In this document: piece after piece, positions 1 through 64,000 of the stretch
Numbering within the stretch: the stretch's first letter is position 1
How the letters are laid out: each line of letters opens with the position of its first letter
Origin: Streptomyces zhihengii
GTDB taxonomy: Bacteria; Actinomycetota; Actinomycetes; Streptomycetales; Streptomycetaceae
Reading direction: 5' to 3'
Length of the DNA: 64,000 bases
Assembly: GCF_016919245.1 (NCBI RefSeq)
Contig: NZ_JAFEJA010000001.1
Span: 6,287,501 to 6,351,500 of the forward strand
Made by a program: the position numbers and the translations under genes
The notes under the pieces: model-generated
Seen by the model: only the letters and a program-made list of their open reading frames with translations
Databases searched by the model: none
Told to the model about the DNA's origin: nothing

Positions 1-528
1 GTCAGGCGCTGGTGCCCTCCGCTGCTCGGTCTCGAAGCCCACTGCCCGCCCGCCCGCTAGCTGGCCCGCCGACGCGAGCTGGGTGCGGTCGAGGCGGGCA
101 GACGGCTGCTCAGGGGCACCGGCATCGACGCCTACCTCGTCGACACCGGGCTGCCGGGCGACCTCGCGGGGCCCGGCGAGCTCGCGGCCGCGGGCGCCGC
201 CGACGCCCGCGAGATCGTCCGCCTCGAACTCCTCGCCGAGCAGGCCGCCGACATCGGCCCGGCGCTCGCGCGCACCGGGGCGCGGGCGGCCGGGGCGCCG
301 GCGCAGACGCTGGAGCCGGCGCCCTTCGGCAAGCTGCTGTTCTCCAGCGGGGCGCGCGGTCTGCCGGAGTCCCATGTGGTGGGCGCCGGAGTCTTCCGCG
401 AGGCGGTGAGCCGGGTGCTCGGCGGCCGGGTCGGCGACGGGGCCTGGTCCCGGGCGGACGCCGAACGCGTCACGGGCATGCTCGCCTCGGGGAACGCGCG
501 GCGGGTGTACGGCCTGCCCGGCCCCTGA
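1..528 (+). pseudogene. amidohydrolase remnant (nonsense codon plus internal deletion)
   Basis: The reading frame starting at base 1 translates to text typical of a Streptomyces amidohydrolase family (VRRWCPP, then HCPPAR, ELGAVEAGRRLLRGTG, APFGKLLFSSGARGLPESH and a NARRVYGL tail). Two lesions are visible. A TAG stop sits at 58-60, where I expect a tyrosine between CPPAR and LARRRELG. Near 250-255 the text jumps from LELLAEQAAD straight to IGPALARTGARA. As I remember the family, roughly 150 residues, including metal-binding histidines, separate these two stretches. The frame is open from 61 to the TGA at 526-528, but the fragment lacks the catalytic core. The 5' end lies outside the window. 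It converges on ctaA with a 21-base gap. The comparison rests on memory of homologues, so the deletion length is approximate. Confidence 0.75.
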
Positions 529-549
529 AGGGCCGGGCGCGGCCGGAGA

Positions 550-1539
550 TCAGACGGCCGAGAGGGCGTCCGCGGGACGGCCGGGGGAGGGGACCTCGAC
601 CACGGGCCGCTCGCGCAGGCTCAGGGCGAGACGGACCACGGCGATCCACATCAGCGCCGAGCCGAACATGTGCACGCCCACCAGGATCTCCGGGACGTGG
701 GTGAAGTACTGCACGTAGCCGATCACGCCCTGCGCCAGCACCACCAGCAGCAGGTCCCGGGCGCGGGCCCGGGTGTCGTCCGGGGCGTCCACCACCCGGA
801 GCACCAGCCACATGGCCACGGCCAGCGCGCAGACCACCCAGGCGGCGATGGCGTGGATGTGCGCGGCGGCGGTCCAGTCCCACGGCATCCGCGCCACGTC
901 GCTGCTGTCGCCCGCGTGCTTGCCCGACCCCGTCACCGAGGTGCCCAGCACGATCAGCAGGGCGGTGACGCCGACGATCGCCCAGGACAGCCGGCGCACC
1001 GGGCGCGGCACCCGCGGGCGCGGCGCCCCGTCGCCCTCGCCGGTGCGCACCCAGGTGACCGTCGCCACCGTCAGCAGACCGGTCGCCAGCAGGAAGTGCC
1101 CGGCCACGCTCCAGGGGTTGAGCCCCGCCCAGACGGTGATCCCGCCGATCACGGCGTTGGCGCACACGATCCAGAACTGCAGCCAGGTCAGCCGGCCGAG
1201 CCCCCGGCGGCGCGGCTTGGTGGCGCGCACCGCGATGATCGCCCAGCCGACGGCCGCGGAGAGCACGTACGTCAGCATCCGGTTGCCGAACTCGATCGCG
1301 CCGTGGAGGCCCTGCTCGGGCGTCGCGAACAGGCTGTCGTCCGTGCACTTGGGCCAGGTGTCGCAGCCGAGGCCGGAACCGGTCAGCCGGACGGCGCCGC
1401 CCGTGACGATGATGAGCACGCTCATCAGGACGGCGGAGAGCGCCGCCCGCCGCAGGATCCGGGGCGACGGGGTCCAGCGCTGGGCGATGTAGGCGAGGGG
1501 GGTCTGCACGGGCCCTATCGTAGGCGGGGGCTTGTGCAT
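550..1539 (-). CDS. ctaA: heme A synthase (COX15/CtaA family)
   Basis: This integral membrane enzyme oxidises the C8 methyl group of heme O to give heme A for aa3-type cytochrome oxidase. The 329-residue product has about eight hydrophobic segments. It shows the family marks GGAVRLTGSGLGCDTWP near the N-terminus, the histidine-bearing GLHGAIEFGNRM, and later HIHAIAAW and VGVHMFGSALMW, whose histidines are expected heme ligands. The length fits the actinobacterial form. The ATG start at 1539 lies 4 bases after the stop of the upstream gene on the same strand, so it is probably the last gene of the leftward block that begins with the ABC exporter. The partner ctaB (heme O synthase) is not in the window. 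Confidence 0.93.
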   Translation of the reverse strand: MHKPPPTIGPVQTPLAYIAQRWTPSPRILRRAALSAVLMSVLIIVTGGAVRLTGSGLGCDTWPKCTDDSLFATPEQGLHGAIEFGNRMLTYVLSAAVGWAIIAVRATKPRRRGLGRLTWLQFWIVCANAVIGGITVWAGLNPWSVAGHFLLATGLLTVATVTWVRTGEGDGAPRPRVPRPVRRLSWAIVGVTALLIVLGTSVTGSGKHAGDSSDVARMPWDWTAAAHIHAIAAWVVCALAVAMWLVLRVVDAPDDTRARARDLLLVVLAQGVIGYVQYFTHVPEILVGVHMFGSALMWIAVVRLALSLRERPVVEVPSPGRPADALSAV

Positions 1540-1543
1540 CCGT

Positions 1544-2662
1544 TCACGAGGGGTCGGTTCCGGGCGGAAACGTCATGCGGAAGCGCGAACCGTCCCAGTG
1601 GTCCTCCTCGTCCCACCACAGGGCGAACCGCCAGCGTGCGGCCTCGCCCGGCCGGTCCGGGGAGCGCAGGAACGCGTCCGTCAGATCGGCCGCCACCGCC
1701 GCCGCCGTGCGGTCCGTCACCGCGTCCATGCCGCGCCACGGGAACGCCATCGGCCGCCAGGAGCCGTCGCCCGCGCACACGTCGAACCGCCACACCGCCC
1801 GCCAGCACCGCGCCCGCAGGATGCGGTGCACCTCGGCGCGTTCCAGGGCGAGCCCCTCGGCGATCACGTCGGGCGCCAGGCCCTCGATGCGGCCCGCGAT
1901 CACGGCGAGCGGCAGCAGCCGGTGCGGCAGCAGCTCCCGCTTGTGGAGCTGGGTGAGGCCGCCGTCGAAGGGGCAGCGCCGCAGCCTGCGTTCGAGCTGG
2001 TCGCCCAGGTGCTCCAGGACCGCGGCGTGGGCGCGCTCGGACGGGTCCGGCACCGTCCACGCGGCATGGAAGGCACGTTCCGCCCGCACCGCGGACTCGG
2101 CCGCGTCCACCGGACGGCCCAGTTCCTCCAGCCGGTCGCCGAGGAAGGCGTGGGCCTGGGCGAGCCCCTCCCGGTTGCGCGGATCGCCCTGGTCCAGGGA
2201 CTCCCAGACGGCGATGGCCCGGTGGGTCGCCTCGACGGCGGCGAGACCGGCCAGCCGGTCCTCCGTCCCCGGCTGCTCGCCCTGCGGGTGGAAGGCGTAG
2301 CGCGGCAGGCCGAGATCGTCGCTGAGCGGCTCGGCGAGATAGACGGCCTGGCTGATCAGGGCCCTGGCGAACCAGCGGGCGTGCTCCGGGTCGTGGCCGG
2401 CGGGCTCGGCGCCGTGGCGGACGGCGGCGTCGACGGCGGCCAGCGCGTCGACGCGTCTGCCGATGTCGAAGTGGTGGCGGGCCAGGTCGCTGTAGCGCAG
2501 CCCGAGCCTGGCGGTGAGGGAGAGATCGTGCACGGCGTGCGGGGCGAGCGCGGCGATCAGATCGGTGAGCATCCGCTCCCGCTCGCGGGGAGCGGCTTCG
2601 GGGCGGCCCGACCTGACCTTCGCCCATTGCGCGTCAAGTCGGAGTACGGCACAGCGTTCCAT
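1544..2662 (-). CDS. hypothetical alpha-helical protein, TPR-like
   Basis: The product has 372 residues and no function that I recognise. It has a long run of alanine-, leucine- and arginine-rich helices (roughly residues 25-230) spaced like degenerate tetratricopeptide repeats, for example ALISQAVYLAEPL and AHAFLGDRLEELGRPVDAAESAVRAERAF broken by short turns. The C-terminal third contains WRFALWWDEEDHWDGSRFRM, a tryptophan-rich stretch. There is no signal peptide or membrane segment. I chose the ATG at 2662 because GGAGGT lies just upstream; an in-frame ATG at 2698 would add 12 residues. It sits 49 bases after the ABC permease and 4 bases before ctaA, so it is probably cotranscribed with both. 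The TPR assignment is an impression from helix periodicity only. Confidence 0.8.
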   Translation of the reverse strand: MERCAVLRLDAQWAKVRSGRPEAAPRERERMLTDLIAALAPHAVHDLSLTARLGLRYSDLARHHFDIGRRVDALAAVDAAVRHGAEPAGHDPEHARWFARALISQAVYLAEPLSDDLGLPRYAFHPQGEQPGTEDRLAGLAAVEATHRAIAVWESLDQGDPRNREGLAQAHAFLGDRLEELGRPVDAAESAVRAERAFHAAWTVPDPSERAHAAVLEHLGDQLERRLRRCPFDGGLTQLHKRELLPHRLLPLAVIAGRIEGLAPDVIAEGLALERAEVHRILRARCWRAVWRFDVCAGDGSWRPMAFPWRGMDAVTDRTAAAVAADLTDAFLRSPDRPGEAARWRFALWWDEEDHWDGSRFRMTFPPGTDPS

Positions 2663-2711
2663 CCAGACCTCCGGTCGTGCGGGTCCCGACGGAAGCATCC
2701 TGGCGCGCGCC

Positions 2712-3479
2712 TCACTCCCAGCGGAAGAGCCGGGCTGCGGCACCCAGTCCGAGCACGGCCCACACGGCGAGAATGCCCATGTCGGCCCACGGCACTCCCG
2801 CACCGTCCCGCAGCACGTCCCGCAGGCCGTCGGACAGGGCCGCGATCGGCAGCAGCGCGAGCACGTCGGCGACGCCCCCGGGGAAGCGGTCCAGCGGCAC
2901 GATCACGCCGCCGCCCACCAGGAGCAGCAGGAAGACCAGGTTGGCCGCGGCCAGCGTCGCCTCCGCCTTCAGGGTCCCCGCCATCAGCAGCCCCAGCCCC
3001 GAGAAGGCGGCGGTCCCGAGGACGAGCAGCAGTACCACCCACAGCGGATTGCCCCGCGGGGACCAGCCGAGGCCGAACGCGATCACCGTCAGCAGCAGGA
3101 TCTGGAGGACCTCGGTCGCCAGCACCGAGAGCGTCTTGGCGCACATCAGCGCCCAGCGGGGGATCGGCGAGGCGCCGAGCCGCTTGAGCACCCCGTAGCG
3201 CCGCTCGAAGCCGGTCGCGATGGCCTGGCCGGTGAACGCGGTCGACATCACCGCCAGGGCGAGGACCCCGGGGGCCAGGAAGTCCACCGGCTCGCCCGCC
3301 CCGGTGTCGACGATGTCGACCGTGGAGAAGAGGACCAGCAGCAGCGACGGGATGATCACGGTGAGCAGGAGCTGCTCCCCGTTGCGCAGCAGCATCCTGG
3401 TCTCGAACGCGGCCTGGGCGGAGATCATGCGGGCGAGGGGTGCCGCGCCCGGCTTCGGGGTGTACGTGCCGGCGCTCAT
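2712..3479 (-). CDS. ABC-2 type transporter permease
   Basis: This is the membrane subunit of an ABC exporter of the daunorubicin-resistance/ABC-2 type. The 255 residues contain about six hydrophobic segments after a short cytoplasmic N-terminus, with QLLLTVIIPSLLLVLF as the first. The ABC-2 signature region RRYGVLKRLGASPIPRW follows the second, and ALLPIAALSDGLRDVL comes near the end. The start codon overlaps the ATPase stop by four bases (ATGA), so the two subunits are translationally coupled and should form a complex. The substrate cannot be read from sequence; relatives export drugs, lipids or other hydrophobic compounds. Confidence 0.93.
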   Translation of the reverse strand: MSAGTYTPKPGAAPLARMISAQAAFETRMLLRNGEQLLLTVIIPSLLLVLFSTVDIVDTGAGEPVDFLAPGVLALAVMSTAFTGQAIATGFERRYGVLKRLGASPIPRWALMCAKTLSVLATEVLQILLLTVIAFGLGWSPRGNPLWVVLLLVLGTAAFSGLGLLMAGTLKAEATLAAANLVFLLLLVGGGVIVPLDRFPGGVADVLALLPIAALSDGLRDVLRDGAGVPWADMGILAVWAVLGLGAAARLFRWE

Positions 3480-4402
3480 CCGCGCAGCTCCTTGCCGGTC
3501 AGCTCCAGGAAGACGTCCTCCAGCGTGTGCCGCTCCACCGAGATCCGGTCGGGCATCACCCCGTGCTGGGCGCACCAGGAGGTGACGGTGGCCAGCAGCT
3601 GCGGGTCGACGCTGCCGCTGATGCGGTAGGTGCCGGGGGTCGGCTCGGCGGCCGCCGAGCCGTCGGGCAGGGCCTTCAGCAGCGAGCCCAGGTCGAGACC
3701 GGGACGGCCGGTGAACCGCAGGGTGTTCTCGGCGCCGCCCCGGCACAGCTCCTCGGCGGTGCCCCGGGCGATCACCCGGCCCCCGTCCACGATCGCGACC
3801 GTGTCCGAGAGCTCCTCGGCCTCGTCCATGAAGTGCGTGGTCAGCACGGTGGTGACGCCGTCGGCGCGCAGCTCGCGCACCAGCTCCCAGGTGGAGCGGC
3901 GGGCCTGCGGGTCGAGCCCGGCGGTCGGCTCGTCGAGGAAGACGAGCTCGGGGCGGCCGACGACGGCCATGGCGAGCGCGAGGCGCTGCTGCTGGCCACC
4001 GGAGAGCCGCCGGTAGGAGGTGCGGCCGCAGCCGCCCAGCCCGAGCCGCTCGATCAGGGCGTCGACGTCCAGCGGGTGGGCGTGCAGCCTGGCCATGTGC
4101 CGCAGCATCTCCTCGGCGCGCGCGCCCGAGTAGACGCCGCCGGACTGGAGCATCACACCGATCCGCGGGCGCAGCCGGGCGGCGTCCGCGACCGGGTCGA
4201 GGCCGAGGACGCGCACCGTGCCCGCGTCGGGGCGGCGGTAGCCCTCGCAGGTCTCCACGGTGGTCGTCTTCCCGGCGCCGTTGGGGCCGAGCACGGCGGT
4301 CACGGAGCCGGTGGCCACATCGAGGTCCAGGCCGTCCACCGCGGTCTTCGATCCGTACCGTTTGACCAGGCCCCGGACCCGGACGGCCCACTCGTCGCTC
4401 AT
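3476..4402 (-). CDS. ABC transporter ATP-binding protein (DrrA-like)
   Basis: This 308-residue nucleotide-binding subunit powers the exporter whose permease follows it. Visible motifs in order are Walker A GPNGAGKTT (about residue 40), the Q-loop region GVMLQSGGVY, the signature LSGGQQQR, Walker B LVFLDEPTAGLD and the switch histidine in LTTHFMDEAEE. The C-terminal extension ending HTLEDVFLELTGKELRG is typical of DrrA-type exporters. It is the first gene of a leftward unit (ATPase, permease, unknown protein, ctaA). The 179 bases upstream separate it from the divergent DUF72 gene and should hold both promoters; I could not pick out a convincing consensus box there. Confidence 0.95.
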   Translation of the reverse strand: MSDEWAVRVRGLVKRYGSKTAVDGLDLDVATGSVTAVLGPNGAGKTTTVETCEGYRRPDAGTVRVLGLDPVADAARLRPRIGVMLQSGGVYSGARAEEMLRHMARLHAHPLDVDALIERLGLGGCGRTSYRRLSGGQQQRLALAMAVVGRPELVFLDEPTAGLDPQARRSTWELVRELRADGVTTVLTTHFMDEAEELSDTVAIVDGGRVIARGTAEELCRGGAENTLRFTGRPGLDLGSLLKALPDGSAAAEPTPGTYRISGSVDPQLLATVTSWCAQHGVMPDRISVERHTLEDVFLELTGKELRG

Positions 4403-4581
4403 GCGGGGAAGTCTAAGGACCCGCCCGGGCGCCCCTTCCCGCGCCCCCGGGACCCCCGCGGCCCGCGGCGTCCCGGGGACCTCCCCGTCCGCCGTCGGGA
4501 CCCGCGTCCACCGCCGCCGGATGGCGCGTACGGGCGGCCGCGCCCGCGGGTGGGACGGCGCGGACGGGGCACCCGGCCGCC

Positions 4582-5346
4582 ATGCCCGTCCTCATCGGCA
4601 CCTGCGGCTGGCAGTACCGGGACTGGCGCGGCGGGCTCTACCCCGAGGGGGTGCCGCAGCGGCTCTGGCTGGAGGAGTACGCCCGGCACTTCCCGGCAGT
4701 GGAGAACGACGGCGCCTTCTACCGGCTGCCGGAGCGCGGCACCTTCGCCGCCTGGCACGACCGCACACCCCCCGGCTTCGTCATGGCGGTGAAGGCCGGC
4801 CGCTTCCTGACCCATGTCCGGCGCCTGAAGGACCCGGGGGAGCCGGTCGCCCGGCTGATGGACCGGGCGCGGGGGCTCGGGGAACGGCTGGGGCCCGTGC
4901 TGCTCCAGCTCCCGCCCACGCTCCGCGCCGACCCCGGCCTGCTGGACGCCGTGCTCGGGAGCTTCCCGCGCGGTGCCCGGGTGGCGGTAGAGCCGCGGCA
5001 CGACTCCTGGTGGACCGACCGGACCGCCGGCGTCCTCGCCGACCGGGGGGCCGCGCTCTGCTGGGCGGACCGCGGCTCGCGCCCGGTGACCCCGCTGTGG
5101 CGGACGGCCGGCTGGGGGTACGTCCGCTTCCACGAGGGCCGCGCGAGCCCCTGGCCCGGCTACGGGCGGCGCGCGCTGGCGTCCTGGGCCGAGCGGCTCG
5201 CGGACGCCTGGCCGGCGAGCGGCGAGGTGTACGCGTTCTTCAACAACGACCAGGGCGGAGCGGCGGTGCGCGACGCGGCCGGATTGCTCCGTGCGGTGGC
5301 CGCCACCGGGCGCGCCGCGGCGCCGCCGGCCGCCTCCCGGGAGTGA
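4582..5346 (+). CDS. DUF72 (YecE-like) family protein
   Basis: The 254-residue protein belongs to the DUF72/YecE family, a TIM-barrel-like family of unknown biochemical role. Recognisable features are the N-terminal IGTCGWQYRDWRG, the ENDGAFYRLP segment, FVMAVKAGRFLTH, QLPPTLRAD, VAVEPRHDSWW and a late YAFFNNDQGG, which correspond in order to conserved family blocks. There is no signal peptide, so it should be cytoplasmic. It is transcribed divergently from the ABC exporter and lies just upstream of the suf operon, separated from sufR by about 145 bases. The C-terminal 15 residues are alanine- and proline-rich and probably disordered. Confidence 0.92.
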   Translation: MPVLIGTCGWQYRDWRGGLYPEGVPQRLWLEEYARHFPAVENDGAFYRLPERGTFAAWHDRTPPGFVMAVKAGRFLTHVRRLKDPGEPVARLMDRARGLGERLGPVLLQLPPTLRADPGLLDAVLGSFPRGARVAVEPRHDSWWTDRTAGVLADRGAALCWADRGSRPVTPLWRTAGWGYVRFHEGRASPWPGYGRRALASWAERLADAWPASGEVYAFFNNDQGGAAVRDAAGLLRAVAATGRAAAPPAASRE

Positions 5347-5405
5347 CGCGCACAGCCGCCCGGACCTGCGGCGCAGCACTCCGCGTGATCGTTTCCGCAG
5401 GTCAG

Positions 5406-5421
5406 CTTAGGTATGCCTAAG
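5406..5421. promoter_or_regulatory. 16-bp palindrome upstream of sufR (candidate operator)
   Basis: The palindrome CTTAGG-TATG-CCTAAG lies 72 bases before the sufR GTG start. The arms resemble half-sites of the actinobacterial iron box (TTAGG...CCTAA). However, IdeR/DmdR sites carry nine bases between these motifs and this one has four, so iron-regulator binding is only possible. It could instead be a SufR or other operator, or part of the DUF72 terminator region. Confidence 0.4.
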
Positions 5422-5456
5422 TGATGCACGGCACCGCGCGGTGATCCGGACGCGGC

Positions 5457-5493
5457 TTGTCGTTCGCCGATGAATTACGCAACAATGGCGTTG
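5457..5493 (+). promoter_or_regulatory. putative leaderless promoter of the suf operon
   Basis: TTGTCG (5457-5462) and AACAAT (5481-5486) are separated by 18 bases. A start site about seven bases downstream would fall on the GTG codon at 5493. No Shine-Dalgarno sequence precedes that codon, which is consistent with a leaderless sufR transcript. The boxes match the consensus only moderately. Confidence 0.4.
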
Positions 5494-6248
5494 TGAAAAA
5501 CGCTGGCGAGGCTCCTCAGGAGGAACTCGCGACCGGTGAGCGCTCCACGCGCAACCGTGTCGCGCGCTCCATCCTGGACCACGGCCCCTCCACCGTCTCC
5601 GACCTCGCGGGCAGGCTCGGGCTCACCCAGGCGGCCGTCCGCCGCCACCTCGACTCCCTCGTCGCGGACAACGTCGTGGAGCCCCGTGAGCAGCGCGTCT
5701 ACGGCGCGCGCACCCGCGGCCGCCCCGCCAAGGTCTTCGCCCTCACCGACTGCGGCCGGGACGCCTTCGACCAGTCGTACGACACGCTGGCCGTCGACGC
5801 CCTCCGCTGGATCGAGCGGAGCGCGGGCGGCGGAGCGGCGGGCGAGGCCGCCGTGGCCGCCTTCGCCCGGGACCGCATCGAGACCCAGGGCGAGAACTAC
5901 CGCGCCGCCGTCGAGGCCGCGGCCCCCGAGGACCGCGCCGAGGCGCTGGCCAAGGCGCTCAGCGCCGACGGGTACGCTGCTACGGCCCGTACCGCGCCGG
6001 TCGGCGAGCAGCTCTGCCAGCACCACTGCCCGGTCGCCCACGCGGCCGAGAAGTACCCGCAGCTGTGCGAGGCGGAGACCGAGTTCTTCTCGAAGCTCCT
6101 CGGGACGCACGTGCAGCGGCTCGCCACCATCGCCCACGGCGACGGCGTCTGCACCACGTTCATCCCGCGCGGCTCCCCCAGGAGCGGCGCCGCACAGACC
6201 ACCACACCATCAGCATCTGCAAGCACGGCCGGGAGGAACCCCGCATGA
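5493..6248 (+). CDS. sufR: SufR-type Fe-S responsive transcriptional regulator
   Basis: This ArsR/DeoR-like winged-helix repressor heads the suf operon. In homologues it holds an Fe-S cluster and represses the operon when cluster supply is adequate. The 251-residue product has an N-terminal wHTH ([24 protein letters not shown] within residues 20-50, then [11 protein letters not shown]). The C-terminal half contains the cysteines expected to bind the cluster: CQHHC, QLCEAE and GVCTTF. I chose the GTG at 5493 because the protein then begins VKNAGEAP like its relatives; the frame is open further upstream to a TTG at 5457. The stop overlaps the sufB ATG by four bases, giving tight coupling to the genes it should control. 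Confidence 0.92.
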
Positions 6249-7666
6249 CTCTCCCCACGGAGACTGCCCACCCCGAACTCGAGGGTCTGGGCACGTACGA
6301 ATTCGGCTGGGCCGACTCCGACGCGGCCGGCGCCGCCGCCAAGCGCGGCCTCTCCGAGGAAGTCGTCCGCGACATCTCCGCGAAGAAGAACGAGCCGGAG
6401 TGGATGCTGAAGCTGCGGCTCAAGGGCCTGCGGCTGTTCGACAAGAAGCCGATGCCGAGCTGGGGCTCCGACCTGTCGGGCATCGACTTCGACAACATCA
6501 AGTACTTCGTGCGGTCCACCGAGGCGCAGGCCGCCTCCTGGGAGGACCTGCCCGAGGACATCAAGAACACCTACGACAAGCTCGGCATCCCGGAGGCGGA
6601 GAAGCAGCGCCTGGTCGCCGGTGTCGCGGCGCAGTACGAGTCCGAGGTCGTCTACCACCAGATCCGCGAGGACCTGGAGGAGCAGGGCGTCATCTTCCTG
6701 GACACCGACACCGCGCTCAAGGAGCACCCGGAGCTCTTCCAGGAGTACTTCGGCACCGTGATCCCGGTGGGCGACAACAAGTTCGCCTCGCTGAACACGG
6801 CCGTGTGGTCCGGCGGATCGTTCATCTACGTCCCCAAGGGTGTCCACGTGGACATCCCGCTCCAGGCCTACTTCCGCATCAACACGGAGAACATGGGCCA
6901 GTTCGAGCGGACGCTGATCATCGTCGACGAGGACGCCTACGTCCACTACGTCGAGGGCTGCACCGCCCCGATCTACTCCTCGGACTCGCTGCACAGCGCC
7001 GTGGTCGAGATCATCGTCAAGAAGGGCGGCCGCTGCCGCTACACGACCATCCAGAACTGGTCGAACAACGTCTACAACCTGGTGACCAAGCGCGCCGTCG
7101 CCTACGAGGGCGCGACCATGGAGTGGGTCGACGGCAACATCGGCTCCAAGGTCACCATGAAGTACCCGGCCGTCTACCTGATGGGCGAGCACGCCAAGGG
7201 CGAGACCCTGTCCATCGCCTTCGCTGGCGAGGGCCAGCACCAGGACGCCGGCGCCAAGATGGTCCACATGGCCCCGAACACCTCCTCGAACATCGTCTCC
7301 AAGTCGGTGGCGCGGGGCGGCGGCCGGACCTCCTACCGCGGTCTCATCGAGATCGGCGAGGGCGCGCCCGGCGCCAAGTCCAACGTGCTGTGCGACGCCC
7401 TGCTCGTCGACACGATCTCCCGCTCGGACACCTACCCCTACGTCGACGTCCGCGAGGACGACGTCTCGATGGGCCACGAGGCGACCGTCTCCAAGGTCTC
7501 CGAGGACCAGCTCTTCTACCTGATGAGCCGCGGCCTCACCGAGTTCGAGGCGATGGCCATGATCGTGCGCGGCTTCGTCGAGCCGATCGCCAAGGAACTC
7601 CCCATGGAGTACGCGCTGGAGCTCAACCGGCTGATCGAGCTGCAGATGGAGGGCTCGGTGGGCTAG
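6245..7666 (+). CDS. sufB: Fe-S cluster assembly scaffold protein SufB
   Basis: SufB is the scaffold subunit of the SufBCD complex, on which new Fe-S clusters are built before transfer to client proteins. The 473-residue length is standard. Family blocks read easily: [49 protein letters not shown] (the conserved cysteine), [28 protein letters not shown], and the C-terminal [20 protein letters not shown]. The ATG at 6245 overlaps the sufR stop. A 175-base gap follows before sufD, wider than the other junctions in the operon. Confidence 0.97.
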
Positions 7667-7841
7667 GCCCCCAAGGCCCCGGGCACCCGCCCGGACCCGC
7701 CGTCCCGATCACGTCCCCGGGCTCACACGGTGAGCCCAGTGAGCGGGCCCGGCGGCGGCCGCGGCCGGAGCAGAGCTTCCGGCCGCGGCCGCCGAGGGCG
7801 CGCGAACGCACCGAATGCAGAAAGCGAGCAGACCGACAGCC

Positions 7842-9023
7842 ATGGCTGAGGCTCAGAACATCCCGGTGGGCTCCACCACCGCCGGCTCCATCGCGGTGGC
7901 CGCGGAGTCGACCGTCGCCACCCGTATGAGCGCGCCCCCGTCGTTCGACGTGGCGGACTTCCCGGTCCCGCACGGCCGCGAGGAGGAGTGGCGCTTCACC
8001 CCGCTGGAGCGGCTGCGCGGGCTCCACGACGGCACCGCCGTCGCCACCGGGTCGGGCGTCAAGGTCGCGATCGAGGCGCCCGAGGGCGTCACCGTGGAGA
8101 CCGTCGGCCGCGACGACGCGCGGCTCGGCCGCGCGGGCACCCCGGTCGACCGGGTCGCCGCCCAGGCGTACTCCGCGTTCGAGCAGGCCTCGGTCGTCAC
8201 GGTGCCCAAGGAGACCGTGCTCACCGAGCCGGTCCGCATCGCCGTGCACGGCGAGGGCGGCACCGCGTTCGGCCACCAGCTCATCGAGCTCGGCGCGTTC
8301 GCCGAGGCCGTCGTCGTCATCGACCACACCGGTGACGCGGTCCTCGCCGCCAACGTCGACTACGTCCTCGGCGACGGGGCCAAGCTGACCGTCGTCTCCG
8401 TCCAGGACTGGGACGACAAGGCCGTCCACGTCGCCCAGCACAACGCGCTGGTCGGCCGGGACGCCTCCTTCAAGTCCGTGGTGGTCACCTTCGGCGGCGA
8501 CCTGGTCCGGCTCCACCCGCGCGTCTCGTACGCCGGCACCGGCGGCGAGGCCGAGCTCTTCGGCCTGTACTTCACTGACAAGGGCCAGCACCAGGAGCAC
8601 CGCCTCCTCGTCGACCACAACGTGCCGCACTGCAAGTCCAACGCGGTCTACAAGGGCGCCCTCCAGGGCGACGACGCGCACGCGGTGTGGATCGGCGACG
8701 TCCTGATCCGCGTCGCGGCCGAGGGCACCGACACCTACGAGATGAACCGCAACCTCGTCCTCACGGACGGCGCGCGCGTCGACTCGGTGCCGAACCTCGA
8801 GATCGAGACCGGCGAGATCGCCGGCGCCGGCCACGCCTCCGCCACCGGCCGCTTCGACGACGAGCAGCTCTTCTACCTGATGGCCCGCGGCATCCCGCAG
8901 GCCGAGGCCCGCCGTCTGGTCGTCCGCGGCTTCTTCGCCGAGCTCGTCCAGCAGATCGGTCTGCCGGACGTCGAGGAGCGTCTGATCGCCAAGATCGAGG
9001 CCGAGCTGGAGGCGTCCGTCTGA
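7842..9023 (+). CDS. sufD: Fe-S cluster assembly protein SufD
   Basis: SufD pairs with SufB in the SufBC2D scaffold and is thought to help acquire iron. The 393-residue product shows the N-terminal PHGREEEWRFTPLERLRGL block, a beta-helix core with FGLYFTDKGQHQEHRLLVDH, and a C-terminal region shared with SufB (DDEQLFYLMARGIPQAEARR, VVRGFFAEL). I chose the ATG at 7842 (MAEAQNIPVG) because it matches the usual actinobacterial N-terminus; an ATG at 7815 would add nine residues. Its stop overlaps the next start by one base. Confidence 0.96.
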   Translation: MAEAQNIPVGSTTAGSIAVAAESTVATRMSAPPSFDVADFPVPHGREEEWRFTPLERLRGLHDGTAVATGSGVKVAIEAPEGVTVETVGRDDARLGRAGTPVDRVAAQAYSAFEQASVVTVPKETVLTEPVRIAVHGEGGTAFGHQLIELGAFAEAVVVIDHTGDAVLAANVDYVLGDGAKLTVVSVQDWDDKAVHVAQHNALVGRDASFKSVVVTFGGDLVRLHPRVSYAGTGGEAELFGLYFTDKGQHQEHRLLVDHNVPHCKSNAVYKGALQGDDAHAVWIGDVLIRVAAEGTDTYEMNRNLVLTDGARVDSVPNLEIETGEIAGAGHASATGRFDDEQLFYLMARGIPQAEARRLVVRGFFAELVQQIGLPDVEERLIAKIEAELEASV

Positions 9024-9340
9024 TGGCCTTCGTCAAAGCCTGTGCGCTGAGCGAGCTGGAGGAGGACACCCCCCGCCGGGTGGAACTCGACGGCACGCCG
9101 GTGTCGCTGGTGCGCACCGAGGGCGAGGTGTTCGCGATCAACGACATCTGCTCGCACGCGAACGTCTCGCTGTCGGAGGGCGAGGTCGAGGACTGCGCCA
9201 TCGAGTGCTGGCTGCACGGCTCCAGCTTCGACCTCCGCACCGGCAAGCCGTCCGGGCTTCCCGCGACGCGCCCCGTCCCCGTATACCCCGTAAAGATCGA
9301 AGGGGACGATGTGCTCGTCTCCGTCACCCAGGAGTCCTGA
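9023..9340 (+). CDS. Rieske-type [2Fe-2S] ferredoxin of the suf operon
   Basis: This small 105-residue Rieske protein carries the ligand pattern CSH...CWLHG (C-x-H followed about 17 residues later by C-x2-H), which binds a [2Fe-2S] cluster with two cysteines and two histidines. Such genes are often annotated as the ferredoxin subunit of a ring-hydroxylating dioxygenase, but no oxygenase is nearby. Its position between sufD and sufC, with a one-base overlap with sufD and seven bases before sufC, points to a role in Fe-S assembly, perhaps electron delivery. That role is inferred from context. Confidence 0.93.
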   Translation: MAFVKACALSELEEDTPRRVELDGTPVSLVRTEGEVFAINDICSHANVSLSEGEVEDCAIECWLHGSSFDLRTGKPSGLPATRPVPVYPVKIEGDDVLVSVTQES

Positions 9341-9347
9341 GTCACCC

Positions 9348-10112
9348 ATGGCAACGCTTGAAATCCGCGACCTGCACGTCTCCGTCGAAGCCGACAACGG
9401 CTCCCGGGAGATCCTCAAGGGCGTCGACCTGACCGTGAAGCAGGGCGAGACCCACGCCATCATGGGCCCCAACGGCTCCGGCAAGTCGACCCTCGCCTAC
9501 TCCATCGCCGGCCACCCCAAGTACACGATCACCGGTGGCACCGTGACCCTGGACGGCGAGGACGTCCTGGAGATGTCCGTCGACGAGCGCGCCCGCGCCG
9601 GCATGTTCCTCGCGATGCAGTACCCGGTCGAGGTCCCCGGCGTCTCGGTCTCCAACTTCCTGCGCACCTCCGCCACCGCGATCCGCGGCGAGGCTCCCAA
9701 GCTGCGCACCTGGGTGAAGGAGGTCAAGGAGGCGATGGCGGAACTCCACATGGACCCGGCCTTCGCCGAGCGCAACGTCAACGAGGGCTTCTCCGGCGGT
9801 GAGAAGAAGCGCCACGAGATCCTCCAGATGGAGCTCCTCAAGCCGAAGATCGCGATCCTCGACGAGACGGACTCCGGCCTGGACGTCGACGCGCTGCGCG
9901 TCGTCTCCGAGGGCGTCAACCGGGTGCGCGCCACGGGCGAGGTCGGCACCCTGCTGATCACCCACTACACGCGCATCCTGCGCTACATCCAGCCCGACCA
10001 CGTGCACGTCTTCGCCGGCGGCCGGATCGTCGAGTCGGGCGGCCCCGAGCTCGCCGACAAGCTGGAGGCCGAGGGCTACGAGCAGTACACCAAGGGCGGC
10101 GTCGCTTCGTGA
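9348..10112 (+). CDS. sufC: Fe-S cluster assembly ATPase SufC
   Basis: SufC is the soluble ABC-type ATPase of the SufBCD scaffold; its ATP-driven dimerisation reshapes SufB and SufD. The 254-residue protein has Walker A GPNGSGKST, the SufC-specific FLAMQYPVEVPGV, the signature FSGGEKKR, Walker B IAILDETDSGLD (with the Asp-Ser replacement of the usual Pro-Thr) and LITHYTRIL. The ATG at 9348 begins MATLEIRDLHV. The 88 bases to sufS are GC-rich and contain no recognisable gene. Confidence 0.97.
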   Translation: MATLEIRDLHVSVEADNGSREILKGVDLTVKQGETHAIMGPNGSGKSTLAYSIAGHPKYTITGGTVTLDGEDVLEMSVDERARAGMFLAMQYPVEVPGVSVSNFLRTSATAIRGEAPKLRTWVKEVKEAMAELHMDPAFAERNVNEGFSGGEKKRHEILQMELLKPKIAILDETDSGLDVDALRVVSEGVNRVRATGEVGTLLITHYTRILRYIQPDHVHVFAGGRIVESGGPELADKLEAEGYEQYTKGGVAS

Positions 10113-10200
10113 GCGACACCCCCCGGGCCGCCGGCCCGCAGCCGGCCTCCGAGCCGCGGGTGAGCCCCGCGGGCGGAGAAGCGTACGAAAGGGGATGGGC

Positions 10201-11457
10201 GTGACACAGCTCCCCGGCCTCCTCGACACCGAGGCGATCCGCAAGGACTTCCCGGTCCTCGACCGGGTGATCCACGACGGCAAGAAGCTCGTCTACCTGG
10301 ACAACGCGGCCACCTCGCAGAAGCCGCGCCAGGTGCTCGACGCGCTGAGCGCCTACTACGAGCGCCACAACTCCAACGTCCACCGCGGTGTGCACGTGCT
10401 CGCCGAGGAGGCCACGGCGCTGTACGAGGGCGCCCGTGACAAGGTCGCGGCCTTCATCAACGCGCCGAGCCGCGACGAGGTGATCTTCACCAAGAACGCC
10501 TCGGAGTCGCTCAACCTGGTCGCCAACATGCTGGGCTGGGCCGACGAGCCCTACCGCGTGGACCGCGAGACCGAGATCGTCATCACGGAGATGGAGCACC
10601 ACTCCAACATCGTCCCGTGGCAGCTGCTGTCGCAGCGCACCGGCGCGAAGCTGAAGTGGTTCGGCCTCACCGACGACGGGCGGCTCGACCTGTCCGGCAT
10701 CGAGCAGGTCATCACGGAGAAGACGAAGATCGTCTCCTTCACGCTCGTCTCCAACATCATGGGCACCGTCAACCCGGTCGAGGCGATCGTCCGCCGCGCC
10801 CAGGACGTCGGCGCCCTGGTGCTCATCGACGCCTCGCAGGCCGCCCCGCACATGGTGCTGGACGTGCAGGCGCTCGGCGCCGACTTCGTGGCCTTCACCG
10901 GCCACAAGATGTGCGGCCCGACCGGCATCGGCGTGCTCTGGGGACGCCAGGAGCTGCTGGAGGACCTGCCTCCGTTCCTCGGCGGCGGCGAGATGATCGA
11001 GACCGTGTCGATGCACTCGTCGACGTACGCGCCGGCACCCCACAAGTTCGAGGCGGGCACGCCCCCGATCGCGCAGGCCGTCGGCCTCGGCGCGGCCGTG
11101 GACTACCTGAACTCGATCGGCATGGAGAACATCGCCCGGCACGAGCACGCCCTCACCGAGTACGCGGTGAAGCGGCTGCTGGAGGTCCCGGACCTGCGGA
11201 TCATCGGCCCGACGACGGCCGAGGACCGCGGCGCGGCGATCTCCTTCACGCTCGGCGACATCCACCCGCACGACGTGGGCCAGGTGCTGGACGAGCAGGG
11301 CATCGCCGTCCGCGTGGGACACCACTGCGCGCGGCCGGTCTGCCTGCGCTACGGAATTCCCGCGACCACGCGAGCGTCGTTCTATCTGTACTCCACGCCG
11401 GCAGAGGTCGATGCTCTGGTCGACGGCCTGGAGCACGTCCGTAACTTCTTCGGATGA
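10201..11457 (+). CDS. sufS: cysteine desulfurase SufS
   Basis: This PLP-dependent class II cysteine desulfurase takes sulfur from L-cysteine as a persulfide and passes it to SufU. The 418-residue product shows YLDNAATSQKPRQVLDA, NVHRGVHVLAEEAT, EMEHHSNIVPW, the PLP lysine in FTGHKMCGPTGIG and the catalytic cysteine in HHCARPVC. I prefer the GTG at 10201 because AAAGGGG lies six bases before it; an ATG at 10195 would sit directly on that ribosome-binding site. A 14-base gap leads to sufU. Confidence 0.96.
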   Translation: MTQLPGLLDTEAIRKDFPVLDRVIHDGKKLVYLDNAATSQKPRQVLDALSAYYERHNSNVHRGVHVLAEEATALYEGARDKVAAFINAPSRDEVIFTKNASESLNLVANMLGWADEPYRVDRETEIVITEMEHHSNIVPWQLLSQRTGAKLKWFGLTDDGRLDLSGIEQVITEKTKIVSFTLVSNIMGTVNPVEAIVRRAQDVGALVLIDASQAAPHMVLDVQALGADFVAFTGHKMCGPTGIGVLWGRQELLEDLPPFLGGGEMIETVSMHSSTYAPAPHKFEAGTPPIAQAVGLGAAVDYLNSIGMENIARHEHALTEYAVKRLLEVPDLRIIGPTTAEDRGAAISFTLGDIHPHDVGQVLDEQGIAVRVGHHCARPVCLRYGIPATTRASFYLYSTPAEVDALVDGLEHVRNFFG

Positions 11458-11471
11458 GGGGCTGACGACGC

Positions 11472-11942
11472 GTGAAGCTGGATTCGATGTACCAGGACGT
11501 CATCCTGGACCACTACAAGCACCCCCACGGGCGGGGCTTGCGGGACGGTGACGCCGAGGTGCACCACGTCAACCCGACGTGCGGCGACGAGATCACGCTC
11601 CGGGTGCGGTACGACGGCTCGCGCATCGCGGACGTGTCGTACGAGGGGCAGGGCTGCTCGATCAGCCAGGCCTCCGCCTCGGTCCTGAACGAACTGCTGG
11701 TGGGCAAGGAACTCGCCGAGGCGCAGAAGATCCAGGGCACCTTCCTGGAGCTGATGCAGTCCAAGGGGCAGATCGAGCCCGACGACGCCATGGAGGAGGT
11801 GCTGGAGGACGCGGTCGCGTTCGCCGGCGTCTCCAAGTACCCGGCCCGTGTGAAGTGCGCCCTGCTGAGCTGGATGGCCTGGAAGGACGCGACCGCACAG
11901 GCACTGGCCGGCGGCACCGACGCCGAGAGGAAGACGGCATGA
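11472..11942 (+). CDS. sufU: SufU zinc-dependent sulfurtransferase
   Basis: SufU accepts persulfide sulfur from SufS and relays it to the SufBCD scaffold; it replaces SufE in actinobacteria and firmicutes. The 156-residue protein has the three zinc/transfer cysteines in NPTCGDE, EGQGCSISQAS and VKCALLSW, and the N-terminal LYKD-type segment appears as MYQDVILDHYKHP. It starts with GTG at 11472. Its stop overlaps the sufT ATG (ATGA). The 25-residue spacer between the first two cysteines includes the insertion typical of SufU rather than IscU. Confidence 0.95.
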   Translation: MKLDSMYQDVILDHYKHPHGRGLRDGDAEVHHVNPTCGDEITLRVRYDGSRIADVSYEGQGCSISQASASVLNELLVGKELAEAQKIQGTFLELMQSKGQIEPDDAMEEVLEDAVAFAGVSKYPARVKCALLSWMAWKDATAQALAGGTDAERKTA

Positions 11943-12277
11943 CCGAGAACGCCGGGGCGGCCCTGAAGCCGGCCTCCGAGGAAGAAGTCCGTGAGGCGCT
12001 GTACGACGTCGTCGACCCCGAGCTGGGCATCGACGTCGTCAACCTGGGCCTCATCTACGGCATCCACATCGACGACTCCAACGTCGCGACCCTGGACATG
12101 ACGCTGACGTCGGCGGCCTGCCCGCTGACCGACGTGATCGAGGACCAGGCGAAGGCCGCGACCGACGGCATCGTCAACGAGCTGAAGATCAACTGGGTCT
12201 GGATGCCGCCGTGGGGCCCGGACAAGATCACGGACGACGGACGCGAGCAGCTCCGCGCGCTCGGCTTCAACGTCTGA
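11939..12277 (+). CDS. sufT: SufT-like metal-sulfur cluster protein (DUF59/MIP18 family)
   Basis: This 112-residue DUF59 protein is the last gene of the suf operon. Family members help in Fe-S cluster maturation or transfer. It has the conserved VVDPELGIDVVNLGLIYGI block and the reactive-cysteine region TSAACPLTDVIEDQ, followed by a WMPPWGPDKI tail typical of the SufT/PaaD group. The start overlaps the sufU stop by four bases. A very stable hairpin begins 30 bases after the stop and should end the operon transcript. Confidence 0.93.
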   Translation: MTENAGAALKPASEEEVREALYDVVDPELGIDVVNLGLIYGIHIDDSNVATLDMTLTSAACPLTDVIEDQAKAATDGIVNELKINWVWMPPWGPDKITDDGREQLRALGFNV

Positions 12278-12307
12278 GCCGGTCCCGCACCGGACCCGGC
12301 AGCACCG

Positions 12308-12348
12308 AACGGCCATGCCCGTCAGGCACACTGACGGGCATGGCCGTT
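12308..12348 (+). terminator. perfect 17-bp hairpin ending the suf operon
   Basis: The arms 12308-12324 and 12332-12348 are exact inverse complements with a 7-base loop. It starts 30 bases past the sufT stop, so it is a likely intrinsic terminator although it lacks a U-tract, as is usual in Streptomyces. The 3' arm contains the ATG (12340-12342) of the next gene. Confidence 0.8.
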
Positions 12349-12705
12349 TCCCTTTACCAGATCGCGATCGACTGTCATGACGCCCCGGCGCTCGCCCGGT
12401 TCTGGACGCAGGTGCTGGACTGGAAGGTCCTCTACGAGGACTCCGCCGAGATCGTCATCGGCGCGGACGCCGCCGCGCTGCCCGGCATCTGCTTCCTCAC
12501 CGTCCCCGAGGACCGCACCGTCAAGAACCGCCTCCACCTCGACCTGAGCCCGGACGACCAGGCCGCCGAGGTCGCCCGCATCCTCGCCCTCGGTGCCACC
12601 CGTACCGATGTGGGCCAGGGCGAGGACGTGACCTGGGTGGTGCTCGCCGACCCGGAGGGCAACGAGTTCTGCGTGCTGCGGCCGAAGAAGACGCTGCTGG
12701 ACTGA
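12340..12705 (+). CDS. VOC-family glyoxalase/bleomycin-resistance-like protein
   Basis: This 121-residue single-domain vicinal-oxygen-chelate protein resembles the small Streptomyces glyoxalase-like group. It reads YQIAIDCHDAPALARFW at the N-terminus, has a metal-type HLDLSPDDQ in the middle and ends with the VLADPEGNEFCVL block. The substrate is unknown. The ATG at 12340 lies within the 3' arm of the terminator hairpin, with no Shine-Dalgarno sequence outside the stem, so initiation is either from a leaderless transcript starting inside the hairpin or is restrained by the structure. It converges on the PucR-type regulator. Confidence 0.88.
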   Translation: MAVSLYQIAIDCHDAPALARFWTQVLDWKVLYEDSAEIVIGADAAALPGICFLTVPEDRTVKNRLHLDLSPDDQAAEVARILALGATRTDVGQGEDVTWVVLADPEGNEFCVLRPKKTLLD

Positions 12706-12799
12706 GCCCTCGCGGCGCGGCGGGGGCGGGTGGCGCGGGCGCGAGCCCGGGCGGGTCGTCGCGTCCCGGTCGGGACGGCCCGCCCCGGGCCGTGAGGAC

Positions 12800-12838
12800 G
12801 GTCCGGGCGGCGGTCGCCCGGGCCCGCCGCCCCGGACC
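12800..12838. terminator. GC-rich hairpin between convergent genes
   Basis: GGTCCGGGCGGCGG (12800-12813) pairs with CCGCCGCCCCGGACC (12824-12838) with one bulged base. It lies between two converging genes and could terminate both. Confidence 0.65.
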
Positions 12839-12853
12839 GCGCCCGGGGTCGTG

Positions 12854-14113
12854 TCAGGCCGGGCCGTCGTGGGCGAAGATCGCGTCGTGGGCGCTGAGGG
12901 CGGCCCTGACGCGGACCACGTCGGAGCCCGAGGTGGCGTCCAGGCCGGTGGCGTCCGCGGCGCGGCGCAGCCGGTAGTCCACCGTGTTCGGGTGGATCCG
13001 CAGGTGCTCGGCGGTGCGCTGCCGGCTGAGCCCGCACTGGAGGAACGTCCGCAGCGTGCCCAGCAGTTCGGGCCGGTCGGCGAGCGGGCGGACCAGTTCG
13101 GCGAGCGCGTCGCGGGCCGGGCCCGGCCGCATGAGCTGGTACTCCAGCAGCACGTCCGAGAGCCGGTGGACGCCGGGGCCCCGGCCCGAGGCGATCGCCA
13201 CCGCGCGGATCTCGTGCACCAGCCCGGCCGCCGCGGCGACCTGCTCGGGCGCGGCGGCGGTCACACCCGCCACGATCTCCACCCCGGCGACCCGGCTCAT
13301 GTGGGAGACCACACCCGCCAGCCAGTTCCAGTCGTCCTCGGTCACCTTCTCGGCCGGGACGCGGCGGGGGACGAGCACGATCCCGCCGTCGGCGCCCAGC
13401 GCGGAGAGCACGGGCGCGCCGACATGGCGTTCCAGTTCGACGCGCAGGCGTCTGCGCTTGCGCTTGACGGCGATCAGCGGGCTCACCCCGTCGGCCCGCT
13501 CGTCCGGGTGGGGCCCGACGGAGAGGCCGAGCACCAGGTAGCAGGGCGGCAGGTCGAAGCCCCAGTGGGCGCTCCTGGTCCGCACGTCGTCGCCGTCGAG
13601 CAGCGCCGTCAGCACCGCCTGCCGGGCCGACTGCTCCTCGCTGGCCGCCGCCTGCCGCTCGGTGAAGTACCCGGCCACCACGGTGGCGGTCATCTGCTCC
13701 AGGAAGCGGAGCACCAGCAGCCCGGCCTCCTGCACGGCCGCCAGATCGTCCGGCCCGGCGTGGGGCGCCATCCGCTCCAGGCACTCCTGGGCGCCCACGT
13801 GGTACGCGCGGATCACCGACTCCACCGGCACGCCCTCCTCGGCCCGCTTCGCGGCCGACTGGCGGAGCACCTGCAACTGGGCGTCGTCCGGCAGCTCACC
13901 GGTGCGCAGCACGGTCGCGCAGCTCCGGATGGCCTGCTCGACGACCCGGCGGATGTCGTTGCGCAGTTCCTCGTCGGGGAGGGTGCCGTAGACCGGGACA
14001 TGGTCGACGAGCCGCTCCAGCACCGCCGAGGAGAGTTCGCGCAGGGAGCCGGCGAGCCGCTGGTGCAGAGGCACGCCGCCGTAGGCAGGCGGCACATAGC
14101 TGGCACTGTCCAC
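12854..14113 (-). CDS. PucR/CdaR-family transcriptional regulator
   Basis: The 419-residue protein has a helical N-terminal sensory region (roughly residues 10-165, with LRTGELPDDAQLQVLRQSAA and AYHVGAQECLERM), a GGDEF-like degenerate middle (about 170-290), and a C-terminal PucR-type helix-turn-helix. The last is clear in LGTLRTFLQCGLSRQRTAEH followed by LRIHPNTVDYRLRRA. Such proteins are transcriptional activators of metabolic genes or are implicated in development in Streptomyces; the target here is unknown. The KRKRRRLR stretch near residue 225 is unusually basic. It is monocistronic; the ATG lies 66 bases from the stop of the upstream membrane gene on the same strand. Confidence 0.88.
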   Translation of the reverse strand: MDSASYVPPAYGGVPLHQRLAGSLRELSSAVLERLVDHVPVYGTLPDEELRNDIRRVVEQAIRSCATVLRTGELPDDAQLQVLRQSAAKRAEEGVPVESVIRAYHVGAQECLERMAPHAGPDDLAAVQEAGLLVLRFLEQMTATVVAGYFTERQAAASEEQSARQAVLTALLDGDDVRTRSAHWGFDLPPCYLVLGLSVGPHPDERADGVSPLIAVKRKRRRLRVELERHVGAPVLSALGADGGIVLVPRRVPAEKVTEDDWNWLAGVVSHMSRVAGVEIVAGVTAAAPEQVAAAAGLVHEIRAVAIASGRGPGVHRLSDVLLEYQLMRPGPARDALAELVRPLADRPELLGTLRTFLQCGLSRQRTAEHLRIHPNTVDYRLRRAADATGLDATSGSDVVRVRAALSAHDAIFAHDGPA

Positions 14114-14179
14114 GGGGCGACCTCGACACCTCAGAACTTACTTGCGGGTAACCAAGGTCGCCGCAGGAGGCACGGAGTG

Positions 14180-15286
14180 TCAAGCATGAGCACCGGGCTC
14201 GGGGTGGTGCGCCGCCGGCACACCCGCGGCCTCGGCGAGGGCCGGCCCGAGATTCTCCTTGCGCATCCGCTGGTCGACGTAGAGCAGGGCGAGGACCAGC
14301 GGCGGGAAGACCGCCGTCACCGCCTGGCCGATGAAACCGCCGAGCAGCACGAAGGCGAACGTGACCACGGCGACCGTGATCGCCGTGCCGCTCCCGGACG
14401 AGCCGTCCGACAGCGAGGCGGGCCCCGCGGGGAGCAGGCTCAGCAACTGGAGCGGCAACTGGACGAGGTACGCGGTCGCCGCCGCCATCACGAAGGCCAG
14501 CAGCGAGACACCGAAGACCCGCCACCAGGCGCCGCGCACCAGCTCCGCCGAGCGGGACAGCGAGCGGACGACGCCCTGGCGCTCGAAGATCGCGACCGCG
14601 GGCGCCAGCGAGAACCGCACCCACAGCCAGACCGCCGGCGGGCCGGTGAGCAGCACGCCGAGCAGGCCGCCGAGGAAGATCCAGCCGAACCCGGGCGCGC
14701 CGTCGGACAGCAGCGAGATGAACGCGAAGATCATGCCGAAGAAGGTCACGGCCAGCAGTACCAGCGGGACGGCCGCGATCAGCCCGCAGAGCAGCAGGCT
14801 GCCCAGCACCGCCCACACCCTCGGCAGCACCCGCCGCCACAGCGTCCCGAACGAGCAGGGCCGACCGAGCACCGCGTCCTGGAGGACCGCCGGACAGGCC
14901 GCGTTGACCAGGGCCCCCGCCACCAGCATCACGACGACACCGGCGAGGTAGACGCCGCCGAAGGCGGAGAGCAGCGGCCACAGCTCGTCGGCGCCGGCGG
15001 ACTCCGGGGCATCGGCGATGTGCTCGATGTCGTGGGCGAACACCGCGTACGCCATGGCCAGCGCGGCGCCGAACAGTGCCACCGCCCCGCCGTAGGCCAC
15101 GGCGGTGAAGCCCAGCAGCTGCTTCCAGTGCCGCCCGAGCGTCGCGAACGCCCCGCCGAGGACGCCGCCGACGCCGAGCGGGGGAGCCAGCGGGATCACC
15201 CCCGGCTTCGGCGGCACGGGCGGCGGCGCCCACCCGCCGCTCCAGCCGGAGGAAGGGCCCGGAAAGGGCGGGTGGGCGTAGGTCAT
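14180..15286 (-). CDS. multi-pass membrane protein (glycerophosphoryl diester phosphodiesterase membrane-domain type)
   Basis: The 368-residue protein starts with a proline-rich cytoplasmic tail (PPFPGP...[13 protein letters not shown]) followed by about six long hydrophobic segments. The layout, with [19 protein letters not shown] before the first segment and [19 protein letters not shown] in the middle, is typical of Streptomyces proteins named after the membrane domain of glycerophosphoryl diester phosphodiesterase; there is no catalytic phosphodiesterase domain. The function is unknown. I chose the ATG at 15286 (MTYAHPP) because GGGGGA precedes it; an upstream ATG at 15328 is less well placed. 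Confidence 0.82.
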
Positions 15287-15753
15287 CTCTGGTTCCCCCG
15301 ATGCCGGACGACGGCGAACGGCGGTCACCGGGTCGGCGCCGCCGGACGAACAAGGTAGCGACCGCCGCGCGCCCGTCCGAACCCGCCCCCCGCCCCTTAC
15401 CTGCGGGGAAGCGCCGGGACGAACGCGCCGGGGCCGGCAGCTTGGGGCGCGATCCGCTGGGCGGGCGGGCGGTCAGCCGGTCGGGGCGGTCGAGCGGTTG
15501 GCCGGTCGAGCCGGTCGGGGCGACCCTGGTCTCTCCCCCGCAGGGGCCTGCCCGGCGGTCACCGCGCTCCCGGGCGCGGGCCCGGCCCACGCCTGCCGTC
15601 CCCGCGCCGCCTGCCGCCCCGCCCTCCCGGCCCCTCGCACCCCTCTTGCTCCTCGCGCCCCTCCGGCCCCGCGGCGTCCCGCCGCCGACGCGGCGCGACC
15701 GGGAGGTGAGACCGGTTGGCCCGGGTGCGGCCCCGGCGGTTAGGTTTCCTGTC
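15287..15753. other. 467-bp divergent intergenic region
   Basis: No gene is visible. The region separates the leftward membrane-protein gene from dapD. It is very GC-rich and has a 14-bp direct repeat (AGCCGGTCGGGGCG at 15475-15488 and 15509-15522). Confidence 0.5.
15716..15746 (+). promoter_or_regulatory. putative dapD promoter
   Basis: TTGGCC (15716-15721) and TAGGTT (15741-15746) are 19 bases apart. The start site would fall at or beside the dapD ATG at 15754. No Shine-Dalgarno sequence precedes that ATG, so a leaderless mRNA is plausible. Confidence 0.35.
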
Positions 15754-16755
15754 ATGACTGACTCGTCCGACAGCACCACCGCTCAGCGCACCACCGGCGC
15801 CGTGGCCGCCGGTCTCGCCACCCTCTCCGCCGAGGGCGTCGTCCTCGACACCTGGTACCCCGCTCCCGCGCTCGCCGCGGAGCCCGGCCCCGCCGGCACC
15901 GAGCGGCTGACGGCCGAGCAGGCCGTCGGGCTCCTCGGCGAAGGCGCCGCCAAGGCCGTCGGCCCGGACGCCCGCCGGGGCGTCGAGGTCGTCGCCGTCC
16001 GCACCGTCATCGCGTCCCTCGACGACAAGCCGCTCGACGCCCACGACGCGTACCTGCGTCTGCACCTGCTCTCGCACCGGCTGGTCAAGCCGCACGGGCA
16101 GAACCTCGACGGGCTGTTCGGCCTCCTCGCCAACGTCGCCTGGACCAGCCTCGGTCCGGTCGCCGTGGACACCCTGGAGACCGTGCGGCTCAACGCCCGC
16201 GCCGAGGGCCTGCACCTCCAGGTGACCTCCGTGGACAAGTTCCCCCGGATGACGGACTACGTCGCCCCCAAGGGCGTGCGCATCGCCGACGCCGACCGCG
16301 TCCGCCTCGGCGCGCACCTCGCCGAGGGCACCACCGTCATGCACGAGGGCTTCGTCAACTTCAACGCGGGCACCCTCGGCACCTCCATGGTCGAGGGGCG
16401 CATCTCCGCGGGCGTCGTCGTGGGCGACGGTTCGGACATCGGCGGCGGCGCGTCCACCATGGGCACGCTGTCCGGCGGCGGCAACGTCCGCATCGTGATC
16501 GGCGAGCGCTGCCTCGTCGGCGCGGAGGCGGGCGTCGGTATCGCCCTCGGCGACGAGTGCGTCGTCGAGGCCGGCCTCTACGTCACCGCCGGCACCCGGG
16601 TCACCATGCCCGACGGCCAGGTCGTCAAGGCCCGCGAGCTGTCCGGCGCGAGCAACATCCTCTTCCGCCGCAACTCCGTGACGGGCACGGTCGAGGCCCG
16701 CCCGAACAACGCGGTGTGGGGCGGCCTCAACGAGGTGCTGCACAGCCACAACTGA
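15754..16755 (+). CDS. dapD: 2,3,4,5-tetrahydropyridine-2,6-dicarboxylate N-succinyltransferase
   Basis: DapD transfers a succinyl group from succinyl-CoA to tetrahydrodipicolinate in the succinylase branch of lysine and diaminopimelate synthesis, supplying peptidoglycan precursors. The 333-residue product has an N-terminal helical domain with [20 protein letters not shown], and a left-handed beta-helix from about residue 170 marked by hexapeptide turns ([47 protein letters not shown]). It ends [19 protein letters not shown] as expected for the actinobacterial form. dapA lies 4 kb away on the other strand. Confidence 0.96.
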
Positions 16756-16846
16756 TCGCGGGCGGCCGTGCTCTGCGGCCGCCTCACCGATCAACGCCCT
16801 GACCTGCTGCCGAGCTGTCGGCAGCCGTCGACGTCGGGTCAACGCC

Positions 16847-16877
16847 GAGCGCCCTTCCACGGACCGGGAGGGCGCTC
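16847..16877 (+). terminator. hairpin downstream of dapD
   Basis: GAGCGCCCT (16847-16855) pairs with AGGGCGCTC (16869-16877). A further GTCGACG/CGTCGAC pair (16827-16833 and 16881-16887) could extend the structure. It lies about 90 bases past the dapD stop. Confidence 0.6.
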
Positions 16878-16940
16878 GTGCGTCGACGGAAGGGCACGTG
16901 ATCTCCGTACCCGAGCACGTGCCGCACCCCGGACCGGGGG

Positions 16941-17228
16941 TCAGTCCGTGCTCGGGGCCGTGAGGTCCACCCATATCCACGGCTCGCGGTGCCACGCACG
17001 CACTTCCCCTACGACGAGGTCGACCGTCACGCCCACAGGCGGCAACTCCCGGGCGAGTCGCGCCACTCCCGGTTCGCTGCTCCGGCGAATCATGTCCAGC
17101 GAGGCGCCCACGGGTTCGTAGCCGTCGAGTTCCGCCGTGAGGCCCCACGGCTGGTGACCGGTGATCACCGCTTGGACGGCTTCGCCCTGACGGAGTTCGC
17201 TGAGGGGACGTCTCGCCTTGTCTGCCAT
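16941..17228 (-). CDS. small S1-like (OB-fold) hypothetical protein
   Basis: The 95-residue soluble protein has the spacing of an S1 RNA-binding domain: LSELRQGEAVQAVITGHQPW, then GLTAELDGYEPVGASLDM, a charged middle, and PPVGVTVDLVVGEVRAWHRE ending in WIWVDL. The first strands (G-x-V-x-A-V-I) and the late VGVTVDLVV are the usual OB-fold positions. The basic aromatic residues seen in true S1 domains are only partly kept, so RNA binding is a guess. The ATG at 17228 follows GGAGGG by 11 bases. It converges on dapD. The next gene is divergent, 222 bases away. Confidence 0.7.
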   Translation of the reverse strand: MADKARRPLSELRQGEAVQAVITGHQPWGLTAELDGYEPVGASLDMIRRSSEPGVARLARELPPVGVTVDLVVGEVRAWHREPWIWVDLTAPSTD

Positions 17229-17450
17229 GACGGCATCATCCCTCCTCGACCCACCACCTTTCCCGGCTCCCACCCCGTCCACCAGCGCCCCCGACGTGAC
17301 CGGCGGGCGCGGGAGCGTTTCGTCCGCACGGCGGGGCCGTAGCCCTGTGTTCGCTGCCGGGCGGCCCCTTCCGGCGGCGCGCTGCGCGCATGCAGGCAGG
17401 GGAGAGACCTCACCGGGGTGGTGGCCGGCCGACGGAAGGCGTCTGCTTGG

Positions 17451-18206
17451 ATGCCGCAGGTGACGACGAATGCCTTCGCCGCCCGTGCGGACGACGCCGA
17501 TGGCGACCGACTGAAGGCCCTGCTGGAACGTGCGGCCACGGGCCGGGACGGTCAGGCGTGGAGCGACCTCTGGACGGAGCTGTACCACAACGGTTCTCTG
17601 GACGTGGCTCATCCGCTGGTGCTGCACACGCTGGCGGACATGGCGGAGGCGGACGAGGCCGACGTGGCGGCTCCGGCCCTCCATCTGGCAGGCGCCCTGC
17701 TCGTGCAGGCCGATCAGCGGTACGAGAACCGGAACCTGCGGCGCGAGTACGCCCCTGACGTCGCCCGGCTCCTGGGTGCCGCGAACCGGTGGCGGCAGCT
17801 CTCCACCGCCGGGAGCGACTACTGCCCTCTGATCGAGGCGGTCCTCAACCTGGAAGGAGACATCCTCTGGGCAGAGGCCCTGTTCGAGGGCATCCTCAGC
17901 GAGGAGTACGAGCTCGAGTGCCCCGACCCCGACGGGTGCGCTCCGGTCTGGGTGGTTCTCGGAGAGCGGGGCTTCTTCAGTACGGCGGAGGACTACGCCC
18001 TCTCCGACGACGAGATCGAGACCTTTCCGCTCCACCCCGCCGACCCCCGCGCGCTGGACGGGCTCGGCAGGCGTCTTCACGACCTCGCCCTGCGGGACGG
18101 ATACGACGACGTGGCGCTTGTCCTGCGCCATGTGTTCGGCGACGCGACCTGTCCCGTGTGCCGTCGGAGATTCTCCGTGGCCGGGCAGATCGCCGGCCTC
18201 GGCTGA
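17451..18206 (+). CDS. hypothetical protein with C-terminal CxxC
   Basis: The 251-residue acidic, cytoplasmic protein has no family I recognise. The N-terminal half is helical (LKALLERAATGRDGQAWSDL, then HPLVLHTLADMAEADEAD). The C-terminus carries LVLRHVFGDATCPVCRRRFS, whose CPVC could be one half of a zinc site, but no second cysteine pair follows. I used the ATG at 17451 (MPQVTTNAF); a GTG at 17418 would add 11 residues. It is followed, after 107 bases, by a small secreted protein gene on the same strand. Confidence 0.75.
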   Translation: MPQVTTNAFAARADDADGDRLKALLERAATGRDGQAWSDLWTELYHNGSLDVAHPLVLHTLADMAEADEADVAAPALHLAGALLVQADQRYENRNLRREYAPDVARLLGAANRWRQLSTAGSDYCPLIEAVLNLEGDILWAEALFEGILSEEYELECPDPDGCAPVWVVLGERGFFSTAEDYALSDDEIETFPLHPADPRALDGLGRRLHDLALRDGYDDVALVLRHVFGDATCPVCRRRFSVAGQIAGLG

Positions 18207-18265
18207 ACCCCCATCGTGTGACTCTGCGTAACCTCTGGCCCGTCTATCGGATAGTCAGGGCGACG

Positions 18266-18283
18266 CAGAGCCGTACGGCTCTG
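18266..18283. promoter_or_regulatory. 18-bp perfect palindrome before the small secreted gene
   Basis: CAGAGCCGTACGGCTCTG is an exact palindrome 30 bases upstream of the ATG at 18314. It could be an operator or the terminator of the preceding gene. The lack of a loop favours a protein-binding site. Confidence 0.45.
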
Positions 18284-18313
18284 TCCGGACGGGCGGATGA
18301 GGCGAGGATTCAG

Positions 18314-18538
18314 ATGAAGACCAGGCCTGCTGTTCTCACGACGGGCGCGCTGTGCGCGCTGCTCGCGGTGCCGGTGCAGACGGGGGTGGCGCAGGCGGAC
18401 GAGACGCATCAGAACTCGCACAACGGGTCGCAGTTCAGTCTCGTCCGCACGGGGCAGATCGACGATCCGATGGAGGACGTGCTGGAGCACGCGGCGATCC
18501 TGGGCAGCGGGACGACGACCAGCGACGGCGGCGAATGA
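18314..18538 (+). CDS. small secreted peptide of unknown function
   Basis: The 74-residue product has a clear Sec signal peptide: MKTRP, a hydrophobic core AVLTTGALCALLAVPV, and a cleavage site near AQA-DET (about residue 28). The predicted mature part is about 46 residues, polar, histidine- and asparagine-rich at its start (DETHQNSHNGSQFSLVRTGQ) and acidic at its end (SGTTTSDGGE). It has no cysteine apart from one in the signal peptide. I recognise no family. It stands alone, with a palindrome upstream and a strong hairpin 23 bases after the stop. Confidence 0.75.
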   Translation: MKTRPAVLTTGALCALLAVPVQTGVAQADETHQNSHNGSQFSLVRTGQIDDPMEDVLEHAAILGSGTTTSDGGE

Positions 18539-18561
18539 CCGGTTCCGGTACGGCGTGGCAG

Positions 18562-18589
18562 GGGCCCGCCCGGAGGTCCGGGCGGGCCC
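18562..18589. terminator. 13-bp hairpin between convergent genes
   Basis: GGGCCCGCCCGGA (18562-18574) is exactly complementary to TCCGGGCGGGCCC (18577-18589). It lies between the small secreted gene and the convergent GH30 gene and could serve both. Confidence 0.75.
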
Positions 18590-18607
18590 GTGTGCGGTCG
18601 GCGGGGG

Positions 18608-20581
18608 TCAGGACGGGTTGAGGGTCCACTTCTGGTTGGCGGCGCCGGTGCAGCTCCAGATCTGGGCGCGGGTGCCGTCGGCGGAGGAATTGCCGGTGGC
18701 GTCCAGGCATTTGCCGGCCGCGGTGTTGACGACGTCGTGGGTGGCCGGGTTGTAGGACCACTGCTGCGCGCCCGTGCCGTTGCAGGTCCAGAGCTGGACG
18801 GGCGCGCCGTTCGCGGTGGAGGCGCCGCTCACGTCGAGGCACTTGCCGAGGGCGCGGACGGTGCCGTCCGTGCCCGCCGTCCAGCGCTGGGCCGTGCTGC
18901 CGTTGCAGGCGTACAGCTGGACGGCGGTGCCGTCGGCGGTCGCGCCGCCGGCGACGTCCAGGCACTTGCCCGCCAGGCCGGTGAGCGTGCCGGTGGTCCC
19001 GCCGCCGCCTCCGCTGCCGGGCGTGCCGGCCCAGGTGAAGGTGGCGGTGGTGCGGGCGGGCAGGGTGTAGGTGAAGGACTGGTTTCCCCAGTTCACCCGG
19101 ACCGACTGGGCGGAGGTGCCGCCGTTGTGGGCGATGAGCGCCTTCGAGCCGTCGGGGTTGCGCCAGGCGACGTTCTGCACGGTCCCGTTGGCGGTGGAGG
19201 CGATGCGGTACGCGCCGGGCCGGACGAACTTGGTCAGGTGGCCCGTCGTGTAGTACTCGACCGTGTAGTCGACCTGACCGGCCCGCGCGCCGCCCTCCTG
19301 CACGGTGATCAGTCCGGTGCAGGTGCCGCACCCGCCGTTGTGGGGGCCCATGTTCTGGTTGAGCGCCAGGCTCCACTTGACCAGGCTGCTGCTCCAGTTG
19401 CGGGCGTAGCCGACGATGTCGGCCATGTCCTCGTTGTGCTGGTTGCCGATCCAGGTGCCGCCGGAGTGCTCGGTGCTGAACTGCTTCACCGACGGGTACT
19501 GGTCGTGCACCTGGGTGCCGACCGCCGGGTCGCCGAAGTAGCCGTGCCAGGCGATGCCGCCGAACAGCGGGTCGTTGCGCACGCCCGCGTCGTTCAGGAT
19601 CGGCGCGCCGAAGTTCGCGTAGTCGCCGTAGTTCCAGTCGTGCACCAGGATCTTGGTGGTGATCCCCGCGGCGCGGAAGGCGGGGTAGACGTGGTTCTTG
19701 GTGAACTCGACCAGCCCGGACGGGTTCCAGCTCATGCCGGGGTAGTTCATCGCGGTGGGGTTGCCGGCCTGGCAGCAGTTGGGCTCGTTCTGGACCGACA
19801 GGTAGTCGACCTTCACCCCGGCCGCCTGGTAGCTCTGCACGTACTTGACCAGGTACTGGGCGTACAGCGGGTAGTACTCCCACTTCAGCCAGCCCATCTG
19901 GTCCATCCGGCCGTTGTCCTTCATCCAGCCGGGCGCGCTCCACGGCACGCCCTTCACCCGCAGGGCCGGGTTGAGCTGGCGGGCCTGCGAGGTCAGCAGG
20001 CGCACGTTCGTGTCGTAGCCGTTCGCGCCGAAGTCGTTGAGGTCGCAGCAGGTGTCGTCGAGCGAGACGTGGCCCGGCCGGGACAGGTCGGAGGCCCCGA
20101 TGGGGTTGCGCACGAAGGACAGGCCGATGCCGTCGGTGGGGGAGAACAGCTTGCGCATCACCGCGTCCCGTGTCGCGGCCGAGACGGCTCCGCCGCGCAG
20201 CAGATGGGCGGTGGTGTCCGTGATGGAGGCCCCGCCGCCCTCGAACTGCTGGTAGGTGGTGTTCTCGTCCACCGTGACGGTGTGGTTCGCCGAGCCGCCG
20301 GCGGGGCCGAAGGCGATCGGGGCCTGCTGGGCGAGTCCGCGGGTGACGGTACGGCCGCCGGAGTCGGAGGTGGTGGTCAGCCAGACGTCGACCCGTTCGC
20401 CGGCCGCCTGCGCGGTGCCGGGACCGGCCATGACCAGGCACCCGGCGACGAGGGCGGTGGCGGTGAGGGAGGTGAGGGACCGGCGTACGGCGGGGCCCGG
20501 GCGGCGTCGCTCCCGGGTGCCGGGCGGCCGGCCCGCCGGGCGCCGTACCGAGGTGATCACACGCCTAATTGCGTCATGCAC
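18608..20581 (-). CDS. secreted GH30 family glycoside hydrolase with ricin-type lectin domain
   Basis: The 657-residue product is an exported glycosidase of the GH30 type (relatives cleave beta-1,6-galactan, glucans or xylan). A long basic leader precedes a signal core (LTATALVAGCLVMAGPGTAQA, cut near residue 60). The catalytic domain spans about 60-500: FEGGGASITDTTAHLL, the acid/base glutamate in VQNEPNCC, and the nucleophile region QFSTEHSGG. After a GSGGGGG linker the last 135 residues form a ricin-B/CBM13 beta-trefoil with three repeats, each ending QRW, QQW or QKW. I chose the GTG at 20581 because AAAGGAG lies upstream; no ATG fits. It is monocistronic. The substrate is not certain. Confidence 0.9.
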   Translation of the reverse strand: MHDAIRRVITSVRRPAGRPPGTRERRRPGPAVRRSLTSLTATALVAGCLVMAGPGTAQAAGERVDVWLTTTSDSGGRTVTRGLAQQAPIAFGPAGGSANHTVTVDENTTYQQFEGGGASITDTTAHLLRGGAVSAATRDAVMRKLFSPTDGIGLSFVRNPIGASDLSRPGHVSLDDTCCDLNDFGANGYDTNVRLLTSQARQLNPALRVKGVPWSAPGWMKDNGRMDQMGWLKWEYYPLYAQYLVKYVQSYQAAGVKVDYLSVQNEPNCCQAGNPTAMNYPGMSWNPSGLVEFTKNHVYPAFRAAGITTKILVHDWNYGDYANFGAPILNDAGVRNDPLFGGIAWHGYFGDPAVGTQVHDQYPSVKQFSTEHSGGTWIGNQHNEDMADIVGYARNWSSSLVKWSLALNQNMGPHNGGCGTCTGLITVQEGGARAGQVDYTVEYYTTGHLTKFVRPGAYRIASTANGTVQNVAWRNPDGSKALIAHNGGTSAQSVRVNWGNQSFTYTLPARTTATFTWAGTPGSGGGGGTTGTLTGLAGKCLDVAGGATADGTAVQLYACNGSTAQRWTAGTDGTVRALGKCLDVSGASTANGAPVQLWTCNGTGAQQWSYNPATHDVVNTAAGKCLDATGNSSADGTRAQIWSCTGAANQKWTLNPS

Positions 20582-20814
20582 CTGACACTCCTTTGTGTGC
20601 CGGACCGGGCCGTTCCCGTGGGGGGTGCCCGGGCGGGGCCGAGGGGAGGGCGCGTCAAAGTCCTGAAGGCGCGCGAGCACCCGAGCCCTGGACGGGGGAC
20701 TTTTCTCAAGCCATGAAGTTAAGAGGGGGGCCTCGGTGCGTCAACCCTCGGCGCAGAAGTTGCCCGCGGGTGCCCGCCGCGCGTTCCGGACGCGGCGAGT
20801 GCCCCGGCGATCGT

Positions 20815-21756
20815 TCAGGAGTTGAAGGGGGAGGGGTCGGGAAGGGCGCGGCTCGCGGGCTCCCGGCCGCCTGCGGCGAGACGCTCCCAGGCCGCGACCA
20901 GCCGCTCGGTCGTCGGGGTGTCCGCCGCCTGGAGCGGCTCGCGCACCGGACCGGCCGGCCGGCCGAGCGCGCCCAGCAGCGCCTTCGCCGTGACCGTGCC
21001 GGGCAGGCCCGCCGCCATCATCTCCCGCACCAGCGGCAGGGTCCGCTGGTGCAGGCGCAGGGCGCGGGCGTTGTCACCGGCCTCGTGCGCGTCGAGGATC
21101 TCCCGCAGCGGACCCGCGGCCACGTTGGCGACCGTGGAGACGAACCCCGCGCCGCCGACCGCCCGGAGCGGCAGGTTCAGCTCCTCGCACCCGGAGTAGT
21201 AAGCCAGGTCGCTCTCCGCGATGACCCGTGCGCTGCCCATCAGGTCGTACGCGCAGTCCTTCACGGCGACGATCCGCGGGTGCCCGGCGAGCCGCAGCAT
21301 CGTGTCCGGCTCGATGCGGGTGCCGGTGCGGCCGGGGATGTCGTACAGCATCACCGGGAGGCCGCAGCCGTCCGCGATCCGCCGGAAGTGCGCCTCGACG
21401 GCGGGCTGCGGCGGGCGGCTGTAGTACGGGGTGACCGCGAGGACCCCGGCGGCCCCGGCCTCCTCGGCGGCCCGGGCCAGCGCGACGCTGTGCCGGGTGT
21501 CCGCCGTGCCGACGCCCGCGACGACCGGGACGCGGTCGCCCACGGCCTCGACGACCGCGCGGATCAGGGCGGACTTCTCCGCGTCGGTCGTGGTGGGCGA
21601 CTCGCCGGTGGTGCCGGAGAGCACCAGTCCGTCGCAGCCCTCGTCGACCAGTAGGGCGGCGAGCTTCCGCGCGCCCCCGGTGTCGAGGGCTCCGTCGTCG
21701 GTGAAGGGCGTGACCATCGCGCACAGGGCGCGGCCGAAAGGGTGCGAAGTGGGCAT
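20815..21756 (-). CDS. dapA: 4-hydroxy-tetrahydrodipicolinate synthase
   Basis: DapA condenses pyruvate with aspartate semialdehyde, the first committed step to lysine and diaminopimelate. The 313-residue product has the family sequence MVTPFTDDGALD, the GTTGESPTTT loop, YDIPGRTGTRIE with the catalytic tyrosine, and the Schiff-base lysine in IVAVKDCAYD. The length fits. It lies alone between GH30 and a nuclease gene, on the same strand as both. Streptomyces carry more than one dapA-like gene, so it may be a paralogue rather than the sole enzyme. Confidence 0.9.
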   Translation of the reverse strand: MPTSHPFGRALCAMVTPFTDDGALDTGGARKLAALLVDEGCDGLVLSGTTGESPTTTDAEKSALIRAVVEAVGDRVPVVAGVGTADTRHSVALARAAEEAGAAGVLAVTPYYSRPPQPAVEAHFRRIADGCGLPVMLYDIPGRTGTRIEPDTMLRLAGHPRIVAVKDCAYDLMGSARVIAESDLAYYSGCEELNLPLRAVGGAGFVSTVANVAAGPLREILDAHEAGDNARALRLHQRTLPLVREMMAAGLPGTVTAKALLGALGRPAGPVREPLQAADTPTTERLVAAWERLAAGGREPASRALPDPSPFNS

Positions 21757-21835
21757 GGCAGCAGTCTGCTCGCCCCGACCGCGCAGCTCCAGTTACACCT
21801 TCTGGGGTCGACGATGAAGCAACGCTGTGCGATGG

Positions 21836-21874
21836 GCGGTGCCGGGCGGCCTGCGACGGGCCGCCCGGCACCGC
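21836..21874. terminator. 16-bp perfect hairpin after the nuclease gene
   Basis: GCGGTGCCGGGCGGCC (21836-21851) pairs exactly with 21859-21874 around a 7-base loop. It sits immediately after the stop of the leftward nuclease gene (21881) and before dapA. Confidence 0.8.
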
Positions 21875-21880
21875 GCCGGC

Positions 21881-23719
21881 TCACGGGCGGAAGCGCAGCA
21901 CCTGCGGGTCGTGGTCGCTGTTCTGGTCCGCGAACTCCGCGTTGATGTGCACGCTGTCGTACGTGAAGCCGGTGATCGAAGGGCTGGTCAGGATCTGGTC
22001 CAGCACCTGGCTGTTGCCGTCGTAGATGTACGAGTAGCGCTCGGAGCGCGGCAGGGAGGTGATCGCCGCGCGCAGGGCGCCGTCCGCGGTGAGGGCCTTC
22101 GTGGTGCCGGAGAACTCGAAGTCGTTGATGTCGCCGACGACGAGGACGTCCGCCCGGCGGTCGGCCTTCAGCACGTCCTTGACGAAGGCGTTGACCGACT
22201 GGGCCTGGAGCAGCCGCTTGGCCTCGGAGGAACGGTTCGGCGGCTGGTGGTGCGAGGCCAGGGACTCGTCGCCGCCCTTCGAGCCGAAGTGGTTGGCGAT
22301 CACGACGACCGGACGGCCCCGGAAGGAGAACTCGCCGGCCAGCGGCTTGCGGCTGCTCTCCCAGGCCGCGTTCGCCGGGTCGATCCTGCCGGGCGAGTGG
22401 GTGAGGGCCGCGCGGCCCCGCTCGCGGACCACGCCCGTGGCGGTCGTCGCGTCACCGGCGCCCCGGTCGGTGAAGGAGACGCGCTCCGGGTTGAACAGGA
22501 ACACCTGGCGGATGTTGCCGCCGGGCTCGCCGCCGTCCTTGTTGTTCTCCGGGTCCACCGAGCGCCACTCGTACGCCGGTCCGCCCGCGGCCTTGATCGC
22601 TTCCGTGAACTTCGCGACCGTCTGCCCGGCCGCGACCGTGCCGTCGTTCTTCGCCCCGTTGTCGTCCTGGATCTCCTCCAGCGCGAGGATGTCGGGGGAG
22701 GCGAGGTTCTCCACCACGCCCCTCGCCAGCGCGTCGAACTTCTCCTGCGGGTCGGACGGGTCCAGGTTCTCGACGTTGTACGTGGCCACGGCCAGTTCGC
22801 CGGAACGCTGCGGACGGGTGCGCTCGCGCTCCAGGCCGCAGTCCACGACCGTGCCGAGGGCGCGCGCGGTCAGGGTGTAGCCGCCGTACTGGTTGAAGTC
22901 GAGCGGTCCCTCGGTGACGCCGGCGAGGACGTCGCCCACGTTCGCGGACGGGAAGGGCTGCTCGGCGAGCGGGGTCAGCGACTGCACCTTGAGGCGGCCG
23001 GTGTTCTGCGCCGTGTAGGAGCCGTAGACCGTGCCGCCGCGCAGGTTGGGGTGCTCCCACGGCTTGACCGTGACCCACAGTTCCGCGTGCGCGTTGGTCG
23101 CCCCGACCACCCGGGAGGTGCCGACGCGGATGTTGGTGCCCTCCAGGGACTCCCAGTAGTCCAGCGCGTAGGTGCGGGGCCGCAGCGGGAGGCCGTTGAT
23201 GCTGCCCCCGGCCGCCGCGTCGCCCTCGGGCGCGTACGCCGACGGCACGGACCAGGCGGAGACGGTGACGGGCGCGGGCACCGCGTTGCCCTGCGAGACG
23301 ACCGTCACCGCCGGCTTGGCTATCTGGGTCAGCGACTGGTTGCCGGAGGCCGCACCGCCCGGCACGTACTCGCCGACCGTGCCCGAGACCAGCACCCGGT
23401 CGCCGACGGCGACCGTGGGCACCGAGCCCGTGTAGACGAAGACGCCCTCGGAGGTCGCCGGGTCGCCGTCGCCCTCCGGGTCCTGGAACCAGAAGCCCCG
23501 CGAGCCGTACGTCCGCACACCCGTCACGATGCCCGGCACGTCGGCGACCTGGCCGCCCGCGAGCGGCGACAGGCGGGTGGTGCCCTGGATGTCGTGGATG
23601 CGCACCGGGTCGCCCTCGGCGGCCCCGGCGGGAGTGGAGCCGGCGAGCAGACCCGCGGCGAGGGCGGCGGCGACCAGCGTCGCGACGGCGGGTGTTCTCG
23701 GTACGGCGGAGGAAGGCAT
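21881..23719 (-). CDS. secreted endonuclease/exonuclease/phosphatase-family nuclease
   Basis: The 612-residue exported protein has a signal peptide (PAVATLVAAALAAGLLAG, cut near residue 33). An N-terminal OB-like/lamin-tail-type region follows (about 35-300, with FWFQDPEGDGDPATSEGVFV). The C-terminal EEP catalytic domain starts at VATYNVENLDPSD. Catalytic motifs are the glutamate in LALEEIQDDNG, IANHFGSKGGDE, the aspartate/asparagine pair in VVGDINDFE, and the terminal NSDHDPQVLRF histidine. It resembles the large extracellular nucleases that degrade DNA for nutrients. I chose the ATG at 23719 because GGAG lies seven bases before it. Confidence 0.9.
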   Translation of the reverse strand: MPSSAVPRTPAVATLVAAALAAGLLAGSTPAGAAEGDPVRIHDIQGTTRLSPLAGGQVADVPGIVTGVRTYGSRGFWFQDPEGDGDPATSEGVFVYTGSVPTVAVGDRVLVSGTVGEYVPGGAASGNQSLTQIAKPAVTVVSQGNAVPAPVTVSAWSVPSAYAPEGDAAAGGSINGLPLRPRTYALDYWESLEGTNIRVGTSRVVGATNAHAELWVTVKPWEHPNLRGGTVYGSYTAQNTGRLKVQSLTPLAEQPFPSANVGDVLAGVTEGPLDFNQYGGYTLTARALGTVVDCGLERERTRPQRSGELAVATYNVENLDPSDPQEKFDALARGVVENLASPDILALEEIQDDNGAKNDGTVAAGQTVAKFTEAIKAAGGPAYEWRSVDPENNKDGGEPGGNIRQVFLFNPERVSFTDRGAGDATTATGVVRERGRAALTHSPGRIDPANAAWESSRKPLAGEFSFRGRPVVVIANHFGSKGGDESLASHHQPPNRSSEAKRLLQAQSVNAFVKDVLKADRRADVLVVGDINDFEFSGTTKALTADGALRAAITSLPRSERYSYIYDGNSQVLDQILTSPSITGFTYDSVHINAEFADQNSDHDPQVLRFRP

Positions 23720-24001
23720 CACGGTACTCCGGGAGGTCGGGGTGAGGGTGGTGCGCCCGGTACCGCACACGGACCGGGCAGGTTCTACGCGCGTCAATCT
23801 CTTGTCTGGGCAGGGCACTTGTCAAGGGTGCGCAGATGTACGACGGCCCAAGCCCCGGTGAACCCCGCGGGCGCTGCCCGCGGCCCGCCGGACGAATCCC
23901 CGGGCGGCGGCCGGGGCCACCCGATTACGTCTACGCTGGGAGGCGCCCGCCGCCGCGCACCAGGCGCGGGCGTCCGTAGACACGCGGAGGAGAACCGCCA
24001 G

Positions 24002-25510
24002 ATGCCCGAAGACCGTCCCACCCTTCCGCCGGTCCTGCTGCCACCGGAGGCGGAACTGGCGCGGGCGGCCCTCGCCGCGCCGCTGCTGGCCCGGGCCGTG
24101 CGGCTCGCGCGCTGGGCGGGGCCGGAGACCCGGGTCGGCGCGGGCGGCGAACTGGTCACGGAGCAACTCGGCGCGGCGGCACGGGAGCTGGGCCTGCCCG
24201 ACGGGCCCGACGACGACGGCCCCGCCTACGCGGGCGAGGCCTGGCGGGTCGCCGTGGAAACCGGCCTGGTCGAGGTCGAGGACCCGCAGGACGACGCGGC
24301 GGGGACACCGGACGACGACGAGGGCACCGCCCCGGGCGACGACGAGGACGCCGGCGGCGCGGTCGCCGGCGACAACCTCGCCCTCGTCACCAAGGGATCG
24401 CCGCAGGACGTGCTCGGCCTGTGGCTCGACGCGCTCGACGTCGTCCTCGCCGACGCCGCCGCACCCGTCATCGACGACCTCCACGACGTCATCGGCGAGG
24501 ACGGCGGGATCGACTTCGACGCCCTCGACTGGGACCCGGAGGCGGAGGCCGAGTTCCTGGAGGGCGTGCTCGGCAACCTGTACCTGCTGACCGTCACCGA
24601 GGCCGGCCCCGGCGACCAGCCCGTCCCGCTGCCCGTGCTGGCCGCCTCCATGGTGGTCCCCGACGACATGGGCGAGCCCACGGACGACGTGCTGGAGCAG
24701 GTCTCCGAGGCGATGATGCGCCTCGACGACCAGTTCCGGCTGCTGGAGCCGGTCGGCCTGGTCGACTACCAGCCCGTCGACGAGGCGCTGATGGTCGAGG
24801 AGGGCGAGGAGCAGGAGCCGGCCGCCGTCGACGACGAGGACGTCTCCCGCTACGGGCTCGTGCGGCTCACGCCCCTCGGCCTGTTCGGCATCCGCTCCCG
24901 GATGCTGGAGGCCGGCGTGGCCGCTCCCGCCGTGGGCGACCTCGCGGACAAGGGCGCCGACGTGCTCCTCGGCGGCCTCACCGGCTACCCCGAACCGGCC
25001 GCGCGCGCCGAGACCCTCCAGTGGCTCGCCCCGCGCACCCCGGCCGACGCCGCCCGCGAACTGCTCGCCGCCGCCCGCGGCGGCGACCGGGACGCGCCGC
25101 TGCGGCGGCTCCACTGCCAGCAGGCGCTCGCCCTCGTCGGCGCGCACGCCGAGCCCGAGGTCCGCGCGGTCCTGGACGACGCCGAACTCGGCGGCCTGGC
25201 CCGGGTCTGGCTCGCGGAGCACGGCGCGGCGGATGTGCCGCCCCCGCCGGAGTCGATGATCTTCTGGCTGGCGATCGACACCATCGCCGCCCAGTTGGAC
25301 GCCGACGGCGAGGCCGACGAACTCCAGGACCTGGTGGAGGGCCTCGTGGGCCAGCACAGCGGGTTCTTCGACGCGGCCTGGCGGGTGGAGCACCCGGCGA
25401 CGGCGGACGTCCTGGAGGCGATGGGCCGCCTGCACCGCGACAAGCACCTGGCGAAGGAGGCCCGCAAGGCGGCCTTCAAGTCCCGCTCCCGGGGCGGCGG
25501 CGCCGCGTAG
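24002..25510 (+). CDS. acidic hypothetical protein
   Basis: The 502-residue soluble protein has no family I recognise. It starts after GGAGGAGAA. The middle is extremely acidic (GTPDDDEGTAPGDDEDAGG near residue 105; VEEGEEQEPAAVDDEDVSR near 270). The N-terminal third contains a helical GPETRVGAGGELVTEQLGAA segment and the C-terminal third has HEAT-like helices (PADAARELLAAARGGDRDAP, LHCQQALALVGAHAEPEVRA). It ends in a short basic tail (AFKSRSRGGG). Similar conserved proteins are common in Streptomyces; no function can be given. Upstream it is divergent from the nuclease gene. Confidence 0.85.
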   Translation: MPEDRPTLPPVLLPPEAELARAALAAPLLARAVRLARWAGPETRVGAGGELVTEQLGAAARELGLPDGPDDDGPAYAGEAWRVAVETGLVEVEDPQDDAAGTPDDDEGTAPGDDEDAGGAVAGDNLALVTKGSPQDVLGLWLDALDVVLADAAAPVIDDLHDVIGEDGGIDFDALDWDPEAEAEFLEGVLGNLYLLTVTEAGPGDQPVPLPVLAASMVVPDDMGEPTDDVLEQVSEAMMRLDDQFRLLEPVGLVDYQPVDEALMVEEGEEQEPAAVDDEDVSRYGLVRLTPLGLFGIRSRMLEAGVAAPAVGDLADKGADVLLGGLTGYPEPAARAETLQWLAPRTPADAARELLAAARGGDRDAPLRRLHCQQALALVGAHAEPEVRAVLDDAELGGLARVWLAEHGAADVPPPPESMIFWLAIDTIAAQLDADGEADELQDLVEGLVGQHSGFFDAAWRVEHPATADVLEAMGRLHRDKHLAKEARKAAFKSRSRGGGAA

Positions 25511-25625
25511 CGGCGCCCGGGGCCGGCCCCGGGCCGGGGTGCCTTCGCGGGGTCCGTGCCCGCGGGAGCGGCTGGGCGTGGTCCCGCGCAGAGGCTGCCC
25601 GGGGAAGGCCCGCCCGACGTCCGGC

Positions 25626-25647
25626 GTTCAGGCGGTGTTCGTGCGGG
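25626..25647 (+). promoter_or_regulatory. PHO box (two 11-bp direct-repeat units)
   Basis: GTTCAGGCGGT (25626-25636) is followed directly by GTTCGTGCGGG (25637-25647). This matches the 11-base direct-repeat unit, with its leading GTTCA, that PhoP binds in Streptomyces. The box lies 57 bases upstream of the phosphatase start, a sensible distance for activation when phosphate is scarce. Confidence 0.65.
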
Positions 25648-25703
25648 GGCGAGAAGGTGTGGCGCGTATCAGCCACCCGGAATGCGCCCCTCAGGAGACC
25701 TGA

Positions 25704-27164
25704 ATGCCGCTCAGCCGCAGGGATTTCACCCGGAACTCCGCTCTCACCGGTGCCGGGGTCGCCCTCACCGGCGCCGTCGGATCGCTCGCCACCGCCCCCG
25801 GCGCCCTCGCCGCCGAGGACCGCCACGACGGCCACGACGGCGAGGCCCACGGCGACGGCCGGGGCCGCGAGCCCGGCTACGGCCCCCTGGTGCCGGACCC
25901 GGAGGGGCTTCTCGCGCTGCCCGCCGGCTTCTCGTACCGCGTCCTCACCCGCACCGGCGTCACCACCCTGGAGTCCGGCGAGTTCACCCCCGGGAAGCAC
26001 GACGGGACCGCAGCCTTCGAGGGCCCGCGCGGCGCGACGCTGCTCGTCGTCAACCACGAACTCTCCGGCGCCCGTTCCGGCGTCGCCCACCCCGTGCCCG
26101 CGGCCGAGGGCCTCGTCTACGACCCCGCCGCGCCCGGCGGCTGCACCGTGGTCGAGACCCGTCGCGGCGGGGAGGTCGCCCAGTGGGTCGGCATCGCCGG
26201 CACCGCACAGAACTGCGCCGGCGGCACCACCCCGTGGGACACCTGGCTGACCTGCGAGGAGACCGAGGTCAAGGCCGGTCAGAACGGTATGACCAAGGAC
26301 CACGGCTACGTCTTCGAGGTCGACCCCCGCGACCGGCGCGCCAACCGCGACCCCGAGCCCGTCAAGGCGCTCGGCCGGTTCGCCCACGAGGCCGTCGTCG
26401 TCGACCCCCGGCGCGGCCACCTGTACCTCACCGAGGACGCCTCCAACCCCAACGGCCTGCTCTACCGCTGGGTCCCGCCGCACGGCTTCACCCACGGCCG
26501 CGGCCGGCTGGGCACCCTCGCCGACGACGCGGGCGTGCTCCAGGCCGCCCGCTGCTACGACTCCGGCGGCCGGTTCGTGGACGACCTGTCCCGGGCCACC
26601 CGCATCGGCACCGTCTACGGCGTCGACTGGGCCGAGGTGCCCGACCGGGACGCGCGCACCGTGTCCCTGCGCAAGCAGTTCACGGACGACGAGGTCACCC
26701 GCGGCCGCAAGCTCGAAGGCATGTGGTGGGGCGACGGCGGCGCCTACATCGTCTCCTCCTACGCCCGCGAGGAGAGCCCCGAACAGCACGACGGCCAGGT
26801 CTGGTTCTACGACCCCCGGCGGCGGACCCTCACCCTCAAGGTGCTGCTCGGGGTGAACCCGGACCCGGACGCCGACGGCGCCTTCGACGGCCCCGACAAC
26901 ATCACCGTCTCCCCGTACGGCGGCCTGGTCATCGCGGAGGACGGCGACGGCGTGCAGCACCTGATCGGCGCCACCGACAGCGGCCGCACCTACCCCATCG
27001 CCCGCAACGAGCTGAACGCCGGCACCGAGGACGACCCGGACTACAGCGAGTTCGCCGGAGTCGTCTTCTCCCCGGACGGACGCACCCTCTACGCGAGCAT
27101 CCAGACGCCCGGCATCATGTTCGCCATCACCGGCCCCTGGAAGCGCCAGCCGAACCGCCGCTGA
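25704..27164 (+). CDS. phoX: PhoX-family alkaline phosphatase, Tat-exported
   Basis: The 486-residue product is a calcium/iron-dependent phosphatase of the PhoX family (DUF839) that releases phosphate from organic esters outside the cell. The N-terminus has a twin-arginine signal (SRRDFTRNSALTGAGVALTG, cut near residue 36). The beta-propeller contains VVNHELSGARSG, TCEETEVKAGQNG, GRFAHEAVVVDPRRGHLYLT and the family block EGMWWGDGGAYIVSS, ending with EFAGVVFSPDGRTLYASIQT. The ATG at 25704 follows CAGGAGA. The PHO box upstream supports control by PhoR-PhoP. Confidence 0.92.
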   Translation: MPLSRRDFTRNSALTGAGVALTGAVGSLATAPGALAAEDRHDGHDGEAHGDGRGREPGYGPLVPDPEGLLALPAGFSYRVLTRTGVTTLESGEFTPGKHDGTAAFEGPRGATLLVVNHELSGARSGVAHPVPAAEGLVYDPAAPGGCTVVETRRGGEVAQWVGIAGTAQNCAGGTTPWDTWLTCEETEVKAGQNGMTKDHGYVFEVDPRDRRANRDPEPVKALGRFAHEAVVVDPRRGHLYLTEDASNPNGLLYRWVPPHGFTHGRGRLGTLADDAGVLQAARCYDSGGRFVDDLSRATRIGTVYGVDWAEVPDRDARTVSLRKQFTDDEVTRGRKLEGMWWGDGGAYIVSSYAREESPEQHDGQVWFYDPRRRTLTLKVLLGVNPDPDADGAFDGPDNITVSPYGGLVIAEDGDGVQHLIGATDSGRTYPIARNELNAGTEDDPDYSEFAGVVFSPDGRTLYASIQTPGIMFAITGPWKRQPNRR

Positions 27165-27335
27165 CGGCCCGTCCCCGCCGGGCGCGTCACCGGCACGGCT
27201 CCGGCCCTTAATTGCGTGGCGCGCCCTGCGGACCGGTCACTACAGTCCTCCCCGTGGACCCCGCCTCCCGGCGCGCGGGCCGCGGTCGCGCCGTGCAGGC
27301 GCACCCGCCGCCCGCCCGATCCCGGGAGCCGGATC

Positions 27336-27480
27336 CACGGGGCGGCCCGGTGCGACCGGCCGACGGATACTTCCACGACAGAGACTGCGGGTTCGAATCC
27401 CGTCCGGCTCCGTGCCGGTAGCTCAAATGGACAGAGCACCCTGTTCCGTCACCGAACCTGATCTCGGGCCGCCCGCCCCG
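27336..27480 (+). ncRNA. putative bacterial Y RNA (Ro60-associated, tRNA-mimicking)
   Basis: A tRNA-like module is present in permuted order. The T arm is GCGGG-TTCGAAT-CCCGT (27387-27403). A closed acceptor-like stem follows, CCGGC-TCCGT-GCCGG (27404-27418), then the TA linker, then the D arm GCTC-AAATGGACA-GAGC (27421-27437) with its GG. This is the arrangement known for the effector module of bacterial Y RNAs. Outside it, GACGGA/TCCGTC (27362-27367 and 27445-27450) and the 11-bp stem 27340-27350/27464-27474 join the ends. Between them lies an internal loop with GGTGCGA on the 5' side and CCTGATC on the 3' side, similar to the Ro-binding GGUCCGA and UUGAC of animal Y RNAs as I remember them. 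It ends 39 bases before the Ro60 gene. The transcript ends are estimated; a TACAGT box at 27241-27246 may be the promoter. Confidence 0.78.
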
Positions 27481-27518
27481 CACTTCTCTCATCCGCGGAA
27501 ATCCGGGGGGATTTTCCC

Positions 27519-29219
27519 ATCACCCGTTTCAACAGCGCCGCAGCGCGCGACGAAGCAGCTCCCTACTCCTACGTCGACCGGCACGGACGCGTCCTCTTCG
27601 GCGACGAGGAAGCGCCGCCGGACCGGCCGCGCCCCGTGGGCCGCCCCGTCGAGGGCGGGCAGCTCGTCCGCCCGGCCGCCCGGCCGGACGTCCTGCCGCC
27701 GGCGCGCCCGCGCACCTACGAGGGCGGCCCCGGCTTCGCCCGGGACCCGCGCACCGAGCTCTTCCTTCTCGCCGTCGCCCACTTCACGGACACCGGGACC
27801 TTCTACGAGTCCGCCCGCGACCGCGACAGCCGCTTCACCTCACTGGTGAGCACCCTCGCCGTCGAGGACCCCGCGTGGACCGCCGGCCTGCTGGGCTGGC
27901 TGCGCACCGGGGCACACCTGCGCACCGCCTCGGTCGCCGGCGCCGCCGCGTTCGTGCACGCCCGGCTGGCCGCGGGCGCCGCCGGGCAGGACACGTTCAA
28001 CCGCCGGGTCGTCGACTCCGTGCTCCAGCGCGCCGACGAACCGGGCGAGCTGCTGGCCCACTGGACCGCCGCCTACGGGCGGGCGGTGCCCAAGCCGGTG
28101 AAGCGCGGGATCGCCGACGCGGTGCGCCGCCTGTACGGCGCCCGCTCCCTGCTCAAGTACGACACGGAGAGCAGGGCCTTCCGCTTCGGCGACGTGCTCG
28201 CCCTGACGCACGCCTCGCCGGACCCGGCGAAGCCGTGGCAGGGCGACCTCTTCCGGCACGCGCTCGACCGGCGGCACCGCCCCGGCACGGCGCCCGTGCC
28301 CGCCTCGCTGCCCGTCCTCGGCGCGCACCGGGAGCTGATGGCGCTGCCGGCGGGGGAGCGCCGCGCGGTCGTCACGGGCCCCGGCGGGGCGGAGCGGCTG
28401 GCCGCTGCCGGGATGACCTGGGAGGCGCTGGCGGGCTGGCTCCAGGGCCCGATGGACGCGGCGGCCTGGGAGGCGGTCATCCCCTCGATGGGCCCGATGG
28501 CGCTCCTGCGGAACCTGCGCAACTTCGACGAGGCGGGCGTCGGCGACGAGGCGGCGGCCGAGGTCGCCGCGCGGATCGCGGACCCGGCGCAGGTGGCCGC
28601 CGCGCGGCAGTTCCCGTTCCGCTACCTGGCCGCGCAGCGGCACGCGCCGTCGCCGCGGTGGGCCGACGCGCTGGAGCGGGCCCTCGGGCACTCGCTGGCC
28701 AACGTGCCCGGGCTGCCGGGGCGGACCCTGATCCTGGTGGACCGCTCGGGCTCGATGTGGGACCCGCTGTCGGAGCGGTCCGTGCTCAACCGCGCGGACG
28801 CCGCCGCGCTCTTCGGCACCGCCGTCGCGATGCGCTGCGAACAGGCCGACCTGGTGCAGTTCGGCACCTCGCACCACCGGGTCGGCTTCACGCCCGGCGA
28901 ACCCGTCCTGGGCGTGATGAAGCGCTTCCGGATGCTCGGCGGCACCGACACCGTCCGGGCCGTGCGCGCGCACTACGACGGGCACGACCGGGTGCTGATC
29001 GTCACCGACGAGCAGGCGGCCGACGGCCCCCGGCGCGGGGTGACCGATCCCGTCCCGGACGAGGTGCCCGTCCACACCTGGAACCTGGCGGGCTACCGCT
29101 GGGGTCACGCGCCCGCCGACGGGCCGCACCGGCATGTCTTCGGCGGACTCAACGACGCCGCGTTCCGGATGGTTCCCCTGGTGGAGAGGGGTGCGGCGGC
29201 CGACTGGCCGTGGTTGTGA
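27519..29219 (+). CDS. rsr: Ro60/Rsr orthologue (TROVE and vWA domain RNA-binding protein)
   Basis: This ring-shaped RNA-binding protein binds Y RNA and, with exonucleases, takes part in RNA quality control and stress decay in bacteria. The TROVE HEAT-repeat domain covers about residues 50-380 (DPRTELFLLAVAHFTDTGTF, AVPKPVKRGIADAVRRLYG, SLLKYDTESRAFRFGDVLAL). The vWA domain has an intact MIDAS, LVDRSGSM near residue 407 and later GGTDT. It ends VPLVERGAAADWPWL. The first 39 codons contain no ATG, GTG or TTG. The frame begins plausibly at ATC (27519), preceded by GGGGGGA, giving xTRFN like homologues (usually MxRFN); the first standard start is GTG at 27636. From 27519 it is 566 residues. Confidence 0.88.
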   Translation: MTRFNSAAARDEAAPYSYVDRHGRVLFGDEEAPPDRPRPVGRPVEGGQLVRPAARPDVLPPARPRTYEGGPGFARDPRTELFLLAVAHFTDTGTFYESARDRDSRFTSLVSTLAVEDPAWTAGLLGWLRTGAHLRTASVAGAAAFVHARLAAGAAGQDTFNRRVVDSVLQRADEPGELLAHWTAAYGRAVPKPVKRGIADAVRRLYGARSLLKYDTESRAFRFGDVLALTHASPDPAKPWQGDLFRHALDRRHRPGTAPVPASLPVLGAHRELMALPAGERRAVVTGPGGAERLAAAGMTWEALAGWLQGPMDAAAWEAVIPSMGPMALLRNLRNFDEAGVGDEAAAEVAARIADPAQVAAARQFPFRYLAAQRHAPSPRWADALERALGHSLANVPGLPGRTLILVDRSGSMWDPLSERSVLNRADAAALFGTAVAMRCEQADLVQFGTSHHRVGFTPGEPVLGVMKRFRMLGGTDTVRAVRAHYDGHDRVLIVTDEQAADGPRRGVTDPVPDEVPVHTWNLAGYRWGHAPADGPHRHVFGGLNDAAFRMVPLVERGAAADWPWL

Positions 29220-29267
29220 CCTTACCGGCATGGTCAGCGGGCGGCCGGAGGGCGCATACTGCCGTCA

Positions 29268-29498
29268 ATGACCACGTCAGCCGGATCCCGGCGCCATCTG
29301 CCCACCAGTCCCTTCAACCGGCCCGCCCCCGACGCCGAACCGATCGAACGGTACGACGTGGGTGACCGGGTCTCCCACGACCAGTTCGGCCTCGGACGGG
29401 TCCTCGCCGTCGAAGGCGACAACGCCGCGGTGTTCGTCGACTTCGCAGGCCGTCAGGGGCGGATCCTCAGCCCCTTCACCAAACTGGCGAAGCTCTGA
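29268..29498 (+). CDS. small Tudor-like/UvrD C-terminal-like protein
   Basis: The 76-residue protein begins TTSAGSRRHLPTSPFNRPAP and then shows YDVGDRVSHDQFGLGRVLAV, VFVDFAGRQGRIL and FTKLAKL. This is the compact beta-barrel pattern of the Tudor-like domain at the C-terminus of UvrD/PcrA helicases, which contacts RNA polymerase, and of related CarD-like modules. As a free-standing protein its role is unknown; binding to RNA polymerase or nucleic acid is an inference. It lies 48 bases after the Ro60 gene on the same strand and may be cotranscribed. A strong terminator follows seven bases after its stop. Confidence 0.82.
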   Translation: MTTSAGSRRHLPTSPFNRPAPDAEPIERYDVGDRVSHDQFGLGRVLAVEGDNAAVFVDFAGRQGRILSPFTKLAKL

Positions 29499-29504
29499 CC
29501 AGCT

Positions 29505-29546
29505 CTCCGCGGGGTGCCCGCCGCCCCCGACGGGCACCCCGCGGAG
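29505..29546. terminator. 16-bp perfect hairpin between convergent genes
   Basis: CTCCGCGGGGTGCCCG (29505-29520) and its exact inverse complement (29531-29546) flank a 10-base loop. It lies between the Tudor-like gene and the convergent TerD gene and probably ends both. Confidence 0.85.
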
Positions 29547-29549
29547 AAA

Positions 29550-30767
29550 TCACAGCGCCTGCGCCGCGGGCTTGACCATGCCGCGCACGGTGCGCGACTT
29601 CACGAAGTCGCCCATGGCCGTCATCTCCCACTCGCCGGTGAACTGCTTGATCAGCTTGGCCATCATCACGCCCGTCTGCGGCTCGGCGCCCGTGAGGTCG
29701 AAGCGGACCAGCTCCTCGCCCGTCGTCGCGTCCAGCAGCCGGCAGTACGCCTTCGCCACCTCGGTGAACTTCTGACCCGAGAAGCTGTTCACCGTGAACA
29801 CCAGCCCCGTCGCGTCGGCGGGGAGGCGGCCCAGATCGACCACGATGACCTCGTCGTCGCCCGCGCCCTCGCCCGTCAGGTTGTCGCCGGAGTGCTTGAC
29901 GGAGCCGTTCAGGATGGACAGCTTGCCGAAGTAGCAGCTGTCGAGGTGGTTGCGGTTGGGGCCGTAGGCGATCACCGACGCGTCGAGGTCGATGTCCTTG
30001 CCCCGGAACGCGGGCTCCCAGCCGAGACCCATCTTCACCTGGGACAGCAGCGGGCGGCCGCCCTTGACCAGGGAGACGGTCTGGTTCTTCTGGAGACTGA
30101 CCCGGCCCTTGTCGAGGTTGATCTTGCCCGCGCCGGGCGCGGGAGCGGGCGGCGCCGGCGGGGCGGGCGGGGCGGCGGGCACCCGGGGGTCGGCCACCGG
30201 GGCGGGCCGGACGGGAGCGGGCGCCACGGGCGCCGGCTGCACGGGGGCGGGCGCGGCCGCGGGCTCCTCGTCGACGGAGACCCCGAAGTCGGTGGCGATG
30301 CCCGCCAGGCCGTCGGCGTACCCCTGGCCCACGGCACGGGCCTTCCAGACGCCGTTGCGCCGGTAGATCTCCACGATCACGAGGGCCGTCTCGGTGCCGA
30401 GCCGCGGCGGGGTGAAGCTGGCGAGCACGGCCCCGTCGTCGGCGCCGCGGACGGTGGCGGTCGGCTCGATGCCCTGGAACGTCTGCCCCGCCGCGTCGGG
30501 GCTCGCCGTCACGACGATCTTCTCGATGCCCGCGGGGACGGCGGCGGTGTCGACGACGATCGCGTCCGGCGAGGTGCCGCCGCCGGAACGGTAGGTGACG
30601 CCCGGGCCCTGGGGCTGGTTGTAGAAGATGAAGTCGTCGTCGGAGCGCACCTTGCCGTCGGCGGTGAGCAGCAGGCCCGATACGTCGAGCCGCACCGGGG
30701 CGGCGACGTCCACCGCCACGCGGGTGACGGTGAGAGGGATGTTCGAGCCGGGGGTCATAGCTGTCAT
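29550..30767 (-). CDS. TerD-family protein with two TerD domains
   Basis: The 405-residue cytoplasmic protein belongs to the tellurium-resistance/stress TerD family, calcium-binding proteins that are abundant in Streptomyces. A first TerD-like domain (about 10-170) contains LTADGKVRSDDDFIFYNQPQ and ALVIVEIYRRNGVWKARAVG. A proline/alanine linker (PAPVQPAPVAPAPVRP) follows. The second domain (about 225-390) has VSLQKNQTVSLVKG, IDLDASVIAYGPNRN and LVFTVNSFSGQKF, and carries the Asp-rich calcium sites. The exact role is unknown. Two in-frame ATGs (30767 and 30758) are possible starts; neither has a clear Shine-Dalgarno sequence. Confidence 0.9.
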   Translation of the reverse strand: MTAMTPGSNIPLTVTRVAVDVAAPVRLDVSGLLLTADGKVRSDDDFIFYNQPQGPGVTYRSGGGTSPDAIVVDTAAVPAGIEKIVVTASPDAAGQTFQGIEPTATVRGADDGAVLASFTPPRLGTETALVIVEIYRRNGVWKARAVGQGYADGLAGIATDFGVSVDEEPAAAPAPVQPAPVAPAPVRPAPVADPRVPAAPPAPPAPPAPAPGAGKINLDKGRVSLQKNQTVSLVKGGRPLLSQVKMGLGWEPAFRGKDIDLDASVIAYGPNRNHLDSCYFGKLSILNGSVKHSGDNLTGEGAGDDEVIVVDLGRLPADATGLVFTVNSFSGQKFTEVAKAYCRLLDATTGEELVRFDLTGAEPQTGVMMAKLIKQFTGEWEMTAMGDFVKSRTVRGMVKPAAQAL

Positions 30768-30845
30768 GACTGACGTAACGAGCGAGGGCGCTTTACCGTT
30801 CCCTTACCCTTCGCGTCCGTTCCGGTGACCCCCGCGCGGCCCCCC

Positions 30846-30867
30846 GCGGACCGCTCCTGCGGTCCGC
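30846..30867. terminator. 8-bp hairpin downstream of the small basic gene
   Basis: GCGGACCG (30846-30853) pairs with CGGTCCGC (30860-30867). It sits six bases beyond the stop of the leftward small gene and upstream of the TerD gene. Confidence 0.5.
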
Positions 30868-30872
30868 CGGGG

Positions 30873-31091
30873 TCACCGGTTGCGGGGGTGGGCGCGGGCC
30901 GTGCGTTCGTTGCCGAAGCGGTAGGCGCCCGTCCAGCGCGCCATCACGAGCTGGGCGTCGCCCGACTCCACCTCGGCGAGGAACTTCGCGGCCCGCGGGC
31001 CGCGCAGCGTGGCGGCCGTGCGGCCCCGGTGGGTGACGACGACGGTGCCGTCGCCGCGCTCGGTCCAGTCGAATCCCGTGGGTCTGCCCAT
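30873..31091 (-). CDS. small basic conserved hypothetical protein
   Basis: The 72-residue soluble protein starts MGRPTGFDWTERGDGTVVVT and contains HRGRTAATLRGPRAAKFLAE. It ends in a basic tail (RFGNERTARAHPRNR). I recall similar short proteins as widespread and uncharacterised in Streptomyces. Its size, charge and beta-rich start suggest a single small domain, but no function can be given. A second ATG at 31100 would add three residues. It lies 74 bases from the udh stop on the same strand. Confidence 0.7.
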   Translation of the reverse strand: MGRPTGFDWTERGDGTVVVTHRGRTAATLRGPRAAKFLAEVESGDAQLVMARWTGAYRFGNERTARAHPRNR

Positions 31092-31165
31092 GCCGGACAT
31101 CCTGGCCCGGACCGGCCCCCGGGGGCACGCGCTTTTCCCGGGGGCGGGGCGGTGCGCCGCCGGCG

Positions 31166-31990
31166 TCAGTGGGGCCAGCGGGGCGGGTCGGTGGTGAAGT
31201 GGCCGCCGAGGCAGGCGTGCTCCGCCTTCTCCGGGTCCAGCTCCCCGTGCTCGGCGAGGAGCTTCGGCGCGTACTGCTCCGAGTCGTCCTGCGGCTCGTA
31301 GCCGAGCGCCCGCGCGGTCGACAGGTCCCACCACAGCCGGGTGTTGGCCGACGAGCCGTACACGATGCTGTGGCCGACGTCCTCGGCCGTCAGGGCGGCG
31401 TGGAAGAGCCGGGCGCCGTCGCCGGGGCTCATCCAGACGGAGAGCATCCGCACCGAGGTCGGCTCCATGAAGCAGGAGCCGATCCGCACCGAGACCGTCT
31501 CCAGCCCGTGCCGGTCCCAGTAGAGCTGGGCGAGGTCCTCGCCGAAGCACTTGGACAGGCCGTAGAAGGTGTCGGGCCGGTGGCGCGTCTCGACCGGGAT
31601 GAGATCGCCCGGGGCGACCGGCCCCGGGCCGGCCGGGCGCGGCACGTACCCCACGGCGTGGTTGCTGGAGGCGAAGACGATGCGGCCCACGTTCTCCTCG
31701 CGGGCCGCCTCGTAGAGGTGGTAGGTGCCCTCGATGTTGGCCCGGAGGATCTTGTCGAAGGTCGACTCCAGCGAGATGCCCGCCAGGTGGATGACGGCGT
31801 CGACCCCGCGGACGGCCTCGCGGACCGCCTCCCGGTCGGCGAGGTCGGCGACGACGGCGTCCGGCTCGCCCTCGATGGGGACGACGTCGAACAGGCGGAG
31901 CTCGTAGCCGTAGGCGGGCAGCAGCCCGCGCATCAGGGTGCCGAGCCCGCCGGCGGCGCCGGTGAGCAGGACGGTGCGGGGTGCCGGCAT
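31166..31990 (-). CDS. udh: uronate dehydrogenase-like NAD-dependent short-chain enzyme
   Basis: The 274-residue extended SDR/epimerase protein matches bacterial uronate dehydrogenase, which oxidises D-galacturonate or D-glucuronate to the aldarolactone with NAD. Visible marks are the nucleotide-binding LLTGAAGGLGTLMR, DAVIHLAGIS, the serine block VFASSNHAVGY, the catalytic YGLSK, ETVSVRIGSCF, VWMSPGDGARLF and HSIVYGSSANTRLWWD. I chose the ATG at 31990, with GGGAG eight bases upstream. It is divergent from kdgD, 294 bases away, which fits the oxidative uronate pathway. Substrate assignment rests on family resemblance plus this neighbour. Confidence 0.85.
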   Translation of the reverse strand: MPAPRTVLLTGAAGGLGTLMRGLLPAYGYELRLFDVVPIEGEPDAVVADLADREAVREAVRGVDAVIHLAGISLESTFDKILRANIEGTYHLYEAAREENVGRIVFASSNHAVGYVPRPAGPGPVAPGDLIPVETRHRPDTFYGLSKCFGEDLAQLYWDRHGLETVSVRIGSCFMEPTSVRMLSVWMSPGDGARLFHAALTAEDVGHSIVYGSSANTRLWWDLSTARALGYEPQDDSEQYAPKLLAEHGELDPEKAEHACLGGHFTTDPPRWPH

Positions 31991-32054
31991 CGGTGGGTCT
32001 CCCTCAGGACTCATGGCCGCGGGCTCACGGCCATGGCGTGTCACATGGGTGGTG

Positions 32055-32082
32055 TCAGGTGCGTGGACTCAGGTTCGTGGAC
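32055..32082. repeat. 14-bp tandem repeat and GTGGAC triplet upstream of udh
   Basis: TCAGGTGCGTGGAC (32055-32068) is followed by TCAGGTTCGTGGAC (32069-32082), with a third GTGGAC at 32096-32101. It lies 65-110 bases upstream of the udh start and may be a binding site for a regulator of udh. Confidence 0.45.
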
Positions 32083-32179
32083 TCGATTCACATCCGTGGA
32101 CACGCTAGGAAGTGCTCCGGGGTGGCGTCAAGTGTCCCGCGAGGTGGGTGCGTCGGGGTGTGGATCGCCGCCCCGCTCC

Positions 32180-32250
32180 TTGACCTGCGCGCGCGGGCCG
32201 GACTAGCGTGGCATCGTTCAGAAATATGGACGTCGATCAGAATTGTGCAC
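32180..32250 (+). promoter_or_regulatory. kdgD promoter with two IclR-operator-like sites
   Basis: TTGACC (32180-32185) and TAGCGT (32204-32209) are 18 bases apart and place the start site near 32216. GTTCAGAAATATGGAC (32216-32231) and GATCAGAATTGTGCAC (32235-32250) each match 11 of 16 positions of the operator-like palindrome in front of the ketoglutaric semialdehyde dehydrogenase gene (43279-43294). They overlap the transcription start, as expected for repression. Confidence 0.55.
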
Positions 32251-32284
32251 GAGCGGAGGCTCGGTGCACGGCCAGGGAGCGCCC

Positions 32285-33244
32285 GTGACCTCAGAACCGC
32301 TCGCCGCCGATCCCCTCGCCGCCCGGCTCACCGGGGGCAGGGGCCCGCTGTTCTTCCCCGTCACCGCGTACGGACCGGACGGCGGGATCGACCTCGCGGC
32401 CTTCCGCGCCCATGTGCGCGCCGGGGTCGACGCCGGGGCCGCCGCCGTCTTCGCCTGCTGCGGGACCGGCGAGTTCCACGCCCTGTCGCCCGAGGAGTTC
32501 CGCCTCTGCGTGCGGGCCGCCGTGGAGGAGAGCGCGGGCCGGGTCCCCGTCCTCGCCGGCACCGGCCACGGCACCGCGCTCGCGATCGCCTACGCGCGCG
32601 CGGCCGAGGAGGAGGGCGCCGACGGGCTGCTCGCCATGCCGCCCTACCTCGTCGTCGCCGACCAGCCCGGCCTGATCCGCCACTACACCGAACTCGCGGC
32701 CGCCACCTCGCTCGACGTCATCGTCTACCAGCGCGACAACGCCGTCTTCGCGCCCGACACCGTGGTGGCCCTGTCGCGTGTCGAGCGGATCATCGGCCTC
32801 AAGGACGGCCTCGGCGACCTCGACCTGATGCAGCGCATCGTCAGCGCCGTCCGCACCGCGGAGCCCGGGCGCGACTTCCTCTACTTCAACGGGCTGCCCA
32901 CCGCCGAGCTCACCGGCCTCGCCTACCGCGGCATCGGCATCGGCCTCTACTCCTCCGCCGTCTTCGCCTTCGCCCCCGACATCGCCCTCGCCTTCCACCG
33001 GGCCCTGACCACCGGCGACGACAAGACGGTGAACCGGCTGCTCGACGGCTTCTTCGTGCCGCTGGTCGAACTGCGCAACCGGGGCCGCGGCTACGCCGTC
33101 TCGCTCGTCAAGGCCGGCGTGCGGCTCGGCGGACTCGACGTCGGCGAGGTGCGCCCGCCGCTGTGCGAGCCCACCGCCGCCCACACCGAGGCCCTCGCCG
33201 CCCTCGTCGCCCACGGGCGCACCCTGCTGGAGGACGCCGCGTGA
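32285..33244 (+). CDS. kdgD: 5-dehydro-4-deoxyglucarate dehydratase
   Basis: This DapA-superfamily enzyme decarboxylates and dehydrates 5-keto-4-deoxyglucarate to 2-oxoglutarate semialdehyde in aldarate catabolism. The 319-residue TIM barrel shows FFPVTAYGPDGGIDL, FACCGTGEFHALSPEEF, LLAMPPYLVVADQPGL, the tyrosine of VIVYQRDNAVF and the Schiff-base lysine of IIGLKDGLGDLDLM. I chose the GTG at 32285, five bases after AGGGAG. The stop overlaps the next gene (GTGA). With udh upstream and the semialdehyde dehydrogenase at 43.3 kb it gives a route from uronates to 2-oxoglutarate. Confidence 0.92.
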   Translation: MTSEPLAADPLAARLTGGRGPLFFPVTAYGPDGGIDLAAFRAHVRAGVDAGAAAVFACCGTGEFHALSPEEFRLCVRAAVEESAGRVPVLAGTGHGTALAIAYARAAEEEGADGLLAMPPYLVVADQPGLIRHYTELAAATSLDVIVYQRDNAVFAPDTVVALSRVERIIGLKDGLGDLDLMQRIVSAVRTAEPGRDFLYFNGLPTAELTGLAYRGIGIGLYSSAVFAFAPDIALAFHRALTTGDDKTVNRLLDGFFVPLVELRNRGRGYAVSLVKAGVRLGGLDVGEVRPPLCEPTAAHTEALAALVAHGRTLLEDAA

Positions 33245-34404
33245 GGACGTCCGCCTTCCTCTACCCGTGGGACGTCGTGGGCGACCCCGAGGCGCCCGGA
33301 CGCCTCGCCGGCCTCGGGATCCGGCAGGTCACCCTCGCGTCGGCCTACCACTCCACCCGCGCCCTGACCCCGCGCCACCCCCGGCACCGGATCGTCACCG
33401 CGTCCCACGCCGCCGTGCTCTACCCGCCCGGCGCGGACCACTGGTCCGGTCACGCCCTGAAGCCCTACGAGGCGGGGGAGTGGGCGAGCGGCGACGCCTG
33501 GGGCGAGGCCGCCGGGGCACTCGCCGCCGCCGGACTCGACGTGCACAGCTGGGTGGTCCTCGCCCACAACTCCCGCATGGGCGCCGAGCACCCGGAGACC
33601 TCCGTGGTGAACGCCTACGGCGACCGCTACCCGTGGGCGCCGTGCATCGCGCGGCCCGCCGTGCGCGACCACCTGGTCGCCCTCGCGGCCGAGGCCGCGG
33701 TCCGCCCCGGCGCGGGCGGCACCGAGCTGGAGTCCTGCGGCTGGTACGGCCTCGCCCACCTCCACGCCCACGACAAGACTGCCGGGGTCGGCCTCGGGGA
33801 CGGGGCCCAGTACCTGATGTCCCTGTGCTTCTGCGAGGTCTGCGAGGAGGGGTACGAGGCCGTCGGCATCGGCCGGGGCCGGGCGGCGGAGGCCGTGCGC
33901 AAGGCGCTGGAGCCCGTCTGGCAGGGCACCGCGGCGCCCGGCGCCGGCGTCCGGGACCTGCTCGGCGGCGAACTCGCCGACGCCTTCGCCGCGTTCCGCG
34001 ACGGCACGGCCCGCTCGCTCCAGGAACGGGCGGTGGCCGCCGTCCGGGCCGCCGGACCGGACGGCTTCCAGGTCCTCCTGCACGCCGACCCCGAGATCCA
34101 CCACTGCGGCGCCAACGCCGGCGTCGACCCTGCCCACATCCTCTCCGTCGCCGACGGAGTGGTGGTGCCGTGCACCGGCGGCCCCGGGCTGCTCGCGCCG
34201 TTCGTCCCGCACACCCGCCCGGACACCGTCCTCGCGGCGAACCTCACGGTGGTCTCGGGCATGGGCGGCAGCCCCGGGTCGCTCGCCGCCGACGCGGCCC
34301 GCGCCGCCGCCGCCGGCGCCACCGAACTGCGGCTCTACCACGCGGGCCTGGCCTCGGACGCGGACCTGGCGGCCGTCCGGGACGCGCTGGGCGCCCCGGC
34401 CTGA
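33241..34404 (+). CDS. hypothetical protein coupled to kdgD
   Basis: The 387-residue soluble protein belongs to no family I can name. It starts with GTG overlapping the kdgD stop by four bases, so it is made together with that enzyme. The N-terminal region (FLYPWDVVGDPEAPGRLAGL, ITLASAYHS-like and RALTPRHPRHRIV) and repeated strand-helix pattern suggest a TIM-barrel-like fold. Conserved-looking features are WVVLAHNSRMG, ELESCGWYGLAHLHAHDKT and the cysteine cluster CFCEVCEEGY near residue 195, followed later by HADPEIHHCGANAG. A role in uronate or polysaccharide use is inferred only from coupling. Confidence 0.82.
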   Translation: MRTSAFLYPWDVVGDPEAPGRLAGLGIRQVTLASAYHSTRALTPRHPRHRIVTASHAAVLYPPGADHWSGHALKPYEAGEWASGDAWGEAAGALAAAGLDVHSWVVLAHNSRMGAEHPETSVVNAYGDRYPWAPCIARPAVRDHLVALAAEAAVRPGAGGTELESCGWYGLAHLHAHDKTAGVGLGDGAQYLMSLCFCEVCEEGYEAVGIGRGRAAEAVRKALEPVWQGTAAPGAGVRDLLGGELADAFAAFRDGTARSLQERAVAAVRAAGPDGFQVLLHADPEIHHCGANAGVDPAHILSVADGVVVPCTGGPGLLAPFVPHTRPDTVLAANLTVVSGMGGSPGSLAADAARAAAAGATELRLYHAGLASDADLAAVRDALGAPA

Positions 34405-34412
34405 CCCCGTCA

Positions 34413-34526
34413 CGCCGCGGCCGGGTGCCGGAGGCGCGCCGCCCCCGGCACCACGTCACGCCGCCGCCCCGGGTGCCCTCACGGGTGCCCGGAGCGCGCG
34501 GACGCCTCCGGCACCCGGCCGCGGCG
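34413..34526. repeat. 24-bp perfect inverted repeat spanning the MFS gene end
   Basis: 34413-34436 and 34503-34526 are exact inverse complements separated by 66 bases. The right arm lies inside the last codons of the leftward MFS gene; the left arm is just after the stop of the rightward gene at 34404. A terminator for both converging genes is likely. Confidence 0.7.
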
Positions 34527-35651
34527 GGCCAGCAGCACCGCCACCACCAGGCCCAGCAGCCCCGTCACCGGCAGCAACAGCCGCACGTCCACGACGGCCA
34601 CCAGACCGGCGCCGACCGCCAGCGTCACCGCGTTCGGCAGGAACATCAGCGTGCTCGCGGTCGCCGCCGTACGCCCCAGCACCGCGTCCGGCGTCTCGCG
34701 CTGCACCGCGGTCATCGCCGCCAGCAGCACGCACGGCAGCCCGAGACCGATCCCCGCGCTGCACACCAGCGCCACCGCGTCGTACGGCAGCGCCCGCAGC
34801 GCCACCGACACCGCGAACAGCGCCACCCCCGCCGCCGCGAGCCGGCGCTCACCCGCCCGCCGCAGCAGCGGCCCCGCCAGCAGACCGCACAGCACGGAGC
34901 CCGCGCCCTGCGCCGTGTAGAGCACACCCGTGAACGCGGGCGAGCGGTCCAGCACCGAGTCGGTCACCGCGAAGACCAGCGCCCCGTTGATCCCGGCCAG
35001 CGCCATCGCCGCCGCCCCGCCGGCCACCAGCGGCCCCAGCACCGGCGAACGCCGCAACTCCCGCGCGCCGGCCCACGCCCCGGCGAAGGGACCGGGGCCC
35101 TCCCGCGGCCCCGGCGGCTCCTCCCGCACCCGCAGCAGCGCGAACACCCCGGCCGCCGCGGCGAACGACACGATGTCCAGCAGCGCCACCGACGCCCCGC
35201 CGAACCGGGTGAACAGCGCCACCCCCACCAGCGGCGCCACCAGCTTCATCCCCTCGTTCGCCGCCATGCGCAGGCCGTTGACGTCGCCGAGCAGCCGGGC
35301 GTCCACGACCTTCGTGACGATGCCCGCCTCGGCGGCGTCCTGCATCACCGAGACGGCCCCGTACACCGCCAGCACCGTGAACAGGATCCACACCCGCCCG
35401 GCGGAGTCCACGGCCAGCAGCGGGAGCAGCAGCACCGCCATCGCCAGGTTCGACCACACCAGCAGCGGCCGCCGCCGGAACCGGTCCGCGACCGCGCCCA
35501 GCAGCGGGCCGGCCAGCGTAGGCGCCCACATCGCGAAGGCGGTCAGCGCGGCCAGCGAGTCGGAGCCCGTCAGCGACTTCACCCAGACCCCGGCCGCGAG
35601 CCACATCGCCGACGTCCCGAACCCGGAGACCACCACCCCGGCCAGGTACAT
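34479..35651 (-). CDS. major facilitator superfamily exporter
   Basis: This 390-residue, roughly 12-segment MFS transporter is of the drug/proton-antiporter kind. The loop 2-3 motif appears as GPLLGAVADRFRRRPLLVWS, and the middle loop is proline-rich (REEPPGPREGPGPFAG). Later segments include LYTAQGAGSVLCGLLAGPLL and GLPCVLLAAMTAVQRETPDA. The substrate is unknown. I chose the ATG at 35651, which starts directly at the first membrane segment. The frame stays open for 83 more codons upstream through a 63-bp tandem repeat, which I regard as non-coding. It converges on the gene coupled to kdgD. Confidence 0.88.
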   Translation of the reverse strand: MYLAGVVVSGFGTSAMWLAAGVWVKSLTGSDSLAALTAFAMWAPTLAGPLLGAVADRFRRRPLLVWSNLAMAVLLLPLLAVDSAGRVWILFTVLAVYGAVSVMQDAAEAGIVTKVVDARLLGDVNGLRMAANEGMKLVAPLVGVALFTRFGGASVALLDIVSFAAAAGVFALLRVREEPPGPREGPGPFAGAWAGARELRRSPVLGPLVAGGAAAMALAGINGALVFAVTDSVLDRSPAFTGVLYTAQGAGSVLCGLLAGPLLRRAGERRLAAAGVALFAVSVALRALPYDAVALVCSAGIGLGLPCVLLAAMTAVQRETPDAVLGRTAATASTLMFLPNAVTLAVGAGLVAVVDVRLLLPVTGLLGLVVAVLLARRGRVPEASARSGHP

Positions 35652-35989
35652 CCCGGCTGCTGCTCTTCCCGGGCTCGGTTCGCCTCCGGGGCGCTCAAGA
35701 CGGTCCCGACGGTCGACCGTGCCTGCCTTCCCCGGGCTCGGTTCGCCTCCGGGGCGCTCAAGACGGTCCCGACGGTCGACCGTGCTCGATCCCTCGTTCC
35801 TCGGGACCTCCGCGCGCTCTCCCTTTCGGCACCGCCCGCGCCCCTTCGGCTCACTCGCCCCTCTGCCCGGGTGCCGCCTTCGTCTCCGCACCGCCCGCAC
35901 ACCCCTTCGGCTCCTCGCCCGCGGGGCCCGTCCGGCCCCCGGCGAGGACGCTCGCAGCTAAGGCACCCCGTACGGATCGGGCAGTCGGC
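35652..35989. other. 338-bp intergenic stretch with repeats
   Basis: Apart from the tandem repeat described separately, this stretch has pyrimidine-rich sequence on the plus strand (about 35790-35960) that differs from the surrounding coding DNA. I see no gene or clear promoter. Confidence 0.4.
35668..35785. repeat. two identical 55-bp copies, 63-bp period
   Basis: 35668-35722 and 35731-35785 are identical. Each begins CCCGGGCTCGGTTCGCC and ends GGTCGACCGTGC. The 63-base period is 21 codons, which keeps the upstream extension of the MFS frame open. Confidence 0.85.
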
Positions 35990-36406
35990 CTAGGAGGCGG
36001 CGGGCCGGGCCTCACAGCGCAGTGCGGCCGCCGTCGCCAGCGCGCCCGCTCCCTCCCACAGGCCCACCCCGAGGAAGCCCGCCGGTGCGCGGCCCGTGAC
36101 CACGGCGAGGGTGAACACGGCGCAGGTCAGCAGCCGGAACGGCACCGTCCAGCGGAAGAACGGCTTCCAGTCGGACAGTGCCGCCAGCACGTAGTACACG
36201 CCCACGTTCACCGCCGCCATCGAGGAGGCGGTGACGAAGACCTCCGTGTGGTCCCCCTCCGCGCGCCGCCCCCGCGGCACGGCCTCGAACCCCATGACCG
36301 CGAGCAGCGCGCCGGGCGCCAGCAGCCCCACCACCCCCAGCAGGGCGGCGAGCAGACCGAAGACGGCCATGGTCCAGCCGGACGGGGAACGGGGCAGTAC
36401 GCGCAC
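35990..36406 (-). CDS. small four-segment membrane protein
   Basis: The 138-residue protein has four hydrophobic segments: AVFGLLAALLGVVGLLAPGA, VFVTASSMAAVNVGVYYVLA, LLTCAVFTLAVVTG and FLGVGLWEGAGALATAA. A charged loop (PRGRRAEGDHTE) follows the first segment. I recognise no named family. I chose the GTG at 36406 because GGAGG lies five bases upstream. It is monocistronic, followed (leftward) by the repeat-bearing region upstream of the MFS gene and preceded by a 15-bp repeat array. Confidence 0.78.
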   Translation of the reverse strand: MRVLPRSPSGWTMAVFGLLAALLGVVGLLAPGALLAVMGFEAVPRGRRAEGDHTEVFVTASSMAAVNVGVYYVLAALSDWKPFFRWTVPFRLLTCAVFTLAVVTGRAPAGFLGVGLWEGAGALATAAALRCEARPAAS

Positions 36407-36506
36407 AACGGCCTCCAGCGAAAGGGGAGTCGGGGATCACGGAGCCCCTGCATACCCTCTGCGCCCGGCCCGCGCCCACCCCTTTGTCCGCCCGTCCCCT
36501 CGTCAG

Positions 36507-36596
36507 CCCGCGGCGCCAAGGCCCGCGGCGCCAAGGCCCGCGGCGCCAAGGCCCGCGGCGCCAACGCCCGCGGCGCCAACGCCCGGCGGTGCGAAC
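36507..36596. repeat. 15-bp tandem repeat array (about six copies)
   Basis: Three copies of CCCGCGGCGCCAAGG, two of CCCGCGGCGCCAACG and a degenerate sixth run from 36507 to 36596. They start seven bases beyond the stop of the leftward reductase gene (36604). The unit contains the palindrome GGCGCC. Confidence 0.9.
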
Positions 36597-36603
36597 GCCC
36601 GCC

Positions 36604-37176
36604 TCAGCGCACGACGTCGAACACGTTGAGCTGGAGACCGTTGGCGTACGCCGCGTGCTCGACGAGCTTCAGCTTCTGGGCGTCCTTGTCCGTGGTGCTG
36701 AACAGGCGCTTGCCCGCGCCGAGCAGCAGCGGGAAGACGAGCAGGTGGTAGCGGTCGATCAGCCCGGCGTCCGAGAGCGCCCGGTTCAGGCCGGCGCTGC
36801 CGTGGACGAGGATCGGGCCGCCCTCCGTCTCCTTCAGCGCGGCGACCTCGTCGAGGGAGCGCAGGATCGTCGTCTCGCCCCAGTTCCCGACGAGGCCGTC
36901 CTCGCCGAGGGTGGTGGAGACCACGTACTTCGGCATCTCCTTGTACTCGGCGAAGTCCTCCATGTCCGGCCACACCGGGCTGAACGCCTCGTAGCTGGTC
37001 CGGCCGAACAGCAGGGCGGTGGCCTCCTGCTGCTCCCTGCCCTTGATCTCGTACGCCTCCGGCACGAACTCGACGTCCTTGAAGGTCCACCCCGAGTTCC
37101 GGTAGCCGGGCTCGCCGCCGGGGGCCTCCACGACCCCGTCGAGTGACACGAAGGCGGAGGTGATCAGAGTGCGCAT
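36604..37176 (-). CDS. dihydrofolate reductase-like (RibD C-terminal) family protein
   Basis: This 190-residue protein of the RibD C-terminal/DHFR-like family starts MRTLITSAFVSLDGVVEAPG, the usual opening, with ALLFGRTSYEAFSPVWPD, KYVVSTTLGEDG, GPILVHGSAGLNRALSDAGL and LLVFPLLLGAGKRLF. Such NADPH-dependent reductase-like proteins are common in actinobacteria; the substrate is unknown, and it is not the folate enzyme itself. GAGGA lies seven bases before the ATG at 37176. The 15-bp repeat array follows directly after the stop. Confidence 0.9.
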   Translation of the reverse strand: MRTLITSAFVSLDGVVEAPGGEPGYRNSGWTFKDVEFVPEAYEIKGREQQEATALLFGRTSYEAFSPVWPDMEDFAEYKEMPKYVVSTTLGEDGLVGNWGETTILRSLDEVAALKETEGGPILVHGSAGLNRALSDAGLIDRYHLLVFPLLLGAGKRLFSTTDKDAQKLKLVEHAAYANGLQLNVFDVVR

Positions 37177-37344
37177 GTCCAGGTCCTCACAGTGGTTCGG
37201 GCGTCCGGCCGTTGGGGCCGGTGCGCGCATTCGACCACAGGGGCGGGTGCGCACCAGCCGTATTGTCAGACCCCGGCGCGCGGCGGAACTCATCGGTCAC
37301 CGCCCGGCGCGTTTCCCCGCCCCCGGACCGCGAGCACCCAGGGC

Positions 37345-38796
37345 TCAGCCGGCGAGCGCCGCCGCCATCATCTTCTGCGCGACCGGCGCCGCCAGCCCGT
37401 TGCCGCTCACCTCGGACCGTTCGGCGCCCGAGTCCTGCACGATCACCGCGACCGCGACCTGCTTGCCGCTGCCGGGGTCCTCGGCCCAGGAGGTGAACCA
37501 GGCGTACGGCGTCCTGCTGTTGTTCTCGCCGTGCTGGGCGGTGCCCGTCTTGCCGCCGACCTCGGCGCCGGCGATCCGCGCGTTCGATCCCGTGCCGTCC
37601 TCGACGACCGTGACCATCGCGCTGCGCAACTGCTCCGCGACGGACGAGGAGACGATCCGCCGCTCGTCCGGGTCCTCGTACGACTCCAGCGTCCCGCCGT
37701 CCCCGTCCACCACCTCGGAGACCATGTGCGGGGAGGCCAGCACACCGTCGTTGGCGAGCGCGGCCGACACCATGGACATCTGGAGCGGTGTGGCGGTCAC
37801 CGAGAACTGCCCGATGCCGCTCAGCGCCGTCTGCGCGTCGTCCATGCCGGTCGGATACACACTGGCCCAGGCGCGCACCGGGACGTCCAGCGCGTCGTCG
37901 TTGAAGCCGAACTTCTCGGCCATGGCCCTGACCTTGTCCTGCCCGAGGTCCACGGCCAGCTTCCCGAAGACGTTGTTGCAGGAGTACCGCAGCGCCGTGC
38001 GCAGCGAGGCGTCCTCGCAGGGCGCGGCGGGGTTCTCGTTGGTGAGGTCCTTCGTGGAGCCCGGCAGCGGGTACGGGTCGGGGCTGTCGGTCCGCTCGTC
38101 CACCGAGCCGTACAGGCCCTCCTCCAGCGCGGCGGCCGCGACGACCAGCTTGAACGTCGAACCGGGTGGGAGCGGCTGGCGCAGCGCGCGGTTCACCAGC
38201 GGCTTGTCGGGGTCGTCGAGCAGCTTCTGCCAGGCGTCGCCGTCGCCGGTGCCGCTGATCGCCGACGGGTCGTACGACGGCGTGCTCACCATGCCGAGGA
38301 CGTCCCCGGTCGCCGGGTCGAGGGCCACGGCGGCGCCCTTGGCGTCGCCGAGCGCCTCGAAGCCCGCCTTCTGCACGGCCGGGTCGATCGTCGTCAGCAC
38401 GTCGCCCGGCTTCTGCCGGGCACCGGTCAGCGCGTCCAGCGGGTCCTTCAGCCGCTCGTCGGTGCCGTCCAGCACACCGGCGTGGATGCCTTCGAGCTGG
38501 GTGGCCCCGTACGCCTGGGAGCTGTAGCCCGTGACCGGGGCGTAGAGGGCGCCGTCGGTGTAGGTGCGCTGGTAGGCGAGATCGCCGTGCTCGGTCCGCG
38601 CCGAACCGGTGACGGCGGACCCGGCCACGACGATGTCGCCCAGCGGCTGCGCGTACTGCGCGATGGTCCGGCGGTGGTTGTTCTCGTTCGTGGCGAGTGC
38701 GCGCGCGTCGTACGCCTGCACCCAGGTCGCCCGCACCAGCAGGGCGAGCACCAGCAGCAGACTGAAGACGGCGGCACGCCGGATCGTCGTGTTCAT
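37345..38796 (-). CDS. class B penicillin-binding protein (PbpA/PBP2-like transpeptidase)
   Basis: The 483-residue cell-wall transpeptidase has an N-terminal membrane anchor (VFSLLLVLALLVRATWV), a non-catalytic pedestal domain (about 40-160), and the penicillin-binding domain. Active-site motifs are STFK (the nucleophilic serine, near residue 215), SCN near 280, and KTGTAQ near 420. It lies outside the dcw cluster and without an adjacent rodA/ftsW gene, so it may be one of the extra class B PBPs of Streptomyces, possibly used in sporulation or stress. A cysteine (PCED) and SCNN appear in the catalytic domain. It is flanked by unrelated genes on the same strand. Confidence 0.92.
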   Translation of the reverse strand: MNTTIRRAAVFSLLLVLALLVRATWVQAYDARALATNENNHRRTIAQYAQPLGDIVVAGSAVTGSARTEHGDLAYQRTYTDGALYAPVTGYSSQAYGATQLEGIHAGVLDGTDERLKDPLDALTGARQKPGDVLTTIDPAVQKAGFEALGDAKGAAVALDPATGDVLGMVSTPSYDPSAISGTGDGDAWQKLLDDPDKPLVNRALRQPLPPGSTFKLVVAAAALEEGLYGSVDERTDSPDPYPLPGSTKDLTNENPAAPCEDASLRTALRYSCNNVFGKLAVDLGQDKVRAMAEKFGFNDDALDVPVRAWASVYPTGMDDAQTALSGIGQFSVTATPLQMSMVSAALANDGVLASPHMVSEVVDGDGGTLESYEDPDERRIVSSSVAEQLRSAMVTVVEDGTGSNARIAGAEVGGKTGTAQHGENNSRTPYAWFTSWAEDPGSGKQVAVAVIVQDSGAERSEVSGNGLAAPVAQKMMAAALAG

Positions 38797-38941
38797 CTCC
38801 CGGAAGGACGAGCACCCTCCGGCGGAACGTTCCGCCTCGCGGCTTTTCTCAGGATTTCCTCATCGGCGCCGGGGCCGCCCGCCGGCTGCCGGACGGATGT
38901 CCGGGGCGGGCGCGGGACCGGTCGCGGTGTGCGCGGACCGG

Positions 38942-39604
38942 TCAGCGCGGCGCGATGAACCCCGACTCGTACGCCGCGATCACCGCCTGCGTCCGGTCGC
39001 GGGCCCCGGTCTTCGCCAGCACCGCCGCCACATGGGTCTTCGCCGTCGCCGGGCCCACCCCCATCCGGGCGGCGATCTCCGCGTTCGTCAGGCCCCGCGC
39101 CATCAGCCGCAGCACCTCGGCCTCCCGGTCGGTCAGCCGCGCCGCCCAGGCGGGCGCGGGCGCCTGCCGGCGGCCGTACTCGGCGGCCAGCGACCGCACG
39201 GCCGCGGGGAACAGCAGCGAGTCGCTCGCCGCCACCAGCCGCACCGCCCGCACCAGCTCCTCCGCTGCCGCCCGCTTCAGCAGGAACCCGGCCGCCCCGG
39301 CCCGCAGGGCCTCGTAGACGTACGCGTCGTTCTCGAAGGTCGTCACCACCACGATCCGCGGCGGGTCCGCCATGGACGCGAGGATCCGCTCCGTCGCCCG
39401 GATGCCGTCGACCTCCGGCATCCGCACGTCCATGAGCACCACGTCGGGCCGGGTCTCCCGGACCACCGTGACCGCCTCGGCGCCCGTCGCCGCCTCGCCG
39501 GCGACCTCCAGGCCGTCCTCCGCCTCCAGGATGACCCGCAGCGCGGTGCGGACCATCCGCTCGTCGTCGGCCAGCACGATCCGGACCGCGCCGCCCGCGC
39601 TCAC
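38942..39604 (-). CDS. NarL/FixJ-family response regulator
   Basis: The 220-residue response regulator has a receiver domain with the acidic pocket (IVLADDERM), the phosphorylation aspartate in VVLMDVRMPEVDG, and the lysine in GFLLKRAAAEEL. A C-terminal LuxR-type helix-turn-helix follows (LTDREAEVLRLMARGLTNAE then IAARMGVGPATAKTHVAAVL). The GTG start at 39604 overlaps the kinase stop by four bases (GTGA), so the two should form one phosphorelay. Target genes are unknown. The upstream membrane protein in the same coupled set may be regulated by or feed signal to the pair. Confidence 0.94.
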   Translation of the reverse strand: MSAGGAVRIVLADDERMVRTALRVILEAEDGLEVAGEAATGAEAVTVVRETRPDVVLMDVRMPEVDGIRATERILASMADPPRIVVVTTFENDAYVYEALRAGAAGFLLKRAAAEELVRAVRLVAASDSLLFPAAVRSLAAEYGRRQAPAPAWAARLTDREAEVLRLMARGLTNAEIAARMGVGPATAKTHVAAVLAKTGARDRTQAVIAAYESGFIAPR

Positions 39605-41142
39605 CGGCCGCCCCCGAACGGCAGCAGCACCGACACCCGCCACACCCCGTCGTGCGCCCCGGCCGCCGCCCGTCCGCCGAGCAGCACCGCCCGCTCCGTG
39701 ACACCGCGCAGCCCCCGGCCGCCGCCGGGCCGCACCACGGGCGCCGCGGCGGGCAGCGGATTCTCCATCGTGATCTCCAACTCCTCGCCGCGTACGGCGA
39801 TCCACAGGGACACCGGGTGACCCCCGGCGTGACGCAGGGCGTTGCTCAGGCCCTCCTGCACGATCCGGTACGCCTCGCGCGAGACGTGCGCCGGCACGGT
39901 GCCGGGCTCGCCCGCCACCTCCAGCGCCACCGGCACACCGCTGCGGGACACCAGCCCCCGCACGGCGTCCAGGGCGGGCCCGGACGGCTCCCCGCCGGCC
40001 TCGCCGTCCTGCCGCAACAGGCCCAGGACCCCGTCCAGTTCGGCGACCGTGCGCCGGGTCGTCTCCTCGATCGCGGCCAGCGCCTCCCGGACGAACTCCA
40101 CGTCGCGGTCCAGCACACGCCGGGCGGCACCGGCCTGGAGGGTGACCGCGGAGAGGGCGTGACCGACGGAGTCGTGCAGTTCGCGCGCCAGGCGGTTGCG
40201 CTCCGCCAGTTCGGCCGCCCGCCGCTCGGCCGCCGCCAGCCGGTCCGCCGGTGCCGGGCCGAGCAGGACGACGGCCCGGCCCGCGAGCAGCGCCCCGACC
40301 GCCGCCGACACCGCCGCGAGGGCGAGCAGCATCCCGAGACCGGCCGGCGGCAGCAGCACCGCCGCCAGGGGTGAGCCGTCCACCCCCAGGTAGGTGCGCA
40401 CATCCGGCAGCAGCGGCGTCAGCAGCAGTGCCACGGCGAACGGCGGCACCGCCAGCGAAGCCCCGCTGACCAGTGCCCCGACCCCCAGATGCAGGACGAA
40501 CCAGCACGCCGTGCGCAGCCGTGCGGCCCTGCTGCGGGCGGGCCCCTCCGCGAAGCGGTCGGCCCCCGCGCCGCACAGGGCACGGGCCGCGCCCACCGCC
40601 AGCGGCCGGGCCACGGGGAAGAGCCCGGCGAGCGCGGCGAGCGGCAGCGCCACGGCGTAGGCGCCGAACTGGTGGGCCGCGGAACCGGCGAGGGCGTTCT
40701 CGCCGCCGCCCACCAGCGGGCCCACCACCACGGTGCCCACCAGCCAGAACGGCATCAACAGCGCGCCGCCGAGCACCAGATGGACCCAGCGCAGCCGCGC
40801 CCGGGGGCCGAGCAGCGCCCCGGAGGCGGCCCGCAGACGGGACCGGGCGCTGCTCGCGCGCCGCGGCGGCGGAGGCGGGGTGTGGCGGCTCGCGGGTCGT
40901 GCCGGCTGGTGGGTCTCGTCGTGGTGGGCGGGGCGCGCCGGTGTGGCGGTCTCGTCGTCGTGGGCCGGTCGTGCCGGTGTGGCGGTCTCTCCGCCGAGGG
41001 CTCGCCGCGGCGGCGGAGGCGGGGTGTGGCGGCTCGCGGGTCGTGCCGGCTGGTGGGTCTCGTCGTGGTGGGCGGGGCGCGCCGGTGTGGGGGCCTCCCC
41101 GTCGGCGAGTCGCGCCGCCGCGCCGGGCCCGCCGTCGCTCAC
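39601..41142 (-). CDS. DesK/NarX-type sensor histidine kinase with repeat-bearing N-terminal tail
   Basis: This 513-residue kinase of the HisKA_3 class lies immediately upstream of its regulator. Residues 1 to about 112 are a hydrophilic tail of Pro/Ala/His-rich repeats (TPARPAHHDETHQPARP twice, RHTPPPPPRRA twice). About six membrane segments follow (115-300), then the H-box LARELHDSVGHALSAV with the phospho-accepting histidine near 320, the N-box EGLSNALRHAGGH and the G-box GGGRGLRGVTERA. I chose the GTG at 41142 because it overlaps the upstream stop (GTGA). The tail arises from an 87-bp duplication and is not typical of the family. The signal is unknown. Confidence 0.9.
   Translation of the reverse strand: MSDGGPGAAARLADGEAPTPARPAHHDETHQPARPASRHTPPPPPRRALGGETATPARPAHDDETATPARPAHHDETHQPARPASRHTPPPPPRRASSARSRLRAASGALLGPRARLRWVHLVLGGALLMPFWLVGTVVVGPLVGGGENALAGSAAHQFGAYAVALPLAALAGLFPVARPLAVGAARALCGAGADRFAEGPARSRAARLRTACWFVLHLGVGALVSGASLAVPPFAVALLLTPLLPDVRTYLGVDGSPLAAVLLPPAGLGMLLALAAVSAAVGALLAGRAVVLLGPAPADRLAAAERRAAELAERNRLARELHDSVGHALSAVTLQAGAARRVLDRDVEFVREALAAIEETTRRTVAELDGVLGLLRQDGEAGGEPSGPALDAVRGLVSRSGVPVALEVAGEPGTVPAHVSREAYRIVQEGLSNALRHAGGHPVSLWIAVRGEELEITMENPLPAAAPVVRPGGGRGLRGVTERAVLLGGRAAAGAHDGVWRVSVLLPFGGGR
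40860..41090. repeat. 87-bp direct duplication inside the histidine kinase gene
   Basis: 40860-40946 and 41004-41090 appear identical base for base, with a 144-base period (48 codons, in frame). The intervening bases carry a shorter partial copy. They encode the repeated N-terminal tail of the kinase. Confidence 0.88.
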
Positions 41143-42110
41143 GTGTCGCGCCGGCGCAGCAGGGCGGCGATCGCGCAGCTCAGCAGCAGGCCGGAGATCA
41201 TCGCCCCAGCGTAGGTCAGCGTCAGCGGCACCGTGGCCCGGTTCGCGTCGTCCGACGACGGCAGCAGGGTGGCCAGCAGCATCCAGCCGCCCCACGCGCC
41301 GAGCGCGCCCGCCGAGGTCCACGCCACGGCCAGCACGGGCCGCAGCGGCCACGCCGGCACCGCCCGGAAGGCCAGCACCAGCACGGCTGCCGCGGCGACG
41401 ACGGCGAACGAGGCGTGCATCGCCTCCAGTACGCGGAAGTCGGTGCTGCGCTCCGCGACGGTCCGCGGGGGCAGCGCCCGTGTCGAACCGGCGGCCCACA
41501 GCACATGCATCACGGCCGGCCCGAGCGCGAGCAGCGCGCCCGCCACGGCGCAGCCGCGCATCCGGGGACCGGTCGCCGCCGACGGCAGCTCCCACAGCGT
41601 CCCCTGCCACAGATGGCCCCAGCGCTGCCGGGCGTAGAGCACGAAGAGGGTGCCCAGGGCGATCCCCTGGACGATGAAGCCGGTGTAGACGACGTCGAAC
41701 ACCCAGGCGTCCAGGAACGGTTCGTCGGAGACGTCCCGGGTGCTGCTGCCGCCCAGGGCGCCCGTGGCCAGGTGCAGCGGGAAGCCGACCATGATCGGGG
41801 CGAGCAGCCCGGTGGCCGCCCACATCGGCACCGTCAGCAGCCAGGCCCGCACCCGCAGGCCCCAGGGCCGGGTCAGCAGCAGCGCCAGCACGATCACGGC
41901 ACCGTCCATGAGCACGGTCAGGCCGTTGGCGGCCGCCGTGACGGCACGGTTCTCCAGCAGCACGCTGCCGTCCGGGATGCCGATCCGGCTGCCCGCGATC
42001 CAGGCGGCCTTGAGGGCGAGGTAGGGCAGGCAGGAGGCGATCGCCAGGGCGCGCAGCGCGGGGCGCAGCGGCCCGGGGCGCAGGATGCCGGACGGGACGG
42101 TCGGTGTCAT
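41139..42110 (-). CDS. multi-pass membrane protein coupled to the two-component system
   Basis: The 323-residue protein has about eight hydrophobic segments (LRALAIASCLPYLALKAAWI first, LSCAIAALLRRRDT last). It begins MTPTVPSGILRP and ends in a short basic tail. I recognise no named family. Its stop overlaps the kinase start by four bases, so membrane protein, kinase and regulator form a coupled three-gene set. A sensing or accessory role is a reasonable inference. The ATG at 42110 follows a 325-base repeat-rich intergenic region. Confidence 0.82.
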   Translation of the reverse strand: MTPTVPSGILRPGPLRPALRALAIASCLPYLALKAAWIAGSRIGIPDGSVLLENRAVTAAANGLTVLMDGAVIVLALLLTRPWGLRVRAWLLTVPMWAATGLLAPIMVGFPLHLATGALGGSSTRDVSDEPFLDAWVFDVVYTGFIVQGIALGTLFVLYARQRWGHLWQGTLWELPSAATGPRMRGCAVAGALLALGPAVMHVLWAAGSTRALPPRTVAERSTDFRVLEAMHASFAVVAAAAVLVLAFRAVPAWPLRPVLAVAWTSAGALGAWGGWMLLATLLPSSDDANRATVPLTLTYAGAMISGLLLSCAIAALLRRRDT

Positions 42111-42434
42111 GCCGTCCACCCTGCTGGCGGCGGGCGGGCGGGGGCGTCCCGCGCGGTGACGATCCGTCTCCGCCGCTCGGCGGAGACGGCCCGCCCGGAG
42201 AGCGCGGTTCGGCCCGCCCGCGTGGTGGAGGCGCGAGCGGGCCGGTGACCGCGGTGGCACGGATCCCGGGCGGTGGCACGGATCCCGGGTGGTGGTCCGC
42301 ATCCGGGGCGGGGGAGCGGCGCCGGGCGCTGGTCCGTACCCCCGGCGAGGGGCGGCGGGCGGTGGTGCCGATCCCCGGCGAGGGGCGGCGGGCGGTGGTC
42401 CGTACCCCGGGCCGGGGAGCGGCGCCGGGCGGGG
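42111..42434. repeat. intergenic region with short tandem duplications
   Basis: CGGTGGCACGGATCCCGGG occurs at 42252-42270 and directly again at 42271-42289. A 27-bp unit beginning CCCCGGCGAGGGGCGGCG occurs at 42340-42366 and 42373-42399 (33-base period). GGAGCGGCGCCGGGCG also recurs (42313-42328 and 42416-42431). No gene is visible. Confidence 0.8.
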
Positions 42435-43205
42435 TCAGAGGCGGCGGGTGGCGAGGGTGAGGCGGTCGCGGGCGTCGAACAGCGCGTCCTTGATCATCTG
42501 CTCGTGCGCCGGGGTCAGCCGGGCGACCGGCACCGAGCAGCTGATCGCGTCGCGCGCGGGCGTGCGGTAGGGGATGGCGATGCCGAAGCAGCGCAGGCCG
42601 AGGGTGTTCTCCTCGCGGTCCACGGCGTACCCCTGCTCGCGGATCACCTGGAGCTCCTCGATGAGCTTCTCGCGGTCGGTGAGGGTGTGCTCGGTCAGCG
42701 GCGCGAGGGTCTCCGGGAGCATCTTGCGCACCTGCTCGTCGGTGTACGTGGCCAGCAGCGCCTTGCCCAGCGAGGTGGAGTGGGCGGGCAGCCGGCGGCC
42801 GACCCGGGTGAAGGGGCGCAGATAGTGCTGGGACTGCCGGGTCGCGAGGTACACCACGTTGGTGCCGTCGAGCCGCGCGAGGTGGATGGTCTCCGTGGTG
42901 TCGTCCAGGAGCCGGTCCAGCGTCGGCCGGGCCGCCGCGACGACCTCGTCGCCGTCGATGTACGAGGTGCCCACCAGCAGGGCGCGCACGCCGATGCCGT
43001 AGCGGGTGCCGGTGGCGTCCGTCTCCACCCACCCCAGCTCGACCAGGGTGCGCAGCAGCATGTAGAGGCTGGACTTGGGGTACCCGACGGCCTCCTGGAC
43101 GGCGGCGAGCGAGTGCATCCCCGGACGGCCGGCGAAGTACTCCAGCAACTCCACCGTCCGTACGGCCGACTTGACCTGCGACCCACCCGAATCGACAGCT
43201 GACAT
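42435..43205 (-). CDS. IclR-family transcriptional regulator
   Basis: The 256-residue protein has an N-terminal winged helix (VKSAVRTVELLEYFAGRPG, then SLAAVQEAVGYPKSSLYMLL) and the IclR effector domain (GVRALLVGTSYIDGDEVV, LPAHSTSLGKALLATY, GYAVDREENTLGLRCFGIAI, ISCSVPVARLT). Such proteins often repress catabolic genes until an intermediate is bound. It is divergent from the ketoglutaric semialdehyde dehydrogenase gene, with an operator-like palindrome between them, and a similar site occurs in front of kdgD. Control of the uronate/aldarate pathway is therefore likely. The effector is unknown. Confidence 0.92.
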   Translation of the reverse strand: MSAVDSGGSQVKSAVRTVELLEYFAGRPGMHSLAAVQEAVGYPKSSLYMLLRTLVELGWVETDATGTRYGIGVRALLVGTSYIDGDEVVAAARPTLDRLLDDTTETIHLARLDGTNVVYLATRQSQHYLRPFTRVGRRLPAHSTSLGKALLATYTDEQVRKMLPETLAPLTEHTLTDREKLIEELQVIREQGYAVDREENTLGLRCFGIAIPYRTPARDAISCSVPVARLTPAHEQMIKDALFDARDRLTLATRRL

Positions 43206-43277
43206 CACTCTTCGCCCCTTCTTGACCGCGTGGAACGGCCGGAAATAAGGTCCCAGCATATTCATCACCCGGGACGC

Positions 43278-43295
43278 TGTTCAGAATACCGAACA
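43278..43295. promoter_or_regulatory. IclR-type operator palindrome
   Basis: TGTTC-AGAATACC-GAACA is an imperfect 18-bp palindrome with perfect five-base arms. It lies between the divergent IclR gene (73 bases) and the dehydrogenase gene (37 bases). Its left half GTTCAGAA recurs at the kdgD promoter. Confidence 0.6.
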
Positions 43296-43331
43296 ACCCA
43301 GGTGGATGGCAGAGAACGGAAGGATGCCGCG

Positions 43332-44861
43332 GTGACAGCAGTACAAGTCTGGAGCGTCGACCCTCGCACCGGGAAGCAGCGCGAGGCCGTCGCGGTGGAG
43401 GCCACGGCGGAGGACGTCGACGCGGCGGTGCGCGCCGCGCACGCCGCCCGCGCGGGCCTCGCCGACCGCACCGTACGGGCCGCGTTCCTGCGCTTGGCCG
43501 CGCAGTTCCTGGAGGAGTCCGCGGACGCGCTGATCGCCGCAGCCGACGCGGAGACCGCCCTCGGCACGGCCCGCCTCACCGGCGAACTGGCGCGCACCCG
43601 CTACCAGTTGCGGGCCTTCGCGGACATCGTCGACGAAGGCGCCTTCCTCGGCATCGTCATCGACCACCCCGACGACACGGCCACCCCGCCGGTGCCGGAC
43701 CTGCGCCGCTGGAAGGTGCCGCTCGGCGTGGTCGCCGTCTACTCCGCGTCCAACTTCCCCTTCGCCTTCTCCGTCCCCGGCGGCGACACGGCCAGCGCCC
43801 TGGCCGCCGGCTGCCCGGTCGTCGTCAAGGCCCACCCCGACCACCCCGCGACCTCCGAACTGGTGGCCGCGCAGCTCCGCCGGGCCGCCGCCCACCACGG
43901 CATCGACGAGGCCGTCGTCGGCCTCGTGCACGGTTTCGACGCGGGTGTGCGGCTGGTGTCCCACCCGCTGATCACCGCCGCCGGCTTCACCGGCTCCATC
44001 CGCGGCGGACGGGCCCTCTTCGACGCGGCGGCCGCCCGGCCCGTGCCGATCCCCTTCCACGGCGAACTCGGCTCGCTGAACCCGGTCGTGGTGACCGAGG
44101 CCGCCGCCGCCGAACGCGGCGCCGACATCGGCGCCGGACTGGCCGGGTCCATGACCCTCGGCGTCGGCCAGTTCTGCGTCAAGCCCGGCCTGGTCCTGGT
44201 CCCCGAGGGGGACGGCGGCGACCAGCTCGTGAAGAGCCTCGCCGGCACGGTGGCCGACACCCCCGCGGGCGTCCTGCTGGACGCCCGGATGCGCGAGAAC
44301 TTCGTCGCCGGAGCGGCCGAACGCGCCGCCCTGCCCGGCGTCGGCGCCCCCGTCGAGGCGGGCCCCGGCGACGAGCACACCGTCCGGCCCGGCTTCCTGA
44401 CCGTCGACGCCGGGCACCTCGGCGAGGGCGGCGCGCACGACCTGCTGCTGGAGGAGTGCTTCGGCCCGCTGACCGTGGTCGCCCGCTACACCGACCGCGA
44501 CCAGGTCACGGCGGTGCTGTCGCGACTGCCCGGCAACCTCACCGCCACCGTCCAGCTCTCCGGGGCCGAGGCCGACGGCGACCCCTCCGCCGCGGCGCTG
44601 CTCGCCGAGCTCACCCCGCTCGCCGGACGCGTCCTGGTCAACGGCTGGCCCACCGGTGTCGCCGTGGCCCCCGCCCAGCACCACGGCGGGCCCTACCCCG
44701 CCACCACCTCCACCTCCACCTCGGTCGGCGGCACCGCCGTCGAACGGTGGCTGCGCCCGGTCGCCTACCAGACCACCCCCGAGGCACTGCTGCCCCCGGA
44801 GCTCCGCGACGACAACCCGCTCCGCCTTCCCCGGCGGGTCGACGGCCGGCAGGAGAACTGA
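43332..44861 (+). CDS. alpha-ketoglutaric semialdehyde (2,5-dioxovalerate) dehydrogenase
   Basis: The 509-residue aldehyde dehydrogenase of the KGSADH type oxidises 2-oxoglutarate semialdehyde to 2-oxoglutarate, the last step of the oxidative uronate/aldarate route. It shows YSASNFPFAFSVPGGDTASA, VVVKAHPDHPATSE, the glutamate region PFHGELGSLNPVVV and the nucleophilic cysteine in GVGQFCVKPGLVLVP. VLVNGWPTGVAVAPAQHHGG lies near the end. I chose the GTG at 43332 because GGAAGGA precedes it. It is followed six bases later by a DUF1349 gene and is divergent from its likely IclR regulator. Confidence 0.93.
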   Translation: MTAVQVWSVDPRTGKQREAVAVEATAEDVDAAVRAAHAARAGLADRTVRAAFLRLAAQFLEESADALIAAADAETALGTARLTGELARTRYQLRAFADIVDEGAFLGIVIDHPDDTATPPVPDLRRWKVPLGVVAVYSASNFPFAFSVPGGDTASALAAGCPVVVKAHPDHPATSELVAAQLRRAAAHHGIDEAVVGLVHGFDAGVRLVSHPLITAAGFTGSIRGGRALFDAAAARPVPIPFHGELGSLNPVVVTEAAAAERGADIGAGLAGSMTLGVGQFCVKPGLVLVPEGDGGDQLVKSLAGTVADTPAGVLLDARMRENFVAGAAERAALPGVGAPVEAGPGDEHTVRPGFLTVDAGHLGEGGAHDLLLEECFGPLTVVARYTDRDQVTAVLSRLPGNLTATVQLSGAEADGDPSAAALLAELTPLAGRVLVNGWPTGVAVAPAQHHGGPYPATTSTSTSVGGTAVERWLRPVAYQTTPEALLPPELRDDNPLRLPRRVDGRQEN

Positions 44862-44867
44862 CCGCCC

Positions 44868-45476
44868 ATGGAACTGAAACTCCCCGAACTCCCCTTCCCG
44901 CTGCGCGCCTACGGCCCCGAGGCGGACTGGTCGTACGCGGACGGGCTGCTGACCGTCACCGCGGGCCCCCGGCAGGACCGCTTCGTCCCGCCCACCGGCC
45001 CGGTGTCCGGGCCCGCGTCCGACGCCCCGCGGCTGCTCGGCGCGCCCGAGGGCGACTTCCAGCTCATCGCGCGCGTCGACGTCCGCTTCGCGGCGGCGTT
45101 CGACGCGGGCGTGCTCTACGTCCACGTCGGCGAGCGGGAGTGGGCCAAGCTCTGCATGGAGCTCTCCCCGGAGCTGCCGACCGTGTGCACGGTCGTCACC
45201 CGGGGCCACTCGGACGACGCCAACTCCTTCACCGTGGACGGCGAGCGCGTCTGGCTGCGGGTCAGCCGCACCGGCAGCGCCTTCGCCTTCCACGCCTCGA
45301 CGGACGGCGAGCGCTGGACGTTCGTGCGCACCTTCTCCCTCGGCGACGAGGAGAGCGCCGAGGGCCTGCTGGTGGGCTTCATGGCGCAGTCGCCCGTGGG
45401 CGAGGGCTGCGCGGTCGCCTTCGGCGGGATCGAGTACCGCGCGGGGTGGCCGGCGGATCTGCGCGACGGGAGCTGA
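44868..45476 (+). CDS. DUF1349 family protein
   Basis: The 202-residue soluble protein has the DUF1349 concanavalin-like beta-sandwich pattern: LIARVDVRFAAAFDAGVLYV, REWAKLCMELSPELPTVCTV, VTRGHSDDANSF, WLRVSRTGSAFAFHASTDGE and LVGFMAQSPVGEGCAVAFGG. No enzymatic function is known; the fold suggests carbohydrate binding. It is six bases after the semialdehyde dehydrogenase gene and should be cotranscribed, which fits a sugar-related role by context only. Confidence 0.9.
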   Translation: MELKLPELPFPLRAYGPEADWSYADGLLTVTAGPRQDRFVPPTGPVSGPASDAPRLLGAPEGDFQLIARVDVRFAAAFDAGVLYVHVGEREWAKLCMELSPELPTVCTVVTRGHSDDANSFTVDGERVWLRVSRTGSAFAFHASTDGERWTFVRTFSLGDEESAEGLLVGFMAQSPVGEGCAVAFGGIEYRAGWPADLRDGS

Positions 45477-46024
45477 GGGCACCGCCGGGGGTGCGTGCCG
45501 GTTACTCCGGCAAGCGCCCCTGCGGCCCTTGCGGCCCCGCCCGCCGGTCCTGCGCTCAGGAGGCCCGGCGGCCCGCACCCCCGGCGTCCCGGCCACGTGC
45601 CGGGCCTCCGGCTTCGCCCGGGCCGCCGGCCCCGCTCGGCGGCCCGGGGCTCCGGCCCCCGGACGGACTGGCGGAGGGGCCTCCGCGGCCTGGCAGTGCG
45701 GGGGTCCGCCCCTGGCGGTCCGGTCCCTCGCCGGTCATGCGCTCAGGAGGCCCGGCGGCCCGCACCCCCGGCGTCCCGGCCACGTGCCGGGCCGCCGCCC
45801 CGCCCGGGCCGCCGGCCCCGCCCGGGCCTCCGGCCCCGGTCCGGCGACGGAGAGCACCCCCGCGCGGGGTGGCGCCGCGGCCTCCGTCCGGCGGGGCGTG
45901 GCCGCCGCCCCGGGGCCCGCCCGGGCCCGCGCTCCGGGTGGGAATGCGGGGAGACCGTCCCGCGTTGCTCCCTGAGCGGCCCCCCGGGCCGCATCCCCGC
46001 AACCCCCGGAGTGAAGAGACCCTC
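45477..46024. other. 548-bp GC-rich intergenic stretch without a gene
   Basis: No convincing coding frame or promoter was found. Several frames stay open because of the base composition. The stretch contains a 56-bp direct repeat and many runs of CCGGCC/GGCCGG. Confidence 0.5.
45551..45793. repeat. 56-bp direct repeat, copies 187 bp apart
   Basis: 45551-45606 and 45738-45793 appear identical. Each starts TGCGCTCAGGAGGCCCGG and ends CACGTGCCGGGCC. The sequence beyond each copy remains loosely similar, so the original duplication may have been longer. Confidence 0.85.
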
Positions 46025-46732
46025 ATGCGCGTCGAGATCTGGTCGGACATCGCCTGTCCCTGGTGCTACATAGGCAAGGCCCGCTTCGAGAAGGGGCTCG
46101 CCGCCTTCGCGCACCGCGAGCAGGTCGAGGTCGTGCACCGGTCCTTCGAGCTGGACCCGGGCCGGGCCCGGGGCGAGGTCGCCCCCGTCGTCGACATGCT
46201 GGCGAAGAAGTACGGCCGGACCCGTGAGGAGGCGCTGGCCATGGAGGAGCACGTCGCCTCCAACGCCCGCGCCGAAGGGCTCGGCTACCGCACCGAGGGC
46301 CGGGACCACGGCAACACGTTCGACATCCACCGGCTGCTGCACCTGGCCAAGGCCCGCGGCCGCCAGGACGCGCTGCTGGACCTCGCCTACCGGGCGAACT
46401 TCGCGGAGGAGCGCTCGGTCTTCGACACCGCCGTCCTCGCCCGCCTCGGCGTCGAGGCGGGGCTGGCGGAGGACGAGGTGAACGCCGTCCTCGCCGACCC
46501 CACGGCGTACGCGGACGACGTCCGCGCCGACGAGAGCGAGGCGGCCGCCCTGGGCGCGACCGGCGTGCCGTTCTTCGTCCTCGACCGGCGGTACGGACTC
46601 TCCGGCGGCCAGCCCGCCGAGGTCTTCACCCAGGCCCTGGACCAGGCATGGAAGGACCGCGCCCCCGAGCCGTCCGCCGCCCCGGACGCGGGCGTCTGCG
46701 ACACGGACGGCTCCTGCGAGGTCCCGGCCTGA
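46025..46732 (+). CDS. DsbA-family (FrnE-like) thiol oxidoreductase
   Basis: The 235-residue thioredoxin-fold protein has the active-site CPWC in EIWSDIACPWCYIGKARF near residue 12, a helical insertion (about 60-150), and the cis-proline loop ATGVPFFVLDRRYGLSG. It has no signal peptide, so it works in the cytoplasm like FrnE of polyketide clusters and related 2-hydroxychromene isomerase-like proteins. The C-terminal tail has two extra cysteines (VCDTDGSCEVPA), which could take part in thiol exchange. It is flanked by a repeat-rich gap upstream and a strong terminator downstream. Confidence 0.92.
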   Translation: MRVEIWSDIACPWCYIGKARFEKGLAAFAHREQVEVVHRSFELDPGRARGEVAPVVDMLAKKYGRTREEALAMEEHVASNARAEGLGYRTEGRDHGNTFDIHRLLHLAKARGRQDALLDLAYRANFAEERSVFDTAVLARLGVEAGLAEDEVNAVLADPTAYADDVRADESEAAALGATGVPFFVLDRRYGLSGGQPAEVFTQALDQAWKDRAPEPSAAPDAGVCDTDGSCEVPA

Positions 46733-46752
46733 CCCACCCCGACGAGCTCCTT

Positions 46753-46789
46753 CGGTGCCGGCCCCGGGCGGGTGCCCGGGCCGGCACCG
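46753..46789. terminator. 16-bp hairpin between convergent genes
   Basis: CGGTGCCGGCCCCGGGC (46753-46769) pairs with GCCCGGGCCGGCACCG (46774-46789) with one bulged base. It lies between the DsbA-like gene and the convergent acetyltransferase gene. Confidence 0.8.
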
Positions 46790-46790
46790 G

Positions 46791-47315
46791 TCAGCCCCGG
46801 GCGGTCCCCGACGGGGTCAGGGCGCGGGCGAAGGCGATCCCCGGCCGCCCGCCGAGCGTCACGCTCCCGGTGCGGACGAATCCGGTGCGGGTCAGGACCG
46901 TCAGGGAGGCCCGGTTGTCCTCGGTGGTGGCGGCGCTCAGGCCGGTGAGCGCGTAGTCGTCCGCCGCCCGGGCGCAGATCGCGCGCACGGCGGCGGTCGC
47001 GAGGCCGCGCCCCGCGGCCTCCTCGGCGATCCGGTAGCCGAGGTCCGCCGAGCCGTCGGCCACGTCGACGAGGTTGATCCGCCCGACGATCCGTCCGTCC
47101 TCCACGATCACATGGAAGTGGCAGACGCCGGTGGCCTGTTCGGCGAGGAGCGCCGCGATGCGCTCGTCGAACTCGGCGAAGTACGCGTCGCCGCGGTCCG
47201 GGATCGAGGCGGCGAACCAGGCGCGGTTGCGCCGCTCGAAGCGGAGGAGCGCGGCGGCGTGATCGGCGCGCAGCCGTTCCAGGGCCGGGGCGGGAGCGTG
47301 GTCGGGTGCGGGCAT
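46791..47315 (-). CDS. GNAT-family N-acetyltransferase
   Basis: This 174-residue acetyltransferase resembles the RimJ/RimL group. It shows HFHVIVEDGRIVGRINLVDV, the acetyl-CoA binding motif LGYRIAEEAAGRGLATAAVR and the late NRASLTVLTRTGFVRTGSV. The acceptor is unknown; relatives modify ribosomal protein or peptide N-termini. It is monocistronic and divergent from the class V aminotransferase gene, with 76 bases between the starts. Confidence 0.9.
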   Translation of the reverse strand: MPAPDHAPAPALERLRADHAAALLRFERRNRAWFAASIPDRGDAYFAEFDERIAALLAEQATGVCHFHVIVEDGRIVGRINLVDVADGSADLGYRIAEEAAGRGLATAAVRAICARAADDYALTGLSAATTEDNRASLTVLTRTGFVRTGSVTLGGRPGIAFARALTPSGTARG

Positions 47316-47391
47316 GCGGGCACCCTACGGGCCGTCCCCCGGGCATCGCACCGCAATTGACCCCGGGCCCGCGGCGGCGGAGGGTGTGCGC

Positions 47392-48468
47392 ATGGAGACC
47401 ACACCGAACGGGACGGGTCCGCTTCCTTCGGCCGCCGCCGAGTTCGCTCCGGCGTCGACGTATCTGAACACCTCCGTGTGCGGGCTGCTGCCGCGCCGGG
47501 CGGTCCTGGCGGTGAACACGCTCGCCCGGGAGCTCGCCGAGGGCAGACGGGGCGGCTCGGGGGAGTGGGACGAAGTGGAGGCCGTCCGCGCCTCCTTCGC
47601 CCGGATCGCCGCGGTCGACCCGTCCCGGGTGGCGCTCGGCGGTTCGGTGTCGGTACACGTCGGGCTGATCGCCGCGTCGATGCCGCCCGGCGCGGAGATC
47701 CTCTTCCCGGAAGGGGAGTACGCCTCCGTCATCACCCCGTTCACCGTCCGCGGCGACCTCGAACTGCGCTACGCGCCACTGGAGAAGCTGGCCGACGCGG
47801 TGCGCCCGGGCACCGCGCTGGTGGCGCTCTCGTCCGTGCAGTCCGCCGACGGCCGGGTCGCCGACCTGGCCGCCGTGCGCGCCGCCGCGGCGGCCCACGG
47901 GGCCAGGACCCTGCTGGACGCCAGCCAGTCGGCGGGATGGCTGCCGCTGCGGGCGGGGGAGTGGGACTACACCGTGACCGGCGGCTTCAAGTTCCTGCTG
48001 TGCCCGCGGGGAGTGTCGTTCCTGACGGTCTCCCGGGCCGCGCAGCAGGCGCTGCCGCCGGTGCACGCGGGCACCTTCGCGGCGGAGCGCCTGTGGGAGA
48101 CGGCGTACGGACCGATCGGCGAGCTGGCGCACTCCGCCCGCCGCTACGACGAGCCGCCGGCCTTCCTCGCGTACCACGCCGCGCGGCGGTCGCTCGGCCT
48201 GGTCGAGGAGGTGGGGGTGGACGTGCTGCACGACCACGCCCTGGCGCTGGCCGCCCGGTTCCGCGCGGGCCTGGCGGAGCTGGGCCACCGGGCGGTGAGC
48301 GAGGAGTCGGCGGTGGTGGCCGTCCCCGGGCTGGGGCAGGACACGGCCGAGGCGCTCGCCGCCGCCGGGATCGTGGTCTCGGTGCGGGCCGGCCGGCTGC
48401 GGGCGGCCTTCCACCTGTACAACTCGGCGGCCGACGTGGACCGTCTGCTGGACCGCCTCGCCCCCTGA
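47392..48468 (+). CDS. class V aminotransferase-like PLP enzyme
   Basis: The 358-residue PLP-dependent protein of the class V/cysteine desulfurase-like fold starts with TYLNTSVCGLLPRRAVLAVN. It has VALGGSVSVHVGLIAASMPP, LLDASQSAGWLPLRAGEWDY, the PLP lysine in VTGGFKFLLCPRGVSFLTV and a C-terminal AAFHLYNSAADVDRLLDRL. The catalytic cysteine loop of desulfurases is absent, so aminotransferase or kynureninase-like chemistry is more likely; the substrate is unknown. GGAGGG lies eight bases before the ATG at 47392. Confidence 0.88.
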   Translation: METTPNGTGPLPSAAAEFAPASTYLNTSVCGLLPRRAVLAVNTLARELAEGRRGGSGEWDEVEAVRASFARIAAVDPSRVALGGSVSVHVGLIAASMPPGAEILFPEGEYASVITPFTVRGDLELRYAPLEKLADAVRPGTALVALSSVQSADGRVADLAAVRAAAAAHGARTLLDASQSAGWLPLRAGEWDYTVTGGFKFLLCPRGVSFLTVSRAAQQALPPVHAGTFAAERLWETAYGPIGELAHSARRYDEPPAFLAYHAARRSLGLVEEVGVDVLHDHALALAARFRAGLAELGHRAVSEESAVVAVPGLGQDTAEALAAAGIVVSVRAGRLRAAFHLYNSAADVDRLLDRLAP

Positions 48469-48683
48469 ACCGGACCGCGCCGCACCGCCGCGGCTCCTGG
48501 ACCGGGGCGTTCCGGACCGCCGAGGGCCCGCGGACCGGACCGGTGCGGGCGGCGCCGGACGGCCGCGGCCCCCGGACCGGGCGTCACGCGGGAGCCCCGG
48601 GCCGCTGACGTCCGCGCCGCGCCCGGCCCCGCGCCGCGCCCGGCCCCCGCGCCCCGCCGACCCCCGCGCCCGGACAGCTCCGG

Positions 48684-49217
48684 CTACGCCTGCCGCGCGC
48701 CGCCCCCGGTGCCGCGGACCTCGGGGCAGTCGGCGGTCTCCTTGCAGAGGCTGTCCTCCACCTTGGCGAGCAGGCGGGCGAGTTCCTGCCGCTCGCCCTG
48801 GTCGAGGCCGGCGAGGGTCCGCTCCTCCAGCCGCGTCCAGGCGTGGGAGACGTCGGTGAGCAGGGCGCAGCTCCGCTCCGTCGCCTCGACCATGACCGCG
48901 CGCCGGTCGGAGGCGTCCGGGCAGCGGCTGACGTGGCCGGTCTGTTCGAGGCGCTGGAGCATCTTGGTCACGGTCGACGGGTCGAGCCCGACTTCCTTGA
49001 TCAGCTCGGACTGGCGCACCGGGCCGGCCCCCCACAGCCGCATCATCAGGAATTCCTGGCCCGGGTAGAGGTCGAGGGCCTTCAGCAGCTTGCCGGCCGT
49101 GATCCGGTGGAGCCGGGCGACGCGGGACAGGGCGTGGCTGACCGGGCCGCCGCGGGCGGCGAGGGGCAGCGTCTCCGTACAGGCGGGGTCGGCCTGCGTC
49201 TCGGGCGCGGCGGTCAT
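48684..49217 (-). CDS. MarR-family transcriptional regulator
   Basis: The 177-residue winged-helix repressor has the MarR pattern: ALSRVARLHRITAGKLLKAL, PGQEFLMMRLWGAGPVRQSE, the recognition helix LDPSTVTKMLQRLEQTGHV, the wing CPDASDRRAVMVEATE, and a C-terminal dimerisation helix. Cysteines near the N-terminus (DPACTETL) and C-terminus (LCKETADCPE) raise the possibility of redox or electrophile sensing, fitting its divergent neighbour, an old yellow enzyme. GAGGAGG precedes the ATG at 49217. Paired inverted repeats lie in the shared promoter region. Confidence 0.92.
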   Translation of the reverse strand: MTAAPETQADPACTETLPLAARGGPVSHALSRVARLHRITAGKLLKALDLYPGQEFLMMRLWGAGPVRQSELIKEVGLDPSTVTKMLQRLEQTGHVSRCPDASDRRAVMVEATERSCALLTDVSHAWTRLEERTLAGLDQGERQELARLLAKVEDSLCKETADCPEVRGTGGGARQA

Positions 49218-49372
49218 GGGGCCTCCTCGGCCACGGGCCGGTGGCCCTGCGGCGCTGGTCTGCTGCGGGGGCGGGGGCGGTCGGCCCCCGGGGTTCCTGT
49301 GCGTCCGGATCCTGGCGGGTGCGCGCACCCGGACGGAAGAGCTTTGTTCACGATGCTGCCACACAGCTTAAC

Positions 49373-49427
49373 TTGGTCGGCCAATTAACCGTGTACAGTG
49401 TCCACGAGTCAATTGCTTGGCCGACCA
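49373..49427. promoter_or_regulatory. paired inverted operators in the marR/OYE promoter
   Basis: TTGGTCGGCCAA (49373-49384) and TTGGCCGACCA (49417-49427) are inverse complements of each other, and the first is nearly palindromic in itself. A TACAGT box (49394-49399) for the rightward gene lies between them, so a bound MarR dimer would block the promoter. Confidence 0.65.
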
Positions 49428-49449
49428 CATAACTGTTTGGGGAACGCTC

Positions 49450-50529
49450 ATGACCACGGCATTCGACCCGGTCCTGCTCGGCGGCAAGCGCCTCGCCAAC
49501 CGCATCGCCATGGCCCCCATGACCCGCAGCCGCGCCTACGGTCCGGGCCTCACGCCGACGCCGTCCGTCGTGGAGTACTACCGGCAGCGGGCGAGTGCCG
49601 GTCTGATCGTCACCGAGGGCATCCAGCCCTCCGTGGTGGGCCAGGGCTACCCGGACACCCCGGGGCTGCACACCCGGGAGCAGATCGCGGCGTGGCGCGA
49701 GGTCACCGACGCGGTGCACGCCGAGGGCGGCACGATCTTCGCCCAGCTCATGCACGCCGGCCGGATCGGTCACCCGGTGCTGCTGCCCGACGGTCTCACC
49801 CCGGTGAGCGCCTCCCCGGTCGCCGCCCGGGGCAAGGTCTACACCCACGACGGGCCCGTCGACTTCGTCACCCCCGTGGAGCTGGACGCGGACGCCGTAC
49901 GCGCCACCGTCGCGGACTTCGCCGCGGCGGCCCGTGCCGCCGTGGAGGCCGGGTTCGACGGCGTCGAGCTGCACGGGGCCAGCGGTTACCTGATCCACCA
50001 GTTCCTCGCGCCCAACACCAACGTGCGCACCGACGAGTGGGGCGGCCAGGGGGAGGCCGAGGAGAACCGCGTCCGCTTCGCCGTCGAGGTGGTGCGCGCC
50101 GTGGTGGACGAGATCGGCGCCGAGCGCACCGCGCTGCGCCTCTCGCCCGGCAACCCCTACAACGACATCGACGAGCCGGCGCCCGACGCCGTGTACACCG
50201 CGCTCGCCCGGCGGCTGGAGCCGCTCGGCCTGGCGTATCTGCACGTCATCGAGTCGCGGCCGGGGCAGCGCGAGCTGGTGGACACCCTGCGCAAGCTGTT
50301 CTCCGGCCCCGTGGTGCTGAACGCGCTCAGCGAGGGCCCCACCGGGCCCGAGGCGCTCGCGCTGATCGAGGACGGCACCGCCGACCTGATCTCCTTCGGG
50401 GCGCTCTTCCTCGCCAACCCCGACCTGCCGGCCCGGCTCGCGGCAGGCGGCCCGTACAACACCCCCGACCCGGCGACCTTCTTCGGCGGCGACGACAAGG
50501 GCTTCACCGACTACCCGGCCCTCGTCTGA
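49450..50529 (+). CDS. old yellow enzyme family ene-reductase (NADH:flavin oxidoreductase)
   Basis: The 359-residue FMN-dependent TIM-barrel oxidoreductase of the NemA/OYE type reduces activated alkenes, nitroesters or quinones. Marks are LANRIAMAPMTRSRAYGPGL, FAQLMHAGRIGHPVLL, GFDGVELHGASGYLIHQFL, NTNVRTDEWGG and DLISFGALFLANPDLPARLA. GGGGAA lies six bases before the ATG at 49450. It is divergent from the MarR regulator, the classic arrangement for an enzyme induced by the electrophiles it detoxifies. Confidence 0.95.
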   Translation: MTTAFDPVLLGGKRLANRIAMAPMTRSRAYGPGLTPTPSVVEYYRQRASAGLIVTEGIQPSVVGQGYPDTPGLHTREQIAAWREVTDAVHAEGGTIFAQLMHAGRIGHPVLLPDGLTPVSASPVAARGKVYTHDGPVDFVTPVELDADAVRATVADFAAAARAAVEAGFDGVELHGASGYLIHQFLAPNTNVRTDEWGGQGEAEENRVRFAVEVVRAVVDEIGAERTALRLSPGNPYNDIDEPAPDAVYTALARRLEPLGLAYLHVIESRPGQRELVDTLRKLFSGPVVLNALSEGPTGPEALALIEDGTADLISFGALFLANPDLPARLAAGGPYNTPDPATFFGGDDKGFTDYPALV

Positions 50530-50561
50530 TCCCACCGCACGCCCGGTTCCCACGGGCAGAC

Positions 50562-50629
50562 GCACGGGTCGCAGCACGCGCACGGGTTCCGCCGCGCACG
50601 GGTCGCACCACGCGCACGGGTTCCGCCGC
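50562..50629. repeat. 34-bp tandem duplication
   Basis: 50562-50595 and 50596-50629 differ at one position. Each starts GCACGGGTCGCA and ends GGGTTCCGCCGC. It lies between the ene-reductase stop and the shared terminator. Confidence 0.85.
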
Positions 50630-50637
50630 GCACACGT

Positions 50638-50684
50638 ACGAGCGGGGCCGGCCTCCGAAGGGGAAGGAGGCCGGCCCCGCTCGT
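50638..50684. terminator. 19-bp perfect hairpin between convergent genes
   Basis: 50638-50656 (ACGAGCGGGGCCGGCCTCC) is exactly complementary to 50666-50684 around a 9-base purine loop. It separates the ene-reductase gene from the convergent ectD and probably terminates both. Confidence 0.88.
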
Positions 50685-50725
50685 GCGCGCCCCGGCGACT
50701 GCCGCGCCGGGGACGTTCCGCCGCG

Positions 50726-51622
50726 CTACCGCACCGGGGTGAAGTCCCGGGCGCCGATGAAGTCGGGCCGGGGCACCGGCGCGGCGAACGGGTCCACCGC
50801 CGTGTTCTCCACGCTGTTGAACACGATGAACACGTTGCTGCGCGGGTACGGGGTGATGTTGTCGCCCGAGCCGTGCATCGCGTTGCAGTCGAACCAGGTC
50901 GCCGATCCGGCGCGGCCGGTGAACAGCCGGATGCCGTGGGCGTCGGCGAAGCCGGTCAGGGCCTCGTCCGAGGGCGTGCCCGCGTCCTGCATCTGGAGCG
51001 ACTTCTTGTAGTTGTCCTTGGGCGTCTCACCGGCGCAGCCGAGGAACGTCCGGTGCGAACCCGGCATGATCATCAGACCGCCGTTGGTGTCCCGGTTCTC
51101 GGTCAGCGCGATCGAGACGGACACGGTCCGCATGTTCGGCAGCCCGTCCTCGGCGTGCCAGGTCTCGAAGTCCGAGTGCCAGTAGAAGCCCGAGGCGCCG
51201 AAGCCCGGCTTCACGTTGATGCGCGACTGGTGCACGTAGACGTCGGAGCCGAGGATCTGCCGGGCCCTGCCCACCACCCGCTCGTCCCGCACCAGCGCGG
51301 CGAAGACCTCGCTCAGCCGGTGCACCTCGAACACCGACCGCACGTCCTGGGACTGCGGCTCGATGATCGAGCGCTCGTCGGCCCGTACCGCGGGATCGGC
51401 GACCAGCCGGTCCAGCTCGGCCCGGTAGAGCGCGACCTCGTCGTCGCCGATGAGCTGGTCGACGGTGAGGAAGCCGTCGCGCTCGAAGCCCATCAGGTCG
51501 GCCGTGGCGATCGGCCCCGGCGTCCCGGGCGCGGACCACACGACCGGGTCCTGGCGAGGGGTGGTCACCTCCCTGGCGCCCCGGGTGGGATACAGATCGG
51601 TACGTGCGGGTGCGGTGGTCAT
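50726..51622 (-). CDS. ectD: ectoine hydroxylase
   Basis: EctD is an Fe(II)/2-oxoglutarate dioxygenase that hydroxylates ectoine to 5-hydroxyectoine. The 298-residue product has the metal triad in FYWHSDFETWHAEDGLP (His-x-Asp) and the distal histidine in CNAMHGSGDN. It also has the family marks VHQSRINVKPGFGASG and GGLMIMPGSHRTFLGC and a 2-oxoglutarate-binding arginine near the C-terminus (YPRSNVFIVFNSVEN). It is the last gene of the ectABCD operon, two bases after ectC. Confidence 0.97.
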   Translation of the reverse strand: MTTAPARTDLYPTRGAREVTTPRQDPVVWSAPGTPGPIATADLMGFERDGFLTVDQLIGDDEVALYRAELDRLVADPAVRADERSIIEPQSQDVRSVFEVHRLSEVFAALVRDERVVGRARQILGSDVYVHQSRINVKPGFGASGFYWHSDFETWHAEDGLPNMRTVSVSIALTENRDTNGGLMIMPGSHRTFLGCAGETPKDNYKKSLQMQDAGTPSDEALTGFADAHGIRLFTGRAGSATWFDCNAMHGSGDNITPYPRSNVFIVFNSVENTAVDPFAAPVPRPDFIGARDFTPVR

Positions 51623-51624
51623 GA

Positions 51625-52023
51625 TCAGCCCTCCTCCGTCAGCAGCGGGTACACACCGTTCTCGTCATGGTCCTCCCGTCCGGTCACGGGCGGGTTGAAG
51701 ACGCAGACGCAGCGGAAATCGGTCTTCGGGCGCATCGTGTGCTTCTCGTGCCCGTCCAGCAGGTACATGGTCCCGGGCTCGATCCAGTGGGTCTCGCCGG
51801 TCTCGTCGTTGGTGAGTTCGGCCTCGCCCTCGACGCACAGCACGGCCTCGATGTGGTTCGCGTACCACATCGACGTCTCCGTGCCCGCGTACAGGACGGT
51901 CTCGTGCAGCGAGAAGCCGACCTTCTCCTTGGCGAGCACGATGCGCTTGCTCTCCCAGGTGCCGGAGGCGGACCTCACATGACGGTCGGTGTTCTCGATG
52001 TCCTTGAACGATCGGACGATCAC
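51625..52023 (-). CDS. ectC: ectoine synthase
   Basis: EctC is a cupin that cyclises N-gamma-acetyldiaminobutyrate to ectoine. The 132-residue product shows [20 protein letters not shown], the conserved [18 protein letters not shown] segment, [20 protein letters not shown] with metal and substrate residues, and [20 protein letters not shown]. The length is standard. It lies 30 bases after ectB and two before ectD. Confidence 0.97.
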
Positions 52024-52053
52024 GGTGCTTCGGTACCTCTCGGTCGTGTGCGG

Positions 52054-53322
52054 TCAGGCGGTCTCGCGGACGGAGCGCGCCAGGATGCGCAGGCCCTCGT
52101 CCAGTTCGTCGGCGGAGACGGTCAGCGCGGGGAGCAGCTTGACCACCTCGCTCTCGGGGCCGGAGGTCTCCAGCAACAGGCCCAGCTCGAAGGCGCGGGC
52201 GCAGACCTTCCCGGCGCGCGCCTTGTCCTCGAACTCCATGCCCCACACCAGGCCGCGGCCGCGGAAGCTCACGCCCTCGCCGCCGAACTCGTCGACGATC
52301 GAGAGCAGCGCCCGCTCGACCTGCTCGCCGCGGGCGAGGGTCTGCTTCTCCATCTGGCCGTCGGCCCAGTACGTGTTCAGCGCGGCGGCGGCCGTCACGA
52401 AGGCCGGGTTGTTGCCGCGGAAGGTGCCGTTGTGCTCGCCGGGCTCCCAGATGTCCAGCTCGGGCCGGAACAGGCAGAGCGACATGGGCAGTCCGTAGCC
52501 GCTGATCGACTTGGACAGCGTGACGATGTCCGGCGTGATGCCCGCCTCCTCGAAGGAGAAGAAGGCGCCGGTGCGACCGCAGCCCATCTGGATGTCGTCC
52601 ACGATCAGCAGCATGTCCTGCCGCTCGCACAGCTCCTTCAGCGCGCGCAGCCACTCGGGTCGGGCGACGTTGATGCCGCCCTCGCCCTGGACCGTCTCCA
52701 CGATCACGGCGGCGGGCTTGTTGAGGCCGGAGCCCTGGTCCTCCAGCAGCCGCTCGAACCACAGGAAGTCCGGGACCTGGCCGTCGAAGTAGTTGTCGAA
52801 CGGCATCGGGGTGCCGTGCACCAGCGGGATGCCGGCACCGGCCCGCTTGAAGGCGTTGCCGGTGACGGCGAGCGAGCCGAGCGACATGCCGTGGAAGGCG
52901 TTGGTGAACGAGACGATCGACTCGCGCCCCTTGACCTTGCGGGCCAGCTTCAGCGCGGCCTCGACCGCGTTGGTGCCCGTCGGCCCCGGGAACATGACCT
53001 TGTAGGGCAGGTCGCGGGGGCGCAGGACGATGTTCTCGAACGACTCCAGGAAGTTCCGCTTGGCAGCGGTCGCCATGTCGAGGCCGTGGGTGATGCCGTC
53101 GCGCTCGATGTAGTCGATCAGGGCGCGTTTGAGGACCGGGTTGTTGTGGCCGTAGTTCAGCGAGCCGGCACCGGCGAAGAAGTCGAGGTAGGTGTGGCCG
53201 TCCTCGTCGTGGAGGTAGCTGCCCTGCGCGCGGTCGAACACGGCGGGCCAGCCGCGGCAGTAGCTGCGGACCTCGGACTCGAGGGTCTGGAACACACTCA
53301 GGGCGGGCGGGGTGATGGTCAC
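52054..53322 (-). CDS. ectB: diaminobutyrate-2-oxoglutarate aminotransferase
   Basis: EctB aminates L-aspartate-beta-semialdehyde to 2,4-diaminobutyrate with glutamate as donor. The 422-residue class III aminotransferase has FFAGAGSLNYGHNNPVLKRA, MFPGPTGTNAVEAALKLARK, VETVQGEGGINVARPEWL, MLLIVDDIQMGCGRTGAFFS and the PLP lysine in DIVTLSKSISGYGLPMSLC. It follows ectA by 22 bases. The start is an ATG at 53322. Confidence 0.97.
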   Translation of the reverse strand: MTITPPALSVFQTLESEVRSYCRGWPAVFDRAQGSYLHDEDGHTYLDFFAGAGSLNYGHNNPVLKRALIDYIERDGITHGLDMATAAKRNFLESFENIVLRPRDLPYKVMFPGPTGTNAVEAALKLARKVKGRESIVSFTNAFHGMSLGSLAVTGNAFKRAGAGIPLVHGTPMPFDNYFDGQVPDFLWFERLLEDQGSGLNKPAAVIVETVQGEGGINVARPEWLRALKELCERQDMLLIVDDIQMGCGRTGAFFSFEEAGITPDIVTLSKSISGYGLPMSLCLFRPELDIWEPGEHNGTFRGNNPAFVTAAAALNTYWADGQMEKQTLARGEQVERALLSIVDEFGGEGVSFRGRGLVWGMEFEDKARAGKVCARAFELGLLLETSGPESEVVKLLPALTVSADELDEGLRILARSVRETA

Positions 53323-53344
53323 GGAAGTCTCCAGGTGTGGGGGG

Positions 53345-53902
53345 TCAGGCGGCGATCGGACCGATGCGGTACAGCACTTCCGGCTGATGCGTCCCCTCGG
53401 GGAACAGCTCGCCGTCGAAGAGGACTTCGCGGCTCAGCGGCGCATCGTGGCGCTGTGCGTAGGAGGTGAACAACCGGTCGGACGCCGTGTTGTCCGGCGT
53501 GATGGTCGTCTCGATCTCACGGACCCCGCGACCTCCGGCGACCTTGGCCGTCAGAGCGTCGAGCAGGATGCCGGCCAGACCCCTGCCGCGGTGCGCCTTG
53601 TCCACGGCCACCTGCCAGACGACGAGCGCCTCCGGGCGGTCGGGTCGTACGTAGCCGGTGACGAAGGCGATCGGTTCACCTCCCGGCCCGCGCGCCACGA
53701 CGGAGGTGGCGGCGAAGTCGCGACACCACAGCAGGTAGCTGTACGAGGAGTTGAGGTCCAGGACCTCGGAGTCGCGGGCGATGCGCCAGATCGCGGCTCC
53801 GTCCTCCACTCGTGGGGTGTCGATCTCCAGGGGCTCCGCGGACTCCAGAGATCCGCGGAATTCGTCTCGGGGTCGTACAAGGTCTTCTTGTGCGGCGGTC
53901 AT
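53345..53902 (-). CDS. ectA: L-2,4-diaminobutyric acid acetyltransferase
   Basis: EctA is a GNAT enzyme that acetylates the gamma-amino group of diaminobutyrate. The 185-residue product has IWRIARDSEVLDLNSSYSYL, LLWCRDFAATSVVAR, ALVVWQVAVDKAHRGRGLAG with the acetyl-CoA motif, and ETTITPDNTASDRLFTSYA. I chose the ATG at 53902 (MTAAQEDLV); the frame stays open to 54007 but the extra residues are not EctA-like. It is the first gene of the operon. No Shine-Dalgarno sequence is visible. Confidence 0.95.
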   Translation of the reverse strand: MTAAQEDLVRPRDEFRGSLESAEPLEIDTPRVEDGAAIWRIARDSEVLDLNSSYSYLLWCRDFAATSVVARGPGGEPIAFVTGYVRPDRPEALVVWQVAVDKAHRGRGLAGILLDALTAKVAGGRGVREIETTITPDNTASDRLFTSYAQRHDAPLSREVLFDGELFPEGTHQPEVLYRIGPIAA

Positions 53903-54245
53903 GTGAATTGAATTTACCGAGCAAATTTCAAAATTGCATCGCGTGCAGGGGTTGGGTGGCGGCGCGATCCGTGTTATCGCGCGGGCGCGGGCCCTCGCGC
54001 GGGCCACCCGGAATTCCCCCGTGTTTGTGGGGATATAACCGGGCGAAGCGAACTTTGTGTGGTGTCGGTCACACCTTGGACCGTTCCGGTGACGGTCGAG
54101 GATTGCCTTCGAAACGATAGGTATCGAGGCGTTTAGGCCCCATGATCGGGGGCAGCAGAATGCGGGGAGATGTTCACCCCAATTTGCTGTGCGCGTTTAT
54201 CGGCAACGCTCTGTGAATTACGGTTCTTATGTTTGGGTGCGCGTT
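53903..54245. promoter_or_regulatory. AT-richer upstream region of ectABCD with 17-bp palindrome
   Basis: GCAAATTTCAAAATTGC (53921-53937), an imperfect palindrome 19-35 bases before ectA, lies in an unusually AT-rich patch (about 53900-53940) that probably holds the osmotic-stress promoter and an operator. The rest, to 54245, has lower GC than its surroundings and no recognisable gene. Confidence 0.55.
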
Positions 54246-54297
54246 CCCGGGGGAATTTCCGCGTGCTCGGGCGCCGCCCGCGCGGAAATCCCCCGGG
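54246..54297. terminator. 17-bp hairpin after the aminotransferase gene
   Basis: CCCGGGGGAATTTCCGCG (54246-54263) pairs with CGCGGAAATCCCCCGGG (54281-54297) with a single bulge. It lies eight bases beyond the stop of the leftward aminotransferase gene. Confidence 0.8.
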
Positions 54298-54304
54298 AGG
54301 AGTG

Positions 54305-55402
54305 TCACCAGGCCGCGCCCGCCGCGCGCAGCGCGCCCTCCAGGTCCACCGCGCGGCCCTGCGCCGCCAGGGCGGCGCCCAGCGCCGCGAGAGAGGACTG
54401 GACGGCGCCCCGGGTCGCGTCCACCCCGTAGTGGTTGACGCGGATCATCTCCTTCGCCAGCGCCCCGCCGCCGGCGATCAGCGGCAGCGCAGGGTCGGCC
54501 GCCAGGGCCGCCGCCACCAGGTCCCGGGCGTCCACGCCCTCCGGGGCCCGCAGCGTGGTGGCCACCGGCGCGGCCTCGCGCGCCTCGTGGACGTAGGGGG
54601 CCAGACCGCCGCCGAGGGCGAGGGCGCCCGCCCGGGTGGCCGCCGCGGCCGACGCGTGCCGCGCCGTCACGGCGTCCAGGCCCTCGGACTCGATGCGCTC
54701 AAGGCACGCCTCCAGCGCCAGCATCTCCAGCTGGGCCGGAGCGTGCAGCAGCGCCTTGCGCCCGCCGTCGATCCAGCGCTCCTTCCAGTCCAGGAGCGAG
54801 AGGTACGAGCTGCGGGGCGCGTCCGGGTTCGCCGCCATGCGCTCCCAGGCGCGGGCGCTCACCGACACCGCCGAGACGCCCGCGGGGCCGCCCATCGCCT
54901 TCTGCGCGCCGATCACGCACAGGTCGACGCCCCACGCGTCGGGCAGCAGCGGCTCGGCGGCCACCGAGGCGACCGCGTCCAGCATGAACAGCGCCCCGTG
55001 CGCCCGGACCACCTCGCCGATCTCCGCGACCGGGTTGGTGTTGCCCGTGGCGGCCTCCGCGTGCACCAGGGAGACGAAGTCGATCTCCGGGGCGGCGGCC
55101 AGCGCGTCGGCGACCATGCCGGCCGTGACCGCGGTGTGGAACGGGACCTCCAGGTCGACCACCCGCGCACCGCACGCGCGCAGCCAGTTGCCGAAGGTCT
55201 GCCCGTACGGCCCGGTGACCACGTTCAGCGCCGTGGAGCCGCGCCGCGCTCCGCCGCGGATGCAGCCCTCCAGCGGGAGCAGCGCCTCGCCCTGCGTGAT
55301 CACCACGTCCTGCGCGGTGTCCAGCAGGGCCGCGACCCTGCGCTCGATGGCGGCGAATCGGGCTGCGGTCAGCGGGGCCAGGTCCAGCAGGGGGTGCGTC
55401 AC
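54305..55402 (-). CDS. class V aminotransferase (alanine/serine-glyoxylate type)
   Basis: The 365-residue PLP enzyme of the alanine-glyoxylate/serine-pyruvate aminotransferase group shows VITQGEALLPLEGCIRGG, LNVVTGPYGQTFGNWLRACG, FVSLVHAEAATGNTNPVAEI, LFMLDAVASVAAEPLLPDAW, the PLP lysine in CVIGAQKAMGGPAGVSAVSV, and a C-terminal IRVNHYGVDATRGAV. The GTG at 55402 is the best start; the frame is open much further upstream but crosses repeats and antisense sequence. It is divergent from an amidohydrolase gene. Substrates are unknown. Confidence 0.88.
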   Translation of the reverse strand: MTHPLLDLAPLTAARFAAIERRVAALLDTAQDVVITQGEALLPLEGCIRGGARRGSTALNVVTGPYGQTFGNWLRACGARVVDLEVPFHTAVTAGMVADALAAAPEIDFVSLVHAEAATGNTNPVAEIGEVVRAHGALFMLDAVASVAAEPLLPDAWGVDLCVIGAQKAMGGPAGVSAVSVSARAWERMAANPDAPRSSYLSLLDWKERWIDGGRKALLHAPAQLEMLALEACLERIESEGLDAVTARHASAAAATRAGALALGGGLAPYVHEAREAAPVATTLRAPEGVDARDLVAAALAADPALPLIAGGGALAKEMIRVNHYGVDATRGAVQSSLAALGAALAAQGRAVDLEGALRAAGAAW

Positions 55403-55432
55403 GGTGTCGCTCGGCTCTCTCGGTCGTCGATC

Positions 55433-55488
55433 GGTCCGGTGGTCCGGTGGTCCGGTGGTCCGGTGGTCCGGTGGTCCGGTGGTCCGGT
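55433..55488. repeat. 8-bp tandem repeat, seven copies (GGTCCGGT)n
   Basis: Seven perfect copies of GGTCCGGT run from 55433 to 55488. They lie between the divergent aminotransferase (31 bases) and amidohydrolase (52 bases) starts, within the promoter zone of both. Copy number is expected to vary by strand slippage. Confidence 0.92.
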
Positions 55489-55527
55489 GGGTGTCCGGTC
55501 CCGCGACCGAGCGTACCGAGGGCCTCG

Positions 55528-55541
55528 TACAGTGCCTGACA
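55528..55541 (+). promoter_or_regulatory. -10 box giving a leaderless amidohydrolase mRNA
   Basis: TACAGT (55528-55533) ends seven bases before the ATG at 55541 and there is no Shine-Dalgarno sequence, so transcription probably starts at the start codon. The -35 region would lie just outside the tandem repeat. Confidence 0.4.
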
Positions 55542-56626
55542 TGAGCGATCACACGGTGCTGCACGTGAAGGGGCGGGTGCTCGTCGGCCCGGGCGAGGCG
55601 CGCGACGAACTGTGGGTGGTGGACGGGCGGATCACCTACGAACGCCCCCGTGCCGAGGCGGTCACCGTCCGCGGCTGGGCGCTGCCCGGTCTGGTCGACG
55701 CCCACTGCCACGTGGGGCTCGACCGGCACGGCCCGGTCGACGCCGCCACCAGCGAGAAGCAGGCGCTCACCGACCGGGAGGCGGGCACGCTGCTGATCCG
55801 CGACGCCGGCTCCCCGTCCGACACCCGCTGGATCGACGGGCGCGAGGACCTGCCGCGGATCATCAGGGCGGGCCGCCACATCGCCCGCACCCGCCGCTAC
55901 ATCCGCAACTACGCCCACGAGATCGAGCCCGCCGAACTCGTCGCCTACGTCGCCCGGGAGGCCCGCCGCGGCGACGGCTGGGTCAAGCTCGTCGGCGACT
56001 GGATCGACCGCGACGCGGGCGACCTGACCGCCTGCTGGCCCGCCGGCGCGGTGCGCGAGGCCATCGCCGAGGCGCACCGGCTCGGCGCCCGGGTGACCGC
56101 GCACTGCTTCGCCGAGGACTCGCTGCGCGACCTGGTCGAGGCCGGCATCGACTGTGTCGAGCACGCCACCGGCCTCACCGACGACACCATCCCGCTCTTC
56201 GCCGAGCGGGGCGTCGCCATCGTCCCCACCCTGGTCAACATCGCCACGTTCCCGGATCTCGCGGCCGGCGGCGAGGAGAAGTTCCCGCGCTGGTCCGCCC
56301 ATATGCGCCGGCTGCACGCACGCCGCTACGAGACCGTGCGCAACGCCTACGACGCGGGTGTGCCCGTCTTCGTGGGCACCGACGCGGGCGGGTCCCTGGC
56401 GCACGGTCTGGTGGCCGACGAGGTCGCCGAGCTGGTCACGGCGGGCATCCCGGCCGTGGCGGCGCTCTCCGCGACCACCTGGGGCGCCCGGGAGTGGCTG
56501 GGCCGGCCCGGCCTGGAGGAGGGCGCCCCGGCGGACCTGGTCGTCTACGACGAGGACCCGCGGGCGGACGTGCGGGCGCTGGCGGCGCCGCGGCGGATCG
56601 TGCTCCGGGGGCGTGTGGTCGGCTGA
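55541..56626 (+). CDS. metal-dependent amidohydrolase (imidazolonepropionase-like)
   Basis: The 361-residue amidohydrolase-superfamily protein begins with a small beta-sandwich and carries the metal motif GLVDAHCHVG (His-x-His near residue 55). Later metal ligands include the lysine in DGWVKLVGDWID, VTAHCFAEDSLRD, DCVEHATGLTDD and the aspartate in PVFVGTDAGGSLAHG. It closes with EGAPADLVVYDEDPRADVRA as in cytosine deaminase/imidazolonepropionase relatives. The substrate is unknown. The active site looks complete, in contrast to the decayed amidohydrolase at the window start. It is divergent from the class V aminotransferase gene. Confidence 0.92.
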   Translation: MSDHTVLHVKGRVLVGPGEARDELWVVDGRITYERPRAEAVTVRGWALPGLVDAHCHVGLDRHGPVDAATSEKQALTDREAGTLLIRDAGSPSDTRWIDGREDLPRIIRAGRHIARTRRYIRNYAHEIEPAELVAYVAREARRGDGWVKLVGDWIDRDAGDLTACWPAGAVREAIAEAHRLGARVTAHCFAEDSLRDLVEAGIDCVEHATGLTDDTIPLFAERGVAIVPTLVNIATFPDLAAGGEEKFPRWSAHMRRLHARRYETVRNAYDAGVPVFVGTDAGGSLAHGLVADEVAELVTAGIPAVAALSATTWGAREWLGRPGLEEGAPADLVVYDEDPRADVRALAAPRRIVLRGRVVG

Positions 56627-56973
56627 CCGGGGCCGCGCGGCGGGCGCGGGGCGGTGCCGGCCGGCCGTGGGCCGGCGCGCGGCGCGGTGTTGACCGGCCG
56701 TGACCCGGCCCGTGCGGGCGTCGTTGAAGCACCTTCGCGCGCGCCCGCCGCGGCGACCGGCGCACGACCCCGCAGGGGTGACGGGAGGGGGCTCGGGGAA
56801 CGTCTGTGCCACGGGAATCGAATAGGGGCGCGGAAACCTCACTTTAGGGTGAACTCACCTCAGGTGTCTGTCAGTTCACTCTCCGTGCGTAAAGATTCGG
56901 GTGTCTTCGCCGCCCGCCCACATGTCCCCGTGGACGGCAGCGGCACCGTGTCTCCCGTGGGGGTTCCACCACC
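56627..56973. other. 347-bp intergenic region upstream of the LAXTG protein gene
   Basis: The first 90 bases hold GC-rich inverted repeats (GGCCGGCC blocks at 56658-56680) that may terminate the amidohydrolase transcript. The part from about 56815 to 56905 is AT-richer (ACTTTAGGGTGAACTCACC, CGTAAAGATTC) and probably contains the promoter of the next gene. No coding sequence is seen. Confidence 0.5.
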
Positions 56974-57945
56974 GTGAACAGCAACACCTTCGTCCCGTCC
57001 GCACGCGTGCCCGCGCGCCGGCTCGCGGCGGCGACGGCCGCCGCCGCGCTGATCGCCGGACCGCTCGCCCTCGCCGCTCCCGCGCACGCCACCGGCGCCG
57101 AGGGAGCGGCGAGCGCGGTCGTGCTCCGTACGGGCCTGGACGTGGCCCTGCTCGACAAGACGGTCCACGTCCCCCTGAAGGCCGCGCTGAACGAGGTGCG
57201 TGCCCCGGGGAACGCGGAGAAGACGGCGCTCAGCGTGACGCTGGACGGCGTCGACAAGGGGCGGCCCGTCCAGGTGCTGCGCGCCGACGTGGCCACCGCG
57301 AAGGCGTCGGTCGAGGGCGGCAGGGCCGAGGCCTCCAGCAACCTCGCCAAGGCGCGGGTCCATGTCCCCGGGCTCCCGCTGCTCTCCGTGATCGAGGTCC
57401 AGCAGGTCACGTCGACGGCGGTGTGCGAGGCCGGCAGGAAGCCCGTGGCCACCTCGAACGTGCTCGGCCATGTGAAGGTCCTCGGCAAGAAGGTGACCCT
57501 CAGCGCCGGCGGCCCCACCGTCGTCGAGGTGCCGGCCGTCGGCACGGTCTCCCTCGAACTGTCCAGCACCCGTACCACCTCGACCACGGCCGCCGCCGCG
57601 GCCCTGGAGCTCAAGGTCTCGGTCGACCCGCTGGACCTGGGCGTCGCCGAGGTCGAGGGCGAGATCACGCTCGCCGAGGCGACCTGCACCTCGCCCGCCG
57701 AGGCGGCCCCGCCCGGCGAGCCGCAGGAGCCCGAGCAGCCGGAGGAGGCCGCGCCCCCGGCCGCCGACACCGAGCAGCCCGGCCGGGACGTCGCGGCGCA
57801 GTCCGCGGCGGAGCCCGAGCCGAACCTGGCCGCGACCGGCGGCAGTTCGGCGACGCCGTACCTCGCGGGCGGCGCCGGCGTGCTGCTGGTCGCGGGCGCC
57901 GCGGCGATCGTCGTCACCCGCCGCCGCTCGCGCGCCGAGGGCTGA
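56974..57945 (+). CDS. secreted sortase-E (LAXTG) substrate surface protein
   Basis: The 323-residue exported protein has an N-terminal signal (RRLAAATAAAALIAGPLALA, cut near AHA, about residue 39), a beta-rich ectodomain (40-245) with SAVVLRTGLDVALLDKTVHV and two cysteines (STAVCEAG, EATCTSP) that probably pair, and a Pro/Glu/Ala-rich spacer (245-285). The C-terminal sorting signal is LAATG, a hydrophobic segment (YLAGGAGVLLVAGAAAIVV) and RRRSRAEG. The class E sortase should attach it to the peptidoglycan of the cell surface. I recall similar proteins in the S. coelicolor LAXTG set. The GTG at 56974 is the best start. Confidence 0.87.
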   Translation: MNSNTFVPSARVPARRLAAATAAAALIAGPLALAAPAHATGAEGAASAVVLRTGLDVALLDKTVHVPLKAALNEVRAPGNAEKTALSVTLDGVDKGRPVQVLRADVATAKASVEGGRAEASSNLAKARVHVPGLPLLSVIEVQQVTSTAVCEAGRKPVATSNVLGHVKVLGKKVTLSAGGPTVVEVPAVGTVSLELSSTRTTSTTAAAAALELKVSVDPLDLGVAEVEGEITLAEATCTSPAEAAPPGEPQEPEQPEEAAPPAADTEQPGRDVAAQSAAEPEPNLAATGGSSATPYLAGGAGVLLVAGAAAIVVTRRRSRAEG

Positions 57946-57951
57946 GAGACC

Positions 57952-57985
57952 GCACGCGCCCGGTGCCCGTGCACCGGGCGCGTGC
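57952..57985 (+). terminator. 15-bp perfect hairpin after the surface protein gene
   Basis: GCACGCGCCCGGTGC (57952-57966) and GCACCGGGCGCGTGC (57971-57985) are exact inverse complements around CCGT, six bases beyond the stop. Confidence 0.85.
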
Positions 57986-58663
57986 CCGGGCGGCCGTCCC
58001 GCCCCGCCGGGCCCCACCGAGGGGGAGGGGCCCGGCCCCGTGCGCGGCCGGGCACCGGGGTGCCCGGCCGCGCCCGGGCCCGGCGAAGGACGCCCGCCTG
58101 CCCGGCCGCACGGGACCGCCGGCCTGCCCGGGATCGCCCGGCCCCGGGCACACCGCATCCCCGCCACTGGCTCCGCACGGCGCGCGGCACATCCGGTCCG
58201 CCGCGCGGCCCACGGGCACGCCGCCCGCCCGTGGCTGCGTACGTCCAGGCCACGGGCCGTCCGCCGGTTCGGGGAGCATGTGCCGCGCACGCCACGTCCG
58301 GGCGCAGCGCCCGGGAACGCCTCGCGGCGCAGCGGGGCCCTCAGGGGCCCTGCGGCCCGGGTGCCGCGACGCGGGCACGGCCCCGTGCGCCCCGGGGGTG
58401 AGCAGGCGCCGTGCGCGCTGCCCCGGGCGGGGCGCCGGGGCCACGTCACCGCGCCGCGTGCGCAGCCGGCGGCACCGGGGCTCCGGGGCGGCTCGGAGCC
58501 CCGGCGTGACCGGGCTGCCCACGTCGCGGATGCCCCCGACAGCGGGGACCCGGGCAGACCGACGCCCGGGCCCGCGAGCACGCCGCTCCGCCCGTGGCCG
58601 CGCACGTCCCGGCACGGCCCTCCGGGCGCACGGCCCCCGGGGGCGCACCGCTGCCCCGCGGGG
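57986..58663. other. 678-bp GC-rich gap without a recognisable gene
   Basis: Long open frames exist on both strands but are Arg/Pro/Gly/Ala-rich with no motif, no ribosome-binding site and no third-position bias, so I regard them as chance. I see no riboswitch core. The sequence contains many scattered CCCGGGC and ACGTCC words. Confidence 0.5.
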
Positions 58664-59758
58664 TCAGCCGACCGCGGTCAGGGCCTGGTCCAGGGCCAGC
58701 AGGAAACGATTCGTCGTCGCCCGGTCGCGTACCGCCAGCCGCAGCCACTCCCCGTCCAGCCCGGGGAACGTGTCCCCGCGCCGGACGGCGAAACCGAGCG
58801 ACCGCAGCCGCTCGCGGACCTGTGCCGCCCGCCGGACCCGGATCAGCACGAACGGTGCCGCCGCGTCCTGGACCGCGACGACCTCGTCGAACTCCGCGAG
58901 CCCCGCCAGCAGATGGGCCCGCTCGGCCGCCGTCCGCACGGCGGCGCTCTCCGCCTCCGCGAGCGCGTCCGCCTCCATGCACGCCTCGGCCGCGACCAGC
59001 GCCGGCGTGGACACCGGCCACAGCGGCTGCGCCCGCTCCAGCGCCGCGATCGTCTCCGGCTCGGCCAGCACGTATCCGATCCGCAGCCCCGCGAGCCCCC
59101 AGGTCTTGGTGAGGCTGCGCAGCACGACGAGGCCCGGCACGTCCGTGCGGCCCGCCAGGGCCTCCGGCTCGCCGGGCACCCCGTCCATGAACGCCTCGTC
59201 CACCACCAGGTACCGCCCGGGGCGGGCGAGCGCGGCGATGTCCCTGCCCGGGTGGAGGACCGAGGTCGGGTTGGTCGGGTTGCCGACGACGACCAGGTCC
59301 GCCTCCTCGGGCACGGCGTCCGGGCGCAGCCGGAATCCGTCCTCCTCGCGCAGCAGGACGCGGCCCACCTCGTGGCCGGCGTCCCGCAACGCGGCCTCCG
59401 GCTCGGTGAACTGGGGATGCACGACCACGGGCCGGCGGACCTTCAGCGCGCGGGCGAGCAGCACGAAGGCCTCCGCCGCGCCGGCCGTCAGCAGGACCCG
59501 GTCGTCGGACAGCCCGTGGCGCCGGGCGACGGCGGCACGGGCCGCCCGGCCGTCGGGATAGGCCGCGAGCGAGCCCACGGAGCCGGCGATGCGCTCGCGC
59601 AGCCAGCCGGGCGGGGTCCCGGCGCGGACGTTGACCGCGAGATCGATCAGCCCCGGTGCGGCGTCGCGGACTTCGGCGTCACCGTGGTGCCGCAGGTCGT
59701 GACCGCCCGGCGGCCCGGAGCGTCCGGCGGGGTCGTCGTGGTCAGCGCGCGTGTACAT
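58664..59758 (-). CDS. cobC: CobC/CobD-like PLP aminotransferase (threonine-phosphate decarboxylase type)
   Basis: This 364-residue class I/II aminotransferase-fold protein corresponds to the actinobacterial CobC group of cobalamin genes, related to L-threonine-O-3-phosphate decarboxylase, which makes the aminopropanol linker. Marks are LIDLAVNVRAGTPP, SVGSLAAYPDGRAARAAVAR, LLTAGAAEAFVLLARAL, VVGNPTNPTSVLHPG, YLVVDEAFMDGVPGE, the PLP lysine in VLRSLTKTWGLAGLRIGYVL, and a C-terminal WLRLAVRDRATTNRFL. It lies 81 bases after cobE on the same strand, supporting a role in B12 synthesis. Whether it decarboxylates or only transaminates cannot be decided from sequence. Confidence 0.85.
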   Translation of the reverse strand: MYTRADHDDPAGRSGPPGGHDLRHHGDAEVRDAAPGLIDLAVNVRAGTPPGWLRERIAGSVGSLAAYPDGRAARAAVARRHGLSDDRVLLTAGAAEAFVLLARALKVRRPVVVHPQFTEPEAALRDAGHEVGRVLLREEDGFRLRPDAVPEEADLVVVGNPTNPTSVLHPGRDIAALARPGRYLVVDEAFMDGVPGEPEALAGRTDVPGLVVLRSLTKTWGLAGLRIGYVLAEPETIAALERAQPLWPVSTPALVAAEACMEADALAEAESAAVRTAAERAHLLAGLAEFDEVVAVQDAAAPFVLIRVRRAAQVRERLRSLGFAVRRGDTFPGLDGEWLRLAVRDRATTNRFLLALDQALTAVG

Positions 59759-59839
59759 GGCCGCCGCCGTGGGGGATGACAGGAGGACGGAACACGGATC
59801 TCTCCTCGGAACGTGGGGGGTTGAAAGGCACGACCGTCA

Positions 59840-60259
59840 TCATGTCGTCTGCCGTCCCGTCCCGGCAGATGCCCCGGGACGCCCGGTGCCCCCGCGGGCG
59901 ATGGCACATGTCACACCCGCCGGCCTTCCCACCGGTCGCGAGGTGCGTCTGGGGACCACCAGCGCACCGCCCCCGGCGAGCGCGGCGGCCTCCGCGACCG
60001 AGGGCGTGCCCACGGCGGCGAGCACCGCCGCGGAGCCGCCGGGGACCGGCACCGCGGCCAGCAGGGCGGCCGGGTACGCCGTCACGGGCACCCCGAGCCG
60101 TGCCGCCGCCGCCACGATGCCCGGCTCCGCCGCCTTCGTGTCGAGCGTCGCCAGCACCCGCACCTCGTCCGCACGCAGCCCGGCCGCGCGCAGCGTTTCG
60201 AGCACCAGCTCCACCACCTCGTCCGCCGGGACCCCGCGCGAGGCCCCGACCCCGACCAC
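59840..60259 (-). CDS. cobE: cobalamin biosynthesis protein CobE (CbiG C-terminal domain)
   Basis: The product contains the CobE/CbiG C-terminal domain: LVVGVGASRGVPADEVVEL, VRVLATLDTKAAEPGIVAA, RLGVPVTAYPAALLAAVPVP and AVGTPSVAEAAALAGGGALV. This domain takes part in corrin-ring precursor handling in B12 synthesis. The start is uncertain. The only standard codon near the domain is the GTG at 60259 (VVGVGASRG, 139 residues). The frame stays open upstream through a Gly/Asp-rich run (GDGGGEGDRADGDGGEGNGG) that has no ATG, GTG or TTG, and relatives usually have a few more residues before GLVVGVG. The C-terminus has extra basic residues. It is divergent from the ZIP transporter gene. Confidence 0.82.
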   Translation of the reverse strand: MVGVGASRGVPADEVVELVLETLRAAGLRADEVRVLATLDTKAAEPGIVAAAARLGVPVTAYPAALLAAVPVPGGSAAVLAAVGTPSVAEAAALAGGGALVVPRRTSRPVGRPAGVTCAIARGGTGRPGASAGTGRQTT

Positions 60260-60448
60260 CAGCCCGTCGCCGCCGCCGTTCCCCTCCCCGCCGTCCCCGT
60301 CGGCGCGGTCCCCTTCCCCGCCACCGTCCCCGCGGACCCTCGCCCGCGCCGCCGCGACAGCCGCCGCTCCACACCCGACCGTGGCAACCGGGTGAACGGG
60401 ACCGCCGGCGGTGTGCGCCGGGGCGGGCCGATGGGCTAGCAAGGGCGC

Positions 60449-61174
60449 ATGGCGGTGTTCGTCGCGCTCGGCGCGTTCCTGATGACGCTGTTCGGCGGCT
60501 GGATGGCGCACCGCGTCACCGACCGCCGGCATCTGGTGCTCGGCCTCGCGGGCGGACTGATGCTCGGGGTGGTCGGACTCGAACTGCTCCCGGAGGCACT
60601 GGAGTCCGCGGGGCACGAGGTGTTCGGCGTGCCCGAGGCGCTGCTGCTCTTCGTCGGCGGTTTCCTCACCGCCCACCTGGTGGAGCGCCTGCTCGCGGTG
60701 CGCCGGGCCGCGCACGGCGCCGACCCCGGGGCGCGGGTCCCGCAGGTGGGGCTGACGGCGGCGGCCGCCATGGTCGCCCACAGCCTGATGGACGGCATCG
60801 CGCTCGGTGCCGCCTTCCAGGTGGGCGGCGGCATGGGCGCGACCGTCGCCCTCGCCGTCATCACCCACGACTTCGCGGACGGCTTCAACACGTACACGAT
60901 CACCAGCCTGTACGGGAACACCCGCCGCAAGGCGACCCTGATGCTGCTCGCCGACGCGCTCGCCCCCGTGCTGGGGGCTGCCTCCACCCTGCTGTTCACG
61001 CTGCCCGCCGAACTGCTCGGCGGCTACCTCGGGTTCTTCGGCGGCGCGCTGCTCTACCTCGCGGCGGCGGAGATCCTGCCCGAGGCCCACCACAGCCACC
61101 CCGCCCGCTCCACCCTGCTGTGCACCGTCGGGGGAGTGGGCTTCGTCTGGCTGGTGGTCGGCATCGCCGAGTGA
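60449..61174 (+). CDS. ZIP-family metal transporter
   Basis: The 241-residue membrane protein has about eight hydrophobic segments and the ZIP metal-site motifs: VAHSLMDGIALGAAF in segment 4, VITHDFADGFNTYTI in segment 5, and the acidic/histidine cluster AAAEILPEAHHSHPA in segment 7. It should import zinc, iron or a related divalent metal; cobalt is an attractive but unproven idea given its position inside the cobalamin cluster. It is the only rightward gene there, divergent from cobE and converging on cobB. The ATG at 60449 follows AAGGG closely. Confidence 0.9.
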   Translation: MAVFVALGAFLMTLFGGWMAHRVTDRRHLVLGLAGGLMLGVVGLELLPEALESAGHEVFGVPEALLLFVGGFLTAHLVERLLAVRRAAHGADPGARVPQVGLTAAAAMVAHSLMDGIALGAAFQVGGGMGATVALAVITHDFADGFNTYTITSLYGNTRRKATLMLLADALAPVLGAASTLLFTLPAELLGGYLGFFGGALLYLAAAEILPEAHHSHPARSTLLCTVGGVGFVWLVVGIAE

Positions 61175-61268
61175 CCTCGGGGCCCGCCGCCCCTCGCCGC
61201 CGGGCGCACGCCCGCGCCGCCGCACGCCGGCTCCGCCTCCGGGCGACCCCCCGCCCCGCCGTCCCCGC

Positions 61269-62738
61269 TCACGCCCCGGCCGGCCCCGCCACGCCCGCGT
61301 CCCCGGACACGCCCGCGTCCCCGGCCGTGTCCGGCGCACCGGCCGTGTCCGGCGCGCGGCGCGCGCCGACGGGCGCGGACGGCGCCACCGGCACGTCCGC
61401 GCAGGACGCCACCAGGCGCGCCGCGACCTCCGGCCGCTGCGCCCAGTGGGTGTGCAGGTAGCTGGCGTGCACGCCCCCCTGCACATAGCCCTCGACCCGC
61501 CGCTCCGGGCGGACCATGCCCCACGCGGGGACCGGCCCGGCGCCGGGCTCCAGCGCGGTGCGGTGGAACTCGTGGCCGCGCAGCCGTGTCCCGGACGCGG
61601 CCAGCGGGCTGTCGGCCACTGCGACGGCCTCCCGGTAGCCGAGCGTCAGCCGGCCCGTCATCCGCGCCTCGGCGTCCAGCACCCCGCACATCGGCTTCCC
61701 GTCCAGCGACTTCGCCAGGTACAGCAGCCCCGCGCACTCCGCCGCCACCGGCGCCCCGGACCGCGCCAGGGCGGCCACCGCCCGCCGCAGGGGCTCGTTG
61801 GCGGACAGCTCGGGCGCGTACACCTCGGGGAAGCCGCCGCCTATCACCAGGCCGCGGGTGCCCTCGGGGAGCCGCTCGTCGCGCAGCGGGTCGAAGGCGG
61901 CCACCTCGGCGCCGGCCGCCCGGAGCAGCTCGACGTGCTCGGCGTACGAGAAGGTGAACGCCGCCCCGCCGGCGACGGCCACCACGGGCCGCTCCCCGCC
62001 CCGGGCACGCCCCGCGGCCTCCGGATCCCAGGGGGCGTCCGTGAGCGGCGGCGCGGAGCGCGCCAGCGCCAGCAGCGCCTCCAGGTCGCAGCCCAGGCGC
62101 ACCTGTTCGGCCTGCGCCCGCACCGCGTCCACCGCGTCGGCGTGCCGCTCGGCCACCGGCACCAGGCCCAGGTGCCGCGACGGCGTGGCCACGTCGGCGG
62201 CCCGCCGCAGCACCCCCATCACCGGCACGCCGGACTCCTCCAGCGCCTCCCGCAGCAGGTGCTCGTGCCGGTCGGTGGCGACCTTGTTGAGGATCACCCC
62301 GCCGATCCGCACCTCCGGGTCCCAGGAGGCGAAGCCGTGCACCAGCGCCGCCACCGACCGGGACTGCGACGACGCGTCCACCACCAGCACCACCGGCGCC
62401 CGCAGCAGCTTGGCCACCTGCGCCGTCGACGCCAGTTCGCCCTGCCCGGCGGCCCCGTCGTAGAGCCCCATGACGCCCTCCACGACAGCCAGTTCGCAGC
62501 CGCGCGCGCCGTGCGCGAACAGCGGCGCGATCAGGGAGGTGCCGCACTGGTAGGCGTCGAGGTTGCGGCCGGGCCGCCCGGTCGCCAGGGCGTGGTAGCC
62601 GGGATCGATGTAGTCGGGGCCGACCTTGTGCGGGGACACGGCGAGGCCACGGCCGGCGAAGGCGGCCATCAGGCCCGTCGCGACCGTGGTCTTGCCCGCC
62701 CCCGACGACGGAGCGGCGATGACGAGACGTGCTACCAC
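61269..62738 (-). CDS. cobB: (hydrogeno)cobyrinic acid a,c-diamide synthase
   Basis: CobB/CbiA amidates the a and c side chains of cobyrinic or hydrogenobyrinic acid using glutamine and ATP. The 489-residue product has an N-terminal ATPase domain (IAAPSSGAGKTTVATGLMAA, VGPDYIDPGYHALATGRPGR, VEGVMGLYDG) and a C-terminal triad-type glutamine amidotransferase domain (LVIGGGFPEVYAPELSANE, the cysteine in VAAECAGLLYLAKSLDG, and VHASYLHTHWAQRP). The GTG at 62738 overlaps the cobO stop by seven bases. The last 30 residues are repeats (APDTAG twice, DAGVSG/DAGVAG) from 18-bp duplications and look disordered. Confidence 0.94.
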   Translation of the reverse strand: MVARLVIAAPSSGAGKTTVATGLMAAFAGRGLAVSPHKVGPDYIDPGYHALATGRPGRNLDAYQCGTSLIAPLFAHGARGCELAVVEGVMGLYDGAAGQGELASTAQVAKLLRAPVVLVVDASSQSRSVAALVHGFASWDPEVRIGGVILNKVATDRHEHLLREALEESGVPVMGVLRRAADVATPSRHLGLVPVAERHADAVDAVRAQAEQVRLGCDLEALLALARSAPPLTDAPWDPEAAGRARGGERPVVAVAGGAAFTFSYAEHVELLRAAGAEVAAFDPLRDERLPEGTRGLVIGGGFPEVYAPELSANEPLRRAVAALARSGAPVAAECAGLLYLAKSLDGKPMCGVLDAEARMTGRLTLGYREAVAVADSPLAASGTRLRGHEFHRTALEPGAGPVPAWGMVRPERRVEGYVQGGVHASYLHTHWAQRPEVAARLVASCADVPVAPSAPVGARRAPDTAGAPDTAGDAGVSGDAGVAGPAGA

Positions 62739-63340
62739 TCGATGCCCCGCTGGCCCTTCTGCCCCGCGTCCATGGGGTGCTTGACCTTGGACATGTCGGT
62801 CACCAGGTCCGCGAAGTCGATCAGCTTCTGCGGCGCGTTGCGGCCCGTGATCACCACGTGCTGGGTGCCCGGCCGCGCGCGCAGCACCTCGACGACCTCG
62901 TCGGTGTCGATCCACCCCCAGTGCAGCGGGTAGGCGAACTCGTCGAGCACGTACAGCTTGTGGGTCTCGGCCGCGAGGTCGCGCTTGACCTGCTCCCAGC
63001 CCTCGCGGGCCTTGTCCTCGTTGGAGGGCTCGCCGTCGGCGGGCGCCCGCTGGATCCACGACCAGCCCTCGCCCATCTTGTGCCAGGCCACGGTGCCGCC
63101 CTCGCCGCTGGCGCCCAGCACCTTCAGCGCGTTCTCCTCGCCGACCTTCCACTTGGCCGACTTGACGAACTGGAACACCCCGACCGGCCAGCCCTGGTTC
63201 CACGCCCGCAGCGCGAGCCCGAACGCGGCCGTCGACTTGCCCTTCCCGACGCCCGTGTGCACGAACACCAGGGGGCGGTTGCGGCGCTGGCGGGTGGTGA
63301 GTCCGTCGTCCGGTACGACGGTCGGCTGTCCCTGCGGCAT
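62732..63340 (-). CDS. cobO: cob(I)yrinic acid a,c-diamide adenosyltransferase
   Basis: CobO (CobA/BtuR type) transfers the adenosyl group of ATP to reduced cobalt, giving the upper ligand of adenosylcobalamin. The 202-residue product shows PLVFVHTGVGKGKSTAAFGL (P-loop), VFQFVKSAKWKVGEENAL, LYVLDEFAYPLHWGWID, and HVVITGRNAPQKLIDFADLV, all standard. AGGAGGG precedes the ATG at 63340, which overlaps the stop of the chelatase gene (TAATG). Together with cobB it forms a coupled operon. Confidence 0.96.
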   Translation of the reverse strand: MPQGQPTVVPDDGLTTRQRRNRPLVFVHTGVGKGKSTAAFGLALRAWNQGWPVGVFQFVKSAKWKVGEENALKVLGASGEGGTVAWHKMGEGWSWIQRAPADGEPSNEDKAREGWEQVKRDLAAETHKLYVLDEFAYPLHWGWIDTDEVVEVLRARPGTQHVVITGRNAPQKLIDFADLVTDMSKVKHPMDAGQKGQRGIEW

Positions 63341-64000
63341 TACGCGGCCCTCCTGGCGGCGGAAACTTCCCTGACGTCCCTGACGAGTCCGGCGATCGCG
63401 TCGGCGCGCAGCTCGTCCAGGGTGACGGCGGTGCCGCCGAGTTCGCCGGCGAGGGTGCCGGCCAGTCCGAGCCGTACATACCCCGACTCGCAGTCGACGA
63501 CGACGGCCGCGGTGCCCTCCGCGGCGTGCAGGCGCGCGGCGCGCAGCGCCTGCCCGAAGGCGTCGCCCGCACCGGTCGCCCGCCCGTCCGTCACGATCAC
63601 CAGCAGCGGACGCCGGGACGGGTCGCGCAGCCGCTCGATCCGCAGCGTCTCGTGCGCCGTCAGCAGCCCCTCGGCGAGCGGTGTGCGCCCCCCGGTCGGC
63701 AGGGACTGAAGGCGCGCGGCGGCCGTGTCGACGGAGGAGGTCGGCGGCAGCGCCACCTCGGCGTCGCGCCCGCGGAAGGTGATCAGCCCGACCTTGTCGC
63801 GGCGCTGGTAGGCGTCGAGCAGCAGCGACATCACCGCGCCCTTGACGGCGCCCATCCGCTGCCGTGCCGCCATGGAGCCGGAGGCGTCCACCACGAAGAG
63901 CACGAGGTTGCCCTCGCGCCCCTCGCGGGTCGCCTGCCGCAGATCGTCCCGGCGCACCACCAGCCCCGGCCCGCTGCGCCCGCGGGCGCGCTGGTGGGGC
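63340..64000 (-). CDS. magnesium/cobalt chelatase ChlD-type subunit, 3' part
   Basis: Only the C-terminal 220 codons are inside the window. They contain the basic linker ending in [18 protein letters not shown] and a vWA domain with [25 protein letters not shown], then [19 protein letters not shown] and [10 protein letters not shown]. The missing N-terminal part should be an AAA+ domain, as in the BchI/BchD fusions of actinobacterial cobalamin clusters that are thought to help insert cobalt into the ring. The stop overlaps the cobO start, so it belongs to the leftward cob operon. The start codon is beyond base 64000. Confidence 0.92.

Follow-up and report, generated by a model that had tools for sequence, protein, structure and literature searches.

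The window analysed here, a 64,000-nucleotide stretch of the Streptomyces zhihengii genome (contig NZ_JAFEJA010000001.1, positions 6,287,501 to 6,351,500), carries on its forward strand a Ro60 orthologue, rsr (27519-29219), preceded by a tRNA-like element, YC (27340-27474), a short companion, YB (27254-27338), and a promoter-like block (27210-27246). All window features described below lie on this strand. The rsr product contains a TROVE domain (Pfam, 47.4 bits); a vWA domain, which the first-pass annotation had ascribed to it as well, is not found by Pfam and appears only as a motif seen by eye. Two solved structures of TROVE domain-containing proteins in the PDB (9l5y, 9kop) match the protein with an E value of 2.7e-32, its score with the NCBIfam Rsr model is far below the cut-off (24.7 vs 900) and PADLOC gives no match for it. 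Judging from aligned start sites, rsr of the window's clade likely starts with ATC. This codon stands at the start in the window (27519) and in three relatives (L008 3001, L009 3001, L090 1501), six matched start sites that represent four distinct genomes after de-duplication, and ATG is found at 92/99 matched sites. The spacing from an upstream GGGGGG run to the ATC is similar across the clade, and the next in-frame ATG, GTG or TTG in the window lies 39 codons downstream.

YC is built on a long terminal stem, the 5' strand of which (27340-27350) pairs with 27464-27474 (helix 1 of alignment A1, see below) and ends in the GG of the motif GGTGCG. Direct reading and a script re-check place GGTGCGA at 27349-27355 and CCTGATC at 27457-27463, both as previously claimed. 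Further inside, a conserved UACUUC that is unpaired in the model (27368-27373; present in 64 of 69 YC elements) is followed by an anticodon-stem-like helix, 4 bp long in the window (27378-27381 with 27441-27444; helix 3 of A1), and by AGACT at the variable-loop position (27382-27386), the last two assigned by direct reading. Visual inspection also showed UACUUC in many of the YB, stand-alone and phage copies. The T arm, located both by direct reading and by script (27387-27403; stem 27387-27391/27399-27403, loop TTCGAAT 27392-27398), runs into a five-bp acceptor-like stem closed by the five-base loop TCCGT (27404-27418; strands 27404-27408/27414-27418; helix 5 of A1), and then into the linker TA (27419-27420) and a D arm (to 27437; stem 27421-27424/27434-27437) with GG in its loop at 27429-27430. 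The first-pass annotation had described these arms, ordered as in a circularly permuted tRNA and carried by a long terminal stem, and each of them was recovered where it had been placed; its overall span (27336-27480) fits the coordinates, and its 39-base gap to rsr (27480 to 27519) holds given the ATC start. Counted from the last paired base, the TROVE gene begins after 45 nt, so the claim that the element is encoded next to a Ro60 orthologue is borne out. The acceptor-like stem has 5 bp in the window vs 7 to 8 bp in many relatives and, being closed by a loop, offers no free CCA end. The T loop is tRNA-like in 69/69 YC elements, and at least 67 of the 69 have GG in the D loop.

At many rsr loci two or three elements stand in tandem upstream of the gene, in the order YA (distal, tRNA-like), YB (middle, short, without a tRNA-like domain) and YC (beside rsr, tRNA-like); no YA was seen in the window's cluster. 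The first-pass annotation overlooked YB, which is covered by a match to covariance model R2 (27257-27339, 31.8 bits, E 1.5e-5, the window row being among the R2 training rows) and has intact counterparts upstream of rsr in relatives. YB is partly degenerate in the window and in L008; at L009 and L090 YB is kept and a tRNA-like YC is not seen, a pattern of reciprocal loss of YB and YC.

Just upstream of the first Y RNA, the promoter-like block comprises AATTGCGTGGC (27210-27220) and TACAGT (27241-27246). Of the 72 relatives' loci in which the first Y RNA motif was located, 70 have a TANN[GC]T hexamer no more than 40 nt in front of it, and the upstream half of the block (AATTGCGTGGC) was compared with relatives by eye. 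A scanner for the sigma-70 consensus found no match at the block, which we infer to be the putative promoter of the cluster. Between the Y cluster and rsr, a terminator scanner that requires a T run found none; actinobacterial terminators often lack a T run.

Identity of the element

The YrlA covariance model of Rfam, which the first-pass annotation had proposed as a check, gave a sub-threshold match: at permissive settings the full model matches 27360-27455 (42.8 bits, E 2.2e-8), below the gathering cut-off of 69 bits. As a control, a genuine tandem tRNA-Asn pair in the same genome (L002 1477-1628) scores 40.7 bits with this model, because the T arm of one tRNA and the D arm of its neighbour, read in succession, look permuted. 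Rfam alone would not suffice to show Y RNA identity here, and given this control the case was therefore built by comparison. No Rfam family, that for tRNA included, exceeds its cut-off in the window, and none does at the rsr loci of 19 relatives; ARAGORN calls neither a tRNA nor a tmRNA in the window, and the Rfam animal Y RNA family, searched at E up to 10, matches neither window positions 27180-27560 nor L010 2740-3030. The resemblance of GGTGCGA and CCTGATC to the Ro-binding strands of animal Y RNAs, proposed in the first-pass annotation, is putative.

The training set of our covariance model R1 includes the window; for this reason a further model, R3, was built from 28 sequences that exclude the window and L008, with no acceptor pairs. 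R3 matches the window at 27338-27479 with 89.6 bits (E 8.7e-17), the next match in the window reaching 17.7 bits, and brings the tandem tRNA-Asn decoy down to 32.9 bits. It also matches rsr loci of other families in the phylum (two in tandem at L151, 70.5 and 49.5 bits; one at L152, 59.0 bits) and two actinophage Ro loci. The proposed identity as a bacterial Y RNA is thus supported by the R3 match, together with covariation and association with Ro60 loci.

R1 is unspecific at E <= 1e-4: its weak matches in the phylum were neighbouring tRNA genes at 8/8 loci inspected, namely tRNA-Asn pairs at L153, L154, L156 and L171 (Streptomyces), which score about 45-48 bits, and the loci L155, L157, L160 and L163. 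Association counts consequently use 1e-8 or 1e-9, cut-offs that were picked after the scores had been seen. A plasmid search gave no match.

Association with Ro60

Loci were drawn from named genomes (the best 80 of 198 relatives, 240 stretches), with 30 further loci from a sample of 199 Streptomyces genomes; some genomes are in both sets (e.g. L009 and L089). A tRNA-like element (R1, >=55 bits) occurs at 72/80 Ro60 loci among these best 80 of 198 relatives and in the closest relative, L008, so the expected presence upstream of rsr in relatives was found. YC is present at 68 of these 72, and four (L011, L018, L019, L071) have YA only. The other eight (L009, L022, L029, L045, L049, L051, L054, L078) have YB only, detected by R2 with 48.7-85.2 bits, and at least one Y RNA therefore precedes rsr at 80/80 Ro60 loci of the best 80 of 198 relatives; these counts were made by hand from tables, and some rows trained R1 or R2.

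Across 396 actinobacterial genomes searched with R1 under Infernal's stricter filters, matches at E <= 1e-8 were found in 10 and TROVE in 11, ten of them shared; G390 is the TROVE genome without an R1 match, and 0/385 genomes without TROVE have one at this threshold. Among the 199 Streptomyces genomes, 101 have Ro60 matches at E <= 1e-10 (some only Ro60 fragments). By hand count among the matches listed, 84 of the 86 genomes with R1 at E <= 1e-9 have a Ro60 match, and 17 of the 101 Ro60-list genomes are without R1 at that threshold, again among the matches listed. Two genomes, G186 and G196, combine a strong R1 match with no Ro60 match, and a TROVE search of both found none. In the window's genome YC is the sole R1 match at E <= 1e-4 among the matches listed.

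Covariation and folding

Alignment A1 holds 43 elongator-type YC elements, the window and 42 of 45 others collected (L026, L084 and L101 were left out). The six-helix structure was written from one row, L039, and is somewhat favoured in the covariation test because it derives from one of the aligned rows. In A1, 94.5% of cells are paired vs 87.8% in shuffles, 16 pairs changed on both sides vs 11.2, and 121 cells are compensatory vs 37.7; 0/500 shuffles attain the A1 value on any of the three measures, and slides by 1-3 columns leave 32-51% paired. The first-pass annotation had called for covariation across homologous loci, and the structure as a whole does covary at these 43.

Changes on both sides occur in four of the six helices (1, 2, 3 and 5). 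The terminal stem (helix 1) has 13 pairs, 92.3% of cells paired and 7 pairs with both-side changes; the anticodon-stem-like helix (helix 3) has 93.3% of cells paired with both-side changes at 4/5 pairs, and the acceptor-like stem (helix 5) 97.7% paired with 3 such pairs. In helix 2, the pair of columns 25-137 is mostly a mismatch (29/43 unpaired). The T stem, with 100% of cells paired in the 43 sequences, has 4/5 pairs that never vary, and the D stem is invariant across them; being nearly invariant, these two stems give no covariation of their own. RNAalifold alone recovered the T, acceptor-like and D stems, the greater part of the terminal stem and some of S2, and did not predict the anticodon-like helix. 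Folded singly, 27330-27485 does not significantly exceed shuffles in stability (z -0.80, 38/200 at least as good) and its minimum-energy fold differs from the proposed structure.

Diversification of the tRNA-like core

Sorted by D arm, the 69 YC elements (the 68 and the window) comprise 48 of elongator class I, 16 of Leu type, defined by the D-arm string GTGGCGGAA...GACGCGC, and 5 of initiator Met type, defined by GGTGGAGCA.... Set against 53 distinct tRNA sequences of its own genome, the tRNA-like part of the window's YC comes out as a generic elongator type, with Thr-cgt best overall and Lys-ttt best by D arm at close scores. The D-arm finder gave no result for L031, L033, L067 and L107 (YA), L063, L074 and L106 (initiator type), L077 (Leu type), L130 and L152. 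Because the finder is incomplete and the nearest-tRNA assignment of elongator types is weak, we claim only Leu, initiator Met and Glu types. The variable-loop region with its preceding strand reaches >=20 nt in 14/16 Leu-type elements vs 0/48 of class I and 0/5 of initiator type; class II tRNAs likewise have a long variable region. The variable hairpin was followed through 13 Leu-type rows, 11 of the 16 with L100 and L117 added (L034, L040, L064, L069 and L080 were left out for short or poor hairpins): it shows both-side changes at 5/5 pairs, although no more than 77.8% of cells are paired.

On a quick Ro60 tree of 81 proteins, 30/78 inner branches of which are open, the Leu label requires 11 changes, no fewer than 7 of them forced by starred branches, where shuffled labels average 14.8. 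The initiator label requires 5, with a minimum of 4 forced, and the shuffled average of 4.9 indicates no clustering. Between near-identical loci, the main difference lies in the core. L064 (Leu) and L066 (class I) agree at 327/330 positions upstream (99%) and 1458/1500 in rsr (97%), vs 53/87 in the core (61%); between core and start codon, 75/81 columns agree. The pairs L080/L066, L053/L058, L057/L065 and L069/L076 behave likewise, with 90-98% agreement upstream, 48-66% in the core and 90-94% in rsr. The pairs L010/L032 and L017/L062 also diverge in the 3' flank (53% and 74%), and in L048/L028 the divergence is greater throughout. The tRNA-like core thus appears, from these alignments, to have been replaced between near-identical rsr loci (elongator, Leu with a variable arm, initiator Met). 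The change falls mostly in the D arm, anticodon-like stem and variable region, because the T arm and acceptor are often kept.

Stand-alone and phage copies

From the matches listed for the 199 Streptomyces genomes, 17 non-Ro60 places were chosen, 7 kb each (6.5 kb for one). L141 proved to be a broken Ro60 locus, L130 (G186) a relic-like cluster and L142 a YB-YC pair. The remaining 14 (L126-L129 and L131-L140, from 13 genomes) are single Y RNAs with no Ro60 match within the stretch, among the matches listed; of their genomes, G196 is without a Ro60 match and G170 has Ro60 fragments only. The nearest tRNA is Glu-ttc for 11/14; L131 and L137 are slightly nearer Ser-tga by D arm alone. The eleven Glu-type copies have 96.4% of cells paired, and their terminal stem covaries, one of its pairs being GC in 6, CG in 3 and UA in 2. 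Nine of the 11 are succeeded by a terminator-like hairpin (not L129 and L135). By eye, L126 and L136 seemingly have a common neighbourhood with a Clp-like gene upstream.

It had been cautioned that such an element could be mistaken for a tRNA, and this holds elsewhere: ARAGORN calls tRNAs inside 4/14 stand-alone Y RNAs (L126, L129, L131, L136), calls that are probably false. A relative of the window Ro60 occurs in 81 phage records. Six phage loci were examined; R1 at E <= 1e-8 matches upstream of the Ro-like gene in L246, L247, L248 and L250 and downstream of it in L249 (4466-4619), and L251 has weak matches only. The annotated tRNA-Arg of Gordonia phage VanLee (L246, 2177-2248) lies inside the best R1 match; ARAGORN calls a tRNA there, and no Rfam tRNA match is obtained at E <= 0.001. 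The tRNA-Ser of Streptomyces phage Alone3 (L247, 2196-2269) lies inside a weak R1 match (33.1 bits) and has no Rfam tRNA match. On these sequence matches, both phage genes are probable misannotations. Within tRNA arrays near the Ro-like gene, phage sequences also carry matches to the manA RNA motif just under its cut-off of 55.2 (L248 4504-4667, 49.7; L247 4389-4621, 47.8).

Discussion

We propose, with a probability of roughly 0.88, that the product of 27340-27474 is a bacterial Y RNA that partners the Ro60 protein encoded directly downstream. The alignments describe a conserved predicted RNA: a terminal stem with the internal-loop motif GGUGCG opposite GAUCU, permuted tRNA arms, and a place in cis to rsr. 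By analogy with studied bacterial Y RNAs, the terminal stem and internal loop would be seated on the Ro60 ring and the tRNA-like domain would gate the ring and/or recruit PNPase or a tRNA-binding partner, gating or recruitment that may steer RNA turnover. One promoter in the 27210-27246 block probably drives a cluster-rsr transcript from which the Y RNAs would be cut.

Detailed knowledge of bacterial Y RNAs comes mainly from Deinococcus and Salmonella (PMC7790460, PMC8394870), and their tRNA mimicry by circular permutation is described in PMC11472068 and PMC8394870. The stem binds Rsr and the tRNA-like domain is reported to bind PNPase (PMC8394870, PMC7790460); the tRNA-like domain of YrlA is reported to be a substrate of the tRNA modification enzymes DusA and TruB (PMC8394870), and the Salmonella YrlA structure is 6CU1 (PMC8394870, PMC11472068). 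PMC9569102 and PMC8190616 refer in passing to matches of YrlA in mycobacteria and in a prophage, and a review on mycobacterial sRNAs calls the role of the mycobacterial TROVE protein in sRNA metabolism unknown.

YrlA (RF02553) resembles the window element in its permuted domain with D, T and acceptor-like arms, its long stem joining the two ends and its place beside Rsr. YC falls outside RF02553 by score and is best regarded as a variant of the broad class, with a five-base variable loop and an anticodon-like stem in the tRNA-like domain; unlike YrlA, relatives of the window include Leu, initiator Met and Glu types and stand-alone copies. Salmonella YrlB is not known to have a tRNA-like domain. 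In the rsr-yrlBA-rtcBA operon (PMC7790460), YrlB is like YB a second Y RNA beside a tRNA-like one; in contrast, YB precedes rsr and, in relatives, is flanked by YA and YC, and the sole RtcB match in the window's genome sits about 2.65 Mb away. With the Rsr/Y RNA/PNPase system of Deinococcus radiodurans (PMC7790460, PMC8394870), the window's genome has in common a Ro60 orthologue, a predicted Y RNA and a PNPase gene; PNPase tethering at the window is putative. tmRNA and viral tRNA-like structures likewise mimic tRNA, but YC has no free CCA end. By title, no literature on a Streptomyces Y RNA or Ro60 was found, most subscription papers lying outside the search; the existence of the Streptomyces element may already be known from bacterial Y RNA surveys. 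The novelty is the diversification of mimicked tRNA types and the stand-alone copies, of which no description was found in the literature searched, mostly without subscription papers. The first-pass annotation had overlooked the core replacement, the stand-alone, mostly Glu-type Y RNAs and the likely ATC start.

Could the structure instead be a cis-acting 5' leader that controls translation or stability of rsr mRNA, for example through Rsr feedback, with no free RNA? The short distance from the last paired base to the start codon (45 nt), the scanner's finding no terminator in between and the kept place upstream of rsr in 80/80 loci (best 80 of 198 relatives) are what such a leader would show; but two or three tandem copies at many loci, similar elements at 14 loci without a Ro60 gene in the stretch, the hairpins that end most Glu-type copies (9/11) and the fact that known bacterial Y RNAs are free RNAs make it improbable. 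A leader role and a free Y RNA role could coexist. Far less credible is a decayed tandem tRNA pair or tRNA pseudogene, a reading suggested by the near-equal YrlA score of the real tRNA-Asn pair and by the tRNAs behind all eight weak R1 loci inspected: the loop-closed acceptor and terminal stem covary, R3 separates the two cases (89.6 vs 32.9 bits), YC lacks anticodon arms and its place at rsr is conserved. Least likely of all, and rejected as a chance repeat, is a tRNA-Sec-like element from 27325, drawn from a perfect 9-base inverted repeat (27325-27333/27403-27411). Rfam tRNA-Sec reaches 29.1 bits there, under its cut-off of 47; 27325-27333 belongs to the 3' strand of YB, and in L008 the repeat is broken and the Y RNA helices persist.

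With the Y RNA reading retained, the change of tRNA type calls for an account of its own. The D arm, anticodon-like stem and variable region switch together, which suggests that the mimicked type is under changing selection; the tRNA type would then represent a changing specificity. Against this selective inference alone stands the view that the types are alleles exchanged by recombination or horizontal transfer with no functional meaning. Streptomyces recombine, the types often share similar T arms and acceptors and the Ro60 tree used is a quick one, so we consider exchange a real contender, if at less than even odds; it sits poorly with the L064/L066 pair, whose cores match at only 61% of positions against 99% over the 330 nt upstream and 97% in the gene, and with the co-variation of D-arm type and variable-region length (>=20 nt in 14/16 Leu vs 0/53 others). 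A bolder proposal, which we offer tentatively and think unlikely as it stands, is that Ro60-bound tRNA decoys form a changing repertoire in Streptomyces and their phages, each drawing in or diverting an enzyme specific to a tRNA class. Beside rsr as well as in the stand-alone Glu-type units, the core would repeatedly be swapped for a copy of a different tRNA type (elongator, class II Leu with its variable arm, initiator Met, Glu); toxins that cut tRNA, phage factors and enzymes of tRNA maturation would be candidate targets.

Y RNA mimicry accounts for a number of probably spurious tRNA calls in Streptomyces and phage sequences. A genus rich in culturable species, with up to three Y RNAs per locus and unlinked copies, lends itself to comparative and genetic tests of the purpose of the mimicry, as do natural pairs in which the imitated tRNA is the main difference, such as L064/L066. 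If the decoy reading were true, tRNA identity would be a fast-evolving specificity determinant of Ro60 particles.
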